NCBI RefSeq assembly: GCF_009831575.1
Contig: NZ_WUUT01000006.1
Span: 1 to 64,000, forward strand
Direction of reading: 5' to 3'
DNA: 64,000 nucleotides
From: Halovenus carboxidivorans
Lineage (GTDB): Archaea; Halobacteriota; Halobacteria; Halobacteriales; Haloarculaceae
Shown: in pieces, positions 1 to 64,000 of the stretch
How positions within the stretch are numbered: position 1 is the first letter of the stretch
Layout of the letters: every line of letters starts with the position of its first letter
The notes under the pieces: model-generated
Databases searched by the model: none
Seen by the model: the letters and a program-made list of their open reading frames with translations, nothing else
Told to the model about the DNA's origin: nothing
Made by a program: the position numbers and the translations under genes

Positions 1-161
1 TTTACAGACGACCGGGGTTAAGCGTTCGCGTCCCTCGGTGAAAGTGAAACGGCCCCGCCGGGCCGATATTTTACATTCTCTGATACAGAATAGCACTCGT
101 ATGTCATGCGGACACACGACAGTGGGGGTACCGCAGTCGACCCGATCCGGAGGGGATACGG
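1..161 (+). promoter_or_regulatory. Upstream region of the CoA operon
   Basis: No credible coding frame of its own was seen. An AT-rich block at 64-75 (GATATTTTACA-like) is the best TATA candidate. It lies about 90 bp before the first start codon, so a leader is implied. A strong Shine-Dalgarno-like GGAGGGG at 149-155 sits 6 nt before the ATG at 162 and fixes that start, which is less common in haloarchaea where most first genes are leaderless. Confidence 0.5.
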
Positions 162-956
162 ATGGCTGAACCGCTCTCGACCGACGACCTCGCAGTGACG
201 ACCAGCGACGACGGCCTCGTGGTCCGGGCGACCATCGACCGCCCGGACCAGCGCAACGCCCTGGGCGAAACCGTCATCCACGGCCTGCGCGACGTGCTCG
301 ACGCCGCCGACGAGGGCGAGCAACGGGTGGTCGTCATCCGCGGCGCGGAGGGAACCTTCTGCTCCGGCGGGGACATGACGGAGTTCCCAATCGGCCAGGG
401 GACACAGGCCTACCGGGAGAACTTCGGCTCGCTCGCCGGACTGATCGAGAAGATGCACGCGACGGACGCGCTCACCGTCGCGGCCGTCGAGGGGTACTGT
501 CTCGCCGGCGGTCTCGGGCTGGCCAGCGCCTGTGAATTCGTCCTCGCCAGCGCCGACGCCGAGTTCGGGACGCCCGAGGTCGAGGTCGGTCTCTTTCCGG
601 CCCAGGCGATGGCTCCAATCGCCCGTGCGGGCAGCGAGAAGGCGGTGCTCGATCTGCTCTTTACCGGCAAGCGGATCGACGCCGAGCGAGCCAGAGAGAT
701 CGGACTCGTGACCGACGTGGTTCCGGCCGCGGCCCTCGACGAGGAACTCGACGACCTGGTCGACACGCTCGCGGCGAACTCGCCCGTCCTGATCGCGATG
801 GGCAAGGAGGCGTACTACGAGCACCGAGACATGGGATTCGGGGAGGCGCTGGCCTACCTCAAGGAGATGATCACACTGATCGCGATGAGCGACGAGACGG
901 AGGAGGGGATCGACGCCTTCCTGACCGACAGCGAACCGGACTGGCGGGGGCGGTAA
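162..956 (+). CDS. Enoyl-CoA hydratase/isomerase family protein
   Basis: A 264-aa crotonase-fold enzyme, expected to hydrate or isomerise an enoyl-CoA in the cytoplasm. The oxyanion-hole segments are visible: the GTFCSGGDM loop (about residues 65-73) and YCLAGGLGLA (about 111-120). A catalytic-type Glu lies in the later segment near FGTPEVEVGLFP. Length is normal for the family. The start is supported by GGAGGGG 6 nt upstream. It is the first gene of a tight operon (1-bp gap to the BKACE gene, which overlaps the SDR gene), so its substrate is probably an intermediate shared with those enzymes. The exact substrate cannot be read from sequence. Confidence 0.9.
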   Translation: MAEPLSTDDLAVTTSDDGLVVRATIDRPDQRNALGETVIHGLRDVLDAADEGEQRVVVIRGAEGTFCSGGDMTEFPIGQGTQAYRENFGSLAGLIEKMHATDALTVAAVEGYCLAGGLGLASACEFVLASADAEFGTPEVEVGLFPAQAMAPIARAGSEKAVLDLLFTGKRIDAERAREIGLVTDVVPAAALDEELDDLVDTLAANSPVLIAMGKEAYYEHRDMGFGEALAYLKEMITLIAMSDETEEGIDAFLTDSEPDWRGR

Positions 957-957
957 G

Positions 958-1854
958 ATGTCGATCTACGAGCGACAGGACTCCACGAAGGGAAACGACC
1001 CCGAGAAAGTCGTCATCTCGGCGGCGCTGACCGGCGCGTTGACGACCCGCGACCAGTGCGGGGCGATTCCGTATACCCCCGAGGAGATTGCCGAGGAGGC
1101 CGCCGCGGCGCGGGAGGCCGGTGCTGCCGTCGCCCACATCCACGCCCGGACGCCCGACGGCTCTCCGACCTTCGAGACGGAAACGTACCAGCAGATCCAC
1201 GACGAGGTACGCGAGCAGACCGACATCGTCGTCAACTTCTCGACCGGTGCGGTCGGGACGCCGGTCGAGCAACGACTCGAATACGTCGAAGAGGTTGAGC
1301 CGGAGATTGCGGCGCTGAACATGGGGTCGATGAACTACGCGAAGTACTCCGAAGACCGCGAGGATTTCGTCTTCGATATGGTCTTCGACAACCCCTTCTC
1401 GGAGATCACGACCCTCCTGGAGGGGATGAACGACGCCGGCGTCACCCCCGAACTGGAGTGTTTCGACACCGGACACATCGGCAACACCCGCCCGCTGCTG
1501 CGGGAAGGGGTGCTCGACCGACCGTTCCACGTCAGTCTCATCATGGGCGTACTCGGCGGGATTCCGGCGACCGTCGAGAACCTCGCCCACCAGGTCCGGC
1601 AACTGCCCGAGGACTCGACGTGGCAGGTAATCGGTATCAGCCGCGACCAGTGGCCGCTCGTCAGCGCCGCCCTGTCGATGGGCGGCAACGTCCGCGTGGG
1701 ACTGGAGGACAATTTCTACCTGCCCGACGGCGAGATGGCCGAGAGCAACGCCGATCTGGTCGCGGCGGCGGCGGAGATGGCACGACAGGTCGACCGCGAG
1801 CCCGCAACGCCGGAGGAGGCACGCGAGATTCTGGGGGTCGACGATGACGGGTGA
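958..1854 (+). CDS. BKACE (DUF849) beta-keto acid cleavage enzyme
   Basis: A 298-aa TIM-barrel protein of the beta-keto acid cleavage enzyme family, whose founder is 3-keto-5-aminohexanoate cleavage enzyme. The family condenses a beta-keto acid with acetyl-CoA to give acetoacetate and a new acyl-CoA, using a divalent metal. Visible hallmarks are the metal-binding HIHAR (His60, His62), the NMGSMN segment near residue 121, and the GGNVRVGLEDN signature near 241-251. It starts one base after the hydratase stop and overlaps the SDR by 11 nt, so translation is probably coupled. Neighbouring acyl-CoA enzymes fit a CoA-dependent catabolic route. The specific keto acid is unknown. Confidence 0.9.
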   Translation: MSIYERQDSTKGNDPEKVVISAALTGALTTRDQCGAIPYTPEEIAEEAAAAREAGAAVAHIHARTPDGSPTFETETYQQIHDEVREQTDIVVNFSTGAVGTPVEQRLEYVEEVEPEIAALNMGSMNYAKYSEDREDFVFDMVFDNPFSEITTLLEGMNDAGVTPELECFDTGHIGNTRPLLREGVLDRPFHVSLIMGVLGGIPATVENLAHQVRQLPEDSTWQVIGISRDQWPLVSAALSMGGNVRVGLEDNFYLPDGEMAESNADLVAAAAEMARQVDREPATPEEAREILGVDDDG

Positions 1855-2668
1855 GGGCACCGACCGGTTCCCAGAGACGCCGCCCAGCACCGACATCTTC
1901 ACAGAGGATTTGCTCGCCGGCGAGACGGCGCTAATCACCGGCGGCGGCACCGGCATCGGCGAACAGATCGCGCTGGCGTTTGCCGATCACGGCGCGGACG
2001 TGGCGATTGCCAGCCGATCGATGGACCACCTCGAACCGACCGCCGACGCCATCGAGCAGCGCGGCGTCGACGCCTGCGCGACGACTGTCGACGTGCGGGA
2101 TCCGGACCGCGTCGCAGAGATGGTCGACACCGTCGAGGCGGAACTCGGCCCCGTCTCAGTGTTGCTCAACAACGCCGGGGCGAACTTCCTCACGCCCTCC
2201 GAACAGCTCTCGACCAACGGCTGGCGCTCCGTCGTGGGCACGATTCTCGACGGCACTGCCTACTGCACGTTCGAGGTCGGCGAGCGGATGATCGACCGCG
2301 GCGGCGGCGTCATCCTCTCGATGGGCGCGACCAACTCCGTCCGCGGCGCGCCCTACTACGCCCACTCCGGGGCCGGCAAAGCCGGCGTCCACAACCTGAT
2401 GCAGTCGGTCGCGGCGGAGTGGGCGCGGTACGGGATCCGGGCCAACACCATCGCGCCGGGCGTCATCAGGACGGATGGCGTGATGGAGGTGATGGACGAG
2501 GCCACCGCCGACCAACTCGTCGAGGAGGACCTCGCGGCGGATCGACTCGGAACACCGGCGGACTGCGTGCCGATGGCGGTCTTTCTCGCCAGCCCGGCGG
2601 CCGCCTACGTAACGGGATCGTACTTCGTCGTCGACGGCGGGCAGTTGCTCTCGCCGGTGCCGGGCTAA
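1844..2668 (+). CDS. SDR-family oxidoreductase, 2,4-dienoyl-CoA reductase-like
   Basis: A 274-aa Rossmann-fold dehydrogenase. The cofactor loop TGGGTGIG is at residues 32-39 and NNAG at 109-112. Thr/Ala/Ser instead of acidic residues after the second strand favour NADP(H). The classical YxxxK pair is absent: around Lys179 the sequence is YYAHSGAGKAGV, so the nearest Tyr is seven residues away. This resembles the peroxisomal 2,4-dienoyl-CoA reductase branch (HAGSAKAAV-type) rather than ordinary SDRs. The start overlaps the BKACE gene by 11 nt. A reductase acting on an unsaturated acyl-CoA would fit the hydratase two genes upstream. This is inference from motif and context. Confidence 0.85.
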   Translation: MTGEGTDRFPETPPSTDIFTEDLLAGETALITGGGTGIGEQIALAFADHGADVAIASRSMDHLEPTADAIEQRGVDACATTVDVRDPDRVAEMVDTVEAELGPVSVLLNNAGANFLTPSEQLSTNGWRSVVGTILDGTAYCTFEVGERMIDRGGGVILSMGATNSVRGAPYYAHSGAGKAGVHNLMQSVAAEWARYGIRANTIAPGVIRTDGVMEVMDEATADQLVEEDLAADRLGTPADCVPMAVFLASPAAAYVTGSYFVVDGGQLLSPVPG

Positions 2669-2723
2669 CCTCTATTTTTTGGTTCGGAAAGATTTAAATT
2701 TGTTTGATTTCACTTCAAATCAC

Positions 2724-3176
2724 ATGGGGTCCGATGAGCGGATCGAACCGACGCGAGAGTCGACAGGCGTCGTCGTCGAACGGGGCGTCGCGCAGTTCAT
2801 CGACGGGCTCGTGATCCTCGCTATCGCGGTTGCGCTGGGGGTGGCCCTCCGAATTCAGTCCCAGGCCGCGGCGTTGATCGTGACTGCCGTACTCGTGTTC
2901 ACCTACAACACGACTCTGGAAGGGTTCTTGAACGGACAGACGCTCGGAAAACGCCTCGTGGACATCCGGGTGGTCGACCGAAGCGGCGCTCCGCCTTCCC
3001 CCGCGCAAGCGGCGGCCCGAAACGTCCCAGGACTGATCCCAGTCGCAGGGATTGTCCTGCTCGTCGCGGCGCTGGTCGCCATCGCCTCGACCGATCGACG
3101 GCAGCGAGTCTTCGATACGGCCGCCGACACGTTCGTCGTCGGGACCAACTCCCGCCGCCGGGCGTCTTCGTCCTAA
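2724..3176 (+). CDS. RDD family membrane protein
   Basis: A 150-aa protein with the RDD pattern. An N-terminal segment with Arg before TM1 (GVAQFIDGLVILAI) is followed by a second helix, then NGQTLGKRLVDIRVVDRSG, typical of the RDD loop, then a third helix (LIPVAGIVLLVAALVAI). Function of the family is poorly defined; some members are linked to ion exchange. The ATG at 2724 was chosen over an in-frame one at 2679. The latter sits next to the TATA-like TTTAAATTT (about 2692-2700), which places a leaderless start near 2724. Confidence 0.8.
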   Translation: MGSDERIEPTRESTGVVVERGVAQFIDGLVILAIAVALGVALRIQSQAAALIVTAVLVFTYNTTLEGFLNGQTLGKRLVDIRVVDRSGAPPSPAQAAARNVPGLIPVAGIVLLVAALVAIASTDRRQRVFDTAADTFVVGTNSRRRASSS

Positions 3177-3258
3177 CCCGCCCGTATCGCACCGTACGGA
3201 CAGCCGGGTCGATAGTCGGCTCCGAAATGCCCTTGACGGCTCCCGTCGTATCACGGCT

Positions 3259-3894
3259 GTGGAGTTCATCGCAGACCGGAGCCGGAACCCCTTCGACATG
3301 GATCCACCCTGTGAGCGGTTCGTCCCCGGCTACGGCGTCACAGACGCCGACTTCCACGTCATCGGCGACCATCCGGGCGTCCACGGCGGCCTCGCGACGG
3401 GCATCCCCTTCACCGACATGCCGTGGTCCGAGCGGTTCTTCGACGCGCTCCGCGAGGGAGGTCTCCTGCCGGCCGCCGACGGCGACGGCCGGTTCGACTC
3501 CGTCCAGACGTACTTCTCGTATCTGCACATGTGCGAGTTGGACGGCGAACGTCCCGACGACGCCTCGTACGCCGATCTCGAACCGTACTTCGACGCCGAA
3601 CTCCGTGCGATCACCGCACACGTCCTGCTTCCGGTCGGCAAACGGGCGACAGCACACGTCTTCCGGGAGTACACCGCCATCGACGCCGCGACCGTCGAGA
3701 CGGCTGACCTGCACGCGACGGAACAACACGGTTCTGGGTGGCTGATCGTCCCGATCAAGGAGCCGGCGACGTGGACCGACGAGGACGAGCGAGCGCTCGT
3801 CGATCGGCTCCGGGGTCTGCTCGCGTCGGATTACAGGCAGATCTCGGATCTCGGTCGGTTCCAGCCCGACGGAGATCCGTACTTCGTCCGCTGA
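3259..3894 (+). CDS. Uracil-DNA glycosylase-superfamily protein (haloarchaeal type)
   Basis: A 211-aa protein carrying GDHPGVHGG plus GIPF, which matches the first motif of the uracil-DNA glycosylase superfamily (base recognition and water activation). Residues further on include DSVQTYFSYLHMCEL, HVLLPVGKRATAHVFREY and WLIVPIKEP. A clear HPS-type second motif is not seen, so glycosylase activity is not certain. Start: GTG at 3259 gives an N-terminus rich in the NPF-MDPPCE pattern I associate with haloarchaeal members; an ATG at 3298 would remove it. It ends 2 nt before the next gene, suggesting co-transcription. Confidence 0.7.
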   Translation: MEFIADRSRNPFDMDPPCERFVPGYGVTDADFHVIGDHPGVHGGLATGIPFTDMPWSERFFDALREGGLLPAADGDGRFDSVQTYFSYLHMCELDGERPDDASYADLEPYFDAELRAITAHVLLPVGKRATAHVFREYTAIDAATVETADLHATEQHGSGWLIVPIKEPATWTDEDERALVDRLRGLLASDYRQISDLGRFQPDGDPYFVR

Positions 3895-3896
3895 GT

Positions 3897-4547
3897 ATGT
3901 CCCACATTCTCGCTCCCCGAATCACGCAGACGGACCGGAGCAGACGGCTCGCGGCGGCGATTGCGCTGGCCGCCTGGGCCGCCCTCTGCGTGTCTCTGCT
4001 CCGCTCGCTGCTGCCGGCGGACGGCGACCTCCTGTGGGAACTGGTGGTGTTCAGCGGCTTTTTCACCTACTGGACGAACGCCGCAGTCGCGCTCGCCGTG
4101 ACGCTCCCGCTTCTGGCCCCCGAATCGAAGCCGGGACGGTTCTTCCGCCGGGCGAGCGTCGTCACCGGCGTCGCGGTGAGCATCACGCTGGTCGCCGTCG
4201 TCTACGAACTGCTGTTGCGGAGCGGGTGGGGGCCGCTCGGAATCGATCTTCTGCTCGATCTCCTGTTGCACTACCTGATTCCGGCCGCATTCGTGGCGTA
4301 CTGGTGGCTGGTAACGCCGGTCGGCCGGCTCTCCTGGCGCGGGCCGCTGTCGTGGCTGGCTTACCCCGCCGGATACGCCGGGTTCGTCCTCGTCCGCGGG
4401 GCACTCACCGGCACCTATCCGTATCCCTTTCTGGATGTCGGAGCGCGCGGCTATCTGACGGTCCTCTCGAACGTCGGTGCGATCGGGGTGGCTTTTCTCC
4501 TTCTCGGCTCAGTGTTCGTCGGTCTCGGGCGACTGACCGGGCGCTGA
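3897..4547 (+). CDS. Pr6Pr-like family membrane protein
   Basis: A 216-aa integral membrane protein with about six predicted helices. Features typical of the Pr6Pr/FAR-17a-like group are FSGFFTYWTNAAVALAV after TM1, LLLHYLIPAAFVAYW in the middle, and GYAGFVLVRGALTGTYPYPFLDV before the last helix. No enzymatic function is established for the prokaryotic members. It starts 2 nt after the glycosylase-like gene. Its end runs 39 nt into the end of the oppositely oriented MATE gene, a tail-to-tail overlap. Confidence 0.75.
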   Translation: MSHILAPRITQTDRSRRLAAAIALAAWAALCVSLLRSLLPADGDLLWELVVFSGFFTYWTNAAVALAVTLPLLAPESKPGRFFRRASVVTGVAVSITLVAVVYELLLRSGWGPLGIDLLLDLLLHYLIPAAFVAYWWLVTPVGRLSWRGPLSWLAYPAGYAGFVLVRGALTGTYPYPFLDVGARGYLTVLSNVGAIGVAFLLLGSVFVGLGRLTGR

Positions 4548-6104
4548 GTCGGCCGTCGGGGCGATATCGTCGGCCGTGGTCTCCGCTGGCTCGTCGATGT
4601 ACGCCTCCTTCCAGCCCCCCCGGAGCAGCCACGGCACCGCGACCGCGGCGCCGATGATGTTGCCGACGGCCATCCCGATCCAGATGCCGGTCTCGTCCCA
4701 GCCGAGTCCGAACACGAGCAGACAGACGGTCCCGACCCGGCCCACCCACAGCGTGATGATCGAGATGACCATTGCGGTCTTCGTGTTGCCGGCCCCTCGG
4801 AACGCCCCGAGGATGACCTGCGTGACCCCGATAAAGGCGAACTCGACCGAGCGGGTCCGGACGTACTCCACGCCGCTGGCCACCGTCGCGGGGGCGTCGG
4901 GCACGTCTCCGAGGAAGACGCCGACGATCGGTTCGGTGGCGACGACGGCGACGACGGCGACCACCAGCATGACGCCGGCGGCCGTCGTGACGGCGAGATA
5001 GATCGACCGGGTCGCCCTGTCGGGGCGGTTCGCCCCGAGGTTCTGTCCGACCATCGTGTCGATTGCCCGGCCGAGACCCATCGCCGGCAGAAACACCAGC
5101 GAGACGATCCGGTTACCCAGCCCGTAGGCGGCGACGACCGCGGGTGAGAAGCCGACGACGATGGCGACGAGCGTGATCTGCGCCAGCGCGTTCATGGAGT
5201 TTTCGACCATGCTCGGGACGCCGAGCCTGACGATATCCTCGATGAACCCGAGGTTCGGCCGCAGGTGCGCGAGCCGCACTGTGGGTCCGATTCCCGTCCA
5301 GAACAGCAGATAGAGCCCGATCGCACTCGCGGCACCGCGGGCGATGATCGTCGCCAGCGCCGCCCCCTCGATGCCGAACCCGGTGAAGCCGGTCGCCGCG
5401 AACAGCGCCGATTCGACTCCGCCGAGCGCGACGAGGCCCAACAGCGGGTTCCCCTGGAATCCGAAGATGAGGAAGGGGTTGATGAGGACGTTCGCGACGA
5501 CGGAGAGCACCATCACGTACATCGGCGTTCGGGTGTCGCCGTAGCCGCGCAGGATCGCCGTGAAGACGAAAAAGCCGAACAGGAAGGGGATGCCGAGGAA
5601 GAACACCTCCATGTAATCGGCCGCCAGCGGGATGATCCGGTCGCTGGTCTCCTGTGCCGACGGGAGCAGTTCCAGCCCCGGCCTCGTCAGGAGGTAGCCG
5701 ACGGCGGCGATGACCACCGAGAGGGCGCTGACGAAGGAGACGGTCTGTCCGGCGACCAGCCCGGCGGACCGCTCTCCCCCCGCGCCCGTGTACTGGGCGA
5801 CGAGGATCGCACCCGCGGTGGTGAAACCGGCAGCGATGGAGATCAGCAGGAAAATGAGCGGAAAGGCGAGGCTGATCGCAGCGACGGCGTCCGCAGAGAG
5901 CCGACCGAGATACAGCGTGTCGACGACGTTGTAGGTGACCTGCAACAGTTGGATGATGACGACCGGCCAGGCGAGGTGAAACAGCGGGCGCAGGAGACTC
6001 CCCTCCGTGATCGACTCCCGGCGTTCGTCCGCGTCGTCGGCCTCGGACCGCTGTTCGTCCGTCTCGGAGGGCGGGCCGTTGGCCTCGGTCGACTCGTCGC
6101 TCAC
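4509..6104 (-). CDS. MATE family efflux transporter
   Basis: A 531-aa membrane protein with about 12 helices arranged as two homologous halves, the usual size for NorM/DinF-type MATE antiporters. These export cationic organic compounds using Na+ or H+ gradients. After an acidic N-terminal tail (about 40 residues rich in Asp/Glu), the first half begins with LFHLAWPVVIIQLLQVTYNVVDTLYLGRL. The second half repeats this plan with LGVPSMVENSMNALAQITLVAIVVGF. The family-conserved GAFRGAGNTKTAM and MGLGRAIDTMVGQNLGA are both visible. Substrate is unknown. It converges on the Pr6Pr-like gene with an overlapping 3' end. Confidence 0.9.
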   Translation of the reverse strand: MSDESTEANGPPSETDEQRSEADDADERRESITEGSLLRPLFHLAWPVVIIQLLQVTYNVVDTLYLGRLSADAVAAISLAFPLIFLLISIAAGFTTAGAILVAQYTGAGGERSAGLVAGQTVSFVSALSVVIAAVGYLLTRPGLELLPSAQETSDRIIPLAADYMEVFFLGIPFLFGFFVFTAILRGYGDTRTPMYVMVLSVVANVLINPFLIFGFQGNPLLGLVALGGVESALFAATGFTGFGIEGAALATIIARGAASAIGLYLLFWTGIGPTVRLAHLRPNLGFIEDIVRLGVPSMVENSMNALAQITLVAIVVGFSPAVVAAYGLGNRIVSLVFLPAMGLGRAIDTMVGQNLGANRPDRATRSIYLAVTTAAGVMLVVAVVAVVATEPIVGVFLGDVPDAPATVASGVEYVRTRSVEFAFIGVTQVILGAFRGAGNTKTAMVISIITLWVGRVGTVCLLVFGLGWDETGIWIGMAVGNIIGAAVAVPWLLRGGWKEAYIDEPAETTADDIAPTADSAPGQSPETDEH

Positions 6105-6190
6105 TACAGCCCCCCTCGGCCGGGAGGAACCTCAACGTTCTGATCCGTCGAATCGCTACGCTCAAACGGCTCGGGACACGCAACTCGTGT

Positions 6191-6658
6191 ATGATCAGGC
6201 TCGTCTGGGGAACCGGCCACGCCGCGACCGGCAAGGCCTCCTTCGACGCGGCGCTCGCCGACGCCGGTCTCCACCAGTACAACCTCCGGACGCTCTCCTC
6301 GGTCATCCCCGCCGGGGCCTCCCTGGAACTCGCCGAGACCGCGCCGGATCTCGGTCCGACCGGCAACGCGCTCGACGTCGTCCTGGCGCGACAGACGAGT
6401 CCGCCGGGTGCCCGCGCCGCGGCCGGATTGGCGTGGGTCCGCGGCGAGGACGGTGCGGGGATCTTCTACGAAGCCGCCGATACCGACCCCGAGACGGTAG
6501 GCGAACTGCTCCGTGTCGGCATCGAGCGGGGCTGTTACATCCGGGACCTGGACTACGGCGGCGTCGAGACGAAAATCGTGACGGCGGACTCCGCCCCGGA
6601 CGAGTACACGACCGCCGTCGTCGTCGCGGCCTACGGCGACAGCGAGCCGCTGCTGTGA
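6191..6658 (+). CDS. pdaD: Pyruvoyl-dependent arginine decarboxylase
   Basis: A 155-aa proenzyme of the PvlArgDC family that converts arginine to agmatine. It is expected to self-cleave at Ser36-Ser37 in TLSSVIPAG, giving a beta chain and a pyruvoyl-capped alpha chain. The usual later features are present (APDLGPTGNALDVVLA, then AAAGLAWV). Agmatine in archaea feeds polyamine synthesis and agmatidine formation on tRNA-Ile2. Length is normal. It stands alone, its stop 1 nt before the stop of the convergent ASCH gene. Confidence 0.9.
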   Translation: MIRLVWGTGHAATGKASFDAALADAGLHQYNLRTLSSVIPAGASLELAETAPDLGPTGNALDVVLARQTSPPGARAAAGLAWVRGEDGAGIFYEAADTDPETVGELLRVGIERGCYIRDLDYGGVETKIVTADSAPDEYTTAVVVAAYGDSEPLL

Positions 6659-6659
6659 G

Positions 6660-6977
6660 CTACTCGACGCGCTCGACGCGGTGGCGGACCACGTCGGTGT
6701 CGTCGTCCCACTCGAAGTCGCCGCCGTGTGCGCGGACCATCCGCTGCTTGTAGGCGTCCAGATCCTCCGACCCCTCGCGGCGGGCGTCCTCGTCGGTCAT
6801 ATCGCCCAACTTCCGCTCGGTCACGTCGACGACCTCGAACGTGTCGCCGTCGAGTTCGAAGGTATCGCCCTCGTCGGCGTACTGCTGGCCGCGGTGGATC
6901 TGCGTCATCTCGCCGGCCGCGACCGCTTCGAGCGTCTTCTCGTTCGGGAACAGGGACTCGGGATCGATCGTTGCCAT
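6660..6977 (-). CDS. ASCH domain protein
   Basis: A 105-aa acidic protein. It has the ASCH/PUA-like core: an opening helix (NEKTLEAVAAGEMTQIHRGQQYADEGDTF), then ELDGDTFEVVDVTERKLGDMTDEDARREG, where the family's strand-turn and DEDA-R-EG helix are recognisable. A late GGDFEWDDDTDVVRHRVERV strand follows. ASCH domains are proposed RNA-binding modules; some haloarchaeal and bacterial members act on modified nucleosides. ATG at 6977 was chosen over an in-frame ATG nine codons upstream because the shorter form matches the family N-terminus MATIDPESLFP. Confidence 0.75.
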   Translation of the reverse strand: MATIDPESLFPNEKTLEAVAAGEMTQIHRGQQYADEGDTFELDGDTFEVVDVTERKLGDMTDEDARREGSEDLDAYKQRMVRAHGGDFEWDDDTDVVRHRVERVE

Positions 6978-7090
6978 CTCGTCCTGTCGTTGGACTGTGG
7001 ACACAAGAAAGCATCCGCTGTCGCCGCTTCACCCCGTCTCGGTCGCGGCAAACCACACAATTTAGTACGCCCAGTCTCGTGGTGGCCTGT

Positions 7091-7318
7091 ATGGACATCT
7101 CCTACGACGACAAACTGGCGGTGCTCGGCCTCGTCGCCGGCGGCTACGTCTTGGTCACGGTCATCGGGACGCTTCTCGGCCAACCCTGGGCGACGGCGGC
7201 GGAGGGCATCGTCGGCCTCGTTCAGGTTGTCGGCATCCTGCTTTCTATCCTCGTCGCGGCGATTCTGGTTCTCGTCACCCAGGATTACGATGTCGGCGAA
7301 CTGCTCTCGCTCGGCTAA
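7091..7318 (+). CDS. Small two-helix membrane protein, hypothetical
   Basis: A 75-aa protein with two hydrophobic helices (about residues 9-28 and 38-62) and an acidic C-terminus (TQDYDVGELLSLG). It probably sits in the cytoplasmic membrane. No catalytic motif is visible and I do not recognise a named family. Its stop overlaps the stop of the convergent GTPase gene by 4 nt. Confidence 0.65.
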   Translation: MDISYDDKLAVLGLVAGGYVLVTVIGTLLGQPWATAAEGIVGLVQVVGILLSILVAAILVLVTQDYDVGELLSLG

Positions 7319-8292
7319 CGGTCCTCGTCGATCGGCAACTCCGGCTCGTATCCGACCGCCTCGATCATCGCATCGAGCACTTCTTCGACGTTCTCTCCGG
7401 TCGTGACACTCATCGTGTACTCCGCCTCCGCCGGCGGGTCGCCGTCGAACCGGTCCCGCTTGTTCGCGACGGTAATCACCGGCACGTCGAACCGCGCGAC
7501 GATGTCGGCGCGCAGGTCAAGTTGCACGTCCAGCGGGTAGCCGCAGTCGCCGCTGGGATCGAGCACGACCATGACGGCGTCACCGGCGTGTTCGAGCGCG
7601 CTGACCGCCTGCGATTCGGAGTCGTTGCGCTCCTCTGGGGGTCGGTCGAGCAGCCCCGGCGTGTCGATCAGTTGATACCGGATGTGGTTCGCTTCGACGT
7701 GGCCGACCTGGATGTCTGTCGTCGTAAACGGATACGAGGCCTCCTCGTTGCTCGCCCGGGTCACCTCGTTGACGAAAGAGGACTTGCCGACGTTCGGGTA
7801 GCCGGCGACGACGATGGTCGGTTCGTCCGGGCGGATATCGGGGAGTCCCCGCAACTGCTCGCGGGCGTCGGCAACGGCGAGGAGGTCGTCTTCGACCTCC
7901 TCGACCACGTCGGCAATCCGGGCAAACGCCTGTTTGCGGAACTTCGTCGCCGTCTCCAGATCACCAGACAGCCGGGGTTCGTACTCGTATCTGATCTCGG
8001 TGGCCTTGTTGCTCGCCCAACTCAGCTCGTTGAGGTGCTGGCGCAGGGCGTCGGCGTCGACGATCGCGTCTGCAAGCTCGTAGTAGAACGGATCGAGACG
8101 ATCGAAATCCGGCCAGTCGGTCACGACGTTTTCGAGGTTGTCGGAGACGATGTTCGCCGCCGTCAGCAACATCGACTGCTGGGCGTCGGTGCCGGCTTTC
8201 GCTCGGCCCGCCCGGGCGGCCCGGGAAAACGCCTTGTCCAGGAGCTCGTCGCTCCGGGGCGTCGTCGGCAGATTCTCGAATGGGTGGCTCAT
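7315..8292 (-). CDS. NOG1-like OBG-family GTPase
   Basis: A 325-aa GTPase resembling NOG1, a ribosome large-subunit assembly factor. An N-terminal helical region (residues 1-150, including FYYELADAIVDADALRQHL) precedes the G domain. G1 is GYPNVGKSS (164-172), followed by YPFTTTDIQVGH (switch I), the DTPGLLDRP G3 (near 214) and NKRD as G4 (near 278). Archaeal NOG1 lacks the long eukaryotic C-terminus, as here. It likely acts on 50S maturation in the cytosol. It converges with the small membrane protein (4-nt overlap) and diverges from the response regulator gene. Confidence 0.9.
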   Translation of the reverse strand: MSHPFENLPTTPRSDELLDKAFSRAARAGRAKAGTDAQQSMLLTAANIVSDNLENVVTDWPDFDRLDPFYYELADAIVDADALRQHLNELSWASNKATEIRYEYEPRLSGDLETATKFRKQAFARIADVVEEVEDDLLAVADAREQLRGLPDIRPDEPTIVVAGYPNVGKSSFVNEVTRASNEEASYPFTTTDIQVGHVEANHIRYQLIDTPGLLDRPPEERNDSESQAVSALEHAGDAVMVVLDPSGDCGYPLDVQLDLRADIVARFDVPVITVANKRDRFDGDPPAEAEYTMSVTTGENVEEVLDAMIEAVGYEPELPIDEDR

Positions 8293-8389
8293 TGTCCGTC
8301 TCTACCGGGTGCGGACTGAAAAGACCGTCTGTTCCGCGGACTCGCCGTTTCAACTGTCGGTGTCGGCGCCGTGGATTGTCATAGGCGGT

Positions 8390-8437
8390 ACCTAACTGGT
8401 TTGTTGTTTATCGTCTGTCGAACACTAACTAGTTATC
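8390..8437 (+). promoter_or_regulatory. Two Bat/bop UAS-like elements before the response regulator gene
   Basis: ACCTAACTGGTTTGT at 8390-8404 and CACTAACTAGTTATC at 8423-8437 both resemble the bacterio-opsin upstream activating sequence (consensus ACCcnactagTTnGG, recalled from the Bat regulon). The second contains a perfect 10-bp palindrome, TAACTAGTTA (8426-8435). It lies 41-55 bp before the ATG at 8478, close to the spacing known for bop. A third copy lies at 46989-47003. Confidence 0.45.
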
Positions 8438-8442
8438 CTGAG

Positions 8443-8471
8443 CGCTACTATGGCCGGGTCTCGTAGTAGCG
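8443..8471. repeat. 8-bp inverted repeat just before a response regulator start
   Basis: CGCTACTA (8443-8450) and TAGTAGCG (8464-8471) form a perfect inverted repeat with a 13-nt spacer, ending 6 nt before the ATG at 8478. It covers the region where a TATA box (CTACTAT) and leaderless transcription start would lie, so it could be an operator rather than an RNA hairpin. Confidence 0.5.
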
Positions 8472-8477
8472 TTCGAT

Positions 8478-9014
8478 ATGACTGGTGAGGAGTCTGCGAG
8501 TGTTCTCATTGTCGACGACGAGCGACCGTTGCTCGAATCGTATGCGGCGATGCTCGAACGATCCTACGAGGTGCAGACGGCCGCGACGGGTGCGGAAGCG
8601 CTCGAAGCCGTCGACGAACAGACGGACGTCGTCCTGCTCGACCGCCGCATGCAGGAGTACGAGGGCGAGGAACTGCTCGCACGGATCCGCGACCGTGGCC
8701 TCGACTGTCAGGTCGTGTTCTGCTCTGCCGTCGTTCCGGACGTGGAGATTCTCTCCGTCGAACCGGACGGCTATCTCCACAAGCCGGTCGGGACCGACGA
8801 ACTGATCGAGACCGTCGAACGGCAACTCGAACAGGCCGACGAGCCCGAATCGGTCCGGGAGTATCTCCGTCTCGAAGGCCTCAAATCCACCCTCGAGGAG
8901 GCACAACCGCTGTCCCGGCTGCAGTCGACGGCGGCCTATCAGGACCTGCTCGACCGCGTCGAGCGAAAGAAACAGTGTCTCGATAACTCACACCACTCCG
9001 CGCCGGCCGCGTAA
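8478..9014 (+). CDS. Response regulator with divergent HalX-like output
   Basis: A 178-aa protein. The receiver domain (residues about 7-120) keeps the acidic pair (VDDE), the phospho-acceptor Asp in VVLLDRRM, and the HKP Lys. After it, a short helical region (EYLRLEGLKSTLEEAQPL...LLDRVERKKQCL) resembles a degraded HalX module, which in haloarchaea follows receivers in place of a DNA-binding domain. No kinase is adjacent. It diverges from the NOG1-like gene; the shared 185-bp spacer holds two Bat-UAS-like sites and an inverted repeat. Confidence 0.85.
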   Translation: MTGEESASVLIVDDERPLLESYAAMLERSYEVQTAATGAEALEAVDEQTDVVLLDRRMQEYEGEELLARIRDRGLDCQVVFCSAVVPDVEILSVEPDGYLHKPVGTDELIETVERQLEQADEPESVREYLRLEGLKSTLEEAQPLSRLQSTAAYQDLLDRVERKKQCLDNSHHSAPAA

Positions 9015-9020
9015 CCGTTC

Positions 9021-9317
9021 TCAGCGCCGGTCCGCGAGTTCCTCCCGGAGATCGGCCAATTCCATGTCGTGTATCGAGAGCACGACCAGCAGGTGATAGA
9101 CGATATCGGCGGCCTCGTGGGCCATCTCCTCGGTGTCCTCGTCTTTGGCCGCGAGCAGGAACTCCGTCGTCTCCTCGCCGAGCTTCTCCAGCGCGGCGTT
9201 TTGCCCCTTCTCGTGGGTGAACAGCGAGGCGGTGTAGGAGTCTTCCGGGAGTCGTTCCTTGCGGTCTTCGATCACGTCGAACAGTTCGTCGAGAATCTCC
9301 TCCGTGGAGTCGCTCAT
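9021..9317 (-). CDS. hisE: Phosphoribosyl-ATP pyrophosphatase
   Basis: A 98-aa all-helical enzyme of the MazG-like superfamily that hydrolyses phosphoribosyl-ATP to phosphoribosyl-AMP, the second step of histidine synthesis. The metal-binding pattern is intact: KLGEETTEFLLAA (E-x2-E) followed by EEMAHEAADIVYHLLVVL (E-x2-D). Length is normal for stand-alone HisE. No other his genes are nearby. Downstream on the same strand order, PdxT lies 49 bp upstream and may be co-transcribed. Confidence 0.93.
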   Translation of the reverse strand: MSDSTEEILDELFDVIEDRKERLPEDSYTASLFTHEKGQNAALEKLGEETTEFLLAAKDEDTEEMAHEAADIVYHLLVVLSIHDMELADLREELADRR

Positions 9318-9366
9318 ACCGTCATCTTGACGCCGACGGGTTTCAGCGCGTCGGAACTGAGACCGA

Positions 9367-9966
9367 TCAGGCCCCGGCGAGCACTGTCTCGAAGAAGGCG
9401 AGGTCGTGGATCCGGGAGTCGTCGGTCAGTTCGGGGTGAAAGGAGAGTCCGACGACTGGCCCCTGTCTGACCGCGACGGGGTCGTCCTCCCACTCCGCGA
9501 GCACCTCGACATCGTCGCCGACGCTGTCGATGACGGGCGCGCGGATGAAGACGGCGGGAAACGGCTCGTCGAGTCCCGTCACCGAAAGCGGTGCCTCGAA
9601 ACTGTCCCGCTGTCGGCCGAAGGCGTTTCGCTCGACGGTCACGTCGAGCAGATCTAACGTGTCGACGCGGTCGTCGTTGGCGTCGGTACTGACGAGGATC
9701 AGCCCCGCGCAGGTGGCGAGAATCGGTTTGCCGGCCTCGGCGTGGGCGGTGATCTCCTCGGCGATCCCTTCCCGGTGGACGAGCCGCGAAATCGTCGTCG
9801 ACTCCCCGCCCGGAAGCAGGAGCACGTCACACTCGGGGACAGTCCCGGACTGGCGGATCTCGACGACTTCCGCGTCCTCGCCGTGGGCGTCTGCGGCCCG
9901 GCGGATCGCCGCCGCGTGTTCGCTCACGTCGCCTTGTACTGCCACGACACCCGCTCGTACCGTCAT
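9367..9966 (-). CDS. pdxT: Pyridoxal 5'-phosphate synthase glutaminase subunit PdxT
   Basis: A 199-aa class I glutamine amidotransferase that supplies ammonia to PdxS for PLP synthesis. Visible residues are GVVAVQGDVSEH at the start, LLLPGGESTTISRL (oxyanion region), the nucleophile Cys in ILATCAGLILV, and the catalytic His and Glu in LSFHPELTDD. Start ATG at 9966 gives the conserved MTVRAGVVAVQGD N-terminus; the frame is open 23 codons further upstream but without family similarity. PdxS is not in the window. Confidence 0.95.
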   Translation of the reverse strand: MTVRAGVVAVQGDVSEHAAAIRRAADAHGEDAEVVEIRQSGTVPECDVLLLPGGESTTISRLVHREGIAEEITAHAEAGKPILATCAGLILVSTDANDDRVDTLDLLDVTVERNAFGRQRDSFEAPLSVTGLDEPFPAVFIRAPVIDSVGDDVEVLAEWEDDPVAVRQGPVVGLSFHPELTDDSRIHDLAFFETVLAGA

Positions 9967-10058
9967 ACGCCATCGTAGGGGACTCCCGAGAAAAAGCCGT
10001 TCGGTCCCGTGCGCGCGCAGCGTCAGGGTTAACACTCCGGGACACGCTACGATAGCGT

Positions 10059-10421
10059 ATGAGCACGACCGACGACAGTCCCCAGCACTCCGGTATCTCG
10101 GTCACGGAGGCCGCCGCCTCCGAGGCGATTTCGCTGCTCGAAAGCGAGGACATGGACACCGACATCGCCGGACTTCGGCTATACGTCCAGCAGGGCGGTT
10201 GTGCCGGACTCTCCTACGGGATGCGGTTCGACCACGAACCGGAAGAGGACGACACGGTCTACGAACACCACGGGCTGCGCGTGTTCGTCGACCCCGCGAG
10301 TATGAACTACATCGAGGGTTCGGTCCTCGATTACGAAGGCGGTCTGCAGGGCGAGGGGTTCCACGTCGAAAACCCCAACGTCGTCAGCGAATGTGGCTGC
10401 GGCGAGAGTTTCCGAACCTAA
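10059..10421 (+). CDS. Iron-sulfur assembly protein, IscA/ErpA (HesB) type
   Basis: A 120-aa A-type carrier that hands Fe-S clusters to apo-proteins. The three conserved cysteines are present: one in [10 protein letters not shown] and the C-terminal pair in SECGCGESF. The fold hallmarks are [13 protein letters not shown] at the start and [16 protein letters not shown] before the Cys pair. Length is typical. It overlaps tail-to-tail (4 nt) with the dodecin gene. Confidence 0.93.
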
Positions 10422-10618
10422 TCCTCTAGCTCGAAGGCGACCTCGACCTCCGCCTGATACTCCCGACCGTCGGCGCTCGCTATCTCGACGCCCATCTCCT
10501 CGACCTCGACCCAGTGGACCTTGTCCAGGGTGTCGCGGGCCCGATCGATCGCGTCGTCGACGGCGTCGTCGAACGATTCCGAACTCGATCCGATCAGCGT
10601 GACTTTCTTGAATACCAT
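10418..10618 (-). CDS. Dodecin
   Basis: A 66-aa flavin-binding storage protein. Haloarchaeal dodecins form hollow dodecamers that bind riboflavin or lumichrome and protect against flavin photochemistry. The family pattern is clear: [20 protein letters not shown], a helix, then [16 protein letters not shown] with the flavin-stacking Trp, and a final strand [13 protein letters not shown]. The ATG at 10618 was chosen because the frame upstream has no similarity. Confidence 0.93.
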
Positions 10619-10898
10619 TGGTGTCCCCCGTGGCAACTGGCTCACAGCACGAAATACTGTGGTGCTGTGTACCATCCCACACGAACGGATTTGGTACGCT
10701 ATCACATAAAGGTCGACCCGACGAGCGTCGCGGGCCGAGAACGGCCGTCGGGCCGACGCTCCTGTTCGGTCGCAACACTCCCGTTTGCCGGTCCTCACGG
10801 CAGCGTACGGTCACCGAGAGCGGTCGTCGCGGCTGCGCTCCCGCGTGGTTGTGGTGTCCCCACAAGGCTATGTGGGTCGAAAGCAAAGGGTATCGCAG
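10619..10898 (+). other. 280-bp divergent intergenic region
   Basis: No gene was seen here. It must hold promoters for the dodecin (minus) and the response regulator (plus). A short perfect inverted repeat, CCCACA (10859-10864) and TGTGGG (10871-10876), lies 22 bp before the plus-strand ATG. Open frames through the region have no acidic haloarchaeal composition. Confidence 0.5.
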
Positions 10899-11471
10899 AT
10901 GGCCCCATCGGACCCAGTCGTGTTGATCGTCGAAGACGAGCCGGACGTCGCCGAGACCTATCGCCTGTGGCTCGAAGACAGCTACACTGTCGAGACGGCC
11001 CGCAACGGCGACGAGGGGCTCGACAAACTGGACGAGTCGGTCGACGTCGTCCTGCTCGACCGGATGATGCCCGGCCTCTCCGGGGACGAGGTGCTCGAAC
11101 ACATCCGCGAGCAGGGGATCGACTGCCGGGTCGCGATGGTAACAGCGGTCGAGCCGGATTTCGACATCCTGGAGATGGGGTTCGACGCCTACCTCTCGAA
11201 GCCGGTCAAAAGCGACGCACTCGACGAAACCGTCGAGAATCTGCTCGAACGCTCGACGTACGACAGCCTCTTACAGGAGTACTACGCCCTCGTCGAGAAG
11301 CGCGCGACGCTGGAAGCGAGCAAGAACGCGGCCGAACTCGACGACAACGAGGAGTACGAACGACTGAAAGAACGGCTCGGGGAACTCCGGGAAGACCTGT
11401 CAGAGACACTCGGCGGGATCGAAGACGACGAGGAGTTCATCGCGACGATCCGCAACATCGACGACAACTGA
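10899..11471 (+). CDS. HalX-domain response regulator
   Basis: A 190-aa protein. The receiver domain (residues 7-118) has VEDEP (acidic pair), Asp in VVLLDRMMPGLSGDE and the Lys in LSKPV. A classical HalX module follows: YYALVEKRATLEASKN and then EYERLKERLGELREDLSE, a helical hairpin of unknown output function. Start ATG at 10899. Its TGA overlaps the next ATG (TGATG at 11469-11473), so the downstream DUF7504-like gene is translationally coupled and likely part of the same signalling unit. No histidine kinase is nearby. Confidence 0.92.
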   Translation: MAPSDPVVLIVEDEPDVAETYRLWLEDSYTVETARNGDEGLDKLDESVDVVLLDRMMPGLSGDEVLEHIREQGIDCRVAMVTAVEPDFDILEMGFDAYLSKPVKSDALDETVENLLERSTYDSLLQEYYALVEKRATLEASKNAAELDDNEEYERLKERLGELREDLSETLGGIEDDEEFIATIRNIDDN

Positions 11472-12136
11472 TGTACGACCTCTCTGCTGTCCTCGGGTTC
11501 GATTGGGCCGTGACGCTGGGTCCCGGTACGACGCTCTGTCTCGCCGACACGGACGGAACCGACCCGACTCGCTGGGTCGACGCGGTGCTTGCGGACGGAC
11601 TCCGCAACGGTGAAGCCGCGGTTCTCGTCTCGATGGACCGACCGGCGACGGCCGCGCTCGACGACCTCGGCGCAGACGTTGCGCCCCGGTCCGTCTGCGT
11701 GATCGACTGTCAGGGCACGGAACGGACACGCCGGACGCTCGACGACGGGACGTTCGTCTACAGCGTCCCCGACGCCGACGATCTTACGGGAATCGGAATC
11801 GGACTCACGGCCTGTCTCGATCGGCTCGCGGCCGCGGGTCACGACCGCGGCCGAGTCGGCTTTCACTCGTTTGGAGTGATCCTCGACCGGGTCGGCCAGC
11901 AGGCGGCGTTCAAATTTGCTCACGTCGTCTCCTCGCGGCTGGAGTCGGCCGGGTTTCTCGGCGCCTTCGGGCTCGAACAGCCACACAGTCCGAAGTCGAG
12001 GCGGATTCTCGGGGAGGCGTTCGACCGGACACTCGAACTCAGGCAGGGCGCACAGGGCCCCGAGGGACGGACTCTGGGACGGCGGGGCGACTCGGGTCCG
12101 TGGAGAGCCGTCCCGGCGGCCGAGTCAGATCGGTAG
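11471..12136 (+). CDS. DUF7504-like haloarchaeal signalling protein
   Basis: A 221-aa protein with a RecA/KaiC-like alternation of strands and helices but no Walker A loop at the expected place (LGPGTTLCLADTDGTDP instead). Later segments LVSMDRPATAALDDLG, VCVIDCQGTER and RVGFHSFGVILD are the parts I associate with the haloarchaeal DUF7504 group, often found near response regulators. The start codon overlaps the HalX regulator stop by 1 nt. The C-terminal 30 residues (from RQGAQGPEG) look low-complexity and unconserved. It ends 12 nt inside the end of the convergent PAP2 gene. Confidence 0.6.
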   Translation: MYDLSAVLGFDWAVTLGPGTTLCLADTDGTDPTRWVDAVLADGLRNGEAAVLVSMDRPATAALDDLGADVAPRSVCVIDCQGTERTRRTLDDGTFVYSVPDADDLTGIGIGLTACLDRLAAAGHDRGRVGFHSFGVILDRVGQQAAFKFAHVVSSRLESAGFLGAFGLEQPHSPKSRRILGEAFDRTLELRQGAQGPEGRTLGRRGDSGPWRAVPAAESDR

Positions 12137-13030
12137 ATCGATCCGCTCGCTGGTGAACTTCCGGAGGCGTTCGACGCCGGCCCGGGCGAACCGGTCGATC
12201 GGCTCCCGAAGCCGACGGCCGACGGTCCCGACTCGCCCGTCGAGGTTCGACGGGTCGGTCAGCCAGGCCGCCGCCCGGACGCTGATACACGCGAGGACGG
12301 CCCCGGCGACAACGTCGGTCAGCCAGTGGATCCCGAGATACATCGTCGAGACGATGACCGACAGCGCCAGCACGACCGATATCGGAAGCCAGGCGGGATA
12401 CTCCTCGCGGGTCCGGTAGGCCAGCAGGGCAACGGTGACCGCCAGAGAGGTGTGCAGCGAAGGGAAGACGTTGACGTTCGCGTTCACCTCGGTCGTGAGG
12501 AGATTGGCCTCCGGCCAGTAGACGTACAGCAGTTGGTCGACGATATCCGGCATGACGTTGCGCGGTCCGTACGCGATAAACAGCAGGTAGCAGAACACGC
12601 CGATCACGTAGTTGAGCGCGTACGAGATGATCGTCTCCCGGACCGGCCGGTCGTCACGCATCACGAGATACGCGACGACGGGGAACACGAGCAGGAAGAC
12701 GTAGCCGTAGATGTAGGTGTAGGAGAAATACACCGTCGCGGCGGGGGTGGCGTAGCTCTGCAGGACCGCGACGAACTCCCCTTCCAGCGCGAATATCTCG
12801 TCGGTGATCTGCCAGTTGAGCAGCCACGACAGCCGCGGGCCGACCGCGCGAAGCACCGAGTTGACGATCAGAACGCAGACGAGCAGCAGAATGTACGGGA
12901 ACAGGTAGAACAACCGGTCCGACGCCTCGGTTCGGAACTCCCAGATCCGGTCGAGGCCGACGATAGTGACGGCTCCCGCGACGATCAACACGGTTACGAC
13001 GACGCTGATATCGGGGAGTAGCGGGATCAT
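12125..13030 (-). CDS. PAP2-family membrane phosphatase
   Basis: A 301-aa protein with about seven membrane helices. The two late phosphatase motifs are clear: FPSLHTSLAV (motif 2, Ser-x-His) and YLGIHWLTDVVAG (motif 3, catalytic His). The first motif would be near FIAYGPRNVMPD (residues about 150-162) and is weak (Arg in GPRN). This arrangement is common in lipid-phosphate phosphatase or inositolphosphotransferase-like members, which act on lipid headgroups on the outer membrane face. Its start overlaps the stop of the upstream solute-binding protein gene by 4 nt, so the two are coupled. Confidence 0.85.
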   Translation of the reverse strand: MIPLLPDISVVVTVLIVAGAVTIVGLDRIWEFRTEASDRLFYLFPYILLLVCVLIVNSVLRAVGPRLSWLLNWQITDEIFALEGEFVAVLQSYATPAATVYFSYTYIYGYVFLLVFPVVAYLVMRDDRPVRETIISYALNYVIGVFCYLLFIAYGPRNVMPDIVDQLLYVYWPEANLLTTEVNANVNVFPSLHTSLAVTVALLAYRTREEYPAWLPISVVLALSVIVSTMYLGIHWLTDVVAGAVLACISVRAAAWLTDPSNLDGRVGTVGRRLREPIDRFARAGVERLRKFTSERIDLPI

Positions 13031-14823
13031 CGGAGGATGAGCGTATCGTTTTCGTCGAATGCGAAGCCGCGCTCGCGAAACGCCGCCCGGGCCGCCTCGA
13101 CGTCGACATCACCGCCGGAGCCGATGAACGGGACGACGGGGTCCTCGCCGTCGAAGGATAACTCCTCGGGATTCCACCTCGTGCCGTCGAACGGATGTGC
13201 CACCGGTCGCCCGTACCCCTCGAAAATCTCGTCGGCGACGTAGTTCTTGTCGACGAGCCGAGCCACCAGTCGGCGGAAATACGGGTTACTGAACGGTGCG
13301 ACTCCGGTGTTGTATCCGATCTGGTACGGCGAGTGTGACTGTTCGGTGAACTGCGATACCCCTGACGCGCTGATAATCCGCTCGATGACGGCTCCTCGGG
13401 GGTCGACGCTGGTCGCGGTCGCGTCGATCTCGCCGTCGGCGACCAAACTGACCGCCGCCTCGTTCGACGGCACGACCGTGAACTCTACCCTGTCGAAGGC
13501 CGGTTCACCGATGAACGCATCGGGAATCTCTTCGAGAATCCCCGCGCCGCGCTGGAGGAAATGGTCGTTGAACGGCCGGAGTACGACCGATTCGTCCGTC
13601 GTGACCTGTTCGACGGTGAGCGGTCCGCTCCCGACGGCTTCGATGTTCGAACTGACAATCGCGTTGGTGATGTTGTCCGATCCCTCGATTCCCTGGATGT
13701 CGGCAACGTCGCTCATCTCGCGCCAGATGTGCTCCGGAAACACCGGTACCGTCAGCGCGTGGACGCCGACCTCGCGGCTCGTCTCGACCATCGAGAGTTC
13801 GACGGTCGTGTCGTCGACGGCGTAGGCGTCGGAGACGAGGTCGCTCCAGGCCCGAAACCGCGGCGCCGGGACGGTCTGTGCGACCGTGCCCAGCGACGTG
13901 TCCGCGAGAAACTGGTAGGTGAAGGCAACGTCGCTGGCGGTGAGACTGGTGCCGTCGTGCCAGCGCTGTCCCGGCCGGAGCGAGACGCGGAGCCGACCCG
14001 AGTCCCAGCTGTACTCGGAGGCCAGCCAGGGGACGAACTCCCCCTCGATCAGCCGCACCGGTGGGTCGTACAGCAGGTCCGTCACGGGGTTCATCCGGCG
14101 GTACTCGGCGGACAGCGGGTTGAGGTTCTGCGACATCCGGGCGTCAGCGGAGCCCAGCCGCAGGACGAGTTCCTCGGAGGCCGAGACGCCGGTCGCCCGG
14201 TCGAGGGTGAGATAGGACAGCGGATTCTGCAGCGGGTATCGCTCCCAGCCGGTGAAGTTGTCGGTCCGGGCGGCCCGGATCTCGTCGGGGAACGCGACGG
14301 TCGTGAACGGCTGTTCGCGACAGAGCAACTCCAGGGCCTCCCCGACCGCCTCCCGGCGCTGTGTACCTGCCGTCGCGCGCTGGCGTTCGAGCGCGTCGTC
14401 GAGCGAGAGGCTCGCGTATCTGTACGGGTTCTGCCAGCCCGGCTCGGTCGCGTACACCGAGTGCAACAGCCCGTACAGCGCCTGTGGATCGTCCATCGGT
14501 GGGATCTGGGCGATGAACAGATCGAAGTTCCCGTTCAGGAGCACCTCGCGGTAGAGTTCGGTCTCGGGCAACACGTTCAGCGTCGCGTTGATCCCGACCG
14601 CTTCGAGATTCTCGACGAGGTGGCGCGCGAGCAGCGTCGCCATCCGATCCGAGTCCGCCGGCGGCGCGGTCACCGACAGCGACACCGCGGAGGGCGAGTC
14701 GCGGTTGAGAATGCTCCTGATCCGCTGGATACAGCCGCTGGTGGAGGCGAGCGTGAGCCCCGCCGCTCCGCCCAGAAGCTCCCGCCTGCTGATTGTCGGC
14801 CCGTCTGCCGCGGCTGTTTCCAT
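13027..14823 (-). CDS. Peptide/nickel-type solute-binding lipoprotein, apparently circularly permuted
   Basis: A 598-aa secreted protein: Tat motif SRRELLGG at 12-19, lipobox Cys at 31. It belongs to the family 5 extracellular solute-binding proteins, but the order is unusual. Residues about 45-205 look like the usual C-terminal part: LSVTAPPADSDRMATLLARH, LEAVGINATLNVLPE, GNFDLFIAQIPPMDDPQA, then the P-F-T-T-V-A-F-P tail region. Residues about 218-598 then begin like a normal mature N-terminus (LRLGSADARMSQNLNPLSAEY) and carry the family signature GQRWHDGTSLTASDVAFTYQF at 285-305. The protein stops at AARAAFRERGFAFDENDTLI, where an ordinary member would continue into the segment found here at the N-terminus. 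No ABC permease or ATPase is adjacent. Coupled by 4 nt to the PAP2 gene. Confidence 0.85.
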   Translation of the reverse strand: METAAADGPTISRRELLGGAAGLTLASTSGCIQRIRSILNRDSPSAVSLSVTAPPADSDRMATLLARHLVENLEAVGINATLNVLPETELYREVLLNGNFDLFIAQIPPMDDPQALYGLLHSVYATEPGWQNPYRYASLSLDDALERQRATAGTQRREAVGEALELLCREQPFTTVAFPDEIRAARTDNFTGWERYPLQNPLSYLTLDRATGVSASEELVLRLGSADARMSQNLNPLSAEYRRMNPVTDLLYDPPVRLIEGEFVPWLASEYSWDSGRLRVSLRPGQRWHDGTSLTASDVAFTYQFLADTSLGTVAQTVPAPRFRAWSDLVSDAYAVDDTTVELSMVETSREVGVHALTVPVFPEHIWREMSDVADIQGIEGSDNITNAIVSSNIEAVGSGPLTVEQVTTDESVVLRPFNDHFLQRGAGILEEIPDAFIGEPAFDRVEFTVVPSNEAAVSLVADGEIDATATSVDPRGAVIERIISASGVSQFTEQSHSPYQIGYNTGVAPFSNPYFRRLVARLVDKNYVADEIFEGYGRPVAHPFDGTRWNPEELSFDGEDPVVPFIGSGGDVDVEAARAAFRERGFAFDENDTLILR

Positions 14824-14904
14824 CGGTAGTCTATCTGTATTTAATTCGCCGTCGCATACATAAGCGTGCTGATTGGTGTCTCGCCCGCGAACGGTCCCCT
14901 GCGT

Positions 14905-15912
14905 TTACAACACGGCGTCGAGCACGGCCGCCGCGCCGTCCCGCACGGGGTCGGTCACCGGCGCGTCGAGCGCCTGTTCGTACGCGTCGAGACGCTGGTC
15001 GGCTTCGTCTCTGTCGAGGGCAGCGGTGTTGAGAAAGCCGGCGTCGACGGTCGCACCGGAGACCGGCGCGGCCATCGACTCGTACAGTTGCGCGTACGAC
15101 CCCGGGTCCGGCAACTCGAAGCGCTCGTAGCCGCCGACGCGTTGGCGACCGGCGACGTGACAGAGCACCAGCGAGTCCGGCTGTGCCCCGTGGAGGATGG
15201 CCGTCGTGACTCCCGAGTAGGCCGGGTGAGCGAGCGCTCCCTGCCCCTCGACGAAGAGCACGTCGTGATCGGCGGCCGCTGTGACGAGTCGTTCGGTCGC
15301 ACCGGCGGCGAAGTCGGAGATGACCCGGTCGATGGCGATGCCCCGCCCCGAGATCATGATGCCCGTCTGACCTGTCGGGACCACGGCGGCGTCGAGCCCT
15401 CGCTCGCGGGCCGCCGCCCGTAGCTCGTAGGCGCCGGTCATCTTCCCCGACGAGCAGTCCGTCCCGACGGTCAGTACGACGCGAGCGTCCACGTCTCCCG
15501 CGGTCCCCGAGGCGACCGTGAGATCCTCCGGCGGCCGGCGCACGTCCCGTATCTCCCCGGCGTGTTCCTCGGCCAGCGCACGGAACTGTTCGTCCTCGCC
15601 GAGCAGGTAGTGGAGTCCGGCGACGACATCACAGCCCCGTCGTAGCGCGGCCGCCACGTCGGGCCGCCAACTCTCCTCGAAGCCGCCGCCGATCGGTGCG
15701 ATGCCGATCAACAGAGCGTCACACTCGGGGGCATCGTCCATCTCCGCGACGATGGGTGCGTCCTGTACATCGGGGAGGTGATCCCGGACGCGCTGGCCGG
15801 CCCGCTCGCGGTCGAGTACCGCGACCGCGTCGTGGTCGCTGTACCGGAGCACCCCGACGGCCGTCTTGGCGTCGTCCGGAAACTGCTCGTGGGCGAGAAT
15901 CGCAACCCGCAT
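14905..15912 (-). CDS. DUF1611 family P-loop protein (DgcN-like)
   Basis: A 335-aa protein. An N-terminal Rossmann-like domain (residues 1-125) includes DALLIGIAPIGGGFEESW. The C-terminal P-loop domain carries GTDCSSGKMT at 150-159 and VPTGQTGIMISGRGIAIDRVISDFAAG. This is the DUF1611 layout. Bacterial relatives (DgcN) pair with a dipeptide or glutamate epimerase and may acylate amino acids, but no epimerase gene is adjacent here. Start at the ATG at 15912 gives the conserved MRVAILAHE. It lies 81 bp upstream of the solute-binding protein gene on the same strand. Confidence 0.85.
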   Translation of the reverse strand: MRVAILAHEQFPDDAKTAVGVLRYSDHDAVAVLDRERAGQRVRDHLPDVQDAPIVAEMDDAPECDALLIGIAPIGGGFEESWRPDVAAALRRGCDVVAGLHYLLGEDEQFRALAEEHAGEIRDVRRPPEDLTVASGTAGDVDARVVLTVGTDCSSGKMTGAYELRAAARERGLDAAVVPTGQTGIMISGRGIAIDRVISDFAAGATERLVTAAADHDVLFVEGQGALAHPAYSGVTTAILHGAQPDSLVLCHVAGRQRVGGYERFELPDPGSYAQLYESMAAPVSGATVDAGFLNTAALDRDEADQRLDAYEQALDAPVTDPVRDGAAAVLDAVL

Positions 15913-15989
15913 AGCTGTACACGCGAGTGGGCAACGGGTAAATCTGATCCCTCGGGCCGACACCGACAGCGCCGAGACGCGCCGCCAAC

Positions 15990-16883
15990 TCACAGGGTGC
16001 GAACCGGCACGGACCAGAACTGCTCGGCGGCCTCGCCAAGCGCCTCCTCGGGCGGTCCGGTGGCGCCGACGGCGCTGGTCACGTCGGCGCTGTCGTCGAG
16101 TTCACCGAGAACGGACCGCTCGCCGACGAGATACAGTCGCTCCGCGTCGCGTTCTTCGAGGGCCGCCCGACACCGGTCGAGATGGGTGTCGATCTGCTCG
16201 TCGCGCAGTCGCTCGAAGCGACCCTGTGAGAACCCGCCCTTGGAATGTTGGCTCTTGAGATCGCTGTCGAAGCCGTGGAAGCCGACACGCTCGTCGCCCT
16301 CGTAGGTGCCCATCGCGAACAGATCGGACCGAACCAGCGCGAGCGTGTACCGGCCGCGGGGCTGGAACCACTCCCGCTCGAACCCGAACCGCTCACCCCA
16401 CTCGGCAAACGGCTCCGGGCTGACGGGTGGGCGCAGACACGCTCCGATCAGTCCGGCGTCGTCCCCGACGACCAGACAGGGTGCCGCTCGGGCGACCAGC
16501 GGGGTTCGCTCCCCGAAGGCCTCGCGGACCTGCTCCGGGAGGTCGTGTTCGTCCGCGACGTAGGCGGTCAGCGCCCCCTCGGGACCGGTCTCGTACGATT
16601 CGAGGCGGTCGAGCAGTTCGTCGAGCCGCCGCCCGCGGAGGGTCGTTTCGGTGCGGAAGTCGACGCTTTGCTCTTCGCCGTCGAGCCGCTCGACCCGGTC
16701 TTCGAGTTCCTCGACGCGGTCTTCGAGCCTGTTGGCTCGTCGCTGTGCCTGCTGGCGGTCGGTGACGGCGTCGGCGCGGCGGCGCTGTTCGGCCTCCAGT
16801 TGGGCTTCGAGGCTCTCGATCTCGGCTTCGAGTTCCTCGATGCGCTCTTTGAGTTCGGTCCGACCGAGCAGATCGTCCAGCAT
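15990..16883 (-). CDS. Vms1/ANKZF1-like (VLRF1) peptidyl-tRNA hydrolase
   Basis: A 297-aa protein. Residues 8-70 form a long coiled coil rich in Glu, Arg and Leu. The rest has the eRF1-like release fold seen in VLRF1 proteins, with the catalytic-type loop SKGGFSQGRFERLRDE (Gln220), the counterpart of the GGQ of release factors. These proteins free nascent chains from peptidyl-tRNA on split 50S subunits in ribosome quality control. The haloarchaeal/actinobacterial subgroup shares the KGG[F/W]SQxRF pattern. Monocistronic by spacing: 54 bp from the DUF7519-like gene upstream and 77 bp before the DUF1611 start. Confidence 0.85.
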   Translation of the reverse strand: MLDDLLGRTELKERIEELEAEIESLEAQLEAEQRRRADAVTDRQQAQRRANRLEDRVEELEDRVERLDGEEQSVDFRTETTLRGRRLDELLDRLESYETGPEGALTAYVADEHDLPEQVREAFGERTPLVARAAPCLVVGDDAGLIGACLRPPVSPEPFAEWGERFGFEREWFQPRGRYTLALVRSDLFAMGTYEGDERVGFHGFDSDLKSQHSKGGFSQGRFERLRDEQIDTHLDRCRAALEERDAERLYLVGERSVLGELDDSADVTSAVGATGPPEEALGEAAEQFWSVPVRTL

Positions 16884-16937
16884 CGTCGGATCGGTTGGCT
16901 GGCAGCTATTAAAATCCGGTGGCTGTCGGTGTCGCGC

Positions 16938-17444
16938 CTACCGGAGCAGCATCGCCACGGCGACGACGCTGGCGAGAAAGAGGCCGACCGCCAGCAGCGA
17001 CGCGGTCCCGGCCGTCGACCGGAACACCAGGTAGCTCCCGCCGCCGCCGGCCCCGGCGACGGTCACCGTCGCGACCGCGTGGACGAGTTCGACACGGAGG
17101 GTCTTCCCGCCCCGGCCGACCTGTCGGCCGAGCCTGATCGCGTTGCTGGCGAGTACCCAGGCGAGGACCACTAACCCGGCCGCCGTGACCAGCCACACCG
17201 TCTCACCGATCCTCTCGAACAGCACCGCGACCAGCACCACGCCGGCACCCAGGGTCACGACCTGCTGGCTGGCGCGCCACAGTCCGATTCCGACAGCGGC
17301 CGTCCCGACGAACGCGATGGCCCCGCCGAACACCGTCTCGGCGGCGACCGCTCCCGCGAGCACGGCCGCTACGAACGCCCCGACGGTTCCGAACAGCGGC
17401 GGCCTCGGGTCGTGTTCTGCGACGGAGACACGCTCACCCTCCAT
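16938..17444 (-). CDS. DUF7519-like membrane protein
   Basis: A 168-aa protein with five predicted membrane helices, ending LLAVGLFLASVVAVAMLLR. Ala/Val/Gly-rich helices and FERIGETVWLVTAAGLVVLAWVLA resemble the small membrane protein usually found behind DUF58 genes in haloarchaea (DUF7519). Start ATG at 17444 overlaps the end of the DUF58 gene by 11 nt, so it is co-translated with it. No catalytic motif is visible. Confidence 0.7.
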   Translation of the reverse strand: MEGERVSVAEHDPRPPLFGTVGAFVAAVLAGAVAAETVFGGAIAFVGTAAVGIGLWRASQQVVTLGAGVVLVAVLFERIGETVWLVTAAGLVVLAWVLASNAIRLGRQVGRGGKTLRVELVHAVATVTVAGAGGGGSYLVFRSTAGTASLLAVGLFLASVVAVAMLLR

Positions 17445-19335
17445 CCTGCTCACCCAGTTTCGGTGCTGGCTGCGGCTCCCCGAGTTCGACCGGAATCCCC
17501 GCCGAACGTAGCGTCGACCGGCGACGCCACCGTTGGAGGCGCGCGTACGCCGCGCCGGTCGTCTCGCTGTCGGCGTCCGCCGGGCTGAGGACACACACCC
17601 CCCGGCCGGTCGCCTGTAGACGCCGACACAGTTCGACACTCCCGTCGTCGGCCAGCGGCGAGACGACGACCACCTGAACGCTTCGGGCTGTCCGCGCGGA
17701 CAGCCACGCGACGGTCTCCTCGATCGAGCGACAACCGTCGGGAGCGGTCCACCCGACGCAGTCGGGATCCGCGAGCGCCCGCCGGAGCGTCGCGTACTGC
17801 TTTTCGCCCGCCCGCGGTGGACGCCACTCCGTCCCGGTTGCCGTCGCCAGACCGACCGGCTGTCCGTCGTCGAGCAACCGTGTCCCGACGCCGAACGCCA
17901 TCTCCGCGCCGGTCCGTGGAGCAGGGATCGCTCCAGCAGCGGGGGCGACGTACGCCGGCGGCCGATCGTCGACCATCAGGATAGTTCGACTCCGTGCGGG
18001 CTCGACGAACTCGATAGTCGCTAACTCGCCGGTTTTTGCCCGCCGCCGCCAGTCGATCCGTGCCGGGGGGTCTCCGTGCCTGTACTCCCGGAGCGTCTCG
18101 AATTCGACCCCGGAGCCGGTCTGCGCGCCCGCGTGCCGGCCGGACAGCGCTGTCAGTTCCGATGGTTCCAGTTCCGGCGCTCCCGTTCGCTCGAATCCGC
18201 AACTCACGGTTGTCGATTCGGCGACCGATTCGATTCGCTCGGTGACGCCGACGAAATCACTCGCGATTACGACCGCTGGCTCGAACTCGTGATGCCCGTC
18301 GACGGCAGTTACGGTGTAGTCGAACGTGGCAGTTTTCCCCGGGCGGAGCGCGCTCGCGAACCGCGGTGAGCCATCGACGACCGTCAACCCGGGAGGAACG
18401 CCGTCGATGACGCGGAGATCCGCCAGCGTCCGGTCGCCGTCGTTCTCGACTGTCACCGTTACCGTCATCTCCTCTCCCGGATCCGGTGCGGCTGTCTCGA
18501 CCGAACGGGTGAGCGTGACAGACGGGTCGGGCTGGCTGTACTTCGCCGTCGCCGCGAGCGCGAGTCCGACCGTCCCGAGTAACACGAACCCGGGGGCGCT
18601 CGCGAGCACTCCGACCCCGCTCACCACAAGCGCCGTGACGGTGTACAGCGCCGCCCCGCTCGTCGACCGAGAGACGGGAAGCCGATCTGTCGGCCAGTAC
18701 GGACCCGCCGCAGTCCGCTTCGAACCGGGCCGTGTCGACTCCCCCGCCGTCTCTGTGAGTCGCGTTTCGAGCGCGGCGACGACCCGACGCGCCCGGCGGA
18801 CCGTCGGTAACTCGCGGTCGGTCGGAATCGGGAGTCGCTGGCGGAGCGAGAGCGGCGGGGTGAGCCCCTCGGTGAAAAAGGCGGCCGCGCGCTCGTCGTC
18901 GGTCCAGCGGCCCTCTTCGAGCCGGGACCGCGCTTCGGATCGACTGCAGCCGGCCGTGTGCTGTATCACCGCAATCGCCTGCGCCGTGAGCCTGTCGAGC
19001 AGTTCCTCCCGGGGGGCAGTTCCGTCGACCAGTTCCGACCCCTCGCGCCTGACAGCTCTGCGCCCGACGAGTCCGACGGAGTCGAGCAGTTGCTCGAACT
19101 CGCTGCCCGGACTGCGATACTGCGGTCGCCGTTCGGGGTCGGGCAGGTCGAGATTCGGCCGCGACGAGGAGTCCGCCTGGCTGGCGGCGACCAACAGCCC
19201 TCCGGAGACGACGACGAGAGCGAACGCCGTGAGCACAACCGTCGGAACGCCGGCACCGGCAACCGGGACGACCATCACGCCGATTCCGAGCGCACAGAGG
19301 CCCACTCCCGCGACGACGATCACTCGGTCGTTCAT
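17434..19335 (-). CDS. DUF58 protein with an extra N-terminal DUF7269-like region
   Basis: A 633-aa protein. The C-terminal part is a canonical DUF58 protein: two helices (about 235-275), a CARDB/DUF11-like beta domain (PDPGEEMTVTVTVENDGD), and the DUF58 core RHGDPPARIDWRRRAKTGEL followed by a degenerate vWA-like ILMVDDRPPAY. Residues 1-200 add two further helices (5-47) and a cytoplasmic domain, RWTDDERAAAFFTEG and VRRARRVVAALE, which resemble the separate DUF7269 protein normally encoded beside DUF58 in haloarchaea. Such clusters are thought to act in cell-surface or membrane protein processing with MoxR ATPases. The start overlaps the DUF4129 gene (ATGA, 4 nt). Confidence 0.85.
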   Translation of the reverse strand: MNDRVIVVAGVGLCALGIGVMVVPVAGAGVPTVVLTAFALVVVSGGLLVAASQADSSSRPNLDLPDPERRPQYRSPGSEFEQLLDSVGLVGRRAVRREGSELVDGTAPREELLDRLTAQAIAVIQHTAGCSRSEARSRLEEGRWTDDERAAAFFTEGLTPPLSLRQRLPIPTDRELPTVRRARRVVAALETRLTETAGESTRPGSKRTAAGPYWPTDRLPVSRSTSGAALYTVTALVVSGVGVLASAPGFVLLGTVGLALAATAKYSQPDPSVTLTRSVETAAPDPGEEMTVTVTVENDGDRTLADLRVIDGVPPGLTVVDGSPRFASALRPGKTATFDYTVTAVDGHHEFEPAVVIASDFVGVTERIESVAESTTVSCGFERTGAPELEPSELTALSGRHAGAQTGSGVEFETLREYRHGDPPARIDWRRRAKTGELATIEFVEPARSRTILMVDDRPPAYVAPAAGAIPAPRTGAEMAFGVGTRLLDDGQPVGLATATGTEWRPPRAGEKQYATLRRALADPDCVGWTAPDGCRSIEETVAWLSARTARSVQVVVVSPLADDGSVELCRRLQATGRGVCVLSPADADSETTGAAYARLQRWRRRSTLRSAGIPVELGEPQPAPKLGEQDGG

Positions 19336-19991
19336 CGTTCCTCCCCGCCGGCGACATCGAGCCGCTCGCCGAGTCGACGCGCGCGCCGTTCGAGCTCGTC
19401 GGTCGCCTCCGCGCCGCCGTACCGGACGGCACAGAACGCGGCAGTCAGCTCTTCGACGGCCTGTCGTGGCTGTCCGCGTTCGATCGCGGCCGTCCTGACC
19501 TCCGCCGGCGAGACACTCTCCCGATCCGGATAGGCTGATTCCTCCAGCAGCAGCCAGTTCCGGAACAGATCGTTCGACGCCGGTCGGTCTGCAACCGCGT
19601 ACTGCCGCCGTCTCGGGTCCGTCTCCGTCTCCGAGTCCGGGGTTGCGGTCGTCTCTGTCGACCCGTCGTCCCCCCGTGTCAGCCCGTAGAGGGCGAGACA
19701 CCCCCCGAGGACGAACAGCACGAGTGCGAGTACCATCTCCGCGACCGAGCGCTGTCCGGCCGTCGACGGATCGGTCGTCTCGCCTGTCTCCGCGAGCTGG
19801 TCGGAGCTGTCAGTTCCGCCGCCGTCGCTGCCGCCCTGTCCGCCGGCACGTTCCGGCGGCGGGCGAGGCTGTCCGTCGGTGCCCGACAGATCGGGATCGA
19901 CCGTCTGCAGTCCGCTCTCGACCGACGCGGCGGTCAGGCCCAGCGCGAGCACGGCCACCACTCCGAGCCCGAGAAACGTGATCCGTCGCAT
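19332..19991 (-). CDS. DUF4129 domain membrane protein
   Basis: A 219-aa protein: an N-terminal signal-anchor (residues 4-24), an extracellular Gly/Ser/Asp-rich linker, a second helix (AEMVLALVLFVLGGCLALYGL), and a cytoplasmic DUF4129 region. The latter has LLLEESAYPDRESVSPAEVRTAAIERGQPRQAVEELTAAF and VRYGG, the conserved end of the family. DUF4129 proteins accompany DUF58 and transglutaminase-like proteins. ATG 19991 was chosen because the 40 residues upstream are basic and unlike the family. First gene of the DUF4129-DUF58-DUF7519 operon. Confidence 0.85.
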   Translation of the reverse strand: MRRITFLGLGVVAVLALGLTAASVESGLQTVDPDLSGTDGQPRPPPERAGGQGGSDGGGTDSSDQLAETGETTDPSTAGQRSVAEMVLALVLFVLGGCLALYGLTRGDDGSTETTATPDSETETDPRRRQYAVADRPASNDLFRNWLLLEESAYPDRESVSPAEVRTAAIERGQPRQAVEELTAAFCAVRYGGAEATDELERRARRLGERLDVAGGEER

Positions 19992-20341
19992 GTCAGCGTC
20001 CGGTTTCCGCGGGGCTGGATCCAGCGGCGACCGCCAGCGCCGGTGCTCCGGGCGGTTCTGCTCCAGCGACCTCCCGGGAAACGCGAGCGTTCGCGCTTCT
20101 GAAGCGGTCAACAGCGCCGCGATTGCCGATCACTCGACGAGCCCGCACACGGCGGATGCCGTCGCTCGACTCCATGTGTCACGATATGTTCCAACTGAGT
20201 TAAAATTCTTGTGTGGCGGCACTCCCGCCCTCGGCGTGAACCCTCGAAGACGGGCTCTCCCGAGCTCAGGCTCGCGGCGTCCGGCACACTCCCGACTCCG
20301 CCGCCCGTTCCCGGACAGCACGCTCAGGGGTCGGCGTGAAC
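19992..20341 (-). other. 350-bp intergenic region
   Basis: No convincing gene was seen. An AT-rich AATTTTAACTC-like element on the minus strand (about 20198-20208) could be a TATA box, implying a leader of roughly 180 nt before the DUF4129 gene, or a promoter of a small RNA. The 11-mer TCGGCGTGAAC occurs twice, about 100 bp apart (near 20232 and 20331). A 60-codon frame at 19993-20175 is Arg-rich and not haloarchaeal in composition. Confidence 0.45.
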
Positions 20342-20677
20342 TCAGGCGGTCAACCCCAGAAGTTGCGCGGCCCTATCGGCCTTCGCAAGCAGCACCTCCT
20401 GTAAGGTCGGCGGATTGCGCACCGACGTTTCGGAGAGCACCGATTCGGGCACAGAGAGCGTATCTGCTGGCACCGTCTCGTCGCCGCGGACGGCGAGGTG
20501 GTGTGTCCCGACTTTCATGACCAGCGGCCGGTCGAGGCGTTCGATCCCCTCGCCGTCGGCGTACAACTGCTCGTTGACCCGCTCGTGTTGTGCCTGACAC
20601 ATCTGTGCCTGCTCTGCTGTCGTTGGCTCGACGTACAACCGTCCGAGATAGTATCCGTCCGAGAACTGTTCGAACAT
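20342..20677 (-). CDS. DUF5802 family protein
   Basis: A 111-aa haloarchaeal conserved protein. The start MFEQFSDGYYLGRLYVEP and the segments QHERVNEQLYADGEGIERLDRPLVMKVGTHH and SVRNPPTLQEVLLAKADRAAQLL match what I know of DUF5802. Function is unknown; no catalytic residues stand out. The TATA box TTATATATG at 20705-20713 lies 28-36 bp before the ATG at 20677, which fixes a leaderless start. A perfect 8-bp inverted repeat sits directly upstream of the TATA box. Confidence 0.85.
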   Translation of the reverse strand: MFEQFSDGYYLGRLYVEPTTAEQAQMCQAQHERVNEQLYADGEGIERLDRPLVMKVGTHHLAVRGDETVPADTLSVPESVLSETSVRNPPTLQEVLLAKADRAAQLLGLTA

Positions 20678-20704
20678 GCGATCCACTCCCGTGTTATCTG
20701 GTGT

Positions 20705-20743
20705 CATATATAAGCGATTCGCCAAGAATTTATATCGAATCGC
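20705..20743 (-). promoter_or_regulatory. Promoter and candidate operator of the DUF5802 gene
   Basis: The minus-strand TATA element occupies 20705-20713. Immediately upstream, GCGATTCG (20714-20721) and CGAATCGC (20736-20743) form a perfect 8-bp inverted repeat with a 14-nt AT-rich spacer. The position over the BRE and just upstream of it fits an operator for a dimeric regulator. Confidence 0.55.
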
Positions 20744-20949
20744 AATCAAGCCCGCTGATCCGGGCCGGCGGATCGCCCCGGAGACGGCTCTCGGCCGGGC
20801 GGTTGTAATCGGAGTGAACTGATCGACGACAGCCCCCGACAGGGACTCATAAACGCTCTTGGACGGTGACGATCTGTCTGAGCCGAATCTAAACGGACCG
20901 AACGAATCTCCGGTTTTATGTGGTGACGTGGCTAACACAGAGATACGTG

Positions 20950-22014
20950 ATGAGACATCGCCAGATTGCAGCCCTCGGGGTCGCCCTGCTCGCAGTGGCT
21001 GTTGCAGTCCCCGCTGTTGGCTTTGCGGATCTCGGTTTGGGGGTGGCTGCCCAGGAGACAGCCGAGAACGACACCGAACCGGCCGGGTTCGGGATCCAGG
21101 TGACTTCCTTCGCGCAGTCGACCGCGGTGGATGCGAACAGCGGTCTCGATATGGGTCTCTGGGAGATCCGGGCGAACGAGACCTTCGAGCAAAACGACAC
21201 CGACGACAACGAGACGACCGCGGTGATCACGGACCGGGCGGCGGAACTCGAAAACCGGCTCGAAGCCCTCCAGAACCGGACCGAGCGCCTCGAACGGAAC
21301 CGTGAGAACCTCTCCGACGCGGCGTACAACGCTCGTGCGAGCGCGCTTCGCTCGCAGATCGCAAACGTCCGGGACGCCATCGAACGGGCCAACCGGACGG
21401 CGGCCAGCCAGGGCGTGAACGCCGAGCAACTCCAGCGACTTCGGGACAACGCGGCGAACATGACCGGTCCGGAGGTCGCGGAAATCGCGCGCAACATCAC
21501 CGACGCGCCCGGTCCGCCGGCCGGGGTGCCCGGTGGCGGACCGCCGGAGTCCCCGCCGGGACAGGCCGGTGACGGCGACCGACCCGGGGCTCCGGGCGCC
21601 GGCGACGGGCCCGGAGACGAACCGGGTCCGCCGGAGAACCGAACTGTCGACGGAGGGCCTCCGGCGGATCGGGCCGGTGGCAACGGGACTGACGGCCCCG
21701 GCGAGATCGGTGCCGGAAACGAGACCGCCGAACCGCCCGGGGACACGGCTCCGGGGAGCGATGGACCGGCCGACGGCCCGGGAAGCAACACTAGCGATTC
21801 CGATCCCGGAGGCGACGCCGCTGGGGGCCCAGATAAGGACGGGACCGACTCAGGTGGCTCCCAACAGGACGCCGGCACAGACTCACCAGCGGAGAACGAG
21901 GCTGACGGCACTGATTCTGCGTCCGGTGACACAGACGACACCGACCAGTCCGACAACTCCGGGAGTGACGAGCAAGCGGGCGACGGCGGTCCGCCGGACG
22001 ACACCGGCCCGTAA
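20950..22014 (+). CDS. Secreted low-complexity protein, hypothetical
   Basis: A 354-aa exported protein. The signal peptide MRHRQIAALGVALLAVAVAV is followed by a small folded region (to about residue 95), a coiled coil (AAELENRLEALQNRTERLERNR, about 100-150), and a tail of about 180 residues made almost only of Gly, Pro, Asp, Asn, Ser, Thr and Glu. The tail holds several N-x-S/T sites (for example NRT, NGT, NET), so heavy N-glycosylation is possible. No cell-wall anchor or C-terminal helix is seen. ATG 20950 gives a clean signal peptide; an in-frame start ten codons upstream is possible. Function unknown. Confidence 0.7.
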   Translation: MRHRQIAALGVALLAVAVAVPAVGFADLGLGVAAQETAENDTEPAGFGIQVTSFAQSTAVDANSGLDMGLWEIRANETFEQNDTDDNETTAVITDRAAELENRLEALQNRTERLERNRENLSDAAYNARASALRSQIANVRDAIERANRTAASQGVNAEQLQRLRDNAANMTGPEVAEIARNITDAPGPPAGVPGGGPPESPPGQAGDGDRPGAPGAGDGPGDEPGPPENRTVDGGPPADRAGGNGTDGPGEIGAGNETAEPPGDTAPGSDGPADGPGSNTSDSDPGGDAAGGPDKDGTDSGGSQQDAGTDSPAENEADGTDSASGDTDDTDQSDNSGSDEQAGDGGPPDDTGP

Positions 22015-22083
22015 GTCGTCGGTAGCTACTGTTTCCTAACGCTTGTTTTCTCCGTCGCGAGCGGTTCGGTCTCTCGTGTTCTC

Positions 22084-22160
22084 GAAGGCGGGAACTCCCC
22101 CGCTCGCGGAGTAAACCAGTCCGTCGCTTGGCGATCTGTGCCGCTCTGACGCCCGCCTTC
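22084..22160. repeat. Distant 9-bp inverted repeat in an intergenic region
   Basis: GAAGGCGGG (22084-22092) and CCCGCCTTC (22152-22160) are perfectly complementary with a 59-nt GC-rich spacer that contains smaller self-complementary parts. It lies between the secreted protein gene and the ArsR-like gene. It could be a structured RNA or a chance pairing in GC-rich DNA. Confidence 0.35.
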
Positions 22161-22211
22161 CGGGCTCGGACAGGGACAGTCTTATTACTTAGAAGGGGTT
22201 ACGTCGGGTAA

Positions 22212-22904
22212 ATGGACTCCGCCGAGTTTCTCGATATTCTGGGGAATGCGAACAGGCGTCGGATTCTCCGGTTGCTCGCGGAGCGTCCCTGTTACGTCAC
22301 CGAGATCAGCGACTTCCTGGGCGTCAGCCCGAAGGCGGTCATCGATCATCTCGAAAAGCTCGAAGCCGCCGGGCTGGTCGAGAGCCGAACCGACAGCAAG
22401 CGTCGGAAGTACTTCTCGATCGCACGCCACGTCCGGCTGGAGGTGACGGTCTCGCCGTACGAGTTCGGCACGAAAAGCGCCTATCCGGCGAGTTCCCGGC
22501 TCGACATCACTTCGTGTCGCCAACTGAGTATCGACCTCGAACACGACCCGGAGACGGCGGACTCGGGGGTCACCGCCTCGGAGGTCGAACCCGACGATGT
22601 CGTCTCGCTGACCGAGGCGCTGCACGACGTGGAACAGCTCGAAAACGAACTCTCGCTGGCCCAGCGGTGGGCCCAGGGGAAACTGACCGAACTGCGCGAG
22701 CACCTCGAATCGGTGCTCGACGACGAGCAGAGCCGGCTGCTCGCGGACCTGCTGTTGGCCCTTGCCGACGACAGCGCCGATACCGAAACGCTCGGCCGCG
22801 AGGTCGGTGCACCGCCGGGCGTGGTCGAGGAGCTACTGGAAAAGCTCGTCGACGAGGGGATCGTTCGCGAAGACGAGGGCACGTACAGGCTGATCGACGC
22901 CTAA
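22212..22904 (+). CDS. ArsR-family transcriptional regulator
   Basis: A 230-aa protein. Residues 1-75 are a winged helix: DILGNANRRRILRLLAERPCYVTEISDFLGVSPKAVIDHLEKLEAAG, then the wing SRTDSKRRKYFSIARHVRLEVTV. The middle is acidic with a coiled coil (VEQLENELSLAQRWAQGKLTELREHLESVL). A second helical/HTH-like segment closes the protein (GREVGAPPGVVEELLEKLVDEGIVREDEGTYRLIDA). No metal-binding Cys pattern is evident, so metal sensing is not indicated. It overlaps tail-to-tail (4 nt) with the following minus-strand gene. Confidence 0.88.
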   Translation: MDSAEFLDILGNANRRRILRLLAERPCYVTEISDFLGVSPKAVIDHLEKLEAAGLVESRTDSKRRKYFSIARHVRLEVTVSPYEFGTKSAYPASSRLDITSCRQLSIDLEHDPETADSGVTASEVEPDDVVSLTEALHDVEQLENELSLAQRWAQGKLTELREHLESVLDDEQSRLLADLLLALADDSADTETLGREVGAPPGVVEELLEKLVDEGIVREDEGTYRLIDA

Positions 22905-23383
22905 TCGTCGAGATCAGCGGTGAGGCCGGCCCGGAGATCCCGGCCGAAGTAGTGACCGACGACCCCGGCGACCACACCGGCGAGAACGCTGATCGCCAGA
23001 AGCGTCGTCCCCGACGCGACGACCGCGGCGATCAGGTTGCCGAACAGCGTCGCCGCGCCGCCGGTGACCGCGCCGGCCAGCGCCATCTCGACGTATCGTC
23101 GGGAGTCTGAGCCGAGTCCGTAGGCGAACCCTCCGGCGGCGATTCCGAGCACGGCCTCGCCGAAGGGGAGAAACGGAACGAACCCGAACAGGACGGTCCC
23201 GACGACCGCGAGGGCGAGGGCGGTCCCGAGCGAGCGTTTCGTCGCCACCGTACCGAGCCGTGACCGAACCGCGCCGGTCTCCTCTGTCTCGGACTCGCGG
23301 CTCGGACCGGCCTCCGTCTCGTCGAGACCGGCCTCGATGTCGACGGTGATATCTCGGTCGACCTGCGACTCCCGTTCCCGCAT
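22901..23383 (-). CDS. Membrane protein with acidic N-terminus, hypothetical
   Basis: A 160-aa protein with an acidic cytoplasmic tail of about 50 residues, then four Gly/Ala-rich helices (LGTALALAVVGTVLFGFVPFLPF, AVLGIAAGGFAYGLG, a glycine-zipper-like AGAVTGGAATLFGNLIAAVVASG, and ISVLAGVVAGVVGHYFG). The pattern recalls DUF456/DUF5518-like haloarchaeal proteins, but I cannot assign a family. ATG 23383 was chosen over an in-frame start nine codons upstream. Confidence 0.6.
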   Translation of the reverse strand: MRERESQVDRDITVDIEAGLDETEAGPSRESETEETGAVRSRLGTVATKRSLGTALALAVVGTVLFGFVPFLPFGEAVLGIAAGGFAYGLGSDSRRYVEMALAGAVTGGAATLFGNLIAAVVASGTTLLAISVLAGVVAGVVGHYFGRDLRAGLTADLDD

Positions 23384-23461
23384 ACCACTGCATTGTTCGG
23401 CCAGCAACAATTCAGTTGCGCTCGGTTGCTGCGTGAGAAACAGTCCGCGCTCCCGGAGCCG

Positions 23462-23719
23462 TCACTCCCAGATGGTCGTCACGACCGCGTCGTCGGTCTC
23501 GACGGTGTCGTACTCGTACCCGCGGTCGTCGAGCTTCGGATACAGAAACTGCGGGACGCGGTCGTTGTACTGGACGAGCACGCCCTCGTCCATCTCGACG
23601 AGCGTCTCCAGGGTCTGTTTGAGCGGCTGTGGCGGTCCCAACTCACGCACGTCGAGCCGCTCGACCGGCCGTCCCGCCGGCGCGTCGGTCTGTTCGATAG
23701 CGCGGTCTTCCGTGAGCAT
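23462..23719 (-). CDS. DUF2249 domain protein
   Basis: An 85-aa protein of the SirA/TusA-like DUF2249 group: RLDVRELGPPQPLKQTLETL at the start of the domain, DEGVLVQYNDRVPQFLYPKLDDRGYEYDT in the middle, and a final VVTTIWE strand. In haloarchaea such genes cluster with denitrification and nitric-oxide related genes; the biochemical role is unproven. A CGAA-GATA-TTCG palindrome lies 38 bp before the start. The upstream gene, a heme-copper-oxidase-like protein, carries a nearly identical element at the same distance. Confidence 0.85.
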   Translation of the reverse strand: MLTEDRAIEQTDAPAGRPVERLDVRELGPPQPLKQTLETLVEMDEGVLVQYNDRVPQFLYPKLDDRGYEYDTVETDDAVVTTIWE

Positions 23720-23754
23720 ACCCGTACTTCGCACGGCCAGCACACCAGCACTCT

Positions 23755-23770
23755 GCCGAAGATATTCGGC
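23755..23770 (-). promoter_or_regulatory. CGAA-N4-TTCG operator before the DUF2249 gene
   Basis: GCCGAA-GATA-TTCGGC is a perfect palindromic pair of 6-bp arms. Its core CGAA-N4-TTCG (23757-23768) matches the element reported for the haloarchaeal NarO regulator of denitrification genes (from memory). The proximal core base is 38 bp from the ATG at 23719. No separate TATA box is evident; the AT-rich centre may double as one. Confidence 0.6.
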
Positions 23771-23775
23771 CCCCT

Positions 23776-25149
23776 TCACTCCCGCTCGGTGGGGTCGACG
23801 CCGGGGGAGGGGTCAGTCTCGCCGCGGGTGTGGTCGCCGGGAACACCCAGGATTCCGACGAGCGTGTGCGGGCTGTGCCGGCGGATCACGAGCAGCATGT
23901 TCGCCGTGAACACCGCCGCGCCGATGATCGCGAGCGTTCCCCCAGCGACGAGCAGTATCGTCGGGCCGCCGAAGTATACGCCGGCGAAGACCCCGCCAAG
24001 TCCTCCGAGCAGACAGCCGAAATCGACGACAGCGAGCCGGTCGCTGTAGAGGTCGTCGATCATCGGCACCGGCTCGTAGCCGAGCAGGTCGCTGTAGCGA
24101 TGGACCCAGATGATGAACGGGACGACGTGATACAGCGTTCCGAAGACGACGAACCCGATCACGCCGAACGCGAGCAGGTGGATGGCTCCCGGCGCGGCGA
24201 GCAGGCGGTCGAGTGCGAGCGGGTCTGCGAGCCAGGCCGGTGCCGTCAGTCCGGCCCAGGCGACGATTGCGAGCGCGACGACGGCGTACCGCGAGAGCAT
24301 CGGGGTCCAGTCGACCTGGCTCTCCAGGAGCTTCCGCGCGATCACGACCGCGACCGCCAGCAGGCTTCCGACGATTGCCAGCCCGCCCAGACGGGCGAGG
24401 GCCGGGTGTTCGAGCAGTCGACCGCCGGCGAGCGCCACGACGCCCAGCGGGTAGGCGACCGACTCGCCGCGCTGGAGGAGCGTATCGACCCGGCCGAGTT
24501 CTGTCTGGGTGAACATCGTTCCGAGCTGGTACAGCGCGCCGACGACCGTCGTCATCACGGCCCCGAAGACCGCCAGCGTCGCGTGAGCGCCGACGACCGC
24601 CATCCGGTTCAGCCCCCACTCGTAGAGGATGCCGGTCGTGAAGTCGACGGCGAGGAGTAGTCCGAGCGTCGTTGCGGCGAGAAAGAACCCGAGTGCGAGC
24701 GCGAAATGCGCCTCCGTCACGTCGAACTCCCGCAGCGACGGCAGCGTCCGCAGGATGTTGTAGACGAACAGCCAGAAGCCGACGAGCATGACGCCGCCGG
24801 CGACTGCGAGCAGCGTGAGGTCGAGGGCGAGCAGCGCCGCGACGAAGCCGACGAGCCCGCCGGCGACCAGCCACAACTGGACCGCGGCGAGTCGACGGGA
24901 GTGCAGCGACACCGCGGACCAGACGGGGACGAACTGCGTCATCGCGCCCATGATCGTGAGACAGATCCACCCTGCCAGCAGCGCGTGGAGATGCGCCAGT
25001 CTGACGAGTCCGGACAGCCAGCCGACCGCCGACGCCACCCCGAGGCCGACGCCCGCCAGCAGGAAGGCGAGCGCGACGACGAAGTGTCGCAGCGGCAGCG
25101 TCATCGGCGGCTGTTTGTCCGTCTCCAGACCCGATGGGATTGCGCTCAT
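23776..25149 (-). CDS. Heme-copper-oxidase subunit I-like / NnrS-like membrane protein
   Basis: A 457-aa protein with about 12 helices. It is often labelled cbb3-type subunit I in haloarchaea, but the usual HPEVY, HH and HxH metal-site motifs are not seen. Instead, histidines recur in similar helix starts: AHLHALLAGW (His53, His55), AHFALALGF (148), AHATLAVFG (189), IHLLAFGVIG (324), plus LYHVVPFIIWVH (341, 350). These could bind heme. The gene has a CGAA-N4-TTCG operator 39 bp before its start and lies upstream of DUF2249, pointing to a role in anaerobic nitrogen-oxide metabolism or nitric-oxide response. The exact reaction is unknown. Confidence 0.75.
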   Translation of the reverse strand: MSAIPSGLETDKQPPMTLPLRHFVVALAFLLAGVGLGVASAVGWLSGLVRLAHLHALLAGWICLTIMGAMTQFVPVWSAVSLHSRRLAAVQLWLVAGGLVGFVAALLALDLTLLAVAGGVMLVGFWLFVYNILRTLPSLREFDVTEAHFALALGFFLAATTLGLLLAVDFTTGILYEWGLNRMAVVGAHATLAVFGAVMTTVVGALYQLGTMFTQTELGRVDTLLQRGESVAYPLGVVALAGGRLLEHPALARLGGLAIVGSLLAVAVVIARKLLESQVDWTPMLSRYAVVALAIVAWAGLTAPAWLADPLALDRLLAAPGAIHLLAFGVIGFVVFGTLYHVVPFIIWVHRYSDLLGYEPVPMIDDLYSDRLAVVDFGCLLGGLGGVFAGVYFGGPTILLVAGGTLAIIGAAVFTANMLLVIRRHSPHTLVGILGVPGDHTRGETDPSPGVDPTERE

Positions 25150-25186
25150 ACGAGCGAGTACGGCGCTCTCTCCCCTCCGCTTGCTG

Positions 25187-25200
25187 CCGAAGATGTTCGG
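25187..25200 (-). promoter_or_regulatory. CGAA-N4-TTCG operator before the heme-copper-like gene
   Basis: CCGAA-GATG-TTCGG, core at 25188-25199, lies 39 bp upstream of the ATG at 25149. It differs from the copy at 23755-23770 in one spacer base and its outermost pair, and the spacing to the start codon is the same within 1 bp, which argues for a shared regulator. Confidence 0.6.
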
Positions 25201-25209
25201 AAACCGCGT

Positions 25210-26250
25210 TCAGTCCCGGGTGCGCGTCGGCGCGAGTGAGTCGTCCAGCCCCATCGCCTCGTCGGTCGTCGCGATGCTCTCGGACTGGGATTTCGTCCCC
25301 AGCACCGCCCGGATCGCGTCGACGTTCTCGGGGACCACGTCCGACTCCTGGTGGATCGCCTGGAACAGGTAGAGGTCGTCACCTTCGACGGTGATCGACT
25401 CGCCCCAGATGCAGTTCTCCCAGATGTCCGCCCGCGGGCGGCCGGCGTCCTGCGCGAGTTCCTTGATCGCGCCGGCGCCGTCCAGTCCGAGCCACTCGGG
25501 GATGACGAAGGTCCGGCGCTCGTCGTCGAGCAGTTCCCGGACCGCCTCGGCGTCGGGGTTGCTCTGTAGCGTGACGTTGATGCTGTGTGTGTGCATCAGC
25601 GTCGCCGGGACTTTCAGCCCGAGCGTGTCGATTTCGAGGTCGGGGAAGATGGTGTTCACGTCCGGGCCGTGGTGGGAGGGCAGTTCGACCGGGTTCGGGA
25701 GGATGTCGTTGATCGGGCCGCGGCCGCTCTGGGCGGGGTCGCCGCCGCGCCGGACCAGCGTCGCGCGGACCTTCTCGATCCCGTACTCCTCCTGTAGCGG
25801 CGCGACGAGCCGTGAGAGGCCGGTCGTGTTACAGGAGACCACGCGAACCAGATCCATCCCCTCGACGGTGTCGAAGTTCGACCGGGCGTTGAAGCTCCCG
25901 TCGACGACTTCCGCGTCCTCTCCGCCCTGCAGGAGCGCCGGGGTGTCGTACTCCTCGTACATCTCGGCGTTGTCGGCCCCGATCCCGGAGGGGCAGGCGT
26001 CGACGACGATGTCGCTCTGTTCGACGAGTTCCTCGACGTCGCCGGCGAGGTCGATGCCGGCCTCGGCGAAACGTGGCTTGCGCTCCTCGACGGCCGCGTA
26101 CAGGTCGAACCCCTTCTCGACGGCGCTGCTGGCCTCGAAGTTCGGCCGGGTCTTCGCGACGCCGACGACCTCCATGTCCGGCTGTTTTCGGACGGCGTCG
26201 GCGACCCGTTTCCCGATCGTTCCGTATCCGTTGATTCCGACGTGGATCAT
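25210..26250 (-). CDS. gap: Archaeal type II glyceraldehyde-3-phosphate dehydrogenase
   Basis: A 346-aa enzyme that oxidises glyceraldehyde-3-phosphate with phosphate, or runs the reverse reaction in gluconeogenesis. NAD(P)-binding [16 protein letters not shown] is at the start. The catalytic Cys is in [11 protein letters not shown] (about residue 140), and the conserved [11 protein letters not shown] and [11 protein letters not shown] follow. This is the archaeal class, which in haloarchaea works mainly in gluconeogenesis. ATG 26250 is leaderless: the TATA-like GATATAC at 26275-26281 is 25-31 bp upstream. It diverges from the GIDE-like gene. Confidence 0.95.
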
Positions 26251-26274
26251 TGTGTGACGATGCGTACGGTCGGT

Positions 26275-26281
26275 GTATATC
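26275..26281 (-). promoter_or_regulatory. TATA box of the GAPDH gene
   Basis: GATATAC on the minus strand, preceded by an AAAG purine stretch, lies 25-31 bp before the start codon at 26250, placing transcription start at or next to the ATG. Confidence 0.6.
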
Positions 26282-26364
26282 CTTTCCGGACTGACACAGA
26301 CGCCGCCGTTTCTCCGGCTGAAACGCGGCGAGGGCGTTATCGGACTGCCGCATCGATCGTGAGC

Positions 26365-27147
26365 ATGGTCGTAAACCAACTCGTGATCGTCGCAGTTGCG
26401 GCCCTGATCGGGGCGTTTCCGATCTCTCACGCGCGACGACAGCGCGAGCGCGCACGGAGGCTGTCTGGACTGGTGGCCAGCGGGAGCGACGGGGCGACGG
26501 CGGCCGGCGAACGGACCGTTGCTGGCCCGGTCGAGGTCGAGCGACCGGCGGAACCGGAGCGGTCCCCGCCGGATCGATGCGAACTCGACCGGAGCGACGC
26601 CGACCCCGCGGTGTGGGCCTGGCGTGTCCAGACGGAGCGAAACCGAGACGAGGGGTCGAACGATTGGAAGACGATCGATTCCGGCCTCGCCGTCGGCGAG
26701 TTCGCGGTCCGCGACGACTGGGAGCGGGTTCGGATCGACGCCGAAAGCGTCCGTCCCGGAGAGATCGACGACCCCTTCGAGGCCGACCGACTCTTTCTCG
26801 GCACGCCAGACATCGATCTCTACGTCGAGGAGCACAGCGGCTCTCTCGGGGATATCGGCCCCGTCGAAGACGTCGAGGTCAGTCTCGGCATCGGCAGCGA
26901 GACGACGACCCCGAACAAGTACCAGGCGACGGTGATTCGGGAGGGTGACGAACTGCTCGCGCGCGGCCGAATCGACGACGCCGGTGACGGCGCGGTGCTT
27001 CGTGACGACTCGGGAATCGAACTCGGGTTCGGCGACCTCTCGGACCGCGTCGAACGGTTACACAGCTCCGCCCGACGGTGGGCGGCCGTCGGCGGCGGCA
27101 TACTCGCTCTCGGCGTCGCTGGTGCCGTTGCGGGCCTCGTTCTCTGA
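26365..27147 (+). CDS. GIDE-domain-like membrane protein
   Basis: A 260-aa protein with a membrane helix at each end (residues 3-18 and about 241-260) and a soluble middle. The centre, [12 protein letters not shown]... with [25 protein letters not shown], resembles the GIDE domain of eukaryotic MUL1/MAPL, which also lies between two helices. The RING finger of those E3 ligases is absent here, as in other prokaryotic GIDE proteins. Role unknown; membrane-associated signalling or stress is a guess. ATG 26365 was chosen; the frame is open upstream but overlaps the GAPDH promoter. Confidence 0.6.
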
Positions 27148-27199
27148 GGCGTCGACACGAAGGGAAATCCCTTTGCCCCAACCCGACACAGTAGCAACC

Positions 27200-28507
27200 A
27201 TGAGCGACGGCGAGGACACAGACAGCGCGGAGGAACCGCCCGAAGACGCGGGCGAGGAGCCGCCGGCCGAGGAGCTGACGGACCCCGAAGAGTTTGAGCA
27301 ACGGCTCGACGAGGCCGCCGATCTGGTCGAGGCCGCCGAAACCGAGGACGACCTCGACGAGGCCGACGAAACCATCGACGGGATCGAGGCGGATCTCGAC
27401 GCCGCGACCCTGCCGACGCCCGAACCGGAGGTCGACGAGGACGAAGACGAGGAGGATGTCGAGCCTCCGGACCCGAAAGAACCGCTCGAAGATCGGATCT
27501 CGGACCTGCGAGCGGACATCGAGGAGCAGCGCGGCCCCTACGTCGAGGACATCACGGACGTGCTCGACTCGGCGACGACGACGATCACGACCAGCGAGTG
27601 GACCCACGAGGGCGAGGACGAGGTCGCGAAGGCGGTCTCGCTGTTCTGCTCGGAGGCCGGTGAGACCCTCGGGGAGTCCTTCGAGGTGACCGCCGAGGAC
27701 CCCGAGGGCATCGCCGAGGAGTTGGGTGAGGTGACCGAGACGATTGGCGAGACGCCGCTGGACCCGGACGACGACGCCGGGACGATCGCCGCGCTACTCG
27801 ACCAGGCCGAGACGCTGACCGACGACCTCGACGACGCGATGGTCTGGAGCGACCTGGAAGTCCGCGAACAGCTCCGCCGCCAGGGCTTTTACGACGTGCT
27901 CGATCCGAACGTGACGAAGGACTTCCCGCCGGAGTTGAGCGCGATCAACGTCTACGAGGCCGAAGGCGAGGTCGAACCGCTGCTGGAAGCGCTCGACTCC
28001 TTCGATTCGGATTTCATGGAGGAGAACGTCCTCGACGCGTTGGAACACCTCGCTCCCGAGGAGGCGTTCGATCCCGTCCACGCGCTGGCCCAGCGCCGCA
28101 ACAAACAACCGGTCCGGATCCTCGGCCGGATCGGCGACGAGGCCGCCTGTGACACGCTGGAGGACTTCCTCGGCGGCGGCGACGTCGAACTCGAGAAGAT
28201 CACGCTTCGCTCGCTGGGGATGATCGGCGCAGAGCGCTCGACCGACCCCGTCGCGCAGCGACTGGCGGCCGACAACCGCGAGATCCGTTCGGCGGCGGCC
28301 CGCTCGCTCGGCCTGATCGGCGACACCCGCGCGGTCGAACCGCTCGGCGACGTGTTGGCCGACGACGAGGCCGACGAGGTCCGGGCGAGCGCGGCGTGGG
28401 CGCTCAACCAGATCGGCACCGAACGCGCCCTGGAGACGGCCGCCGAGTACGCCGACGACCGCTCGTATCTCGTCCAGGCCGAGGCCGAGAAAGCCCAGGG
28501 CGTCTGA
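27200..28507 (+). CDS. HEAT-repeat protein with acidic N-terminus
   Basis: A 435-aa protein. Residues 1-110 are extremely acidic with coiled-coil character (Glu/Asp-rich). The middle is helical (VDPD-like TLTDDLDDAMVWSDLEVREQLRRQGFYDVLD). Residues about 290-430 hold five or so HEAT/PBS-lyase-type repeats, for example IRSAAARSLGLIGDTRAVEPL and VRASAAWALNQIGTERALE. These form a protein-binding superhelix, and the protein probably acts as a scaffold. No catalytic motif. Start ATG 27200, 52 bp after the GIDE-like gene. Confidence 0.85.
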   Translation: MSDGEDTDSAEEPPEDAGEEPPAEELTDPEEFEQRLDEAADLVEAAETEDDLDEADETIDGIEADLDAATLPTPEPEVDEDEDEEDVEPPDPKEPLEDRISDLRADIEEQRGPYVEDITDVLDSATTTITTSEWTHEGEDEVAKAVSLFCSEAGETLGESFEVTAEDPEGIAEELGEVTETIGETPLDPDDDAGTIAALLDQAETLTDDLDDAMVWSDLEVREQLRRQGFYDVLDPNVTKDFPPELSAINVYEAEGEVEPLLEALDSFDSDFMEENVLDALEHLAPEEAFDPVHALAQRRNKQPVRILGRIGDEAACDTLEDFLGGGDVELEKITLRSLGMIGAERSTDPVAQRLAADNREIRSAAARSLGLIGDTRAVEPLGDVLADDEADEVRASAAWALNQIGTERALETAAEYADDRSYLVQAEAEKAQGV

Positions 28508-28561
28508 TCGTTCCCGCTATTCTGCGGACAACTATTTCACATCCCCGTCCAACTACGGGGT

Positions 28562-30133
28562 ATGGTCGCATACGATTACGTGATCGTCGGCGCAGGCTCG
28601 GCGGGGTGTGTGCTGGCGAACAGACTCGCAACGGAGACGGAGGGGGACGTTCTCATCCTGGAGGCCGGCAAACCCGACGAGAAAGACGAGATCGAGATTC
28701 CGGCGGCTTTCCCGGAGACGTTCAAATCCGACGTGGACTGGGAGTACTACACCGAACCGCAAGAGGAACTCGCCGGCCGGGAACTGTACTGGCCGCGGGG
28801 GAAGACCCTCGGCGGATCGAGTTCGATCAACGCGATGATCTACATCCGGGGCCAGCCCGCGGATTACGACGGCTGGGCCGAGGACAGCGAGGGCTGGAGC
28901 TACGAGGAGCTACTGCCGCGGTTCAGGAAGGCCGAACACAACGAACGGTTCGACGACGACCATCACGGCCGGAACGGACCGCTCAACGTGGCCGACCAGC
29001 AGGCACCGAACGAACTCACGGAGGCCTTCGTCGAAGCCGGCAGTGCCGTCGGCCATCCGGTGAATGCGGACTTCAACGACGGGGAGCAGGAAGGCGTCGG
29101 ACAGTACCAGGTCACCCAGAAGGACGGACAGCGGTTCAGCGTCGCCGACGGCTACCTCAAGCCGGTGTTAGACCGCGAGAACGTCACCGCGCTCACGGGC
29201 GCACACGTGACCGACATCCAGATCGAGAACGGTCGGGCCGTCGGCGTAGAGTACGAACGCGCGGGCGGAACCGGATCGGTCGAGGCCGGCGAGGAGGTGA
29301 TCGTCTCCGCGGGGGCGATCAACTCGCCGCAACTGCTGCTGCTGTCGGGGATCGGTCCGGCCGAACACCTCGAAGCACACGACATCGACGTGGTGGCGGA
29401 TCTGCCCGGCGTCGGCCGGAACCTACAGGATCACCTCTACGTCCCGGTCGTCTGTGACTGCGCCGAGCCGGTTACCCTCGACGACGCCGAGACGCTCGCC
29501 AACTTCGGGAAGTACAAGGCCCTCGGTGACGGCCCGCTCACCTCGAACGTCGGCGAAGCGGGCGGGTTCGTCCGGACGCCGCTGGCCGAGGATCGACCGG
29601 ACGTGCAGTTTCACTTCGCGCCGGCGTATTTCATCGAACACGGCTTTCGCGACCCGGATCACGAGTACGGCTTCTCGCTCACCAGCCTCCAACTCCGCCC
29701 GGAGAGTCGCGGTTTCGTCGAACTCGACTCGACGGACCCGCGCGATCACCCACGGATCGACCCCCAGTATCTCAGCGCCGAGGGCGACCTCGACGTGCAG
29801 GTCGAGGGGCTGAAGATGGCCCGCGAGATCATGCACGCCGAGCCGTTCGATCAGTACCGAATCGAGGAACGCCTGCCCGGACCGGAGGTCCAGACAGACG
29901 GGGAACTGGCCGAGCACGTCCGCCAGTACGGCGAGACGCTGTATCACCCGGTCGGGACCTGCAAGATGGGGAGCGACGAACAGGCGGTCGTTAACGAACG
30001 GCTCCGGGTCCACGGGATCGACGGCCTCCGCGTGGTCGACGCCTCGGTGATGCCGACGATCACCAGCGGCAACACGAACGCGCCGGTGGTCGCCATCGCG
30101 GAGAAAGCGGCGGAGATGATTATCGAGGGTTGA
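28562..30133 (+). CDS. GMC-family FAD oxidoreductase (choline dehydrogenase-like)
   Basis: A 523-aa flavoenzyme. The FAD-binding YVIVGAGSAGCVLANRL lies at residues 6-22, the GMC signature 1 WPRGKTLGGSSSINAM near 78-93, and signature 2 VIVSAGAINSPQLLLLSGIG near 243-262. The C-terminal His of the active site is in LYHPVGTCKMG, and the closing VVDASVMPTITSGNTNAP is present. It should oxidise an alcohol to aldehyde in the cytoplasm; choline is possible but no betaine aldehyde dehydrogenase or BCCT transporter is nearby. Its stop abuts the stop of a small convergent RHH gene. Confidence 0.92.
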   Translation: MVAYDYVIVGAGSAGCVLANRLATETEGDVLILEAGKPDEKDEIEIPAAFPETFKSDVDWEYYTEPQEELAGRELYWPRGKTLGGSSSINAMIYIRGQPADYDGWAEDSEGWSYEELLPRFRKAEHNERFDDDHHGRNGPLNVADQQAPNELTEAFVEAGSAVGHPVNADFNDGEQEGVGQYQVTQKDGQRFSVADGYLKPVLDRENVTALTGAHVTDIQIENGRAVGVEYERAGGTGSVEAGEEVIVSAGAINSPQLLLLSGIGPAEHLEAHDIDVVADLPGVGRNLQDHLYVPVVCDCAEPVTLDDAETLANFGKYKALGDGPLTSNVGEAGGFVRTPLAEDRPDVQFHFAPAYFIEHGFRDPDHEYGFSLTSLQLRPESRGFVELDSTDPRDHPRIDPQYLSAEGDLDVQVEGLKMAREIMHAEPFDQYRIEERLPGPEVQTDGELAEHVRQYGETLYHPVGTCKMGSDEQAVVNERLRVHGIDGLRVVDASVMPTITSGNTNAPVVAIAEKAAEMIIEG

Positions 30134-30304
30134 TCACTCCTCGAGTCGGCCCTGGCGCTGGTCAATCTCGTCGAGCAGATCGAGGGTCTTGCGGATCGAC
30201 GCCCGGACGGCCTCGCTTCGGTTGACGAACTTGCCGTCCTCGCCGACGTGCTCGTCGAGGTCGTCGAGCAGTTCCTGTGGGACTTCGACGCTGATCTTGG
30301 GCAT
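30134..30304 (-). CDS. Ribbon-helix-helix (CopG-type) small regulator
   Basis: A 56-aa protein. MPKISVEVPQELLDDLDEHV gives the DNA-contacting strand and first helix; FVNRSEAVRASIRKTLDLL gives the RHH turn (NRSEAVR) and second helix; a short charged tail follows. It is therefore probably a dimeric DNA-binding regulator or the antitoxin half of a module. No toxin gene is adjacent. Its stop is back-to-back with the GMC oxidoreductase stop at 30133. Confidence 0.85.
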   Translation of the reverse strand: MPKISVEVPQELLDDLDEHVGEDGKFVNRSEAVRASIRKTLDLLDEIDQRQGRLEE

Positions 30305-30436
30305 ATCACTCACACTCCCGGCTCGCCGACCGCCGCGAGCCCGTTAGTACTGCCCAACACCGCCGGGTGGAAAATCCTGTGGGTCTCGGTGAGAACCGAT
30401 GCCAACCTCTAACACGGTGGCCGCCGATGGGCGGGT

Positions 30437-31018
30437 ATGGCAGACTCAGAGCCAGCGATGACGCGGTTTCCGGTCCCGGATCTCGAAGACGTGCCCGAGG
30501 ACATCCGCGAACACATCGAGGAAGAGACCGAACAGGCGGGCTTCATGCCCAACGTGATGCAGGCGTTCGCCTACCGGCCCCACCAGTACCGGGCGTTTTT
30601 CGACTACCACGACGCCATCGTCGAGCACTCGCCGCTGTCCCGCGGCGAAATTGAGATGATCATCGTCGCCGTCAGCGGCGCGAACAACTGCCTGTACTGC
30701 GTCGTCGCTCACGGCGCCCTGCTCCGCGTCTACGGCGAGGATCCGCACCTGGCCGAGCAGTTGGCCACCGACTACCGGACGGCAGATATCAGTGAAGCCC
30801 ACGCCGCGATGCTCGATGTCGCGGTGACACTGACCGAATCACCCAACGCGGTCGACGAATCGGATCTCGAACGCCTCCGCGAGCACGGCTTCTCCGACGA
30901 GGAGATCTGGGACATCGGCAGTCTCACGGCGCTGTTCAACCTCTCGAACCGGATGGCGACGTTCGCGGACATGCGGCCGAACGAGGAGTTTTACGAATTG
31001 GGACGCGACCAGGCATAG
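30437..31018 (+). CDS. Carboxymuconolactone decarboxylase / AhpD-like peroxidase-related protein
   Basis: A 193-aa helical protein. The AhpD-type redox motif is clear: NNCLYCVVAHGALLR (C-x2-C-x3-H), with the preceding SRGEIEMIIVAVSGAN helix. The N-terminus (DVPEDIREHIEEETEQAGFMPNVMQAFAYRPHQYRAFFDYHDA) matches the uncharacterised peroxidase-related branch. It likely takes part in peroxide or thiol redox chemistry in the cytosol. A TATA candidate is not obvious in the 130-bp spacer. Confidence 0.88.
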   Translation: MADSEPAMTRFPVPDLEDVPEDIREHIEEETEQAGFMPNVMQAFAYRPHQYRAFFDYHDAIVEHSPLSRGEIEMIIVAVSGANNCLYCVVAHGALLRVYGEDPHLAEQLATDYRTADISEAHAAMLDVAVTLTESPNAVDESDLERLREHGFSDEEIWDIGSLTALFNLSNRMATFADMRPNEEFYELGRDQA

Positions 31019-31030
31019 AATCAGCAACGA

Positions 31031-31501
31031 TCACCCTCTAATTCGTTCGTTTTGCTCAGTCGTTATACCCTCGATCGAGCCGCCGCCGTACGCACCGACA
31101 CGGGCGGTGGGATGACTCATTCCGTCGGACTCTGACTTGCTAATGCCGTCGGCATTGTCAGCGACCCACTCAGCCGCCTCTTCCACCACCGCTCCCGCGG
31201 GCCCAGTCGCATCTGCCACCTTATCCGCGACATCTATTGAAGGGTTCTCACCTGTACTACGGTCATAATCGCCCTCCGGTGTCGATACCGACCGGGGCGA
31301 GTCATCGTCCTCGCCGCACTCCTCGGGGACCGGTGTCGTGGCAGACTGGGTCGAGTCGTCGTCCTCGTCACAGTCTGGAGTTGCAGCAGCGGACGTCGCT
31401 CCCGCGGTAACGAACCCGAGAACGAGCATAGCAGTCAAGACGACTCGCAGCACTGTACGCGTCTTCTGCCGGGGGGTGTTACGGTTTGTCACGCCGTACA
31501 T
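31031..31501 (-). CDS. Secreted protein with repeated Cys-acidic motif, hypothetical
   Basis: A 156-aa protein with a Sec-type signal peptide (VVLTAMLVLGFVTAGATSAAA, split here: hydrophobic residues about 18-38). The mature region holds two copies of a C-x-EDDDS motif (CDEDDDS and CGEDDDS), each followed by a Ser/Thr-rich stretch. A helix follows (VADKVADATGPAGAVVEEAAEW). It is less GC-rich than its neighbours. A minus-strand TATA-like ATATAAAA at about 31536-31545 lies 35-45 bp upstream. No family recognised. Confidence 0.6.
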   Translation of the reverse strand: MYGVTNRNTPRQKTRTVLRVVLTAMLVLGFVTAGATSAAATPDCDEDDDSTQSATTPVPEECGEDDDSPRSVSTPEGDYDRSTGENPSIDVADKVADATGPAGAVVEEAAEWVADNADGISKSESDGMSHPTARVGAYGGGSIEGITTEQNERIRG

Positions 31502-31792
31502 GACACCAGATTGATCGGAGGATGCCGGGAAAAAAGCTTTTATATCCTAATTATCCGGCAATGAAACGAACCGCGACGCGTTCGAGTCTGCGCAGTAGCG
31601 GTCTGGTTACGATGTGCAGGAACCGGCCTCCAATGCTGGCAAAGACTCCACAGCAGATGCTTATTCGCTCTGTTGGAGAGCGGTCTCTGTCTCCCGTACC
31701 GGCTTTTGTCGCATCTATTGTAACATTTCACGCCCGGATGTACCCCAGTCAGCATATCGTGTCCTTCTTCAGGTTTACACGGTGAACTAACC
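31502..31792. other. 291-bp intergenic region, below-average GC
   Basis: It contains the promoter of the secreted protein gene near 31530-31550. A plus-strand open frame of 87 codons (31522-31785) is basic and lacks any haloarchaeal signature, so it was not called. Nothing else recognisable is present. Confidence 0.5.
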
Positions 31793-32836
31793 TCAGTCCG
31801 GATCCGGGCGCTGACGGCGGCGCTGTCGGTCGAGTACCCGCGTGAGTCCCTTCCCCGGCCCGCCCTCGATTGGCCAGCCACGCTGTCGCCACGCCGGCGG
31901 TTCCGGCTCGAACGCCTCGCAGGAGGAACTGCACTGTCGCGGCGTCTGTTGGCAGTCTTTCGCCCGGCAGGTCGGCCTCGCGACGGCCTCGGTCGGGTCC
32001 ATCTCGAAGTGTCGACAGTCCGACCGCATCGAGTCCACGTACGAGCGCCAGCCCCGCTCGTAGGCCCGCTCCGCAATCTCGCGGCGTTTGTGGGCCTTCC
32101 ACTCCGGATCGGCGTACTCGAACCGACAGGCAGAGGCGTCGTGCCCGCTGGCGTCGGGACGGTCGAGAATCCGCGTTCCGGCGGTGTCGGTCGGAAGCGT
32201 CTGCGGGTTCCATCGGACCGAGACCGCCTCGGGGCCGCGGCGCTGCGGGTCGACGCCGAGGATGCCGGCCTCGACGGGCAGGTCTTCGAGTAACACCGGC
32301 GCGACGGCGTCGTCGGTCCTGTTCGTCGCGACCCACACCTCGTCGCCGAGCGCCAGCGCCACGTCGCTGTGCAGTTGGTCGGCGAGGTGTCGCGCCGCGC
32401 TGGCGTCGAGGTCCGGCTTGTTCTCGATGGCGACGATCCGCTCGATCCAGTCGGGGTATCGAAACCGCCGCCGGAGTTCGATCCGGTTGCCGCTGGTTCG
32501 CTCCTCGATCAGGTCCCGGTCGGCGGCGCGGTGGACGGCCTCGCGGACGTACCGCCACGGATACCCAGGATCCGGCAGACAGTCGCGGTACCACTCCCAC
32601 TCGGCGGGGGCGTTCCGGACGACGTGCAGTAGGTCGCTGTCCAGACGCCGGGAGCCGAAGTCGGCGCGCTGGCGGAGTCCCTCGGCGTTGCACTCGATGA
32701 CGAGCGTGTCCCAGCGCCGCCGCCTTGTCCCCAGTTGGCGTGCGACGAGCACCGGCCGCTCTCGCTCCCGACCCGGGGGCCAGCACTCCTCGGCCCACTG
32801 GCAGACGCTCAACTCGAAGCCGAACTCGCTGTCCAC
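31793..32836 (-). CDS. DUF5787 protein, possible Fe-S PD-(D/E)xK nuclease
   Basis: A 347-aa haloarchaeal protein starting with GTG. The order is: Cys12 and Cys18 in FELSVCQWAEEC, a WDTLVIECN strand (Asp43, Glu48), a winged-helix-like part (YVREAVHRAADRDLIEERTSGNRIEL, 96-121), and IVAIENKPDLDASAARHLADQ (Glu137, Lys139) followed by LHSDVALALGDEVWVAT. The C-terminus has a Cys cluster: Cys273, Cys290, Cys295, Cys302, Cys306. An E-x-K strand followed by a Q-helix and a VWVAT strand is typical of restriction-endonuclease folds, and flanking Cys clusters recall Cas4/AddB. Nuclease activity is inference only; DUF5787 has no known function to me. Confidence 0.7.
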   Translation of the reverse strand: MDSEFGFELSVCQWAEECWPPGRERERPVLVARQLGTRRRRWDTLVIECNAEGLRQRADFGSRRLDSDLLHVVRNAPAEWEWYRDCLPDPGYPWRYVREAVHRAADRDLIEERTSGNRIELRRRFRYPDWIERIVAIENKPDLDASAARHLADQLHSDVALALGDEVWVATNRTDDAVAPVLLEDLPVEAGILGVDPQRRGPEAVSVRWNPQTLPTDTAGTRILDRPDASGHDASACRFEYADPEWKAHKRREIAERAYERGWRSYVDSMRSDCRHFEMDPTEAVARPTCRAKDCQQTPRQCSSSCEAFEPEPPAWRQRGWPIEGGPGKGLTRVLDRQRRRQRPDPD

Positions 32837-32942
32837 ACCGACTGCCAGCAGTCCCGTGGAATTGAACGTATCGGCCGCGAGCAGTCACGCCGTCTCCCGA
32901 CCGTCTCACCGACACCGCCGAGGCCTGTCGCCGGGTTGAGGA

Positions 32943-32949
32943 TTTATAC
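32943..32949 (+). promoter_or_regulatory. TATA box of the DUF460 gene
   Basis: TTTATAC lies 24-30 bp before the GTG at 32973, supporting a leaderless GTG start. Confidence 0.6.
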
Positions 32950-32972
32950 GAATCCCTGCCCTACCGACGGAC

Positions 32973-34946
32973 GTGAGTGATCGCACGGCAGCCCTGGACG
33001 CGGTCGTGTTCGGCGTCGATATCCAAAGCGGCGACGTCCGCGGTGACGCCCCCTCGTACGCCCTCGTCGTCTTCGACGGGGAGGACATCGAGCGCGATGT
33101 CGTCAGCTACCGGAAACTCCGCCGGCGCATCGACGACGAGCGCCCCGCGATGGTCGCCACCGACAACATGTACGAACTGGCCGAGGACAAGGACGCGCTC
33201 GTCCACTTTCTCGGCTCGCTCCCGCCGGAGACCTCCCTCGTCCAGGTGACCGGCGGCACGGAGCCCGAACCGCTGTCCCGGGTTGCCTCCCGCCACGGGG
33301 TCCCGTACGGCAAACAGCCGATGAAAGAGGCCGAGGCCGCCGCCCGGTTGGCCGCCGCAAACGTCGGTCAGGAGGTCTCCGCGTTCACCGACACGACCGA
33401 GATCAAGGTCGCCCGTGGCCGCTCGACCGGCAGCGGCGGCTGGAGCGAGGACCGGTACACCCGCCGGATCCACGGCTCGGTCAAACGCCGCGCCCGCGAG
33501 GTCGAGTCCGAACTCGACGACGCGGGCCTGGAGTACGAGCGCGACGTGACCGAGAAGTACGGCGGCTTCTCGAACGCTATCTTCACCGTCGACGCCCGGC
33601 CCCAGGACCTGCCGGTCTCGACGGAACGGTCCGGAGACGTCCGAATCGAAATCGAACGCAAGCGACGGGACGGCATCGAGTTCGAGCCGCTGGTCAAGCG
33701 CCGTGACCGCGTGATCGTCGGCATCGATCCCGGCACGACGACGGCCGTGGCCGTGGTCAGCACCGACGGCTCCGTCCTCGACGTAATCAGCACCCGCACC
33801 GCCGACACTGCCGCTGTCATCGAGTGGATCATCGAGCGCGGCCGCCCGGTGATCGTCGCCGCCGACGTGACGCCCATGCCCGAGACCGTCGAGAAGATCC
33901 GCCGGAGTTTCGACGCCGCGGGCTGGGTGCCCGACCGCGACCTGCCGGTCGACGTGAAACAGCACCGCACCCGCGAAGAGGGGTACGACAACGACCACGA
34001 GCGCGACGCCATCGCCGCGGCCTTCGGCGCGTACGACGCCCACAAGGCGCAGTTCGAGCGGATCGCCCGGGAGACGCCGCCGCGGTTGGATCTCGGGACG
34101 GTCATCGAGCGGGTCGTCGCCGGCGAGGAACCGCTGTCGGAGGTGCTCGCGGACCTCCAGACCGACGACAGCGAAGACAGCGAGGAGACCGAACACGTCG
34201 AGCGAGAACTGACCGCCGAGGAGCGCCGGATCAACCGCCTCGAAACACAGGTCGAACGGCTGCAGGATCACGTCGACACCTTGGAGGAGACGATCAAGCA
34301 GAAAGACGATCGCATCGACGAGTACGAGCGAAAGCTAGAGGAGGCCCGCAGCGAACAGCGCCGCGAGGCCCGCGAGAGCCGCGAGGTGACGCGACTGGAG
34401 CGGCGGAACAGCCAACTGCAGCGGGAACTCGACGAGGAGCGCGAGCGCGTCGCGGAACTCGAGGACAAACTCGAACGGCTGAAGGCGCTGTGGAAACTGG
34501 ATCACTCGAATTTCGCCGACGTGGCGGAGAAGAAATCCGGGCTGGTGCCGGTGAAAGTCATCGAGCAGTTCACCCGCGACGCCATCGAGACGGCCGACGA
34601 GCAGTTCGGACTCGCCGAGGACGACGTGATCTTCCTGCGAGACGCCAGCGGGGCCGGCCGGTCGACCGCCGAACTGCTCGCCGATGTCGAACCGAAGGTC
34701 GTCCTGCGAAACGGCCAGCTCTCCGACATGGCCGATCAGATCCTCTTCGAGCGCGAGATTCCCGTCGCGCCGGCCGATCTCGTGACGATCCAGGAGGTCG
34801 ACGAACTCGCGGTCGCACGCGAATCGGAGGTCGAGGACGCGATTGCGGACTGGGAGGACCGCGCCGAGGAACGCGAGCGCCAGCAGAGCGCGGAGATGGT
34901 CGACCGCCTGATCAGCGAACACCGCGCGGACCGGCCGGAGGGTTAG
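32973..34946 (+). CDS. DUF460 protein (RNase H-like fold with coiled coil)
   Basis: A 657-aa archaeal conserved protein with a GTG start. The N-terminal domain (1-240) starts AVVFGVDIQSGD. A second domain (about 245-345) begins VIVGIDPGTTTAVAVV, which resembles the RuvC/RNase H first strand, and ends in EGYDNDHERDAIAAAFGAY, a late acidic helix of that fold. A long coiled coil (about 400-510) and a C-terminal domain follow. Members are broadly conserved in archaea and probably handle nucleic acids, but activity is unproven. It converges with a small membrane protein gene (4-nt overlap). Confidence 0.85.
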   Translation: MSDRTAALDAVVFGVDIQSGDVRGDAPSYALVVFDGEDIERDVVSYRKLRRRIDDERPAMVATDNMYELAEDKDALVHFLGSLPPETSLVQVTGGTEPEPLSRVASRHGVPYGKQPMKEAEAAARLAAANVGQEVSAFTDTTEIKVARGRSTGSGGWSEDRYTRRIHGSVKRRAREVESELDDAGLEYERDVTEKYGGFSNAIFTVDARPQDLPVSTERSGDVRIEIERKRRDGIEFEPLVKRRDRVIVGIDPGTTTAVAVVSTDGSVLDVISTRTADTAAVIEWIIERGRPVIVAADVTPMPETVEKIRRSFDAAGWVPDRDLPVDVKQHRTREEGYDNDHERDAIAAAFGAYDAHKAQFERIARETPPRLDLGTVIERVVAGEEPLSEVLADLQTDDSEDSEETEHVERELTAEERRINRLETQVERLQDHVDTLEETIKQKDDRIDEYERKLEEARSEQRREARESREVTRLERRNSQLQRELDEERERVAELEDKLERLKALWKLDHSNFADVAEKKSGLVPVKVIEQFTRDAIETADEQFGLAEDDVIFLRDASGAGRSTAELLADVEPKVVLRNGQLSDMADQILFEREIPVAPADLVTIQEVDELAVARESEVEDAIADWEDRAEERERQQSAEMVDRLISEHRADRPEG

Positions 34947-35155
34947 GCCATCCCCATCGACTTCAGAAAGCGCGTGGCCGCGCCGTCAGCGACCAGCCCG
35001 ACTCCCGCGACGATCAACGCGAGTCCGACCGCGAGTTTCGGTCGGTCCCGCCCGATCACCGCGAGTCCAGCGGCGACGGCTCCGATCCCGTATTTTCCCT
35101 CTGTGCCGGCCATCTTCTCGATCTCGTCGCTGGCTTCCTGAATCCGGTTTCGCAT
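34943..35155 (-). CDS. Small membrane protein, hypothetical
   Basis: A 70-aa protein: an amphipathic acidic N-terminus (MRNRIQEASDEIEKMAG), then two Gly/Ala/Val helices (YGIGAVAAGLAVIG and KLAVGLALIVAGVGLVADGAA) and a short tail. I do not recognise a characterised family. It overlaps the DUF460 stop by 4 nt and diverges from eIF1A. Confidence 0.65.
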   Translation of the reverse strand: MRNRIQEASDEIEKMAGTEGKYGIGAVAAGLAVIGRDRPKLAVGLALIVAGVGLVADGAATRFLKSMGMA

Positions 35156-35220
35156 GTCTTTCGCTCTCTGAGGGCTGATAATAAAGTCGGTGACTTCCGA
35201 CGCCGGCGGTTCTCGCAGAA

Positions 35221-35227
35221 GTTATAC
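35221..35227 (+). promoter_or_regulatory. TATA box of the eIF1A gene
   Basis: GTTATAC lies 24-30 bp before the ATG at 35251, consistent with a leaderless transcript. Confidence 0.6.
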
Positions 35228-35250
35228 GTCTCCCTCGCAAATCGTGACGT

Positions 35251-35538
35251 ATGAGCGACAACGAAGGGCGCAAGGACCTTCGAATGCCCGACGACGACGA
35301 GGTGTTCGCCGTCGTCGTCGATATGCTCGGAGCCAACCGCGTCCGCGTCAGGTGCATGGACGGCGTCGAACGAACGGCCCGGATCCCGGGCAAGATGCAG
35401 AAACGGATCTGGATCCGCGAAGACGACGTCGTCCTCGTCGAACCGTGGGACTGGCAGGACGAGAAAGCCGATATCACCTGGCGGTACGACAAACAGGAAG
35501 CCGACCAACTGCGAGAGGAAGGGCACATCCAGGAGTAA
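35251..35538 (+). CDS. eif1a: Translation initiation factor 1A
   Basis: A 95-aa OB-fold protein, the archaeal homologue of eIF1A/IF1 that binds the 30S A site during initiation. The family segments [39 protein letters not shown] and [19 protein letters not shown] are all intact. The N-terminus is short and charged, as expected. Leaderless promoter at 35221-35227. Confidence 0.95.
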
Positions 35539-35546
35539 CTGTTCTC

Positions 35547-36728
35547 TCACTCCGAGGTGGGCGTCAGATCGAACTGCTCGGCGGCCGAGCGCATGTCCTT
35601 GTCACCGCGCCCGCAGAGATTGACGAGAATCGTGTCGTGTTCGTCTTCTTCGGCCAGTTGAATCGCCAGCGCGATGGCGTGGCTCGGCTCGAAGGCCGGG
35701 ATGATCCCCTCGCTCTCGGAGAGTTCGCGGAAGGCCGCCAGCGCCTCCTCGTCGGTGATCGCGCGGTACTCCGCTCGACCGGTCTCCTGCAGTGCCGCGT
35801 GCTCCGGCCCGACGCCGGGGTAGTCGAGTCCGGCGCTGACCGAGTGGTTCTCGGTGTCGTCGTCGATGACCTTCGTCTTCGCGCCCTGGTAGATCTCGCC
35901 TTCGCTGTCCTCGTTTTCCGACAGCGGCGCGGAGTGTTTCCCGGAACTGAGGCCTTTCCCGCCGGGCTCGGCGCCGTACAGCGCCACGTCCTCGTCGTCG
36001 CGGAAGGCGTCGAACAGGCCGATAGAGTTCGATCCGCCGCCGACGCAGGCGACACAGGCGTCGGGCAGGTCGCCGTGTAGCTCCTGGATCTGCTCGCGGG
36101 CCTCCTTGCCGATGACCGACTGGAACTCCCGGACCATCCGCGGGAACGGGTCCGGGCCGACCGCGCTGCCGACGAGGTAGTGGGTGTCGTCGACGTTCTC
36201 GACGAGGTCCTCCAGGGCGGCGTCGACCGCCTCGGCCAGCCCCTCGTTGCCGCGGGTCACTGACCTGACTTCCGCGCCCAGCAGCCGCATCCGGAAGACG
36301 TTCATCTCCTGGCGCTGGATGTCCTTCCGACCCATGTAGACCGTCGTGTCGAGATCCAGCAGCGCCCCGACCATCGCCGTCGCGGTGCCGTGCTGGCCGG
36401 CCCCGGTCTCGGCGATCAGCCGCTCCTTGCCGGCCTGTTTGGCGAGCAGGCCCTGCCCCAGCGTGTTGTTGAGCTTGTGCGCGCCGCCGTGGAGCAGATC
36501 CTCGTGTTTGAAGTAGATGTCCGCGTCGTACCGCTCCGAGAGGGTTTCGGCGTAGAAGACCGGTGTCGGCCGGCCGCCGTAGTGTTCGAGCAGGTGCTCG
36601 AACTCCTCCCAGAACTGTTCGGACTCGATTGCCTCCTCGAATCCGGCCGCGAGCTGTGCGAGCGGTTCTTCGAGCGGTTCCGGAACGTGCCGACCGCCGT
36701 AGCCGGCGTAGGTGCCGTCTGATGCCAT
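35547..36728 (-). CDS. trpB: Tryptophan synthase beta chain
   Basis: A 393-aa PLP enzyme that joins indole and serine to give tryptophan. The PLP lysine is in GGAHKLNNTLGQ and the glutamate segment is in LIAETGAGQHGTA. The glycine loop that holds the phosphate is CVGGGSNSIGLF. The N-terminal RHVPEPLEEPLAQL marks the TrpB1 class, which works with TrpA. ATG 36728 was chosen over a frame extension of 23 residues. No trpA or trpC is next to it, so it is separated from the usual operon. Confidence 0.95.
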   Translation of the reverse strand: MASDGTYAGYGGRHVPEPLEEPLAQLAAGFEEAIESEQFWEEFEHLLEHYGGRPTPVFYAETLSERYDADIYFKHEDLLHGGAHKLNNTLGQGLLAKQAGKERLIAETGAGQHGTATAMVGALLDLDTTVYMGRKDIQRQEMNVFRMRLLGAEVRSVTRGNEGLAEAVDAALEDLVENVDDTHYLVGSAVGPDPFPRMVREFQSVIGKEAREQIQELHGDLPDACVACVGGGSNSIGLFDAFRDDEDVALYGAEPGGKGLSSGKHSAPLSENEDSEGEIYQGAKTKVIDDDTENHSVSAGLDYPGVGPEHAALQETGRAEYRAITDEEALAAFRELSESEGIIPAFEPSHAIALAIQLAEEDEHDTILVNLCGRGDKDMRSAAEQFDLTPTSE

Positions 36729-36838
36729 ACTCGTCTCACGGGTGCGGGCGAACAAAAGCGCTCCCCCAGCCGGACCGCTCGCAGGCCCGTCCGACAATAT
36801 ATGGGATTAAGTGTAGGCAACACATCGGTTGACCCAAC

Positions 36839-37027
36839 ATGGTTGATCCGACGTCTGATCTCAACGAAGACATCTCGGCGGACGAAGCCCCGGCGTGTGA
36901 AACCTGCGGCGAGACGATTCTCGACAGTAACAGCCACCGTGTGATAACCTGGATCGACGACGGCAGCGTCGAGTCCGCCCACTTCTGTGACGACGACTGC
37001 CGGATGGCGTGGGACGGCGACTCCTGA
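36839..37027 (+). CDS. DUF7576-like small Cys protein, TRASH-like
   Basis: A 62-aa protein: acidic N-terminus, then CETC (Cys20, Cys23), a middle with HRVITWIDDG, and FCDDDCRMAW (Cys50, Cys54). The C-x2-C-x26-C-x3-C pattern suggests one zinc or other metal site and resembles the TRASH/YHS motif of metal-trafficking proteins. It lies directly upstream of a heavy-metal P-type ATPase, which makes metal handling a reasonable inference. DUF7576 is a haloarchaeal family without known function. Confidence 0.75.
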   Translation: MVDPTSDLNEDISADEAPACETCGETILDSNSHRVITWIDDGSVESAHFCDDDCRMAWDGDS

Positions 37028-37056
37028 GCGCCCGTTTTATTAACTTCTGTCCCGTC

Positions 37057-37108
37057 GTTACCAGATTCTTCTATTACAACCGCATCTGGTAACAGCCGAG
37101 TTAATAAC
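37057..37108 (+). promoter_or_regulatory. Inverted-repeat operator and TATA box of the P-type ATPase gene
   Basis: GTTACCAGAT (37057-37066) and ATCTGGTAAC (37084-37093) form a perfect 10-bp inverted repeat with a 17-nt spacer. The TATA-like TTAATAAC (37101-37108) follows 7 bp later and lies 24-31 bp before the ATG at 37132. This placement over and upstream of the BRE fits binding by a metal-responsive regulator. Confidence 0.6.
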
Positions 37109-37131
37109 ACCCCGGCACGTACTGTCGGGTA

Positions 37132-39408
37132 ATGACCGAGACGGCATCACAGCAGGTGCGATTTACCGTCCCCGAGATGGACTGTTCGTCGTGTGCATCT
37201 ACAGTCTCGGATGCGCTCGCCGGGGCCGCTGGTGTCGTCGCCGTCGACCCCGCACCGACCACCGGCCGCGTGACCGTCGAGTACGATCCCTCGGCCACCG
37301 ACGCCGAGACGCTGGCGGCGGCTATCGAGGCGGCCGGCTACGAGGTGACGGCGACCGGCGGCCAGCGACTCGAAGACCAGTCCGTCTGGACCGGTCCGCG
37401 CGGACTGAAAACGGCCGCCAGCGGGGCGGCGCTGTTGGCTGGGTTGATTATCCTCGCCGTCCCGGGTCTCGACCGGGAACTGATTACGGTGCTCGGGACG
37501 GCCCACGGCCTGTCGGATCTCGCCTTTATCACGGCCACGGCCGTCGGCGGTGAGATCATCCTCCGCAACGGCCTCGTCTCCGTGCGCCAGCGCTCGCTGG
37601 ATATCGACTTCCTGATGAGCGCCGCCATCCTCGGTGCCGTCGCCGCGAGCCTCGGCTTCGGCGAGGGGCTGTACTTCGAGGCCGCGACGCTCGCGGTGCT
37701 GTTCAACATCGCGGAACTGCTGGAAGCGGCGTCGATGGACCGCGCTCGCAACTCCCTCCGGGAACTGATGGATCTCTCGCCGGACGAGGCGCGTGTCTCC
37801 CGCGACGGTGAGACCGTGACCGTCCCGGCCGACGACGTTGCCGTCGGCGAGCGCGTTTACGTCCGTCCGGGCGAGAAGATTCCGGTCGACGGGACCGTCG
37901 TCGACGGCGAGAGCGCGGTCGACCAGTCGCCGGTGACCGGCGAGAGCGTCCCCGTCGAGAAGACCGTCGGGGAGGAAGTCTACGCCGGGACCGTCACCGA
38001 GACGGGCTATCTCGAAGTCGAAACGACCGCCGCGGCCGGCGAACACACCCTCGCACGGATCATCGACCTCGTCGAGGACGCACAGGCAAACAAGACAGAC
38101 CGCGAGCAGTTCGTCGACCGCTTCGCCGGCTACTACACGCCCGCCGTCGTCGGACTGGCGCTGCTCGCGATGCTCGTGCCACCGCTTCTCGGCGGCGCGT
38201 GGGGCACGTGGTTCGTCTACGGGCTGACGCTTCTGGTGCTGGCCTGTCCGTGTGCGTTCGTCATCTCGACGCCGGTCTCGGTCGTCTCGGGGCTGACGAG
38301 CGCGGCCCGCAACGGCGTGCTCATCAAGGGCGGCGACCACCTCGAAGCGATGGGTGAGGTCGACGCGGTTGCCCTCGACAAGACGGGGACGCTGACGAAA
38401 GGCGAACTGACCGTGACCGACGTGATCGGTCTCGACGGGACGACCGAGACGGACCTGTTGGCCTGCGCGGCCGGCGTCGAACGGCGCAGCGAACACCCGA
38501 TTGCGGAGGCAATCGTCGAGTACGCCGACGAACGGGGGGTCGAGCCCAACCCGGTCTCCTCCTTCGAGGCGATTCCGGGCAAGGGCGTCCGTGCGGAGGT
38601 CGACGACCGCACCCACTACGCCGGCAAACCGGGGCTGTTCGAGGACCTCGGGTTCGACCTCTCGCACGTCCACCTGGCGACCGACGGCGGTGTTGCGGCC
38701 TCCGCCCCTCCGTCCGGCGGTGGACCGGCCGACCCGGACGACTGCCCCCGGGATGACTGCGTGGATCTGCTCGCCGAGACGATTCCCGACCTCCAGCAGG
38801 CGGGGAAGACGGTCGTCCTCGTCGGGACCGGCGAGCGTCTCGAAGGTGTGATCGCCGTCGCCGACGAGATCCGTCCGGGTGCGGCGTCGATGGTCGAGCG
38901 CCTGCACGACCTCGGCGTCGAGCGGGTCGTGATGCTCACCGGCGACAACGACCGCACCGCCCGGGCAATCGCGGCGGAGGTCGGCGTCGACGAGTACCGG
39001 GCCGAGTTGCTGCCCGAGGAGAAGGTCGCGGCGGTCGAGGAGTTGGCCCGCGCGTACGGCGACGTGGCCATGGTGGGCGACGGGATCAACGACGCACCCG
39101 CGCTGGCGACGGCCACCGTCGGCGTGGCGATGGGCGCGGCCGGGACGGACACCGCTCTGGAGACCGCCGACATCGCCCTGATGGGTGACGACATCTCGAA
39201 GCTTCCGTATCTCCGCGAGTTGGCGATGCGAGCCAACGGCGTCATCCGCCAGAACATCTGGGCGAGTCTGGGCGTCAAGGCCGCACTCGTCGTCCTGGTA
39301 CCGTTCGGGCTGGTTCCGATCTGGGTCGCAGTGCTGCTCGGTGACGCGGGCATGACCGTCGGCGTGACCGGCAACGCGATGCGACTCTCCCGCGTCCGGG
39401 CCGACTGA
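37132..39408 (+). CDS. Zn/Cd/Pb-type P1B heavy-metal transporting ATPase
   Basis: A 758-aa metal exporter. The N-terminal HMA domain has MDCSSC (Cys18, Cys21). The membrane ion site is CPC (Cys372, Cys374), the phosphorylated Asp is in [10 protein letters not shown] (Asp416), and the SEHP motif and [12 protein letters not shown] follow. NxxxxxxxK in [11 protein letters not shown] and Asp in [18 protein letters not shown] near the end match the ZntA/CadA class rather than Cu pumps. An insertion in the nucleotide-binding domain carries CPRDDC (538-543) after a Pro/Gly-rich stretch and may be an additional metal sensor. Exports Zn2+, Cd2+ or Pb2+ at the cell membrane. Confidence 0.93.
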
Positions 39409-39450
39409 CCGGGACCAGATTCAAGTCGGTCCCCGTCTACCTCCCGACAG

Positions 39451-40509
39451 ATGACGTGGACGCGGCGGGGTCTGCTCGCGGCGGGCGTCACGGCGCTTGC
39501 AGGCTGTGTCGGCGGCGAGCCCGGGACCCGGATCGGCTTCGTGGGCGACGTGATGCTCGGTCGAAGCGTGAACGACCACTGGATTGGCCGCGACCCCGAC
39601 GGCGTCTGGGGGTCGACGCTGAACCGACTCCGACGGCTCGACGGTCTCGTCCTGAATCTGGAGTGTTGCATCTCCGAGCGCGGCCGCAAGTGGCCCGACA
39701 AGGTCTATTACTTCCGGTCCGACCCGGATTTCGCCGTCCCGGCCCTCGAATCCGCAAACGCCGCTCTCGCCTCGCTTGCGAACAACCACAGCCTCGACTT
39801 CCGGGCACCGGCGCTCGCAGACACGCGTGGGTATCTCGACGACGCAGACATCGCCCATGCCGGTGCCGGTCCGAGTCGAGAGGCGGCGCTCACCCCGGCG
39901 GTCACCGACATCGGCGGGCTGACGGTCGCGGTGGTCGCGCTGACAGACCGGTACCCGGAGTACGCCGCGGGCGACGGGACGGCCGGTACCGCGTATCTGC
40001 CGCTCGATCCGTCCGTTCCCGAGAGCCGTCAGACCGTCGAAGCGACGCTCCGGCGGGCGCGCGACGCGGATCCCGACCTCCTCGCGGTCTCGCTGCACTG
40101 GGGGCCGAACTGGGAGACGGCACCCAGCGAGACACAGCGGCGGTTCGCTCGCTGGCTGATCGACCGCGGCGTCGACGTCGTCCACGGCCACAGCGCCCAC
40201 GTGCTCCAGGGCGTCGAGGTCTACCGGGGTCGGCCGATCGTCTACGACGCCGGCGATTTCGTCGACGACTACATCGACAAGGAGAGCGTTCAGAACAAGC
40301 GAAGCGCGCTGTTCGAACTCACCGTCGAGGACGGCTCGGTCGACAGCCTCCGGATCGTCCCGACCGAGATCGCAGACGAGACCGCGACGATGGCCGACGA
40401 ACAGGCGTCGGCGTGGGTCTGCGAGGCGATCCGCGAGCGCTCGGCGGCGTTCGGGACGCGTGTCGACCGCACCGACGCAGGCCTGTCTGTTTCACTCGGG
40501 GAGCCGTGA
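39451..40509 (+). CDS. CapA-family metallophosphatase-like lipoprotein
   Basis: A 352-aa protein with a Tat-type start (TRRGLLAAG) and lipobox LAGC (Cys19). It then has the CapA/PgsA fold: IGFVGDVMLGRSV (first metal ligand), LVLNLECCIS, SLANNHSLDF (Asn-His), and VVHGHSAHVLQGVEVYRG near the end. CapA proteins resemble metallophosphatases and in bacteria serve poly-gamma-glutamate synthesis; haloarchaeal polyglutamate is known in some species, but no pgs genes are nearby. It is likely anchored outside the membrane. Confidence 0.88.
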   Translation: MTWTRRGLLAAGVTALAGCVGGEPGTRIGFVGDVMLGRSVNDHWIGRDPDGVWGSTLNRLRRLDGLVLNLECCISERGRKWPDKVYYFRSDPDFAVPALESANAALASLANNHSLDFRAPALADTRGYLDDADIAHAGAGPSREAALTPAVTDIGGLTVAVVALTDRYPEYAAGDGTAGTAYLPLDPSVPESRQTVEATLRRARDADPDLLAVSLHWGPNWETAPSETQRRFARWLIDRGVDVVHGHSAHVLQGVEVYRGRPIVYDAGDFVDDYIDKESVQNKRSALFELTVEDGSVDSLRIVPTEIADETATMADEQASAWVCEAIRERSAAFGTRVDRTDAGLSVSLGEP

Positions 40510-40515
40510 TCGCCC

Positions 40516-41793
40516 TCAGCCGCGCCCGACGAGTCTGTATGCGCCGCCGTCTCTCTCCCCGTCCTCCGGATCGGGCGCTCGCTCGGCGTAGTAGATCGCT
40601 CCGTCGTGGACTCGCGGCGTGCTCGTCACGACGCCGTCGCTGTCGACGTGCCAGACCTCCTCGGCTGTCTCGATCTCGACGGCGTACAGCCTGCGGTCCT
40701 TCGAACCGAAGACGATCCGGTCCGAACAGACGGTCGGGCAACCAGTCAGGGCCGCACCGGTCTCGAACTGCCACCGCATCTCGCCGGTGCCGCCGTCGAG
40801 CGCGTAGAGGTTCCCGTCGTGACTGCCCGCGTAGATCTCGTCCCGCCTCGGATCGACTCCCGGTCCGACCATCGAGAGCCCCCCGGTCTCGAACGACCAG
40901 TCCATGGTGCCGGTTTCGAGGTCGACCCGGTAGATGTGCTGGTCCCACGATCCGAAGAAGGCCGCCCCGTCGTAGACCGTGATCGGCTCCTTTATCTCGC
41001 CGTCCGTCCCGTTCTGCGGGTCGGTCTCGAACGTCCACTTGAACTCGAGGGAGGGATACTCCCAGGCGTACAGCAGTCCGTCGTTCGAGCCGAGCACCAT
41101 CGTTCCGGTGTCGCGGTCGATTGCCGGCGTCGAGTGGGGGTGATCCGTCGGTCGGTGTTCTGGGTCCTCCCAGACGACTTCCCCCGAGGCCGGGTCGACG
41201 GCGAACGTGCTCCCCTCGGGGTCGGCGTACTCGACTGCGACGTAGAGCAGGTCGCCGTCGTACGTCGGACTGCCGCCGATCGAGTCCCCGAGTTCGGTCT
41301 CCCACAGGCGCTCGCCGGTGGCGGCGTCGAAGGCGTAAAAAATCCCGTCGTAGGCACCGATGTAGACGGCTCCGTCGGCGACGACCGGCGTCCCGTGGAT
41401 GCCGTTGCCCTCCATGTCGGTCTCCTGTTGCCAGCGGATCTCACCGTCCGGAGTGAGAGCGGTCAGATAGCCGGTGTCGCCGGGAAAGACGACGCCCCCC
41501 TCGGGCAGCGGTACCGCGCTGGCTTTCGCCGCGCTGTGGTCGTCGGTGTTGTGTTCGGGGATCCGCCAGTCGACCTCGACGGCGTCGGGAACCGTCTGCT
41601 CGGGGTAGTACCCCCAGTTCTCCAGCGAGTGCCGAAACTGGTTGGCTCCCTCGACGACGGTCTGTTCCTCGGGGTTCGCGACCCGCTCCGCGGGTTCGGG
41701 CAGCGCGCCCGGCGCCTGACAGCCGGCGACGGCGGCGGTGGCGGCGGCCGTCCCGGTCGCCAGCAGCGCCCGGCGTGATACGCTCCGTGTCAT
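40516..41793 (-). CDS. PQQ-like beta-propeller lipoprotein
   Basis: A 425-aa secreted protein. It starts with a twin-arginine signal (SRRALLATG) and lipobox AVAGC (Cys25). About seven propeller blades follow, each with a G-x-x-Y-A/F-x-D/A-x-x-G-x-x-x-W pattern, for example AFDAATGERLWETELGDSI, and AVDPASGEVVWEDPEH, and ALDGGTGEMRWQFETG. No quinone-binding dehydrogenase signature is seen, so it probably acts as a binding or assembly scaffold (BamB-like fold). ATG 41793 was chosen for the Tat start. Confidence 0.88.
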   Translation of the reverse strand: MTRSVSRRALLATGTAAATAAVAGCQAPGALPEPAERVANPEEQTVVEGANQFRHSLENWGYYPEQTVPDAVEVDWRIPEHNTDDHSAAKASAVPLPEGGVVFPGDTGYLTALTPDGEIRWQQETDMEGNGIHGTPVVADGAVYIGAYDGIFYAFDAATGERLWETELGDSIGGSPTYDGDLLYVAVEYADPEGSTFAVDPASGEVVWEDPEHRPTDHPHSTPAIDRDTGTMVLGSNDGLLYAWEYPSLEFKWTFETDPQNGTDGEIKEPITVYDGAAFFGSWDQHIYRVDLETGTMDWSFETGGLSMVGPGVDPRRDEIYAGSHDGNLYALDGGTGEMRWQFETGAALTGCPTVCSDRIVFGSKDRRLYAVEIETAEEVWHVDSDGVVTSTPRVHDGAIYYAERAPDPEDGERDGGAYRLVGRG

Positions 41794-41953
41794 CTGAGTA
41801 CTGAGTCTGCCGACTATCGCTCTCGAACCGCCTAATACTTTCTGGACGACCGACCGACACGTTTTGGGGGGCGGCGCGGCGATTCGGACACGCCTCCGGC
41901 CAACGACAGAAAACATATACGGTTGCTTCTCGACTCACCAACAGATTCCGGAT

Positions 41954-43513
41954 ATGTTTCCCTCCGACAGATCACGGCTGTTCGCGCGACTCTCCGAGGC
42001 TGTCGGACGGCGGTGTGCCATCGACCTCCGCGGACTCGCCGTCTTCCGGATGGCTGTCGGGTTCGTCGTCGTCGCTGATCTTCTCGCGCGGTCGCGGGAT
42101 CTGGTCGCCTTCTACACCGACTCGGGCGTGTTGCTCCGGCGTGCCCTCGCCTCGGACTACTCGGGCATCTACTCGATTCACACGCTCTCGGGGGACGCGT
42201 GGTTTCAGGCGCTGTTGTTCGTCGTTGCCGGTATGTTCGCGCTCATGCTGATCGTCGGCTATCGAACCCGGACGGCGACGGTGGTCTCCTGGCTGTTGTT
42301 GCTCTCGCTTCGGGCGCGCAATCCGATGATCTTCAACTCCGGGGACGACCTCCTTGGACTGCTGCTGTTCTGGGGGATATTCCTCCCCCTCGGTGAACGC
42401 TGGTCCGTCGACGCCCGCCGGATCGACCGTGATCGGTCGACCGTCGTCTCGCTGGCGTCGCTCGGTATCCTGGTCCAGGTTCTGTTGGTCTACGTGACGA
42501 ACGCGGTGCACAAGAGTCGTAGCGAGGAGTGGATGAGCGGCGAGGCGCTGGCGATGGTCTACCAGGCCGATCAGTACACCGTCCGCCTCGGCGATTTCTT
42601 CGCGTCGTATCCCGCGTTACTCGAGTGGCTGACCGCGGCGTGGCTCTGGCTGCTGGTGCTCTCGCCGCTTCTGTTGTTGCTGACCGGCGCGCGCCGGGCG
42701 ATGCTGACGACGATGTTCGTCGGCGTCCACCTCGGCATCGCGCTCACGATGAACATCGCGACGTTTCCGCTCGTCTCGATTGCCGCGATGCTCGTCTATT
42801 ATCCGCCCTCCGTCTGGGAGTGGCTGACCCGCCTGCTCACACGAACGGGCGTCCTCGACCGCACCCGGAGCCTCCGCGACCGTCTCCCGACGCTCGGGTC
42901 GGCGGTCACGCTCCCGACGGACGCGACTGCCCGTCTCGACGGGGTCGGGGCCGCACTCGACCGCGGACGGGCCGCCGTCTCGCTCGTCGTCCCCTATCTG
43001 TTTCTCGTGCTCGTGCTCACGTCGGCGGCCGCAGACGTGGGCTACGCCTCCGTCCCGGAACCGGGCGAGGAAGTCCTGGAGGTGACCGAGACGGATCAGG
43101 ACTGGGCGATGTTCGCCCCGGACCCGGTACGGACTACCCGCTGGTACGCCGCGCCGGGCCGACTCGAAGACGGTCGGATGGTCGATACTCTCCACGAGTC
43201 GGACGTGATCTTCGATCCCGGAGCGGGGACGAACGACTCCTTCCGCCGACCGGACGATGTCGAGGGAACCTACCCCTCCGCACGGTTTCACAAGTATCTG
43301 GTGAACGTCCAGTTCGCCGACAACGACAACCACCGGTCGTACCTGGCGAACTACCTCTGCGACCGGTGGAACCGCCGCCACGACACGACCGTCGAGACGG
43401 TTTCGATCTGGGCGCTGTCCGAACGGACCGACCCGTACAACGGTACCGTCATCTCCGAGCGAAAGAGCCGACTCATCGAGTACGACTGCTCCGGACCGCT
43501 CGTCCAGGAGTGA
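41954..43513 (+). CDS. HTTM (vitamin K-dependent gamma-carboxylase-like) membrane protein
   Basis: A 519-aa protein with about eight helices. The HTTM domain starts with IDLRGLAVFRMAVGFVVVADLLAR and has DSGVL, LRARNPMIFNSGDDLLGLLLFWGIFLPLG and VYVTNAVHKSRSEEW, all typical. After the membrane part a C-terminal extracellular domain (about 370-519) has DQDWAMFAPDPVRTTRWYA, seen in haloarchaeal HTTM proteins. Epoxidase-type activity is not demonstrated for these. ATG 41954; a CATATACG TATA candidate lies near 41914-41921. Confidence 0.85.
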   Translation: MFPSDRSRLFARLSEAVGRRCAIDLRGLAVFRMAVGFVVVADLLARSRDLVAFYTDSGVLLRRALASDYSGIYSIHTLSGDAWFQALLFVVAGMFALMLIVGYRTRTATVVSWLLLLSLRARNPMIFNSGDDLLGLLLFWGIFLPLGERWSVDARRIDRDRSTVVSLASLGILVQVLLVYVTNAVHKSRSEEWMSGEALAMVYQADQYTVRLGDFFASYPALLEWLTAAWLWLLVLSPLLLLLTGARRAMLTTMFVGVHLGIALTMNIATFPLVSIAAMLVYYPPSVWEWLTRLLTRTGVLDRTRSLRDRLPTLGSAVTLPTDATARLDGVGAALDRGRAAVSLVVPYLFLVLVLTSAAADVGYASVPEPGEEVLEVTETDQDWAMFAPDPVRTTRWYAAPGRLEDGRMVDTLHESDVIFDPGAGTNDSFRRPDDVEGTYPSARFHKYLVNVQFADNDNHRSYLANYLCDRWNRRHDTTVETVSIWALSERTDPYNGTVISERKSRLIEYDCSGPLVQE

Positions 43514-43561
43514 CTCTCGACGGACCGTCCCCGGCGCTTTCATTATATTTCCTTCAATACC

Positions 43562-43569
43562 TTGATTAA
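43562..43569 (+). promoter_or_regulatory. TATA-like element before the 45-aa ORF and gdh
   Basis: TTGATTAA lies 30-37 bp before the ATG at 43599. A second AT-rich block, ATTATATT, lies at 43542-43549. Either would put transcription start at or before the small ORF, making it part of the gdh mRNA. Confidence 0.45.
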
Positions 43570-43598
43570 CCGGCCGGCTGTATCGCTACGTCCAACCA

Positions 43599-43736
43599 AT
43601 GAGTGATCCCACCTGTGCCGCTGAGACACCGACGCCGCTTCCCGACGGGTCGACCCGGTGTCGCGCGACCGACGCCGGAATCACTTCCGTGCAAACCGCC
43701 ACTGGCGACGTTCGCCGGAGGACTCATGAGTTCTGA
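43599..43736 (+). CDS. 45-aa small ORF coupled to glutamate dehydrogenase
   Basis: The ORF begins [20 protein letters not shown] and ends VRRRTHEF. It holds two Cys (6 and 21) and no recognised domain. It sits behind a TATA-like element at leaderless distance and overlaps the gdh start by 11 nt (stop TGA at 43734-43736, gdh ATG at 43726). The gdh ribosome-binding GGAGG lies inside it. This geometry suggests a leader peptide or a small protein translated first. Whether the peptide itself is functional is unknown. Confidence 0.45.
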
Positions 43737-45021
43737 TACGCACTCCGGGGGGAGCGAGGGCTCGGGCTCGTCGGCCGAGGCGGAGTCGGCCGTCGAGACA
43801 GCCCGCCGCCAACTCGCTCACGCCGCCGACCAGCTCGATATCGACCCGAACGTCGTCGAGCGGCTCAGACACCCCAAAAAGGTTCAGGAGGTCACGGTTC
43901 CGGTCGAACGCGACGACGGCACCGTCGAGGTGTTCACCGGCTATCGGGCACAGCACGACAGCGTCCGCGGTCCGCACAAGGGCGGGCTCCGGTTCCACCC
44001 CGAGGTGACCCGCGACGAGTGTGTCGGGCTCGGGATGTGGATGACCTGGAAGTGCGCCGTGATGGATCTGCCATTCGGCGGCGCGAAAGGCGGTATCGCG
44101 GTCGATCCGAAATCTCTCAGCACAGACGAGAAGGAGCGGCTCACCCGCCGTCTCGCCGAGGAGATCCGCGACATTATCGGCCCGACGCAGGACATCCCGG
44201 CCCCCGATATGGGGACGGACCCACAGACGATGGCGTGGTTGATGGACGCCTACTCGATGCAGGAGGGCGAGACGATCCCGGGGGTCGTCACCGGGAAGCC
44301 GCCGGTCATCGGCGGCAGCAAGGGCCGCGAGGAGGCCCCGGGCCGCAGCGTCGCCATCGTCACCCGCGAACTGCTGGAGTACTACGACCGCGACATCGAG
44401 GAGACGACCGTCGCGATCCAGGGGTTCGGCAGCGTCGCCGCCAACGCCGCCCGCCTGCTGGACGACTGGGGCGGAACCGTCGTCGCCGTCAGCGACGTTA
44501 CCGGCGGCGTCTACGATCCGGACGGGCTCGACCCACACGCGATTCCCTCCCACGACGAAGAGCCGGAAGCGGTAACCCGCCAAGGGGTCGGCGAGCGAGT
44601 CAGCAACGACGAACTGCTCGAACTCGACGTGGACGTGTTGATCCCCGCCGCCGTCGGCAACGTCCTCACCGCCGACAACGCCGACGACATCGCGGCGTCG
44701 TTCGTCGTCGAAGGGGCGAACGGGCCGACGACCAGCAAGGCCGACGAGATATTCGCACAGCGGGAGATTCCGGTTATCCCGGACATCCTGGCTAACGCCG
44801 GCGGTGTCACCGTCTCGTACTTCGAGTGGCTGCAGGACATCAACCGCCGGGCGTGGTCGCTCGAACGCGTCAACGACGAACTCGAAACGGAGATGGTCGA
44901 CGCCTGGACGGACGTTCGCTCGGAGTACGAACGCCGGGACGTGACCTGGCGGGACGCGGCCTACGTCGTCGCGCTCTCGCGGATTGCCGACGCTCACGAG
45001 GCCCGCGGACTCTGGCCCTGA
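43726..45021 (+). CDS. gdhB: Glu/Leu/Phe/Val-type dehydrogenase (glutamate dehydrogenase)
   Basis: A 431-aa enzyme that interconverts glutamate and 2-oxoglutarate plus ammonia. The substrate lysines are in [11 protein letters not shown] and [18 protein letters not shown] (the GDH signature). [17 protein letters not shown] follows, and the nucleotide fold is [17 protein letters not shown]. The N-terminus has an acidic Ser/Gly tail common in haloarchaeal GDHs. ATG 43726 is supported by GGAGG 5 nt upstream; an in-frame start at 43603 would add 41 basic residues and is rejected. Cofactor preference is not certain. Confidence 0.93.
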
Positions 45022-45081
45022 CTCCGGTCACGACGCTCCGGCGCACCGACTGCAAAAAAGCCCGATCCCCGACCCGCTCGT

Positions 45082-45750
45082 CTACGCAGGCTCGGGCTGG
45101 AAGATGTCGGGTTCGGGACTGCCCCCGACGTTGATGATGCCGAGTAGCCCTTTTCTGGCGACGCGGGTCAGCGCGTGGTCGACCAGTTTGATCGGACCGG
45201 GCACCGGCGTGTCGATCTCCGCGATGGCGACACTCCCCGGCACCACGGGCGCGGTCTCAATGTAGTGGTCGGGGTCGGACGCAACTGCGCCGTCGCGGTA
45301 GAACGTCTCCCAGACGTTGCCGATGGCGTGCCAGGAGCTGGTGAGGTTGGGCCCGCCGTTGGCGTGGAAGATCCGCACTCCCCGTTCCTCAGTAATCGGT
45401 CGGAAGAATCCCTCCTCCCAGATGTGGATATAACTGTATTCACTCTCTAAAAACGGATTTGTGGGTCCGTCGTATGTGATCCCTCCGTTGGCGTGGATAG
45501 CTCGCTCGAGAATACAGGCTCGGCTCCAGTCATCGTCGCCAAAACACCCCACATCGGAATCGAGAGGGATCGGATGGGCTGCGTGCGAGTAGGTTCCGTT
45601 TTCCGAGAACGAAACCTCGGTGGCCTCGTATCGATACCTGTCCGGATCTCCGATATCGAGCGTGCCAACGACGGCCGGGTTGAGGAGCAAGAGAAACCCG
45701 ACGACGATTGCGACCTCACCGCGAAACTGGCTGACGAGGGACCAATCCAT
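45082..45750 (-). CDS. Membrane-anchored extracellular protein, hypothetical
   Basis: A 222-aa protein with one N-terminal helix (GEVAIVVGFLLLLNPAVVG) followed by a soluble extracellular part. It has two Cys (in VGCFGDDDWSRACILER) that could form a disulfide, a Tyr/His/Trp-rich centre (YSYIHIWEEGFFRPITEE), and a C-terminal DHALTRVARKGLLGIINVGG. I recognise it only as a haloarchaeal conserved type of unknown function. It is lower in GC than its neighbours. Confidence 0.65.
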   Translation of the reverse strand: MDWSLVSQFRGEVAIVVGFLLLLNPAVVGTLDIGDPDRYRYEATEVSFSENGTYSHAAHPIPLDSDVGCFGDDDWSRACILERAIHANGGITYDGPTNPFLESEYSYIHIWEEGFFRPITEERGVRIFHANGGPNLTSSWHAIGNVWETFYRDGAVASDPDHYIETAPVVPGSVAIAEIDTPVPGPIKLVDHALTRVARKGLLGIINVGGSPEPDIFQPEPA

Positions 45751-46175
45751 GTTTGATCCTCTCTTCTTAAGGAAATAAAAACAGTTTCGCTGGAAAATGT
45801 CTTGTGCCCATCACGAATGGCACTCCGAACGCTTTCCGGAACCTGTGCGGACGCTATGGCTCGGTATGCGGGGTACTGGGCAGTTGCGAGCCAGCACCCG
45901 CGCGAGCCAAGAGAGACGCGAGCGAAGCGAGCGTCTCAACAGGCGAACGGCGGAGCCGTGAGCCAAGCGAGCGCGGTTCACAGGAAGACGCTCCGCGTCT
46001 TCCAAGCCCTCAGTCGTTCGCGGTGCTCGCTCCTGAGGACACCGGAACTGAGCGAAGCGAAGTTCCGGGACTTTTTCATCGACGTTTTTCAAGGAGTGGT
46101 TCGCCGAAGGCGAACCCGACGCAGAAAAAGGTCGTGTCGAAGGAGTCAAATAGATCCGGAAAGCTAGTGACGGAT
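45751..46175. other. 425-bp hairpin-rich spacer before secE
   Basis: No gene was seen. The first part (45751-45790) is AT-rich and holds the promoter of the minus-strand hypothetical gene. From 45913 to 46116 there are five short perfect hairpins in a row (listed separately). In-frame extension of SecE through this region is Arg/Ser-rich and rejected. In several euryarchaea ftsZ lies here, next to secE; it is not present. Confidence 0.6.
45913..46116. repeat. Array of five short hairpins
   Basis: GAGACGC/GCGTCTC (45913-45937), ACGGC/GCCGT (45947-45959), GGAAGACGC/GCGTCTTCC with a 3-nt loop (45983-46003), CCGGAACT/AGTTCCGG (46042-46068) and GGTTCGCC/GGCGAACC with a 3-nt loop (46098-46116). 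Two loops share the word GAGCGAAGCGA. On the minus strand the last hairpin reads C(TTCG)G, the extra-stable UUCG tetraloop. The arms differ, so this is not a CRISPR array. Confidence 0.7.
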
Positions 46176-46349
46176 ATGAACACGCCGACAGATCTGAGTT
46201 CGTACACGCGAGTGCTGAAACTCGCAAGTACGCCCTCCCGCGAGGAGTTCTGGCAGGTCGCGAAGATCGCCGGCGCGGGGATCGCGCTGGTCGGTCTCAT
46301 CGGGTTCCTGATCTTCGTCTTCATGAGTTTCGTCCCGGGTGGTCCGTGA
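46176..46349 (+). CDS. secE: Protein translocase SecE/Sec61-gamma subunit
   Basis: A 57-aa protein: an amphipathic cytoplasmic helix (YTRVLKLASTPSREEFWQVAK) followed by one membrane helix (ALVGLIGFLIFVFMSFVPG). It clamps SecY in the archaeal Sec translocon. The size is normal for archaeal SecE. Its stop overlaps the spt5 start (TGATG), so the two are translated together, as in most archaea. Confidence 0.95.
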   Translation: MNTPTDLSSYTRVLKLASTPSREEFWQVAKIAGAGIALVGLIGFLIFVFMSFVPGGP

Positions 46350-46786
46350 TGGGCATCTACGCCGTCAAGACGACCGCCAGCCAGGAGCAGACCGTCGCCG
46401 ACATGATCATCAACCGCGAGGAGCCGTCGATCCACGCCGCCCTGGCGCCGGACTCGGTCACCTCCTACGTGATGGTCGAGGCCGACGACAACTCCGTGTT
46501 CGACCGGATTCTCGACGAGATTCCCCACGCTAACGGGGTCGTCCAGGGCCAGACCTCGATGGCGGAGGTCGAACACTTCCTCTCGCCGACGCCGGACGTC
46601 GAGGGGATCGCCGAGGGCGACATCGTCGAACTCATCGCCGGCCCGTTCAAAGGCGAGAAGGCGCAGGTCCAGCGCATCGACGAGGGCAAAGACCAGGTGA
46701 CCGTCGAGCTGTACGAGGCGACGGTCCCGATCCCCGTGACGGTCCGCGGCGACCAAATCCGCGTGCTCGACTCCGAAGAGCGGTAA
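46349..46786 (+). CDS. spt5: Transcription elongation factor Spt5
   Basis: A 145-aa NusG/Spt5 homologue that clamps RNA polymerase onto DNA with Spt4. The NGN domain (residues 1-85, MGIYAVKTTASQEQTVADMI ... VEHFLSPTP) is followed by one KOW domain (EGDIVELIAGPFKGEKAQVQRIDE), the archaeal layout. ATG 46349 was preferred over the GTG one codon earlier. Coupled to secE by a 1-nt overlap. Confidence 0.96.
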   Translation: MGIYAVKTTASQEQTVADMIINREEPSIHAALAPDSVTSYVMVEADDNSVFDRILDEIPHANGVVQGQTSMAEVEHFLSPTPDVEGIAEGDIVELIAGPFKGEKAQVQRIDEGKDQVTVELYEATVPIPVTVRGDQIRVLDSEER

Positions 46787-46988
46787 TTCAGCGCCGGACA
46801 GCACTCCGACCGAGCGGTCTTTTCATGGTACCCAGCGCACCCGAACGGAAGCGATGACAGCGTGACTGTACGAGGTGGGGGCTCCCGATTTTGACGATCC
46901 GTATCTCGAACAGCGACAGTCTGGAACCAGCGTTTCGGGGATTGCCGTCGACCTCTCTACACGCGTTTTGACCCCCTCACACGAGAGT

Positions 46989-47003
46989 ACCTAACTCGTT
47001 AGT
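46989..47003 (+). promoter_or_regulatory. Bat/bop UAS-like element
   Basis: ACCTAACTCGTTAGT closely matches the recalled Bat-type consensus ACCcnactagTTnGG, differing at the central and last positions. It lies 71-85 bp before the coiled-coil gene at 47074, with a TATA candidate GGTATAGC near 47035-47042 in between. Confidence 0.45.
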
Positions 47004-47073
47004 ATTGCTGGTGCAGAAAACTCCTAACAGGGTAGGTATAGCCGATAGCTTAGTGGGGTGCATTGTATCGTGT

Positions 47074-47352
47074 ATGACCGAAACACACCACGCAGATCAC
47101 GAAAGCGACGACAGCTACACAGCGTTCGAGCAGGCGGTCACGCGTCTGCAGGAGTCGATGCACGGTCTGAGCGACGACATGACGGGACTCGAACGAGCGA
47201 CGAAGAAACTCGAATCCTCGACGCGGGATCTCAGCGAGAAACAGCGGAATATCTCGGAGCAGATGGCCCGAACCGCCGACGAGATCCGTAGCGCAAACCG
47301 GTCGAGTGCCCGAATCAACACGTCACCGACAGCCGCTCCGGCGGACGACTAA
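47074..47352 (+). CDS. Small coiled-coil protein, hypothetical
   Basis: A 92-aa acidic protein that is almost entirely one coiled coil (from SYTAFEQAVTRLQESM to EIRSANRSS), with heptads visible in LERATKKLESSTRDLSEKQRNISEQMA. The composition resembles the helical stalks of chemotaxis transducers, and a transducer gene lies convergently 20 bp away. No family is recognised. ATG 47074 was chosen over an in-frame start 23 codons upstream that overlaps the promoter. Confidence 0.65.
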   Translation: MTETHHADHESDDSYTAFEQAVTRLQESMHGLSDDMTGLERATKKLESSTRDLSEKQRNISEQMARTADEIRSANRSSARINTSPTAAPADD

Positions 47353-47372
47353 TTCGCTGGCGTCGTCTTTAG

Positions 47373-48887
47373 TTACCGTTCCAGGTCGTCGACGCGCCGG
47401 TCGGTACTAAGCCGACGGACGGTGTCGTGGATCTCGTCGGCCCGTTCGGCCTGGTCGCGGCTGATATCCGCGACGTGTGCGACCTCGTCGGAGACGTCCT
47501 CCGCCCGCTCGACGACCTCGTTGAGCATGCTGGCGATTTCTTCGGTGCTCGTCGCCTGTTCGTCGGTCGCCGCCGAGACCTGCTCGATGCCGCGGGCGGT
47601 CTCCTCGACGGCTTCGACGACAGTCGTCAGTTCGTCCGTCGTCGATTCGACCTGTTCGATTCCTTCCTCGACCTGATCGTTCGTCTCCTGGAGGCTCTGG
47701 ATCGTCTCCTCGGTGTCGGCTTTGATCTGATCGACCATCGCTTCGATCTCGGCGGCCTGCTGCTGTGACTCCTCGGCCAGTGACTTCACCTCGTCGGCGA
47801 CGACGGCGAACCCCTCGCCGGCCTCGCCCGCCCGGGCGGCCTCGATGGAGGCGTTCAACGCGAGCATGTTCGTCTGCTCGGCGATGTCGTCGATCACGTC
47901 GACGATCTTGTCGATCTCCTCCGTCCGGTCTCGGAGTTGCTGTACGTCCTCGGCCACGGTGTCGGCCGACGCGGCGACGTCGTTCATGACCGACTCGGTC
48001 GTCTCGGTCGCCTCCTTGATCTGCTCGGTGGCGTCTTCGGCATCCGTCGCCTGCGAGGCGACCTGGTCGCTGGTCGAGGCGATCTCCTCGATCGTGGCCG
48101 ACAGCGAACTCACCTCGTCGCTGACCTCCGCCAACGCCTCGGACTGCTCGGAAGAGAGCGTCGAGATCCGTTCGCTGCTGTCGGCCACCTCGTCGACGGA
48201 GTCGTTGAGACTGCCCGTCTGCTCGGCGACATCGGCGACGATGCCTTTGAGCCGACTCGCCATCTGGTTCAGCGAGTCGACGATCCCGAGCAGTTCGTCG
48301 TCGATGTACTCCGTCTCGGTGACGCTCGCCCTGGCGTCGAGGTTTCCGGACTCGATCTCGTTCATCGTCGACTGTAGCTCTTCGACCATCCCTCGCAGTT
48401 GCTGCTGCTGGAGCGCGTCTTCGGTCCGGTCGTGAATCATCTCGACGACGCCGACGAGTTCACCGTCCTCGTACATCGGGGCGGCGCTGAACTCGATGTG
48501 GCGACTCTCGCCGTTTGCATCCTGCATCACGCTCTGGTCGGCGTACAGCGTGTATTCGACATCGTCGACCCGCGGGACGCCGTACTCCTCGTCCGCCGTC
48601 TCCGGCGCTTCGACGACTTTCTCCGCCAGCGTCATCGACCGTCTCCCGTCGTGATAGAAGGCGGGACCGACGTATCCGGTCTCTCTGTCTTTCCGCATCG
48701 CTTCTTCCATCGAGTCGCCGGTCAGTCTGGCGCACGCGCGGTTCCAGTGAGTCAGTCGCCCCTCCGCATCGACGATAAAAAGCGGCGTGTCGATGTGGTC
48801 GAGAATCGCGTGATAATCCAGCGGCACTTCCGGTCGGTCGGTTCCGTCTGTCCCCCCGTCGACGGTGCTGTCCTGTTCTGTTCCCAT
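47373..48887 (-). CDS. Soluble methyl-accepting chemotaxis transducer (PAS-HAMP-MCP)
   Basis: A 504-aa receptor without membrane helices, so it senses an internal signal. It has a PAS domain (about 23-155, starting [30 protein letters not shown]), a HAMP-like segment ([25 protein letters not shown]), and the long MCP signalling hairpin with the conserved tip [20 protein letters not shown] and EVKSLAEES. Glu/Gln pairs for methylation are abundant. It should couple to CheW/CheA and control flagellar (archaellum) switching. PAS ligands such as FAD or heme are possible but no specific residues are diagnostic. Confidence 0.93.
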
Positions 48888-48982
48888 CGTCCGGACCAAT
48901 CGGACGCGAGAGTATAAACTCCGCGTTATATACCAGTCGTTTATTTACATCTGCGACCGTTTCGCGGTTCTTTTGACCGCTC

Positions 48983-49279
48983 TCAGCGACTTTCGTCGAG
49001 ACGGTTGACGACTTCTCGGATGTCGGCGGCCTCTTCGATTTCCTCTTTGATCTCCTCGCGGCGACGGACTTCCGCGGCGGAGGCCTCGTACGCGCGGACG
49101 TACTCTGCCCGGGAGTGTTCCTCGAATGCGTGTTTGATCGCGAAGTAGCCGTCCGGGACGACGGTTCCGCACACCTTGCACTCGATTCGGTCGTGTTCGG
49201 CGGCCTGGTGGGTCATCAGATCTTCGACGCGGTCGAAGGTCGCGGTGTCCCCGTCGATACCACACATCCAGCGGGTCAT
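48983..49279 (-). CDS. DUF7565-like zinc-finger protein
   Basis: A 98-aa haloarchaeal protein. An N-terminal finger-like segment, MTRWMCGIDGDTATFDRVEDLMTHQAAEHD, lacks a second Cys near the first. The second part, IECKVCGTVVPDGYFAIKHAFEEHSRAEY, has C-x2-C and H-x4-H, a C2H2-type site. A helical tail follows. Probably a zinc-binding interaction module; function unknown. Lies after the transducer in the same strand order but 96 bp away. Confidence 0.75.
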   Translation of the reverse strand: MTRWMCGIDGDTATFDRVEDLMTHQAAEHDRIECKVCGTVVPDGYFAIKHAFEEHSRAEYVRAYEASAAEVRRREEIKEEIEEAADIREVVNRLDESR

Positions 49280-49340
49280 AGAGCCATCTCCTCGGCCGGC
49301 GTACTAAAGCGTTCGCTCCCGAATCTCATTGGTTGAACAC

Positions 49341-49841
49341 TCACAGCAGATCCGTCGCCTGGCTCATCGTCTCCGCGAGCGGTTGTCGCCGGTCGCGATG
49401 GCCGGCCAGCACGCCCTCGATTGCAGCGCAGGCGTCCTCTATCGGATCGTGAGTCTCGACGTAGGCCGCGAGTCCGAACTCCGCCTCTCCGAGTTGTGTC
49501 AGTTCCAGCGCTTCGGTCCGCGAGAGGTCTCCCGCGATCCAGTCTTGGACGATCTCCTTTCCCATCGGTCCGACCGGCGAGACGGACTCGCCGAGCAGGT
49601 GTAGCGTCTTCGCCGCCGTCACTGGAGCGACGCCGGCGGCCCTCCCCGCACCATCGACGGCCTTTCCCTCGCTGTACCGTTCGAGGACTGTCGCCGCCTC
49701 CGCCGGCGTACACGGCAGATCATCCGCGAACGGTTCGAGTCGCTCGGTCAGCGTCGCGTCCGTCGTGTCGACCGTCGAAATTCCGCGTTCGTCCTGCTCG
49801 TCTGTGACCTCGATTCCATCGGCAATCTCCGACAACCCCAT
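49341..49841 (-). CDS. Conserved haloarchaeal protein (DUF7858-like), hypothetical
   Basis: A 166-aa acidic helical protein beginning MGLSEIADGIEVTDEQDERG. The middle (CTPAEAATVLERYSEGKAVDGAGRAAGVAPVTAAKTLHLLGE) looks like a helix-turn-helix, with GRAAGVAPVTAAKTLH as the recognition part. The rest is DWIAGDLSRTEALELTQLGEAEFGLAAYVET. A DNA-binding role is possible, but no wing or known domain is complete. I associate it with DUF7858, without certainty. Confidence 0.6.
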   Translation of the reverse strand: MGLSEIADGIEVTDEQDERGISTVDTTDATLTERLEPFADDLPCTPAEAATVLERYSEGKAVDGAGRAAGVAPVTAAKTLHLLGESVSPVGPMGKEIVQDWIAGDLSRTEALELTQLGEAEFGLAAYVETHDPIEDACAAIEGVLAGHRDRRQPLAETMSQATDLL

Positions 49842-49979
49842 TGGCTGTCTCTCACCTCAGCATCCGTATTAAATTATTGGCCTCATCGCCGGAGGGAACA
49901 GCCTTTGCCGGAACCACCTACCGGTTACCGGTCGGTTCGACTTCGCCGTGCAAGCAACTTTTGCCGCTTCGTACTCTCG

Positions 49980-49987
49980 TTTAAATA
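49980..49987 (+). promoter_or_regulatory. TATA box of the TFB gene
   Basis: TTTAAATA lies 26-33 bp before the ATG at 50013, a strong haloarchaeal TATA box consistent with leaderless transcription. Confidence 0.7.
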
Positions 49988-50012
49988 CTCCCTCGGCGCC
50001 AAGTTGCTGGTG

Positions 50013-50888
50013 ATGACAACCACGGTACCCCGGAGTTGTCCCGAATGCGAGGGTCGCCTGCGAGCCGACGATTGCGAGACGATCTGCACCCAGTGCGGGC
50101 TGGTCGTCGACGAACACGCCATCGATCCGGGTCCGGAGTGGCGCTCGTTCGACGACGACGATGCCAACCCCGAGCGGACCGGCGCGCCCCTGACCCGCTC
50201 TCGACACGACAAGGGACTGTCGACGGAGATCGGTCACTCGAACCGGCTGACCGGGCGCAAGCGCCGCCGGGTCGCGCGGATGCGCCGCCAGCACAAGCGC
50301 ACCCAGATTCGCAGCAAGGCCGAGCGCAACCGCGTCTACGCGTTCACGGAGATTCGACGGCTTATCAGCCGGCTCGATCTCCCCGAACACGTCCGCGAGC
50401 AGTCCTGCGCTCTGTTCGAGTCCGCGCAGAAGGAGAACCTGCTGCAGGGCCGTTCGATCGAGGGGTTCGCCGCCGCGGTCGTCTACGCGACTTGCCGGAC
50501 GGCCTCTGTCTCGCGGACAGTCACGGAGATCACCGACGCGGCGAAATCGACCCGGGCGGAACTCGACGCCGCCTACGACGCGATGAACCGCGAACTCGGC
50601 CTCCCGACGGGGCCGATCGATCCCCGGGAGTTTCTGGCCCGCTTCGCGAGCAAACTCGATCTCCCGCAGGAGATCGAACAGCGCGCCCGCGAGTTCGCGA
50701 CAGCGCTACGCGAACGTGGTGAGGACACCGGTCGCAACCCCGGCGGGGTCGCCGCTGCCTGCCTGTACACTGCCGCAAAACACGGCGGTCACGACCTCAC
50801 CCAGCGCGAGGCTGCCGACGTTGCGGACGTAACGCCGGTGACGCTGCGGAACACGTACAAGCGGCTCGAACGCCACGCCTCCGGCTGA
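50013..50888 (+). CDS. tfb: Transcription initiation factor IIB
   Basis: A 291-aa general factor that bridges TBP-bound promoters and RNA polymerase. The N-terminal zinc ribbon has CPEC and CTQC (Cys9, Cys12, Cys25, Cys28). The B-reader/B-linker contains DKGLSTEIGHSNRLTGRKRRR. Two cyclin folds follow (SRLDLPEHVREQSCALFESAQ and LDLPQEIEQRAREFATAL), with the recognition helix TQREAADVADVTPVTLRNTYKRL near the end. Haloarchaea carry several TFBs with different promoter preferences; which one this is cannot be told. Leaderless start. Confidence 0.96.
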   Translation: MTTTVPRSCPECEGRLRADDCETICTQCGLVVDEHAIDPGPEWRSFDDDDANPERTGAPLTRSRHDKGLSTEIGHSNRLTGRKRRRVARMRRQHKRTQIRSKAERNRVYAFTEIRRLISRLDLPEHVREQSCALFESAQKENLLQGRSIEGFAAAVVYATCRTASVSRTVTEITDAAKSTRAELDAAYDAMNRELGLPTGPIDPREFLARFASKLDLPQEIEQRAREFATALRERGEDTGRNPGGVAAACLYTAAKHGGHDLTQREAADVADVTPVTLRNTYKRLERHASG

Positions 50889-50894
50889 GCCGGC

Positions 50895-52589
50895 TCAGAA
50901 CAGCACCGTACCGTGATACCGGTCGCGCTCGGTGCGGCGCTTGTCCCGTAGCGTCTCCAGTCGCGCGGCCAACTGCTCGCGCAGATCACCGGCCGGCAGC
51001 AGTTCGTCGACCTGCATCTTCGCCGCCTGCGCGCGGATGTCGATGTGGTCGTCGTACTCGGCGCGCATCATCTCCACGAACTCCGCTCGCTCGTCGCCGT
51101 CCATCCCCTCTAGTTGCTCGGCAAACAGCGCCTGGATCGCGGCGTCCGGGCCCATCACCGCGATTTCGGCGCTCGGGAGCGCCAGCGTCGCGTCCGGCCC
51201 GAACGAGGGGCCGGCCATCGCGTAGATCCCGGCCCCGTAGGCCTTGCGCGTGATGACACAGATCTGCGGGACCTGCGCGTTCGAGGTCGCGTAGATGAAC
51301 TTCCGCCCCTTCTGGAGCACCCCCTCGCGCTCGACGGCGCTGCCGACCATGAATCCGGGCGTGTCACAGAGGTAGACCAGCGGGATGCCGAAGGCATCAC
51401 AACTCCAGACGAAGCCAGCCCCCTTCTCGGCGGAGTCGGGGAAGATCGCCCCGCTCCTCGCGGCGGGTTGGTTGGCGACGAACCCCACCGGCCGGCCGTC
51501 GATCCGCCCCAGTCCGGTCACGAGTTCCGGCGCGAACTCCGGCTTCAACTCGAAGAACGAACCGGCGTCGACCAGCCGCTCGATCACGCTGTGTACGTCG
51601 TATGCCTCGTCGGGGTCCTCGGGAATCTCCGTGTCGAGTCCTTTCGGGTTGACTGTCGGAGTCTCCGGCGACCGGGTCGGTAACTCGGCGTCGTGGCGCT
51701 GTGGCAGATAGCCGAGTAGCTCCCGAACCGCCTCGGCGGCGGCCGCTTCGTCTTCGACGACCAGATCCGCACTGCCGGACTCGCGGGCGTGGACCCGCGG
51801 CCCACCCAACTCCTGCATCGTCGTCTGTTCGCCGGTGACCGCCTCGACGACCCGGGGGCTGGCGATGGCCATGCCCGCGATTTCCTCGACCATGATGAGA
51901 TAATCACAAAAGACCGGCGTGTACGCCGAGCCGGCGATATCCGGGCCGTAGAGCACCCCGATCTGTGGCACCTGCCCGGAGTGGATACACTGGTTGTAGA
52001 ACATCCGTCCACCGCGGTAGCGGTCCATGTGCGTGTCGCCTTTCTCGCGTTCGTCGAGGTTCAACCGCGCCCCGGTCGAATCGATCAGCCGCAGGATCGG
52101 CGCCCCCGCCTCGACCGCCCGCTCGGCCAGCCGGATCTCCTTCTCGACGCCCATCTGCCCGAGCGATCCCGCTTTGACGGTGTAATCGTGGGCGGCGAAG
52201 AAGACCGTTCGGCCGTCGATCTTCCCGACGCCGGTGATTAGCCCGTCGGCCGGCAACTTCTCGTCGGCGGTGTGTCTGGCGAAGGTGCCGTCCTCGTAGC
52301 TGATCTCGTCGAAGATCCGGTCGAGGCGGTCTCGGACGAACAACTTCCCTAACTCCTCGATCTTCTCGTGGCCGCGCTCCGGTCCGCCCGAGAGGATCTC
52401 CTCGATCTCGTCCCGTAGCTTCCGCTCGCGGTCGGTGATAACCGGGTCGTCGTACTCGCTGCCGCCAGCGCTGGCGACCGGCGTCCCGTCGACGACGAGA
52501 TCGACCTCCTGGCCGAGGTGCTCTGCGAGCGCGCTCGCGATCGCGCGTGCGCTCTGTTCGTCCGGCGGTGCGTCGATGCTGATCTTCAT
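50895..52589 (-). CDS. Acyl-CoA carboxylase carboxyltransferase (beta) subunit
   Basis: A 564-aa protein with two crotonase-like carboxyltransferase halves. The first half (about 60-280) has DGLITGVGKIDGRTVFFAAHDYTVKAGSLG and GGARMFYN-like GGRMFYNQCIHSGQVPQIGVLYG. The second (about 300-540) has LVTGLGRIDGRPVGFVANQPA and ITRKAYGAGIYAMAGPSFGPD. It transfers carboxyl from biotin to propionyl- or acetyl-CoA, together with a biotin carboxylase not found here. In haloarchaea such enzymes serve the 3-hydroxypropionate-like or methylaspartate routes and propionate use. A GTG three codons upstream is an alternative start; ATG 52589 was preferred. Confidence 0.92.
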   Translation of the reverse strand: MKISIDAPPDEQSARAIASALAEHLGQEVDLVVDGTPVASAGGSEYDDPVITDRERKLRDEIEEILSGGPERGHEKIEELGKLFVRDRLDRIFDEISYEDGTFARHTADEKLPADGLITGVGKIDGRTVFFAAHDYTVKAGSLGQMGVEKEIRLAERAVEAGAPILRLIDSTGARLNLDEREKGDTHMDRYRGGRMFYNQCIHSGQVPQIGVLYGPDIAGSAYTPVFCDYLIMVEEIAGMAIASPRVVEAVTGEQTTMQELGGPRVHARESGSADLVVEDEAAAAEAVRELLGYLPQRHDAELPTRSPETPTVNPKGLDTEIPEDPDEAYDVHSVIERLVDAGSFFELKPEFAPELVTGLGRIDGRPVGFVANQPAARSGAIFPDSAEKGAGFVWSCDAFGIPLVYLCDTPGFMVGSAVEREGVLQKGRKFIYATSNAQVPQICVITRKAYGAGIYAMAGPSFGPDATLALPSAEIAVMGPDAAIQALFAEQLEGMDGDERAEFVEMMRAEYDDHIDIRAQAAKMQVDELLPAGDLREQLAARLETLRDKRRTERDRYHGTVLF

Positions 52590-52760
52590 CTCCCCCACCT
52601 CTGGTGTGCCCCTGGATACACCATATCACGGGCCTCGAACGCGAGTACCAAAATAGTAGCCCGCCGAACGGATCGCTCGACCCCGACTGTCCGGAGGCGT
52701 GAGTTAGAACCACCGGCGACTTACGATCCTTCCCAGAAAAAAGGGTTCGGGTGGGTTCGA

Positions 52761-53129
52761 TTAGCTCTCGATCTCGATCTCCCGGCCGGAAACGACGGCC
52801 TCCTCGACCGGGAGCCGAACTTCGAGAATGCCGTTCGTGTACTCGGCGGTGATCTCCTCGTCAGCGACGGATTTCGGGAACCGGAACCGACGGTGGTACG
52901 TGCGGCGCTCCCCCCGCTGCTGGTCGTCGTGTTCCGCCGCGATGTCCAACACACCGTCGTCCCAAGAGGCGGTGATCTCCTCGGGATCGAATCCCGGCAG
53001 CTCGACACTGAGGACGAACTCGTCGTCTTCCTCGTACAGTTCGTAGTCGGTGCTACCGGTTTCGAATAGCTGGCTCGGGAGGTCGAGGCTCTGCATCCAG
53101 GAGCTCGGTGCTGTTCGTGGCAGCGCCAT
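52761..53129 (-). CDS. hsp20: Hsp20/alpha-crystallin small heat-shock protein
   Basis: A 122-aa chaperone that holds unfolding proteins. The alpha-crystallin domain runs from residue 27 to 118: DYELYEEDDEFVLSVELPGFDPEEI (the P-G-x-x-x-x-E turn), the strand VLDIAAEHDD, YHRRFRFPKSV, and the closing YTNGILEVRLP (the GxLxxxxP motif). The C-terminal I-x-I motif (IEIES) that docks oligomers is also present. Promoter at 53170-53184. Confidence 0.93.
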   Translation of the reverse strand: MALPRTAPSSWMQSLDLPSQLFETGSTDYELYEEDDEFVLSVELPGFDPEEITASWDDGVLDIAAEHDDQQRGERRTYHRRFRFPKSVADEEITAEYTNGILEVRLPVEEAVVSGREIEIES

Positions 53130-53169
53130 TACTGAACACCTCGCTTCAGTAAGAAATTGTTGGCGGTTC

Positions 53170-53184
53170 TAAATAAATGTTTCG
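53170..53184 (-). promoter_or_regulatory. BRE-TATA promoter of hsp20
   Basis: The minus strand reads CGAAAC (BRE, 53179-53184) followed by TTTATTTA (53170-53177), 41-48 bp before the start codon at 53129. The CGAAAC-TTTATT arrangement is like the heat-shock promoters described for haloarchaea. Confidence 0.55.
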
Positions 53185-53308
53185 CCGGCCGCGTCGACAG
53201 GGGTCCGTTCGGAGCTGTTTTCGGTGTACATTCCGGTTCGCTTCGCTCCGCTCACCGAGTTGATCACGACAGAGACACGCCGTTATCAGACTACGTCTGA
53301 CGAGCCGA

Positions 53309-53327
53309 GAAATTCCGAAGGAATTTC
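53309..53327 (-). terminator. UUCG-tetraloop hairpin directly after tRNA-Asn
   Basis: On the transcribed (minus) strand GAAATTC-C(TTCG)G-AATTTC is a perfect 8-bp stem closed by the C(UUCG)G tetraloop, beginning 1 nt after the tRNA discriminator base. It could be a 3' processing or end signal. No U-run follows, so it is not a classic archaeal U-tract terminator. Confidence 0.5.
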
Positions 53328-53328
53328 A

Positions 53329-53401
53329 CGCCGCCGCCAGGGCTCGAACCTGGGACAACCACGTTAACAGCGTGGTGCTCTACCAGCTGAGCTACGGCGG
53401 C
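53329..53401 (-). tRNA. tRNA-Asn (anticodon GTT)
   Basis: A 73-nt cloverleaf on the minus strand without intron. The acceptor stem is GCCGCCG paired with CGGCGGC, the discriminator is G (complement of 53329). The D arm contains AGCTCAGCTGGTAGAGC, the anticodon stem is CCACG/CGTGG with GTT at 53366-53368, and the T arm is CCAGG-TTCGAGC-CCTGG. CCA is not encoded. A stable hairpin follows 1 nt downstream. The CCA-adding enzyme gene starts 93 bp away on the other strand. Confidence 0.97.
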
Positions 53402-53493
53402 TCGCACTCCATGGTAGACGGATCGTTTTGATAGGCGTTTCGCTTCCGTCCCGCACCGACACGCTTTCACGCACCTGTCGGCAACCGACTGGT

Positions 53494-54852
53494 ATGAGCG
53501 ACGAGTTCGACGCAGTTGTCGACCGCGTCCGCCAGCGGGTCGAACCGGATGACGCCGAGCGCGAGGCACTCGAAGCGACGACGGAGACGTTGATCGCCCG
53601 CGCGAACGAGGCCATCGCCGACCTTCCCGTCGAAGCGGAGATGCTGCGCGTCGGCTCGACTGCCCGGGACACCTGGCTGGCCGGCGACCGCGATATCGAC
53701 CTGTTCGTCCGGTTTCCGGCCGACCTCGACCGCGACGAACTGGAGTCCTACGGGCTGGATGTCGGCCACGCGGCCCTGCCCGACGGCCGCGAGGAGTACG
53801 CCGAACACCCCTACGTCGTCGGCGAGTGCGACGGCTTCGAGGTCGATCTCGTCCCGTGTTACGACGTTGCCGACGCGACCGCGATCAAATCCGCCGTCGA
53901 CCGGACCCCCTTTCACACGGAGTACGTCCGCGACAGACTCACGCCCGAGTTGGCGAGTGACGTTCGCGTCTGCAAGCAGTTTTTCACCGGGATCGGCGTC
54001 TACGGCAGCGACCTCCGGACCCGCGGCTTCTCGGGCGTTCTGACCGAACTGCTGGTCATCGAACACGGCGGCTTCCGGCCGCTGATCGAGGCCGCCGCCG
54101 AGTGGCACCCGCCGGTCGAGTTCGACCCCGAGGGCCACGCCGAGGAGACGTTCGACGATCCGCTCGTGGTGATCGACCCGACCGATCCCGAGCGCAACGT
54201 CGCCGCCGTCTGCTCGGCCGACAACGTCGCTCGGCTCCAGCACTTCGCCCGTGAACTGCTCGCCGAGCCCCGGGACTCGCTGTTCACCGAGCACCGGCCG
54301 GAGCCGCTGGACAGCGACGCGATCACGGCGGAGTTCGACCGCCGCGGGACGACACCCATCGCAATCAGGTTTCCCGCGCCCGACATCGTCGACGACCAGC
54401 TCTGGCCACAGCTCGAACGCTCCCGGAAGGGCATCCGGGAGGAACTCGACCGCCTCGGTTTCGACGTGTTCCGGACCGACGCCTTCGCCGGATCGGAGGC
54501 TGTCCTGCTGTTCGAGTTGAGCGTCGCCGAGCGGCCGGCGGTCGAGCGACACGAGGGGCCGCCGGTTCACGTCCGCGAACACGCCGACCGCTTCTACGAC
54601 GCCTACGCCGAAGGGAACGCGTACGGTCCCTTCATCGACGGCGACCGCTACGTCGTCGAGCGCGAGCGGTCGTTCAGTTCCGCCGTCGACTTTCTCGACA
54701 GCGACGCGCTGTTCGACGTTGCGCTCGGCGCACACGTCGAATCCGCGCTCGAATCCGGCTACGAACTGCTCGTCGGTGACGACATCGGCGTCCTCGCAGA
54801 ACAGTTCGGAACGGAACTCGCCCGGTATCTCGACCCGACTCCGCGGGGCTGA
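53494..54852 (+). CDS. cca: CCA tRNA nucleotidyltransferase (archaeal class I)
   Basis: A 452-aa enzyme that adds or repairs the 3' CCA of tRNAs. The nucleotidyltransferase signature is LRVGSTARDTWLAGDRDIDLFV (GS plus DxD), and the third carboxylate is in EVDLVPCYDV. The archaeal hallmark sequences DVRVCKQFFTGIGVYGSDLRTRGFSGVLTELLVIEHGGF follow, then the tail domain. Length is normal for the class. The start ATG 53494 gives the expected MSDEFDAVVDRV. The tRNA gene next door lacks encoded CCA. Confidence 0.96.
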   Translation: MSDEFDAVVDRVRQRVEPDDAEREALEATTETLIARANEAIADLPVEAEMLRVGSTARDTWLAGDRDIDLFVRFPADLDRDELESYGLDVGHAALPDGREEYAEHPYVVGECDGFEVDLVPCYDVADATAIKSAVDRTPFHTEYVRDRLTPELASDVRVCKQFFTGIGVYGSDLRTRGFSGVLTELLVIEHGGFRPLIEAAAEWHPPVEFDPEGHAEETFDDPLVVIDPTDPERNVAAVCSADNVARLQHFARELLAEPRDSLFTEHRPEPLDSDAITAEFDRRGTTPIAIRFPAPDIVDDQLWPQLERSRKGIREELDRLGFDVFRTDAFAGSEAVLLFELSVAERPAVERHEGPPVHVREHADRFYDAYAEGNAYGPFIDGDRYVVERERSFSSAVDFLDSDALFDVALGAHVESALESGYELLVGDDIGVLAEQFGTELARYLDPTPRG

Positions 54853-54854
54853 AC

Positions 54855-55586
54855 TTACTGTCGCAGCGCGGCCAGCGCCTCGGCGGCCTCACGCGCGGCG
54901 GCGAGGTGTTCCTGTGCCCTGCTCGGGTCGTCGGTCGCCGCGGCCTGCCGGCTGAACCGGGTGAGCGTCCGGACGAGCGATTCCCGGGCCGCCGCCACGC
55001 TCGCCTCGGACGGCTCTGCTGTCCCGGGACTCGGTGAGCCAGCGGCCTGCCCGCTCGCGGCCGACCGTGACGGCTGTCGATTCGGCTGCCGACCGTTCGA
55101 CTGGCTCGGTCGCTGCTGGTCGGGCGTCGGCTGTGAACCCGACTGCTGGGGGGTCTGCTGGCGAGGTGGGCTCTGCTCGCGGCTGTCCTGCTCGGTCTCC
55201 GTGCTGATCCGGCGCGGGTCCGCACGCTCGTCGTCGCCTGCGGGCTGGTCGGCCTGTTCCGCGGTCTCCTCCTCGGTCGCCTGCTCGCCGTCACCGAAGG
55301 CGACGCGGGCGTCGTCGTCCGGCGTCGTCACCTGGATCCCGTCGCCCTCGTCGTCTTCGGACTCGTCCTGTCCCCTGTCGACCGGTTTCTCACACGTCGG
55401 ACAGAACTCCTGGCCCTCGTACCGGAAGATCGGATCGCCACACTCCGAGCAGTGCGCGTTCGTCATCGTCGCGCCCTGCAACAGCAGTTCGCTCATCTGT
55501 TCGGTCGCCTGGCGCTTCTGTTTGTCACGCTCGTATTTCTCCCGGAGTTTCTCGCGTTCGGCTTCCTTGTCGAAATCCTCGCTCAT
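54855..55586 (-). CDS. Sjogren's syndrome/scleroderma autoantigen 1 (SSSCA1/ZNRD2)-type zinc-ribbon protein
   Basis: A 243-aa protein. Residues 1-30 form a charged helix (EAEREKLREKYERDKQKR). The zinc ribbon follows, with MSELLLQGATMTNAHCSECGDPIFRYEGQEFCPTCEKPV (C-x2-C and C-x2-C), matching the archaeal/eukaryotic family. A long disordered region rich in Gln, Ser, Pro and Asp occupies about 95-190. A C-terminal helix repeats Ala/Glu (EHLAAAREAAEALAALRQ). Function unknown. It meets the CCA gene tail to tail, 2 bp apart. Confidence 0.9.
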   Translation of the reverse strand: MSEDFDKEAEREKLREKYERDKQKRQATEQMSELLLQGATMTNAHCSECGDPIFRYEGQEFCPTCEKPVDRGQDESEDDEGDGIQVTTPDDDARVAFGDGEQATEEETAEQADQPAGDDERADPRRISTETEQDSREQSPPRQQTPQQSGSQPTPDQQRPSQSNGRQPNRQPSRSAASGQAAGSPSPGTAEPSEASVAAARESLVRTLTRFSRQAAATDDPSRAQEHLAAAREAAEALAALRQ

Positions 55587-55675
55587 ATGCGAATGCACGC
55601 GACGACGCCGAAAATGTGTTGTGACGTGTCTCCGGGCCGTGCCGTTGATATGGGTGGCATCTGAAGGTAGCTCCC

Positions 55676-57838
55676 ATGGCCGCTGTCACGTACGACGATC
55701 CAAGTACGATTGTCGACGCTATCCTCGACGAACTCGGCACCGAGATCGTCGTCGGGACGCCGCTCGGCATCGGGAAACCGAACCGCATTCTCAACGAACT
55801 CGTCGAGCGCGCCCTGGCCGACCCGGACATCGACCTCTCGATCTGGACCGCGCTCACGCTCTCGAAACCCGAGCCCGGAAGCGAACTCGAACGCCGGCTG
55901 CTCGAACCGATCTCCGAACGGCTGTTCGAGGGGTATCAGAACCTCCGGTACGCCGAACTGCTCGACGAAGAAGCCCTCCCGGAGAACATCGACGTTCACC
56001 AGTTCTACTTTCCGCCCGGCCGACACATGGACAATCCGACCGCTCAACAGGCCCACCACAGCGTCAACTTCACCCACGCCCTCCGGGCGTTTCGCGAGGC
56101 CGAGCCGAACCTCCTGCTCCAACTGATCGGCGTCGGCGAACGCGACGGCGAGCGGATGTACAACCTCGGCTCGAACACCGACCTCTCGCTGGATCTCATC
56201 GAGTCGATGCGGGCGGCCCGCGAGTCCGGTCGGGAGACGATGATCGCCGGCGAACTCACCCGTGAGATGCCGTTTATGTACGGCGACGCGCCGGTCCCGA
56301 CGGACACCTTCGACGCCGTCCTCGACAGCGAGGTCGAGACGGCGCTGTTCGGCCCGCCGAACGAGGCGGTCTCCTACGCGGATCAGGCGATCGGACTCCG
56401 CGTCAGCACGCTGCTCAGAGACGGCGGAACCCTCCAGATCGGAATCGGCGCGCTCGGTGACGCCGTCGGCTGGGCGACTCAACTCCGGCACACCCGAACC
56501 GACACCTACCGCGAGATCATCGCGGCGCTGGGGACGACCGAGGCCGAGTCGAATCTAATCGACCGACTCGGCGGTCTCGGTCCCTTCGAGGAGGGGCTGT
56601 ACGGCGCGACAGAGATGTTCGTCCAGGCGTTTCTCGAACTTTTCGAGGCGGGGGTCCTCTCCAGGGAAGTCTACGACGACCTGACGATCCAGCGACTCGT
56701 CGACGAGGGCGTCTTCGACGACGGGATTACCATCGAAGCACTGGATCGGCTGCTCAGCGAGGGGGCGATTTCGGCGGAACTCGACGCCGGTGCCGTCGAG
56801 CAGTTGAAACAGTGGGGGGTCTTCGCGGAGGAGGTCTCCTACGAGGAGGGACAGCTCCGGATCGGTGGCGAGGCGATCCCGGCGAATCTCGGCTCGCCAC
56901 AGGCCAGAGCGGCCATCAGCGACCACGCGCTCGGGGAGTCACTGTCGGGCGGTCGAGTCCTCCACGGCGGGTTCTTCATGGGCTCGCCGCAGTTCTACGA
57001 GCAACTCCGGGCACTCGACCCCGAGCGCCGCCGGAAACTCGCGATGACCAGCGTCCAGTTCACCAACGCGCTGTACGGTCCGCAGGAACTCAAACGCCGC
57101 CAGCGCCGCCACGCCCGCTTCGTCAACACCGGCATGAAAGCGACGGCAACCGGCGGAATCGCCTCCGACGGGACGGCCGACGGCCGTGTCGTCAGCGGCG
57201 TCGGCGGCCAGTTCAACTTCGTCAACCAGGCCCACGAGCTCGATGGCGGGCGGTCGATCATCATGATTCGCGCGGTCCGCCCCGCCGACGGTAGGCCGGA
57301 GTCGAACATCGTCTGGAACTACGGCCACATCACCATTCCCCGCCATCTCCGGGACATCGTCGTCACGGAGTACGGAATCGCCGACCTCCGCGGCAAGTCA
57401 GACGCGGAGGTGATCGCCGAGATGATCGGTGTTGCCGACTCCCGGTTTCAGGACGACCTCATCAGCCAGGCCAAGGCGGCCGGAAAGCTCCCGGCGGCGT
57501 GGGAACTCCCCGACCACGCCCGCCACAACTACCCCGGGACGGTCGAGTCGACGCTCGAACCGTACCGCGAACAGGGGGTTCTCCCGCGGTATCCCTACGG
57601 CTCCGATCTCACCGCGGAGGAGCGCACACTCGCGCAGGCGCTTCAGGGACTGCAGGCGAGACTGGACGACGAGGGGTTGCCGGACCTCTCGCTCGCAGGA
57701 CTGGGCAGGGCGCTGTTCGCGCCGAGCGGCGCCGAACCGTATCTCGAACGGATGGATCTCGCGTCCCCGTCGACGCCGATGGAGTTCGTTTACAAGCGAC
57801 TCGTCGTACTCGCGCTCGCTGAAGAAGGACGAATTTGA
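55676..57838 (+). CDS. Acetyl-CoA hydrolase/CoA-transferase family protein
   Basis: A 720-aa protein of the class I CoA-transferase superfamily. The N-terminal half has VVGTPLGIGKPNRILNELVERAL and HVNFTHA-like HHSVNFTHALRAFREAEPNLLLQL; the core has LQIGIGALGDAVGWATQL and then ATEMFVQAFLELFEAG. The C-terminal acetyl-CoA hydrolase domain is clear: DGRVVSGVGGQFNFVNQAHEL, SNIVWNYGHITIPRHLRDIVVTEYGIADLRG. It is longer than ordinary members (430-650 aa) because of an extended N-terminal domain. It probably moves CoA between short acyl groups. A carboxylase and an oxidase for small acids lie nearby, but in separate transcription units. Confidence 0.88.
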   Translation: MAAVTYDDPSTIVDAILDELGTEIVVGTPLGIGKPNRILNELVERALADPDIDLSIWTALTLSKPEPGSELERRLLEPISERLFEGYQNLRYAELLDEEALPENIDVHQFYFPPGRHMDNPTAQQAHHSVNFTHALRAFREAEPNLLLQLIGVGERDGERMYNLGSNTDLSLDLIESMRAARESGRETMIAGELTREMPFMYGDAPVPTDTFDAVLDSEVETALFGPPNEAVSYADQAIGLRVSTLLRDGGTLQIGIGALGDAVGWATQLRHTRTDTYREIIAALGTTEAESNLIDRLGGLGPFEEGLYGATEMFVQAFLELFEAGVLSREVYDDLTIQRLVDEGVFDDGITIEALDRLLSEGAISAELDAGAVEQLKQWGVFAEEVSYEEGQLRIGGEAIPANLGSPQARAAISDHALGESLSGGRVLHGGFFMGSPQFYEQLRALDPERRRKLAMTSVQFTNALYGPQELKRRQRRHARFVNTGMKATATGGIASDGTADGRVVSGVGGQFNFVNQAHELDGGRSIIMIRAVRPADGRPESNIVWNYGHITIPRHLRDIVVTEYGIADLRGKSDAEVIAEMIGVADSRFQDDLISQAKAAGKLPAAWELPDHARHNYPGTVESTLEPYREQGVLPRYPYGSDLTAEERTLAQALQGLQARLDDEGLPDLSLAGLGRALFAPSGAEPYLERMDLASPSTPMEFVYKRLVVLALAEEGRI

Positions 57839-57919
57839 CCCGAAACCGGGGTTTTGCCGTTCCGTGGCGGAGTTCTGACCCTTACCCTAGCCGCAGTATC
57901 ACGGGGGTTGAAACCAGAT

Positions 57920-59089
57920 CTACAGCTCGCGCTCGTGGGTAACGGCGCTGCGGTCGATATCGGAGACGCTGTCCCGACCGGCAAGTCCCATCGTCAGGTC
58001 GAAATCCGCGAGGATGTTTTCGAGCACGTGTTCGACGCCGTCCTGTCCGCCGACGGCCAGCCCGTAGATGAACGGTCGGCCGAGCAGCCCGACGTCGGCA
58101 CCGACCGCAAGCGCCCGGAAGAGGTCCGAACCGCGGCGGAGGCCGGAGTCGAAGGTGATCGTCGTCTCGTCGCCGACGCGGTCGGCAATCGCCGGCAGCG
58201 CCTCGATGGCGGTGATCGAGCCGTCGACCTGTCGGCCGCCGTGGGTGGAGACGCCAATCCCCTCTGCGCCGGCGTCGACAGCCCTCACGGCGTCTTCCGG
58301 ATGGAGCACGCCCTTGATGTGGACCGGCAGATCGGTGTTCTCGAAGACGAACGAGAGGTCGTCCCAGGTCAGCGAGGAGTCACCGAAGATATCGAGGAAG
58401 TGCTGGACCGCGGCCTCGGTGTCCTCCTCGGGCGGGTTCTCCAGTTGCGAGCGGAACTCGGGGTCGCTGAAGTAGTTGGCGACGCCGTCGCCGTTGAGAA
58501 ACGGGTAGTAGCCCCGTTCGATCAGCCGTTCGCGCCAGCCGAGAATCGGCGCGTCGACGGTCAGCACGATGCCGTCGTAGCCGGCGTCCTCGGCGCGGTT
58601 GAGGAACGACCGCGCGATGTCCTCGTCGGAGGACCAGTAGAACTGGAAGTACTTCGGCGTGTCACCGAGTTCCTCCGCAACGTCCTCCATCGGCGTCGAG
58701 GACAGCGAGGAGAGGACGAACGGCACGTCCATCTCTCGGGCGGCCCGGGCCGTCGCCAGTTCGCCCTCCTCGTGAGCGAGATTCTGGATGCCCAGCGGCG
58801 TGATCGCGAGCGGGAACTCGATCTCCTGTCCCATGAACTCCGTCGAGAGGTCCCGTTCCTCGACGCCCTGTAGCATCCGGGGGATGATCCGCCAGTCGGA
58901 GAAATCCTGTTCGCGCCGGAAGGTCGTCTCCGATCCGGCCCCGCCGTGGATGTACGCCTTGGCTTCTTCGCTCATCTCCTCGTGGGCTCGCTCGCGCAGA
59001 TCCTCGTAGCTCACCGGGAGATCCGGCGTCTCGTCTTCGAGCATTCCCTTTCGGTAGATTCTGTTCAGCACTTGGTCTCCAAATCGCAT
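57920..59089 (-). CDS. FMN-dependent alpha-hydroxy acid oxidase, lactate 2-monooxygenase-like
   Basis: A 389-aa TIM-barrel flavoenzyme. It has the lactate-monooxygenase type features: AYIHGGAGSETTFRREQDF, FPLAITPLGIQNL, YYWSS-like YFQFYWSSDEDI, and VDAPILGWRERLIERGYYPFLNGDGVANYFSDP. The catalytic His is in STHGGRQVDGSI, and the FMN-phosphate part is GADVGLLGRPFIYGLAVGG. Expected substrate is L-lactate or a similar 2-hydroxy acid. ATG 59089 matches the family N-terminus (MRFGDQVLNRIYRKGM). It diverges from leuS. Confidence 0.9.
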   Translation of the reverse strand: MRFGDQVLNRIYRKGMLEDETPDLPVSYEDLRERAHEEMSEEAKAYIHGGAGSETTFRREQDFSDWRIIPRMLQGVEERDLSTEFMGQEIEFPLAITPLGIQNLAHEEGELATARAAREMDVPFVLSSLSSTPMEDVAEELGDTPKYFQFYWSSDEDIARSFLNRAEDAGYDGIVLTVDAPILGWRERLIERGYYPFLNGDGVANYFSDPEFRSQLENPPEEDTEAAVQHFLDIFGDSSLTWDDLSFVFENTDLPVHIKGVLHPEDAVRAVDAGAEGIGVSTHGGRQVDGSITAIEALPAIADRVGDETTITFDSGLRRGSDLFRALAVGADVGLLGRPFIYGLAVGGQDGVEHVLENILADFDLTMGLAGRDSVSDIDRSAVTHEREL

Positions 59090-59188
59090 ATCTCCGCCTT
59101 GCACTGGACGAGGAAAATCCTGCCGTTCGCCGCCCGCACTGACAGATTGCCGACGGGTTCGGGACTCGAAGCCGGTGGTCACGTCAGC

Positions 59189-59228
59189 GGCCGGAATCAC
59201 CGGCCAACGACGGCGGTTCGGCGTCGTT
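59189..59228. repeat. Two short hairpins upstream of leuS
   Basis: GGCCGG-AATCA-CCGGCC (59189-59205) is a perfect 6-bp hairpin. AACGAC (59206-59211) and GTCGTT (59223-59228) form a second. They lie 67-106 bp before the leuS ATG, in the divergent spacer with the lactate-oxidase gene. Role unknown; chance in GC-rich DNA is possible. Confidence 0.35.
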
Positions 59229-59294
59229 CTCGGGTGGGAACCGCCAACACAGCCTCGAAAGTTAGTTCAATGCCGCCGCCGATAGCCAGCATAT

Positions 59295-61931
<2,637 letters not shown>

Positions 61932-61964
61932 CCGACCGTCGCGGCCGGATTCTGTTCGCGGCTT

Positions 61965-61979
61965 CGAAATCCTTTTACG
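61965..61979 (+). promoter_or_regulatory. BRE-TATA promoter of rps24e
   Basis: CGAAA (61965-61969) followed by CTTTTACG (61972-61979) lies 29-36 bp before the ATG at 62008, placing transcription start at or close to the start codon. Confidence 0.55.
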
Positions 61980-62007
61980 CGGTTCGGCGGGAGTATATGG
62001 CAAGACT

Positions 62008-62316
62008 ATGGATCTCGATATCATCGAGGAGGACGAGAATCCGATGTTGCACAGGACCGACGTGACCTTCGAGCTAACTCACGAGGAGGCGACCCCCTCG
62101 CGGCTCTCGGTGCGTGACTCGCTGGCGGCCAAACTGAACAAAGACGCCGACGAAGTCGTCATCCGCAACCTCGATACGAAGTTCGGGATGCGCAAGACCG
62201 TCGGGACCGCGAAGGTCTACGACTCCCCGGAACACGCACACGACGTGGAACAGGACCACATGCTCGAACGCAACAAGATCGGCACCGACGACGAGGCGGA
62301 AGCCGAGGAGGCATAA
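62008..62316 (+). CDS. rps24e: 30S ribosomal protein S24e
   Basis: A 102-aa archaeal/eukaryotic ribosomal protein of the small subunit. The typical parts are [21 protein letters not shown], then [28 protein letters not shown], which is the core signature. The C-terminus is acidic, as is usual in haloarchaea. It forms an operon with S27ae, whose start lies 1 nt after its stop. Confidence 0.97.
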
Positions 62317-62317
62317 G

Positions 62318-62452
62318 ATGGCCCGCTACGAACTCTACAACGAGGACGGATCGACCGACCGCGAGCAGTGCACCCGTTGCGGAGACTCCTTCCTCGCCGA
62401 CCACGGCGACCGACTCCACTGCGGGAAGTGCGGCTACACCGAGTGGAAGTAA
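62318..62452 (+). CDS. rps27ae: 30S ribosomal protein S27ae
   Basis: A 44-aa zinc-binding ribosomal protein. CTRC (Cys18, Cys21) and CGKC (Cys35, Cys38) form one zinc ribbon, and the [10 protein letters not shown] end is diagnostic. It starts 1 nt after the S24e stop. Confidence 0.97.
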
Positions 62453-62458
62453 CTGCTT

Positions 62459-63643
62459 CTACCCGCGGAGCGCCTCGACCGGTCGCTCGCCCGCCGCTTT
62501 CCAGGCCGGATACGCCCCGCTGATCAGTGCCACGGCGATTCCGAAGACGAACCCGCCGACGAGATAGCCGCCGTTGCGCGGGACCACGACCACGTCCAGC
62601 CCGATCGGCGTCACCGCCCACAGCGCCAGCGCGGCCAGCCCGGACAACACCGCCCCGAAAAAGCCGCCGATTGCACCGAGCAGCGTCGCCTCCGCCAGCA
62701 ACAGCCTGAGCACGCTCTCCCGGTGAATCCCGACCGCCCGCATCAGTCCGATCTCGCCGCGGCGCTCGGCGGTCGACATCAGCATGAGGTTGAGGATGCT
62801 CACGCCGGCAACGAGTAAGGAGACGCTGCCCAGCGCGATCAAAAAGCGGTTGAGCAGCGTGAAGAACTCGGCGATCGTATCGAGTAGCTCCGACAGCTCG
62901 AAGATGTCGACCCGATCGGTCCTGACGTTCAGCCGCCGGTCGATGTCGTCGGCGACCGCGGTCGCGTCCTCCGGTGAGTCGGCGACGACGACGGCCTGGT
63001 CGTAGCCGCCGGTGAACTCCCGCTCCGCGAGGACGATGGCGTTGTTCGGCTGGATCGGCGTGATGTCCTGGCTGGGTTCGAGGAAGCCGACGACCCGATA
63101 CTGCTGGCCGCCGACCTCGACGGTGCTGCCGATCTGTAGATCCAGCGCGCTCGCGACGCTGGGGCCGACGAACGCGCCGCCGCGGTGCTGTGCCGGCAGC
63201 GACCGGTCCCGGCCCTCGAACAGCGCCGCCGGGTTGTCGATTCCGTAGATCTGTGCCGGGGACTGCTGGCTCCCGGCCGACGCGAGCGCGTTCTCGGCGT
63301 AGACCGGCACCGCCGTCCCCCGGCCGACTGCCGCCCGTTCGACGCTTTGGATCTGTCTGGGTGTCAGCGCCTCGGCCTGGCGCTCCTCGGCCGGCGAGAC
63401 GATCACCTGGTTGCCGATCCCGCCCAGCTCCTGGCTCGCCGATAGCTGGAGGACGGTGCCGAAAATCCCGAGCACCACGATGACGAACACGCCGATCGCG
63501 ATGCCGAGGGCGGCGAGCACCGACCGCAGTCGGTTGCGCCGGAGATTCCGCCAGGCGAGCGCCAGCGCGGGGAGCCGCCACAGCCCGCCGGACATCCCCC
63601 CGTCGGCGCTGCTCCCGGGGGCTGGCTCAGGTGGCGAACCCAT
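62459..63643 (-). CDS. MacB/FtsX-type ABC transporter permease
   Basis: A 394-aa permease. LAWRNLRRNRLRSVLAALGIAIGVFVIV is the N-terminal helix with the family L-R-S-x-L motif. A large extracellular MacB-like domain follows (about 60-265). Three C-terminal helices close the protein, including MSTAERRGEIGLMRAVGIHRESVLRLLLAEA (the coupling helix, RRxEIGxxRAxG) and the end SGAYPAWKAAGERPVEALRG. It likely exports lipids, peptides or lipoproteins, or acts as a mechanotransmission exporter. The start overlaps the end of the ATPase gene by 17 nt. Confidence 0.93.
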   Translation of the reverse strand: MGSPPEPAPGSSADGGMSGGLWRLPALALAWRNLRRNRLRSVLAALGIAIGVFVIVVLGIFGTVLQLSASQELGGIGNQVIVSPAEERQAEALTPRQIQSVERAAVGRGTAVPVYAENALASAGSQQSPAQIYGIDNPAALFEGRDRSLPAQHRGGAFVGPSVASALDLQIGSTVEVGGQQYRVVGFLEPSQDITPIQPNNAIVLAEREFTGGYDQAVVVADSPEDATAVADDIDRRLNVRTDRVDIFELSELLDTIAEFFTLLNRFLIALGSVSLLVAGVSILNLMLMSTAERRGEIGLMRAVGIHRESVLRLLLAEATLLGAIGGFFGAVLSGLAALALWAVTPIGLDVVVVPRNGGYLVGGFVFGIAVALISGAYPAWKAAGERPVEALRG

Positions 63644-64000
63644 CGTCACCCTCCCCGAGTCGGCCGTCGACGAGGCGCACGGTGCGGTCGGCGTACTCGG
63701 TCACGAGTTCGTCGTGGGTTACGGCGACGACGGCGACGCCGCGCTCGCAGATCCGTCGCACCTCCTCCAAGATCGTGACGCCGGTCTCGCGGTCGAGATT
63801 GCCGGTCGGCTCGTCCGCCAACAGGATCTCGGGCCGGTTGATCAGCGCCCGGGCGATGGCCACCCGCTGTTTCTGGCCGCCGGAGAGTTCGTCCGGGGTG
63901 TGATCCAGCCGGTCGCCCAGCCCGACCCGGCCGAGCAGATCCACCGCGCGGTCCGCGTACTGTCCGTCGGTAAAGGCCGTCGGCAGCGTCACGTTCTCGA
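63627..64000 (-). CDS. ABC transporter ATP-binding protein (partial)
   Basis: The C-terminal ~120 residues of a LolD/MacB-type ATPase; its N-terminus with the Walker A loop lies beyond the right edge of the window. Visible motifs are the ABC signature LSGGQKQRVAIARAL, Walker B with the LolD-type end ILLADEPTGNLD, and the switch His in VVAVTHDELV. It overlaps the permease gene by 17 nt and pairs with it as an exporter. Confidence 0.92.
   Translation of the reverse strand, partial: ENVTLPTAFTDGQYADRAVDLLGRVGLGDRLDHTPDELSGGQKQRVAIARALINRPEILLADEPTGNLDRETGVTILEEVRRICERGVAVVAVTHDELVTEYADRTVRLVDGRLGEGDDGFAT

Follow-up and report, generated by a model that had tools for sequence, protein, structure and literature searches.

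Cluster C solute-binding proteins (SBPs), such as AppA, DppA, OppA, NikA and TM1223, have permeases as their partners in the canonical case. For a cluster C SBP whose segments occur in circularly permuted order, the nearest natural precedent found is a protein of cluster B, TpMglB-2 (Tp0684) of Treponema pallidum, a naturally permuted, ‘cluster Bc’ glucose-binding protein in which the usually N-terminal strands lie near the C-terminus and which is still viewed as the receptor of an importer (PMC4990184). In the literature, subscription titles being outside the scope of the search, only TpMglB-2 and engineered sensors were found when permuted SBP_bac_5, OppA or DppA proteins were looked for, and no report of an SBP-PAP2 pair or module was found. 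Among membrane enzymes, the closest described systems are Aur1/IPC synthase and LpxE (PAP2_3, PF14378), and we know of no SBP that partners with any of them.

The locus described here lies in a stretch of 64,000 nucleotides of Halovenus carboxidivorans, called the window below. It encodes, from an ATG, a protein of 598 amino acids (13027..14823, minus strand), which the open reading frame, Pfam, PDB and HMM-rotation analyses confirm to be a circularly permuted cluster C (SBP_bac_5) solute-binding lipoprotein. By sequence the protein belongs to the homologous family: Pfam PF00496 matches residues 262-588 (profile positions 1-279 of 368) with 133.4 bits, above the gathering cut-off of 32.4. A further PF00496 match, obtained by six-frame search at window positions 14458-14655, covers profile positions 296-363, with the caveat that this ancestral C-terminal module scores modestly by Pfam in this single protein (E 8e-4). 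The same swap of order appears when the protein is compared with the PDB by phmmer, SBP residues 247-536 aligning with positions 34-295 of the TM1223 chain (4pft/1vr5) and residues 48-203 with positions 359-519; no solved permuted member was seen among the best 60 PDB matches listed for the profiles, in which the second module maps near the N-terminus of the chain. Finally, a comparison HMM of 530 positions, made from 20 canonical SBPs of related genomes, matches residues 38-200 at profile positions 359-518 (50.9 bits) and residues 230-579 at positions 57-357 (128.5 bits). In particular, the protein places the C-terminal part of canonical SBPs first (residues 45-205; 14209..14691, minus strand), continues with a linker that connects the two ancestral termini (residues 206-217; 14173..14208, minus strand), located by the optimum of the rotation scan described below, and ends with what in canonical SBPs makes up the N-terminal and middle portions (residues 218-598; 13030..14172, minus strand).

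Rotation of the sequence brings the two modules back into a single match. Specifically, when the mature sequence was shifted in 10-residue steps and the best single HMM match was scored at each step, the score peaked at 192.6 bits over profile positions 57-518 of 530 with the new N-terminus at residues 205-225, the best unrotated value being 128.6 bits; on TM1223, the rotated protein aligns as one domain (query 37-537, chain 34-507, E 3e-15). The test of a natural circular permutant, namely that rotation yields a single colinear match, is thus met by this protein, and the canonical N-to-C order of segments is not. Because the segments are swapped, the protein is filed as a permuted variant and not as a canonical SBP_bac_5 member. 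In terms of the canonical fold, the break falls between the end of the AGY-type helix and the strand that follows it. These results bear out the earlier note on this DNA, which had proposed a permuted domain order with a junction at about residues 205-218 and had predicted that joining the end to residue 45 would restore the usual order. Moreover, neither of the outcomes that would have refuted it was obtained: residues 45-205 did not turn out to form an unrelated domain, and the unrotated protein is not colinear with canonical SBPs. As the identical order occurs in dozens of independent genomes, it cannot be ascribed to an artefact of assembly or annotation.

Instead of a true permutation, the protein could be a chimera, in which the C-terminal fragment of another SBP became fused to the N-terminus of a truncated one. 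The authors of the TpMglB-2 study weighed the same possibility for their protein (PMC4990184), and separate phylogenies of the two modules are lacking here; however, the breakpoint is clean (profile 357/359), no segment is duplicated across it and the swapped order recurs across a wide clan, so that a chimeric origin appears very unlikely.

The structure model, as far as sequential alignment can show, is consistent with a permuted cluster C protein. AlphaFold2, supplied with 43 aligned sequences, returned a single confident model (pLDDT 89.6, pTM 0.87) in which only the first 41 residues are disordered, and the best Foldseek matches of this model are cluster C SBPs only (AppA, NikZ, TM1223 and DppA). 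The alignments, which Foldseek makes sequentially only, extend over about 395 columns of targets of about 480-540 residues, with a target-normalised TM of about 0.5, as expected when a sequential aligner meets a permuted chain. Once rotated, the protein is homologous to cluster C SBPs over nearly its full length, and it has in common with them a lipoprotein-type export signal and, judged by partial, sequential Foldseek alignments only, the fold family, while it differs from them in its swapped segments and in its partner, a PAP2 protein. With TpMglB-2 it shares the natural permutation of an ABC-type binding protein, the tethering to the membrane and the conservation within a clade, but not the type I/cluster B glucose-binding fold, as all PDB sequence and fold matches listed belong to family 5/cluster C. 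The disordered N-terminus corresponds to a Tat signal with a twin arginine at positions 13-14 and a lipobox cysteine at position 31 (residues 1-41; 14701..14823, minus strand). A signal of this kind had already been suspected, and Arg13, Arg14, Gly30 and Cys31 prove invariant in 43/43 aligned homologs, which satisfies the criteria for a Tat-exported lipoprotein.

The gene overlaps the next one by 4 nt (13027..13030, minus strand), so that the 4-nt coupling to a PAP2 gene mentioned in the earlier note is real and takes the form of a stop/start overlap; short overlaps or gaps are also found in most homologous loci. The second gene encodes an integral membrane protein of 301 amino acids (12125..13030, minus strand), which scores 78.4 bits with the PAP2_3 profile of Pfam (cut-off 27) and, with His193, His235 and Asp239 in place, meets the criterion for a PAP2_3 protein. 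Its motifs are YGPRN (residues 154-158; 12557..12571), PSLH (residues 190-193; 12452..12463) and HWLTD (residues 235-239; 12314..12328), all on the minus strand, with Arg157, His193, His235 and Asp239 invariant in A3. The model of this protein (pLDDT 92.3) has Aur1, an IPC synthase and LpxE as its nearest solved folds, and with these enzymes it shares the membrane fold and the PSLH and H...D catalytic motifs. Judging from the intact motifs, the enzyme is likely active, no activity having been shown. Two stand-alone PAP2 paralogs with 40-42% identity and no SBP neighbour are present elsewhere in the same genome (L191 and L192; G000:C3:383388-384137 and G000:C1:577507-578277), and no consistent partner gene was found for stand-alone paralogs.

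A search of other haloarchaea for the same segment order and for adjacent PAP2 genes, which had been suggested as a check, found both widely. Colinear full-length homologs of the SBP, with 37-76% identity, are present in about 80 of the 146 genomes of the GTDB family to which the organism belongs. At the level of the order, matches to the family profile at E <= 1e-40 were obtained in 114 of the 195 sampled genomes and in 47 of 66 genera; about 108 of these 114 genomes score as members of the window subfamily and the rest hold permuted relatives at lower scores. Outside the order, matches to the profile are mostly partial and canonical. A PAP2 homolog adjoins the SBP of the window subfamily in 65/65 loci, usually just downstream, and is the only neighbour common to all of them. 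Moreover, the SBP and the PAP2 protein, the latter detected by single-sequence search in the 146 genomes of the family, occur together in 81 of 82 genomes, while none of the 64 genomes without the SBP has a PAP2 protein of this type (Fisher p 3e-41); in the one genome that departs from the rule, the locus is truncated where its contig ends. Named examples of the pair are those of Halobaculum halophilum and Haloferax gibbonsii, where the records read ‘ABC transporter substrate-binding protein’ and ‘phosphatase PAP2 family protein’.

Some loci depart from the simple arrangement. At L037, L147 and L151, two permuted SBP genes flank one PAP2 gene or SBP-PAP2 pairs stand in tandem. A wider functional neighbourhood was considered and rejected as a rule, as aryl-sulfotransferase-like and GT-C-like membrane genes lie within about 4 kb of the pair in only 14/65 loci. 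Directly upstream of the SBP gene of the window is an open reading frame at 14905-15993 (minus strand), of DUF1611 type by look alone; elsewhere it accompanies the pair in no loci but those of close relatives (L034, L040).

The swapped order is not restricted to the window subfamily. It is also found, with the alignment split into two modules, in distant haloarchaeal SBPs (L089-L094, L138-L146 and L154), in one non-halobacterial archaeon outside the order (L137) and in Alphaproteobacteria of the genera Nitratireductor, Ketogulonicigenium, Roseomonas, Microvirga and Neorhizobium, the canonical order being kept by the DppA of the window genome itself and by other reference SBPs. Most of the distant permuted SBPs lie in or beside dppBCDF-type operons. 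Those of dppABCDF operons (L089-L094, L137-L146, L154 and the alphaproteobacterial L186-L188) share with the window SBP the order and a nearly equal breakpoint (profile about 346-371) but accompany permease and ATPase genes instead of a PAP2 gene, and have about 24-28% identity to it where measured. Since permuted SBPs sit in ordinary dpp import operons, permutation alone does not amount to a loss of transport and is ruled out as a mark of it; for the same reason, the ancestor of the window SBP was probably an importer receptor.

In a tree built after rotating the permuted proteins to canonical order, a split with support 98 sets the canonical SBPs, together with L137 and L144, apart from a side that holds the window subfamily (itself at support 100), the alphaproteobacterial forms and the majority of the dpp-linked ones. 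A single origin of all 30 permuted sequences of a first tree is rejected by the AU test (p 0.006); in a second tree, a single origin is not rejected once L137 alone or L144 alone has been removed (p 0.075 and 0.16, respectively). Recurrent permutation is therefore suggested but not shown, with one to three origins possible. Several of these permutants have features of their own. The SBP of L137 (3430-5172, minus strand; genome G472) stands beside dppBCDF and has a Thr/Pro-rich tail that ends in PGFGVIAVIAGVMAATYLLRRRR; this tail resembles a PGF-CTERM archaeosortase anchor, and thus the protein seems to be tethered at its C-terminus. In the dpp-operon SBPs of G196 (L144:3658-5304, minus strand) and G167 (L145:3757-5403, plus strand) the breakpoint is slightly shifted (profile 346/356), and in the case of L144 the SBP falls together with the window genome's canonical DppA, so that it may have been permuted independently. 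The alphaproteobacterial L186, L187 and L188 are plasmid-borne dpp operons located beside genes for M28 peptidases, hydantoinase/oxoprolinase or racemase, and their permuted SBPs nest within the haloarchaeal dpp-linked ones, which suggests gene transfer between domains.

The relation of the window SBP to importers is different. The earlier note had described the protein as orphaned from permeases, and indeed no ABC permease gene stands beside it, the only match to a Dpp/Opp-type permease in the genome (PF19300) lying on another contig next to a canonical DppA. By Pfam, the PF19300 permease is absent from 7 of 60 genomes that bear the pair, and in six of these seven (G023, G028, G075, G077, G080 and G142, 94-99% complete) there is also no oligo_HPY ATPase (PF08352) and the permuted protein is the sole SBP_bac_5; the seventh, G015, was excluded because of a marginal PF08352 match. 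The main caveat is that permeases were scored as absent by means of Pfam domains, which give weak scores in haloarchaea. The persistence of the pair in six genomes without detected Dpp/Opp parts speaks for retention of the SBP on account of PAP2 and not of Dpp/Opp import. The criterion for an importer receptor, which is to be encoded with, or to depend on, Dpp/Opp permeases and ATPases, is not met by the gene context, the function itself being inferred. On this basis the earlier suggestion of a role other than uptake is supported, if indirectly, for the window subfamily by the perfect linkage to PAP2 and by the six genomes, with the refinement that the permutation as such cannot be tied to a loss of transport. 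It remains conceivable that the protein still acts as receptor for an importer of Dpp/Opp type whose genes lie elsewhere, PAP2 dephosphorylating the substrate before uptake. Related permuted SBPs are the first genes of dppABCDF operons, and most genomes of the subfamily encode at least one such permease, so that borrowing is possible there; this reading is nevertheless judged unlikely in view of the six genomes in which the pair persists although neither a Dpp/Opp permease nor an oligo_HPY ATPase nor another SBP_bac_5 was detected, and of PAP2 as the sole neighbour common to 65 loci.

We therefore consider it somewhat probable that the permuted clamp serves the PAP2 enzyme extracytoplasmically, through ligand supply or regulation, and not an ABC importer, although no ligand, complex or activity has been shown. 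The ancestral C-terminal part comes first, right after the Tat lipoprotein anchor, with the short linker joining the old termini; according to this proposal, the permuted protein would still fold as a ligand-binding clamp at the outer face of the membrane. There it may capture a ligand from outside the cytoplasm, possibly a glycan or a lipid-linked phosphate compound, and either pass it on to the PAP2 phosphatase/phosphotransferase or regulate this enzyme, the active site of which should lie on the outer side. Mannobiose is the ligand of TM1223, the closest relative by sequence among solved structures, and this, together with the 14/65 neighbourhoods of glycan type, is a weak hint at envelope glycans as ligand. 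A sensor lipoprotein is a further possibility, in which binding of a ligand to the SBP would turn PAP2 on or off, or else an envelope lipid or glycan pathway, the ligand itself not serving as a PAP2 substrate. The strict pairing with one membrane enzyme and the dispensability of importers in the six genomes would fit such a sensor, but no signalling domain was found in the SBP by Pfam or in the model and direct evidence for regulation is absent; we hold it to be quite improbable. Extending the proposal of a clamp that serves PAP2, one may speculate, with less than even confidence, that the permuted SBP and PAP2 form a dedicated, transporter-independent extracytoplasmic complex of haloarchaea, with the SBP as substrate-capture or regulatory subunit, and that permutation in the clan has perhaps recurred near one loop.

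In conclusion, natural circular permutation is tolerated in a receptor family that ranks among the largest, and evolution has long kept it there. The permuted SBP offers a ready test of how the connectivity of the lobes relates to the closing of the clamp and to the docking of partners. Moreover, a large share of haloarchaeal genomes carries a conserved SBP-PAP2 pair, for which the automatic annotation as a transport function is probably wrong.
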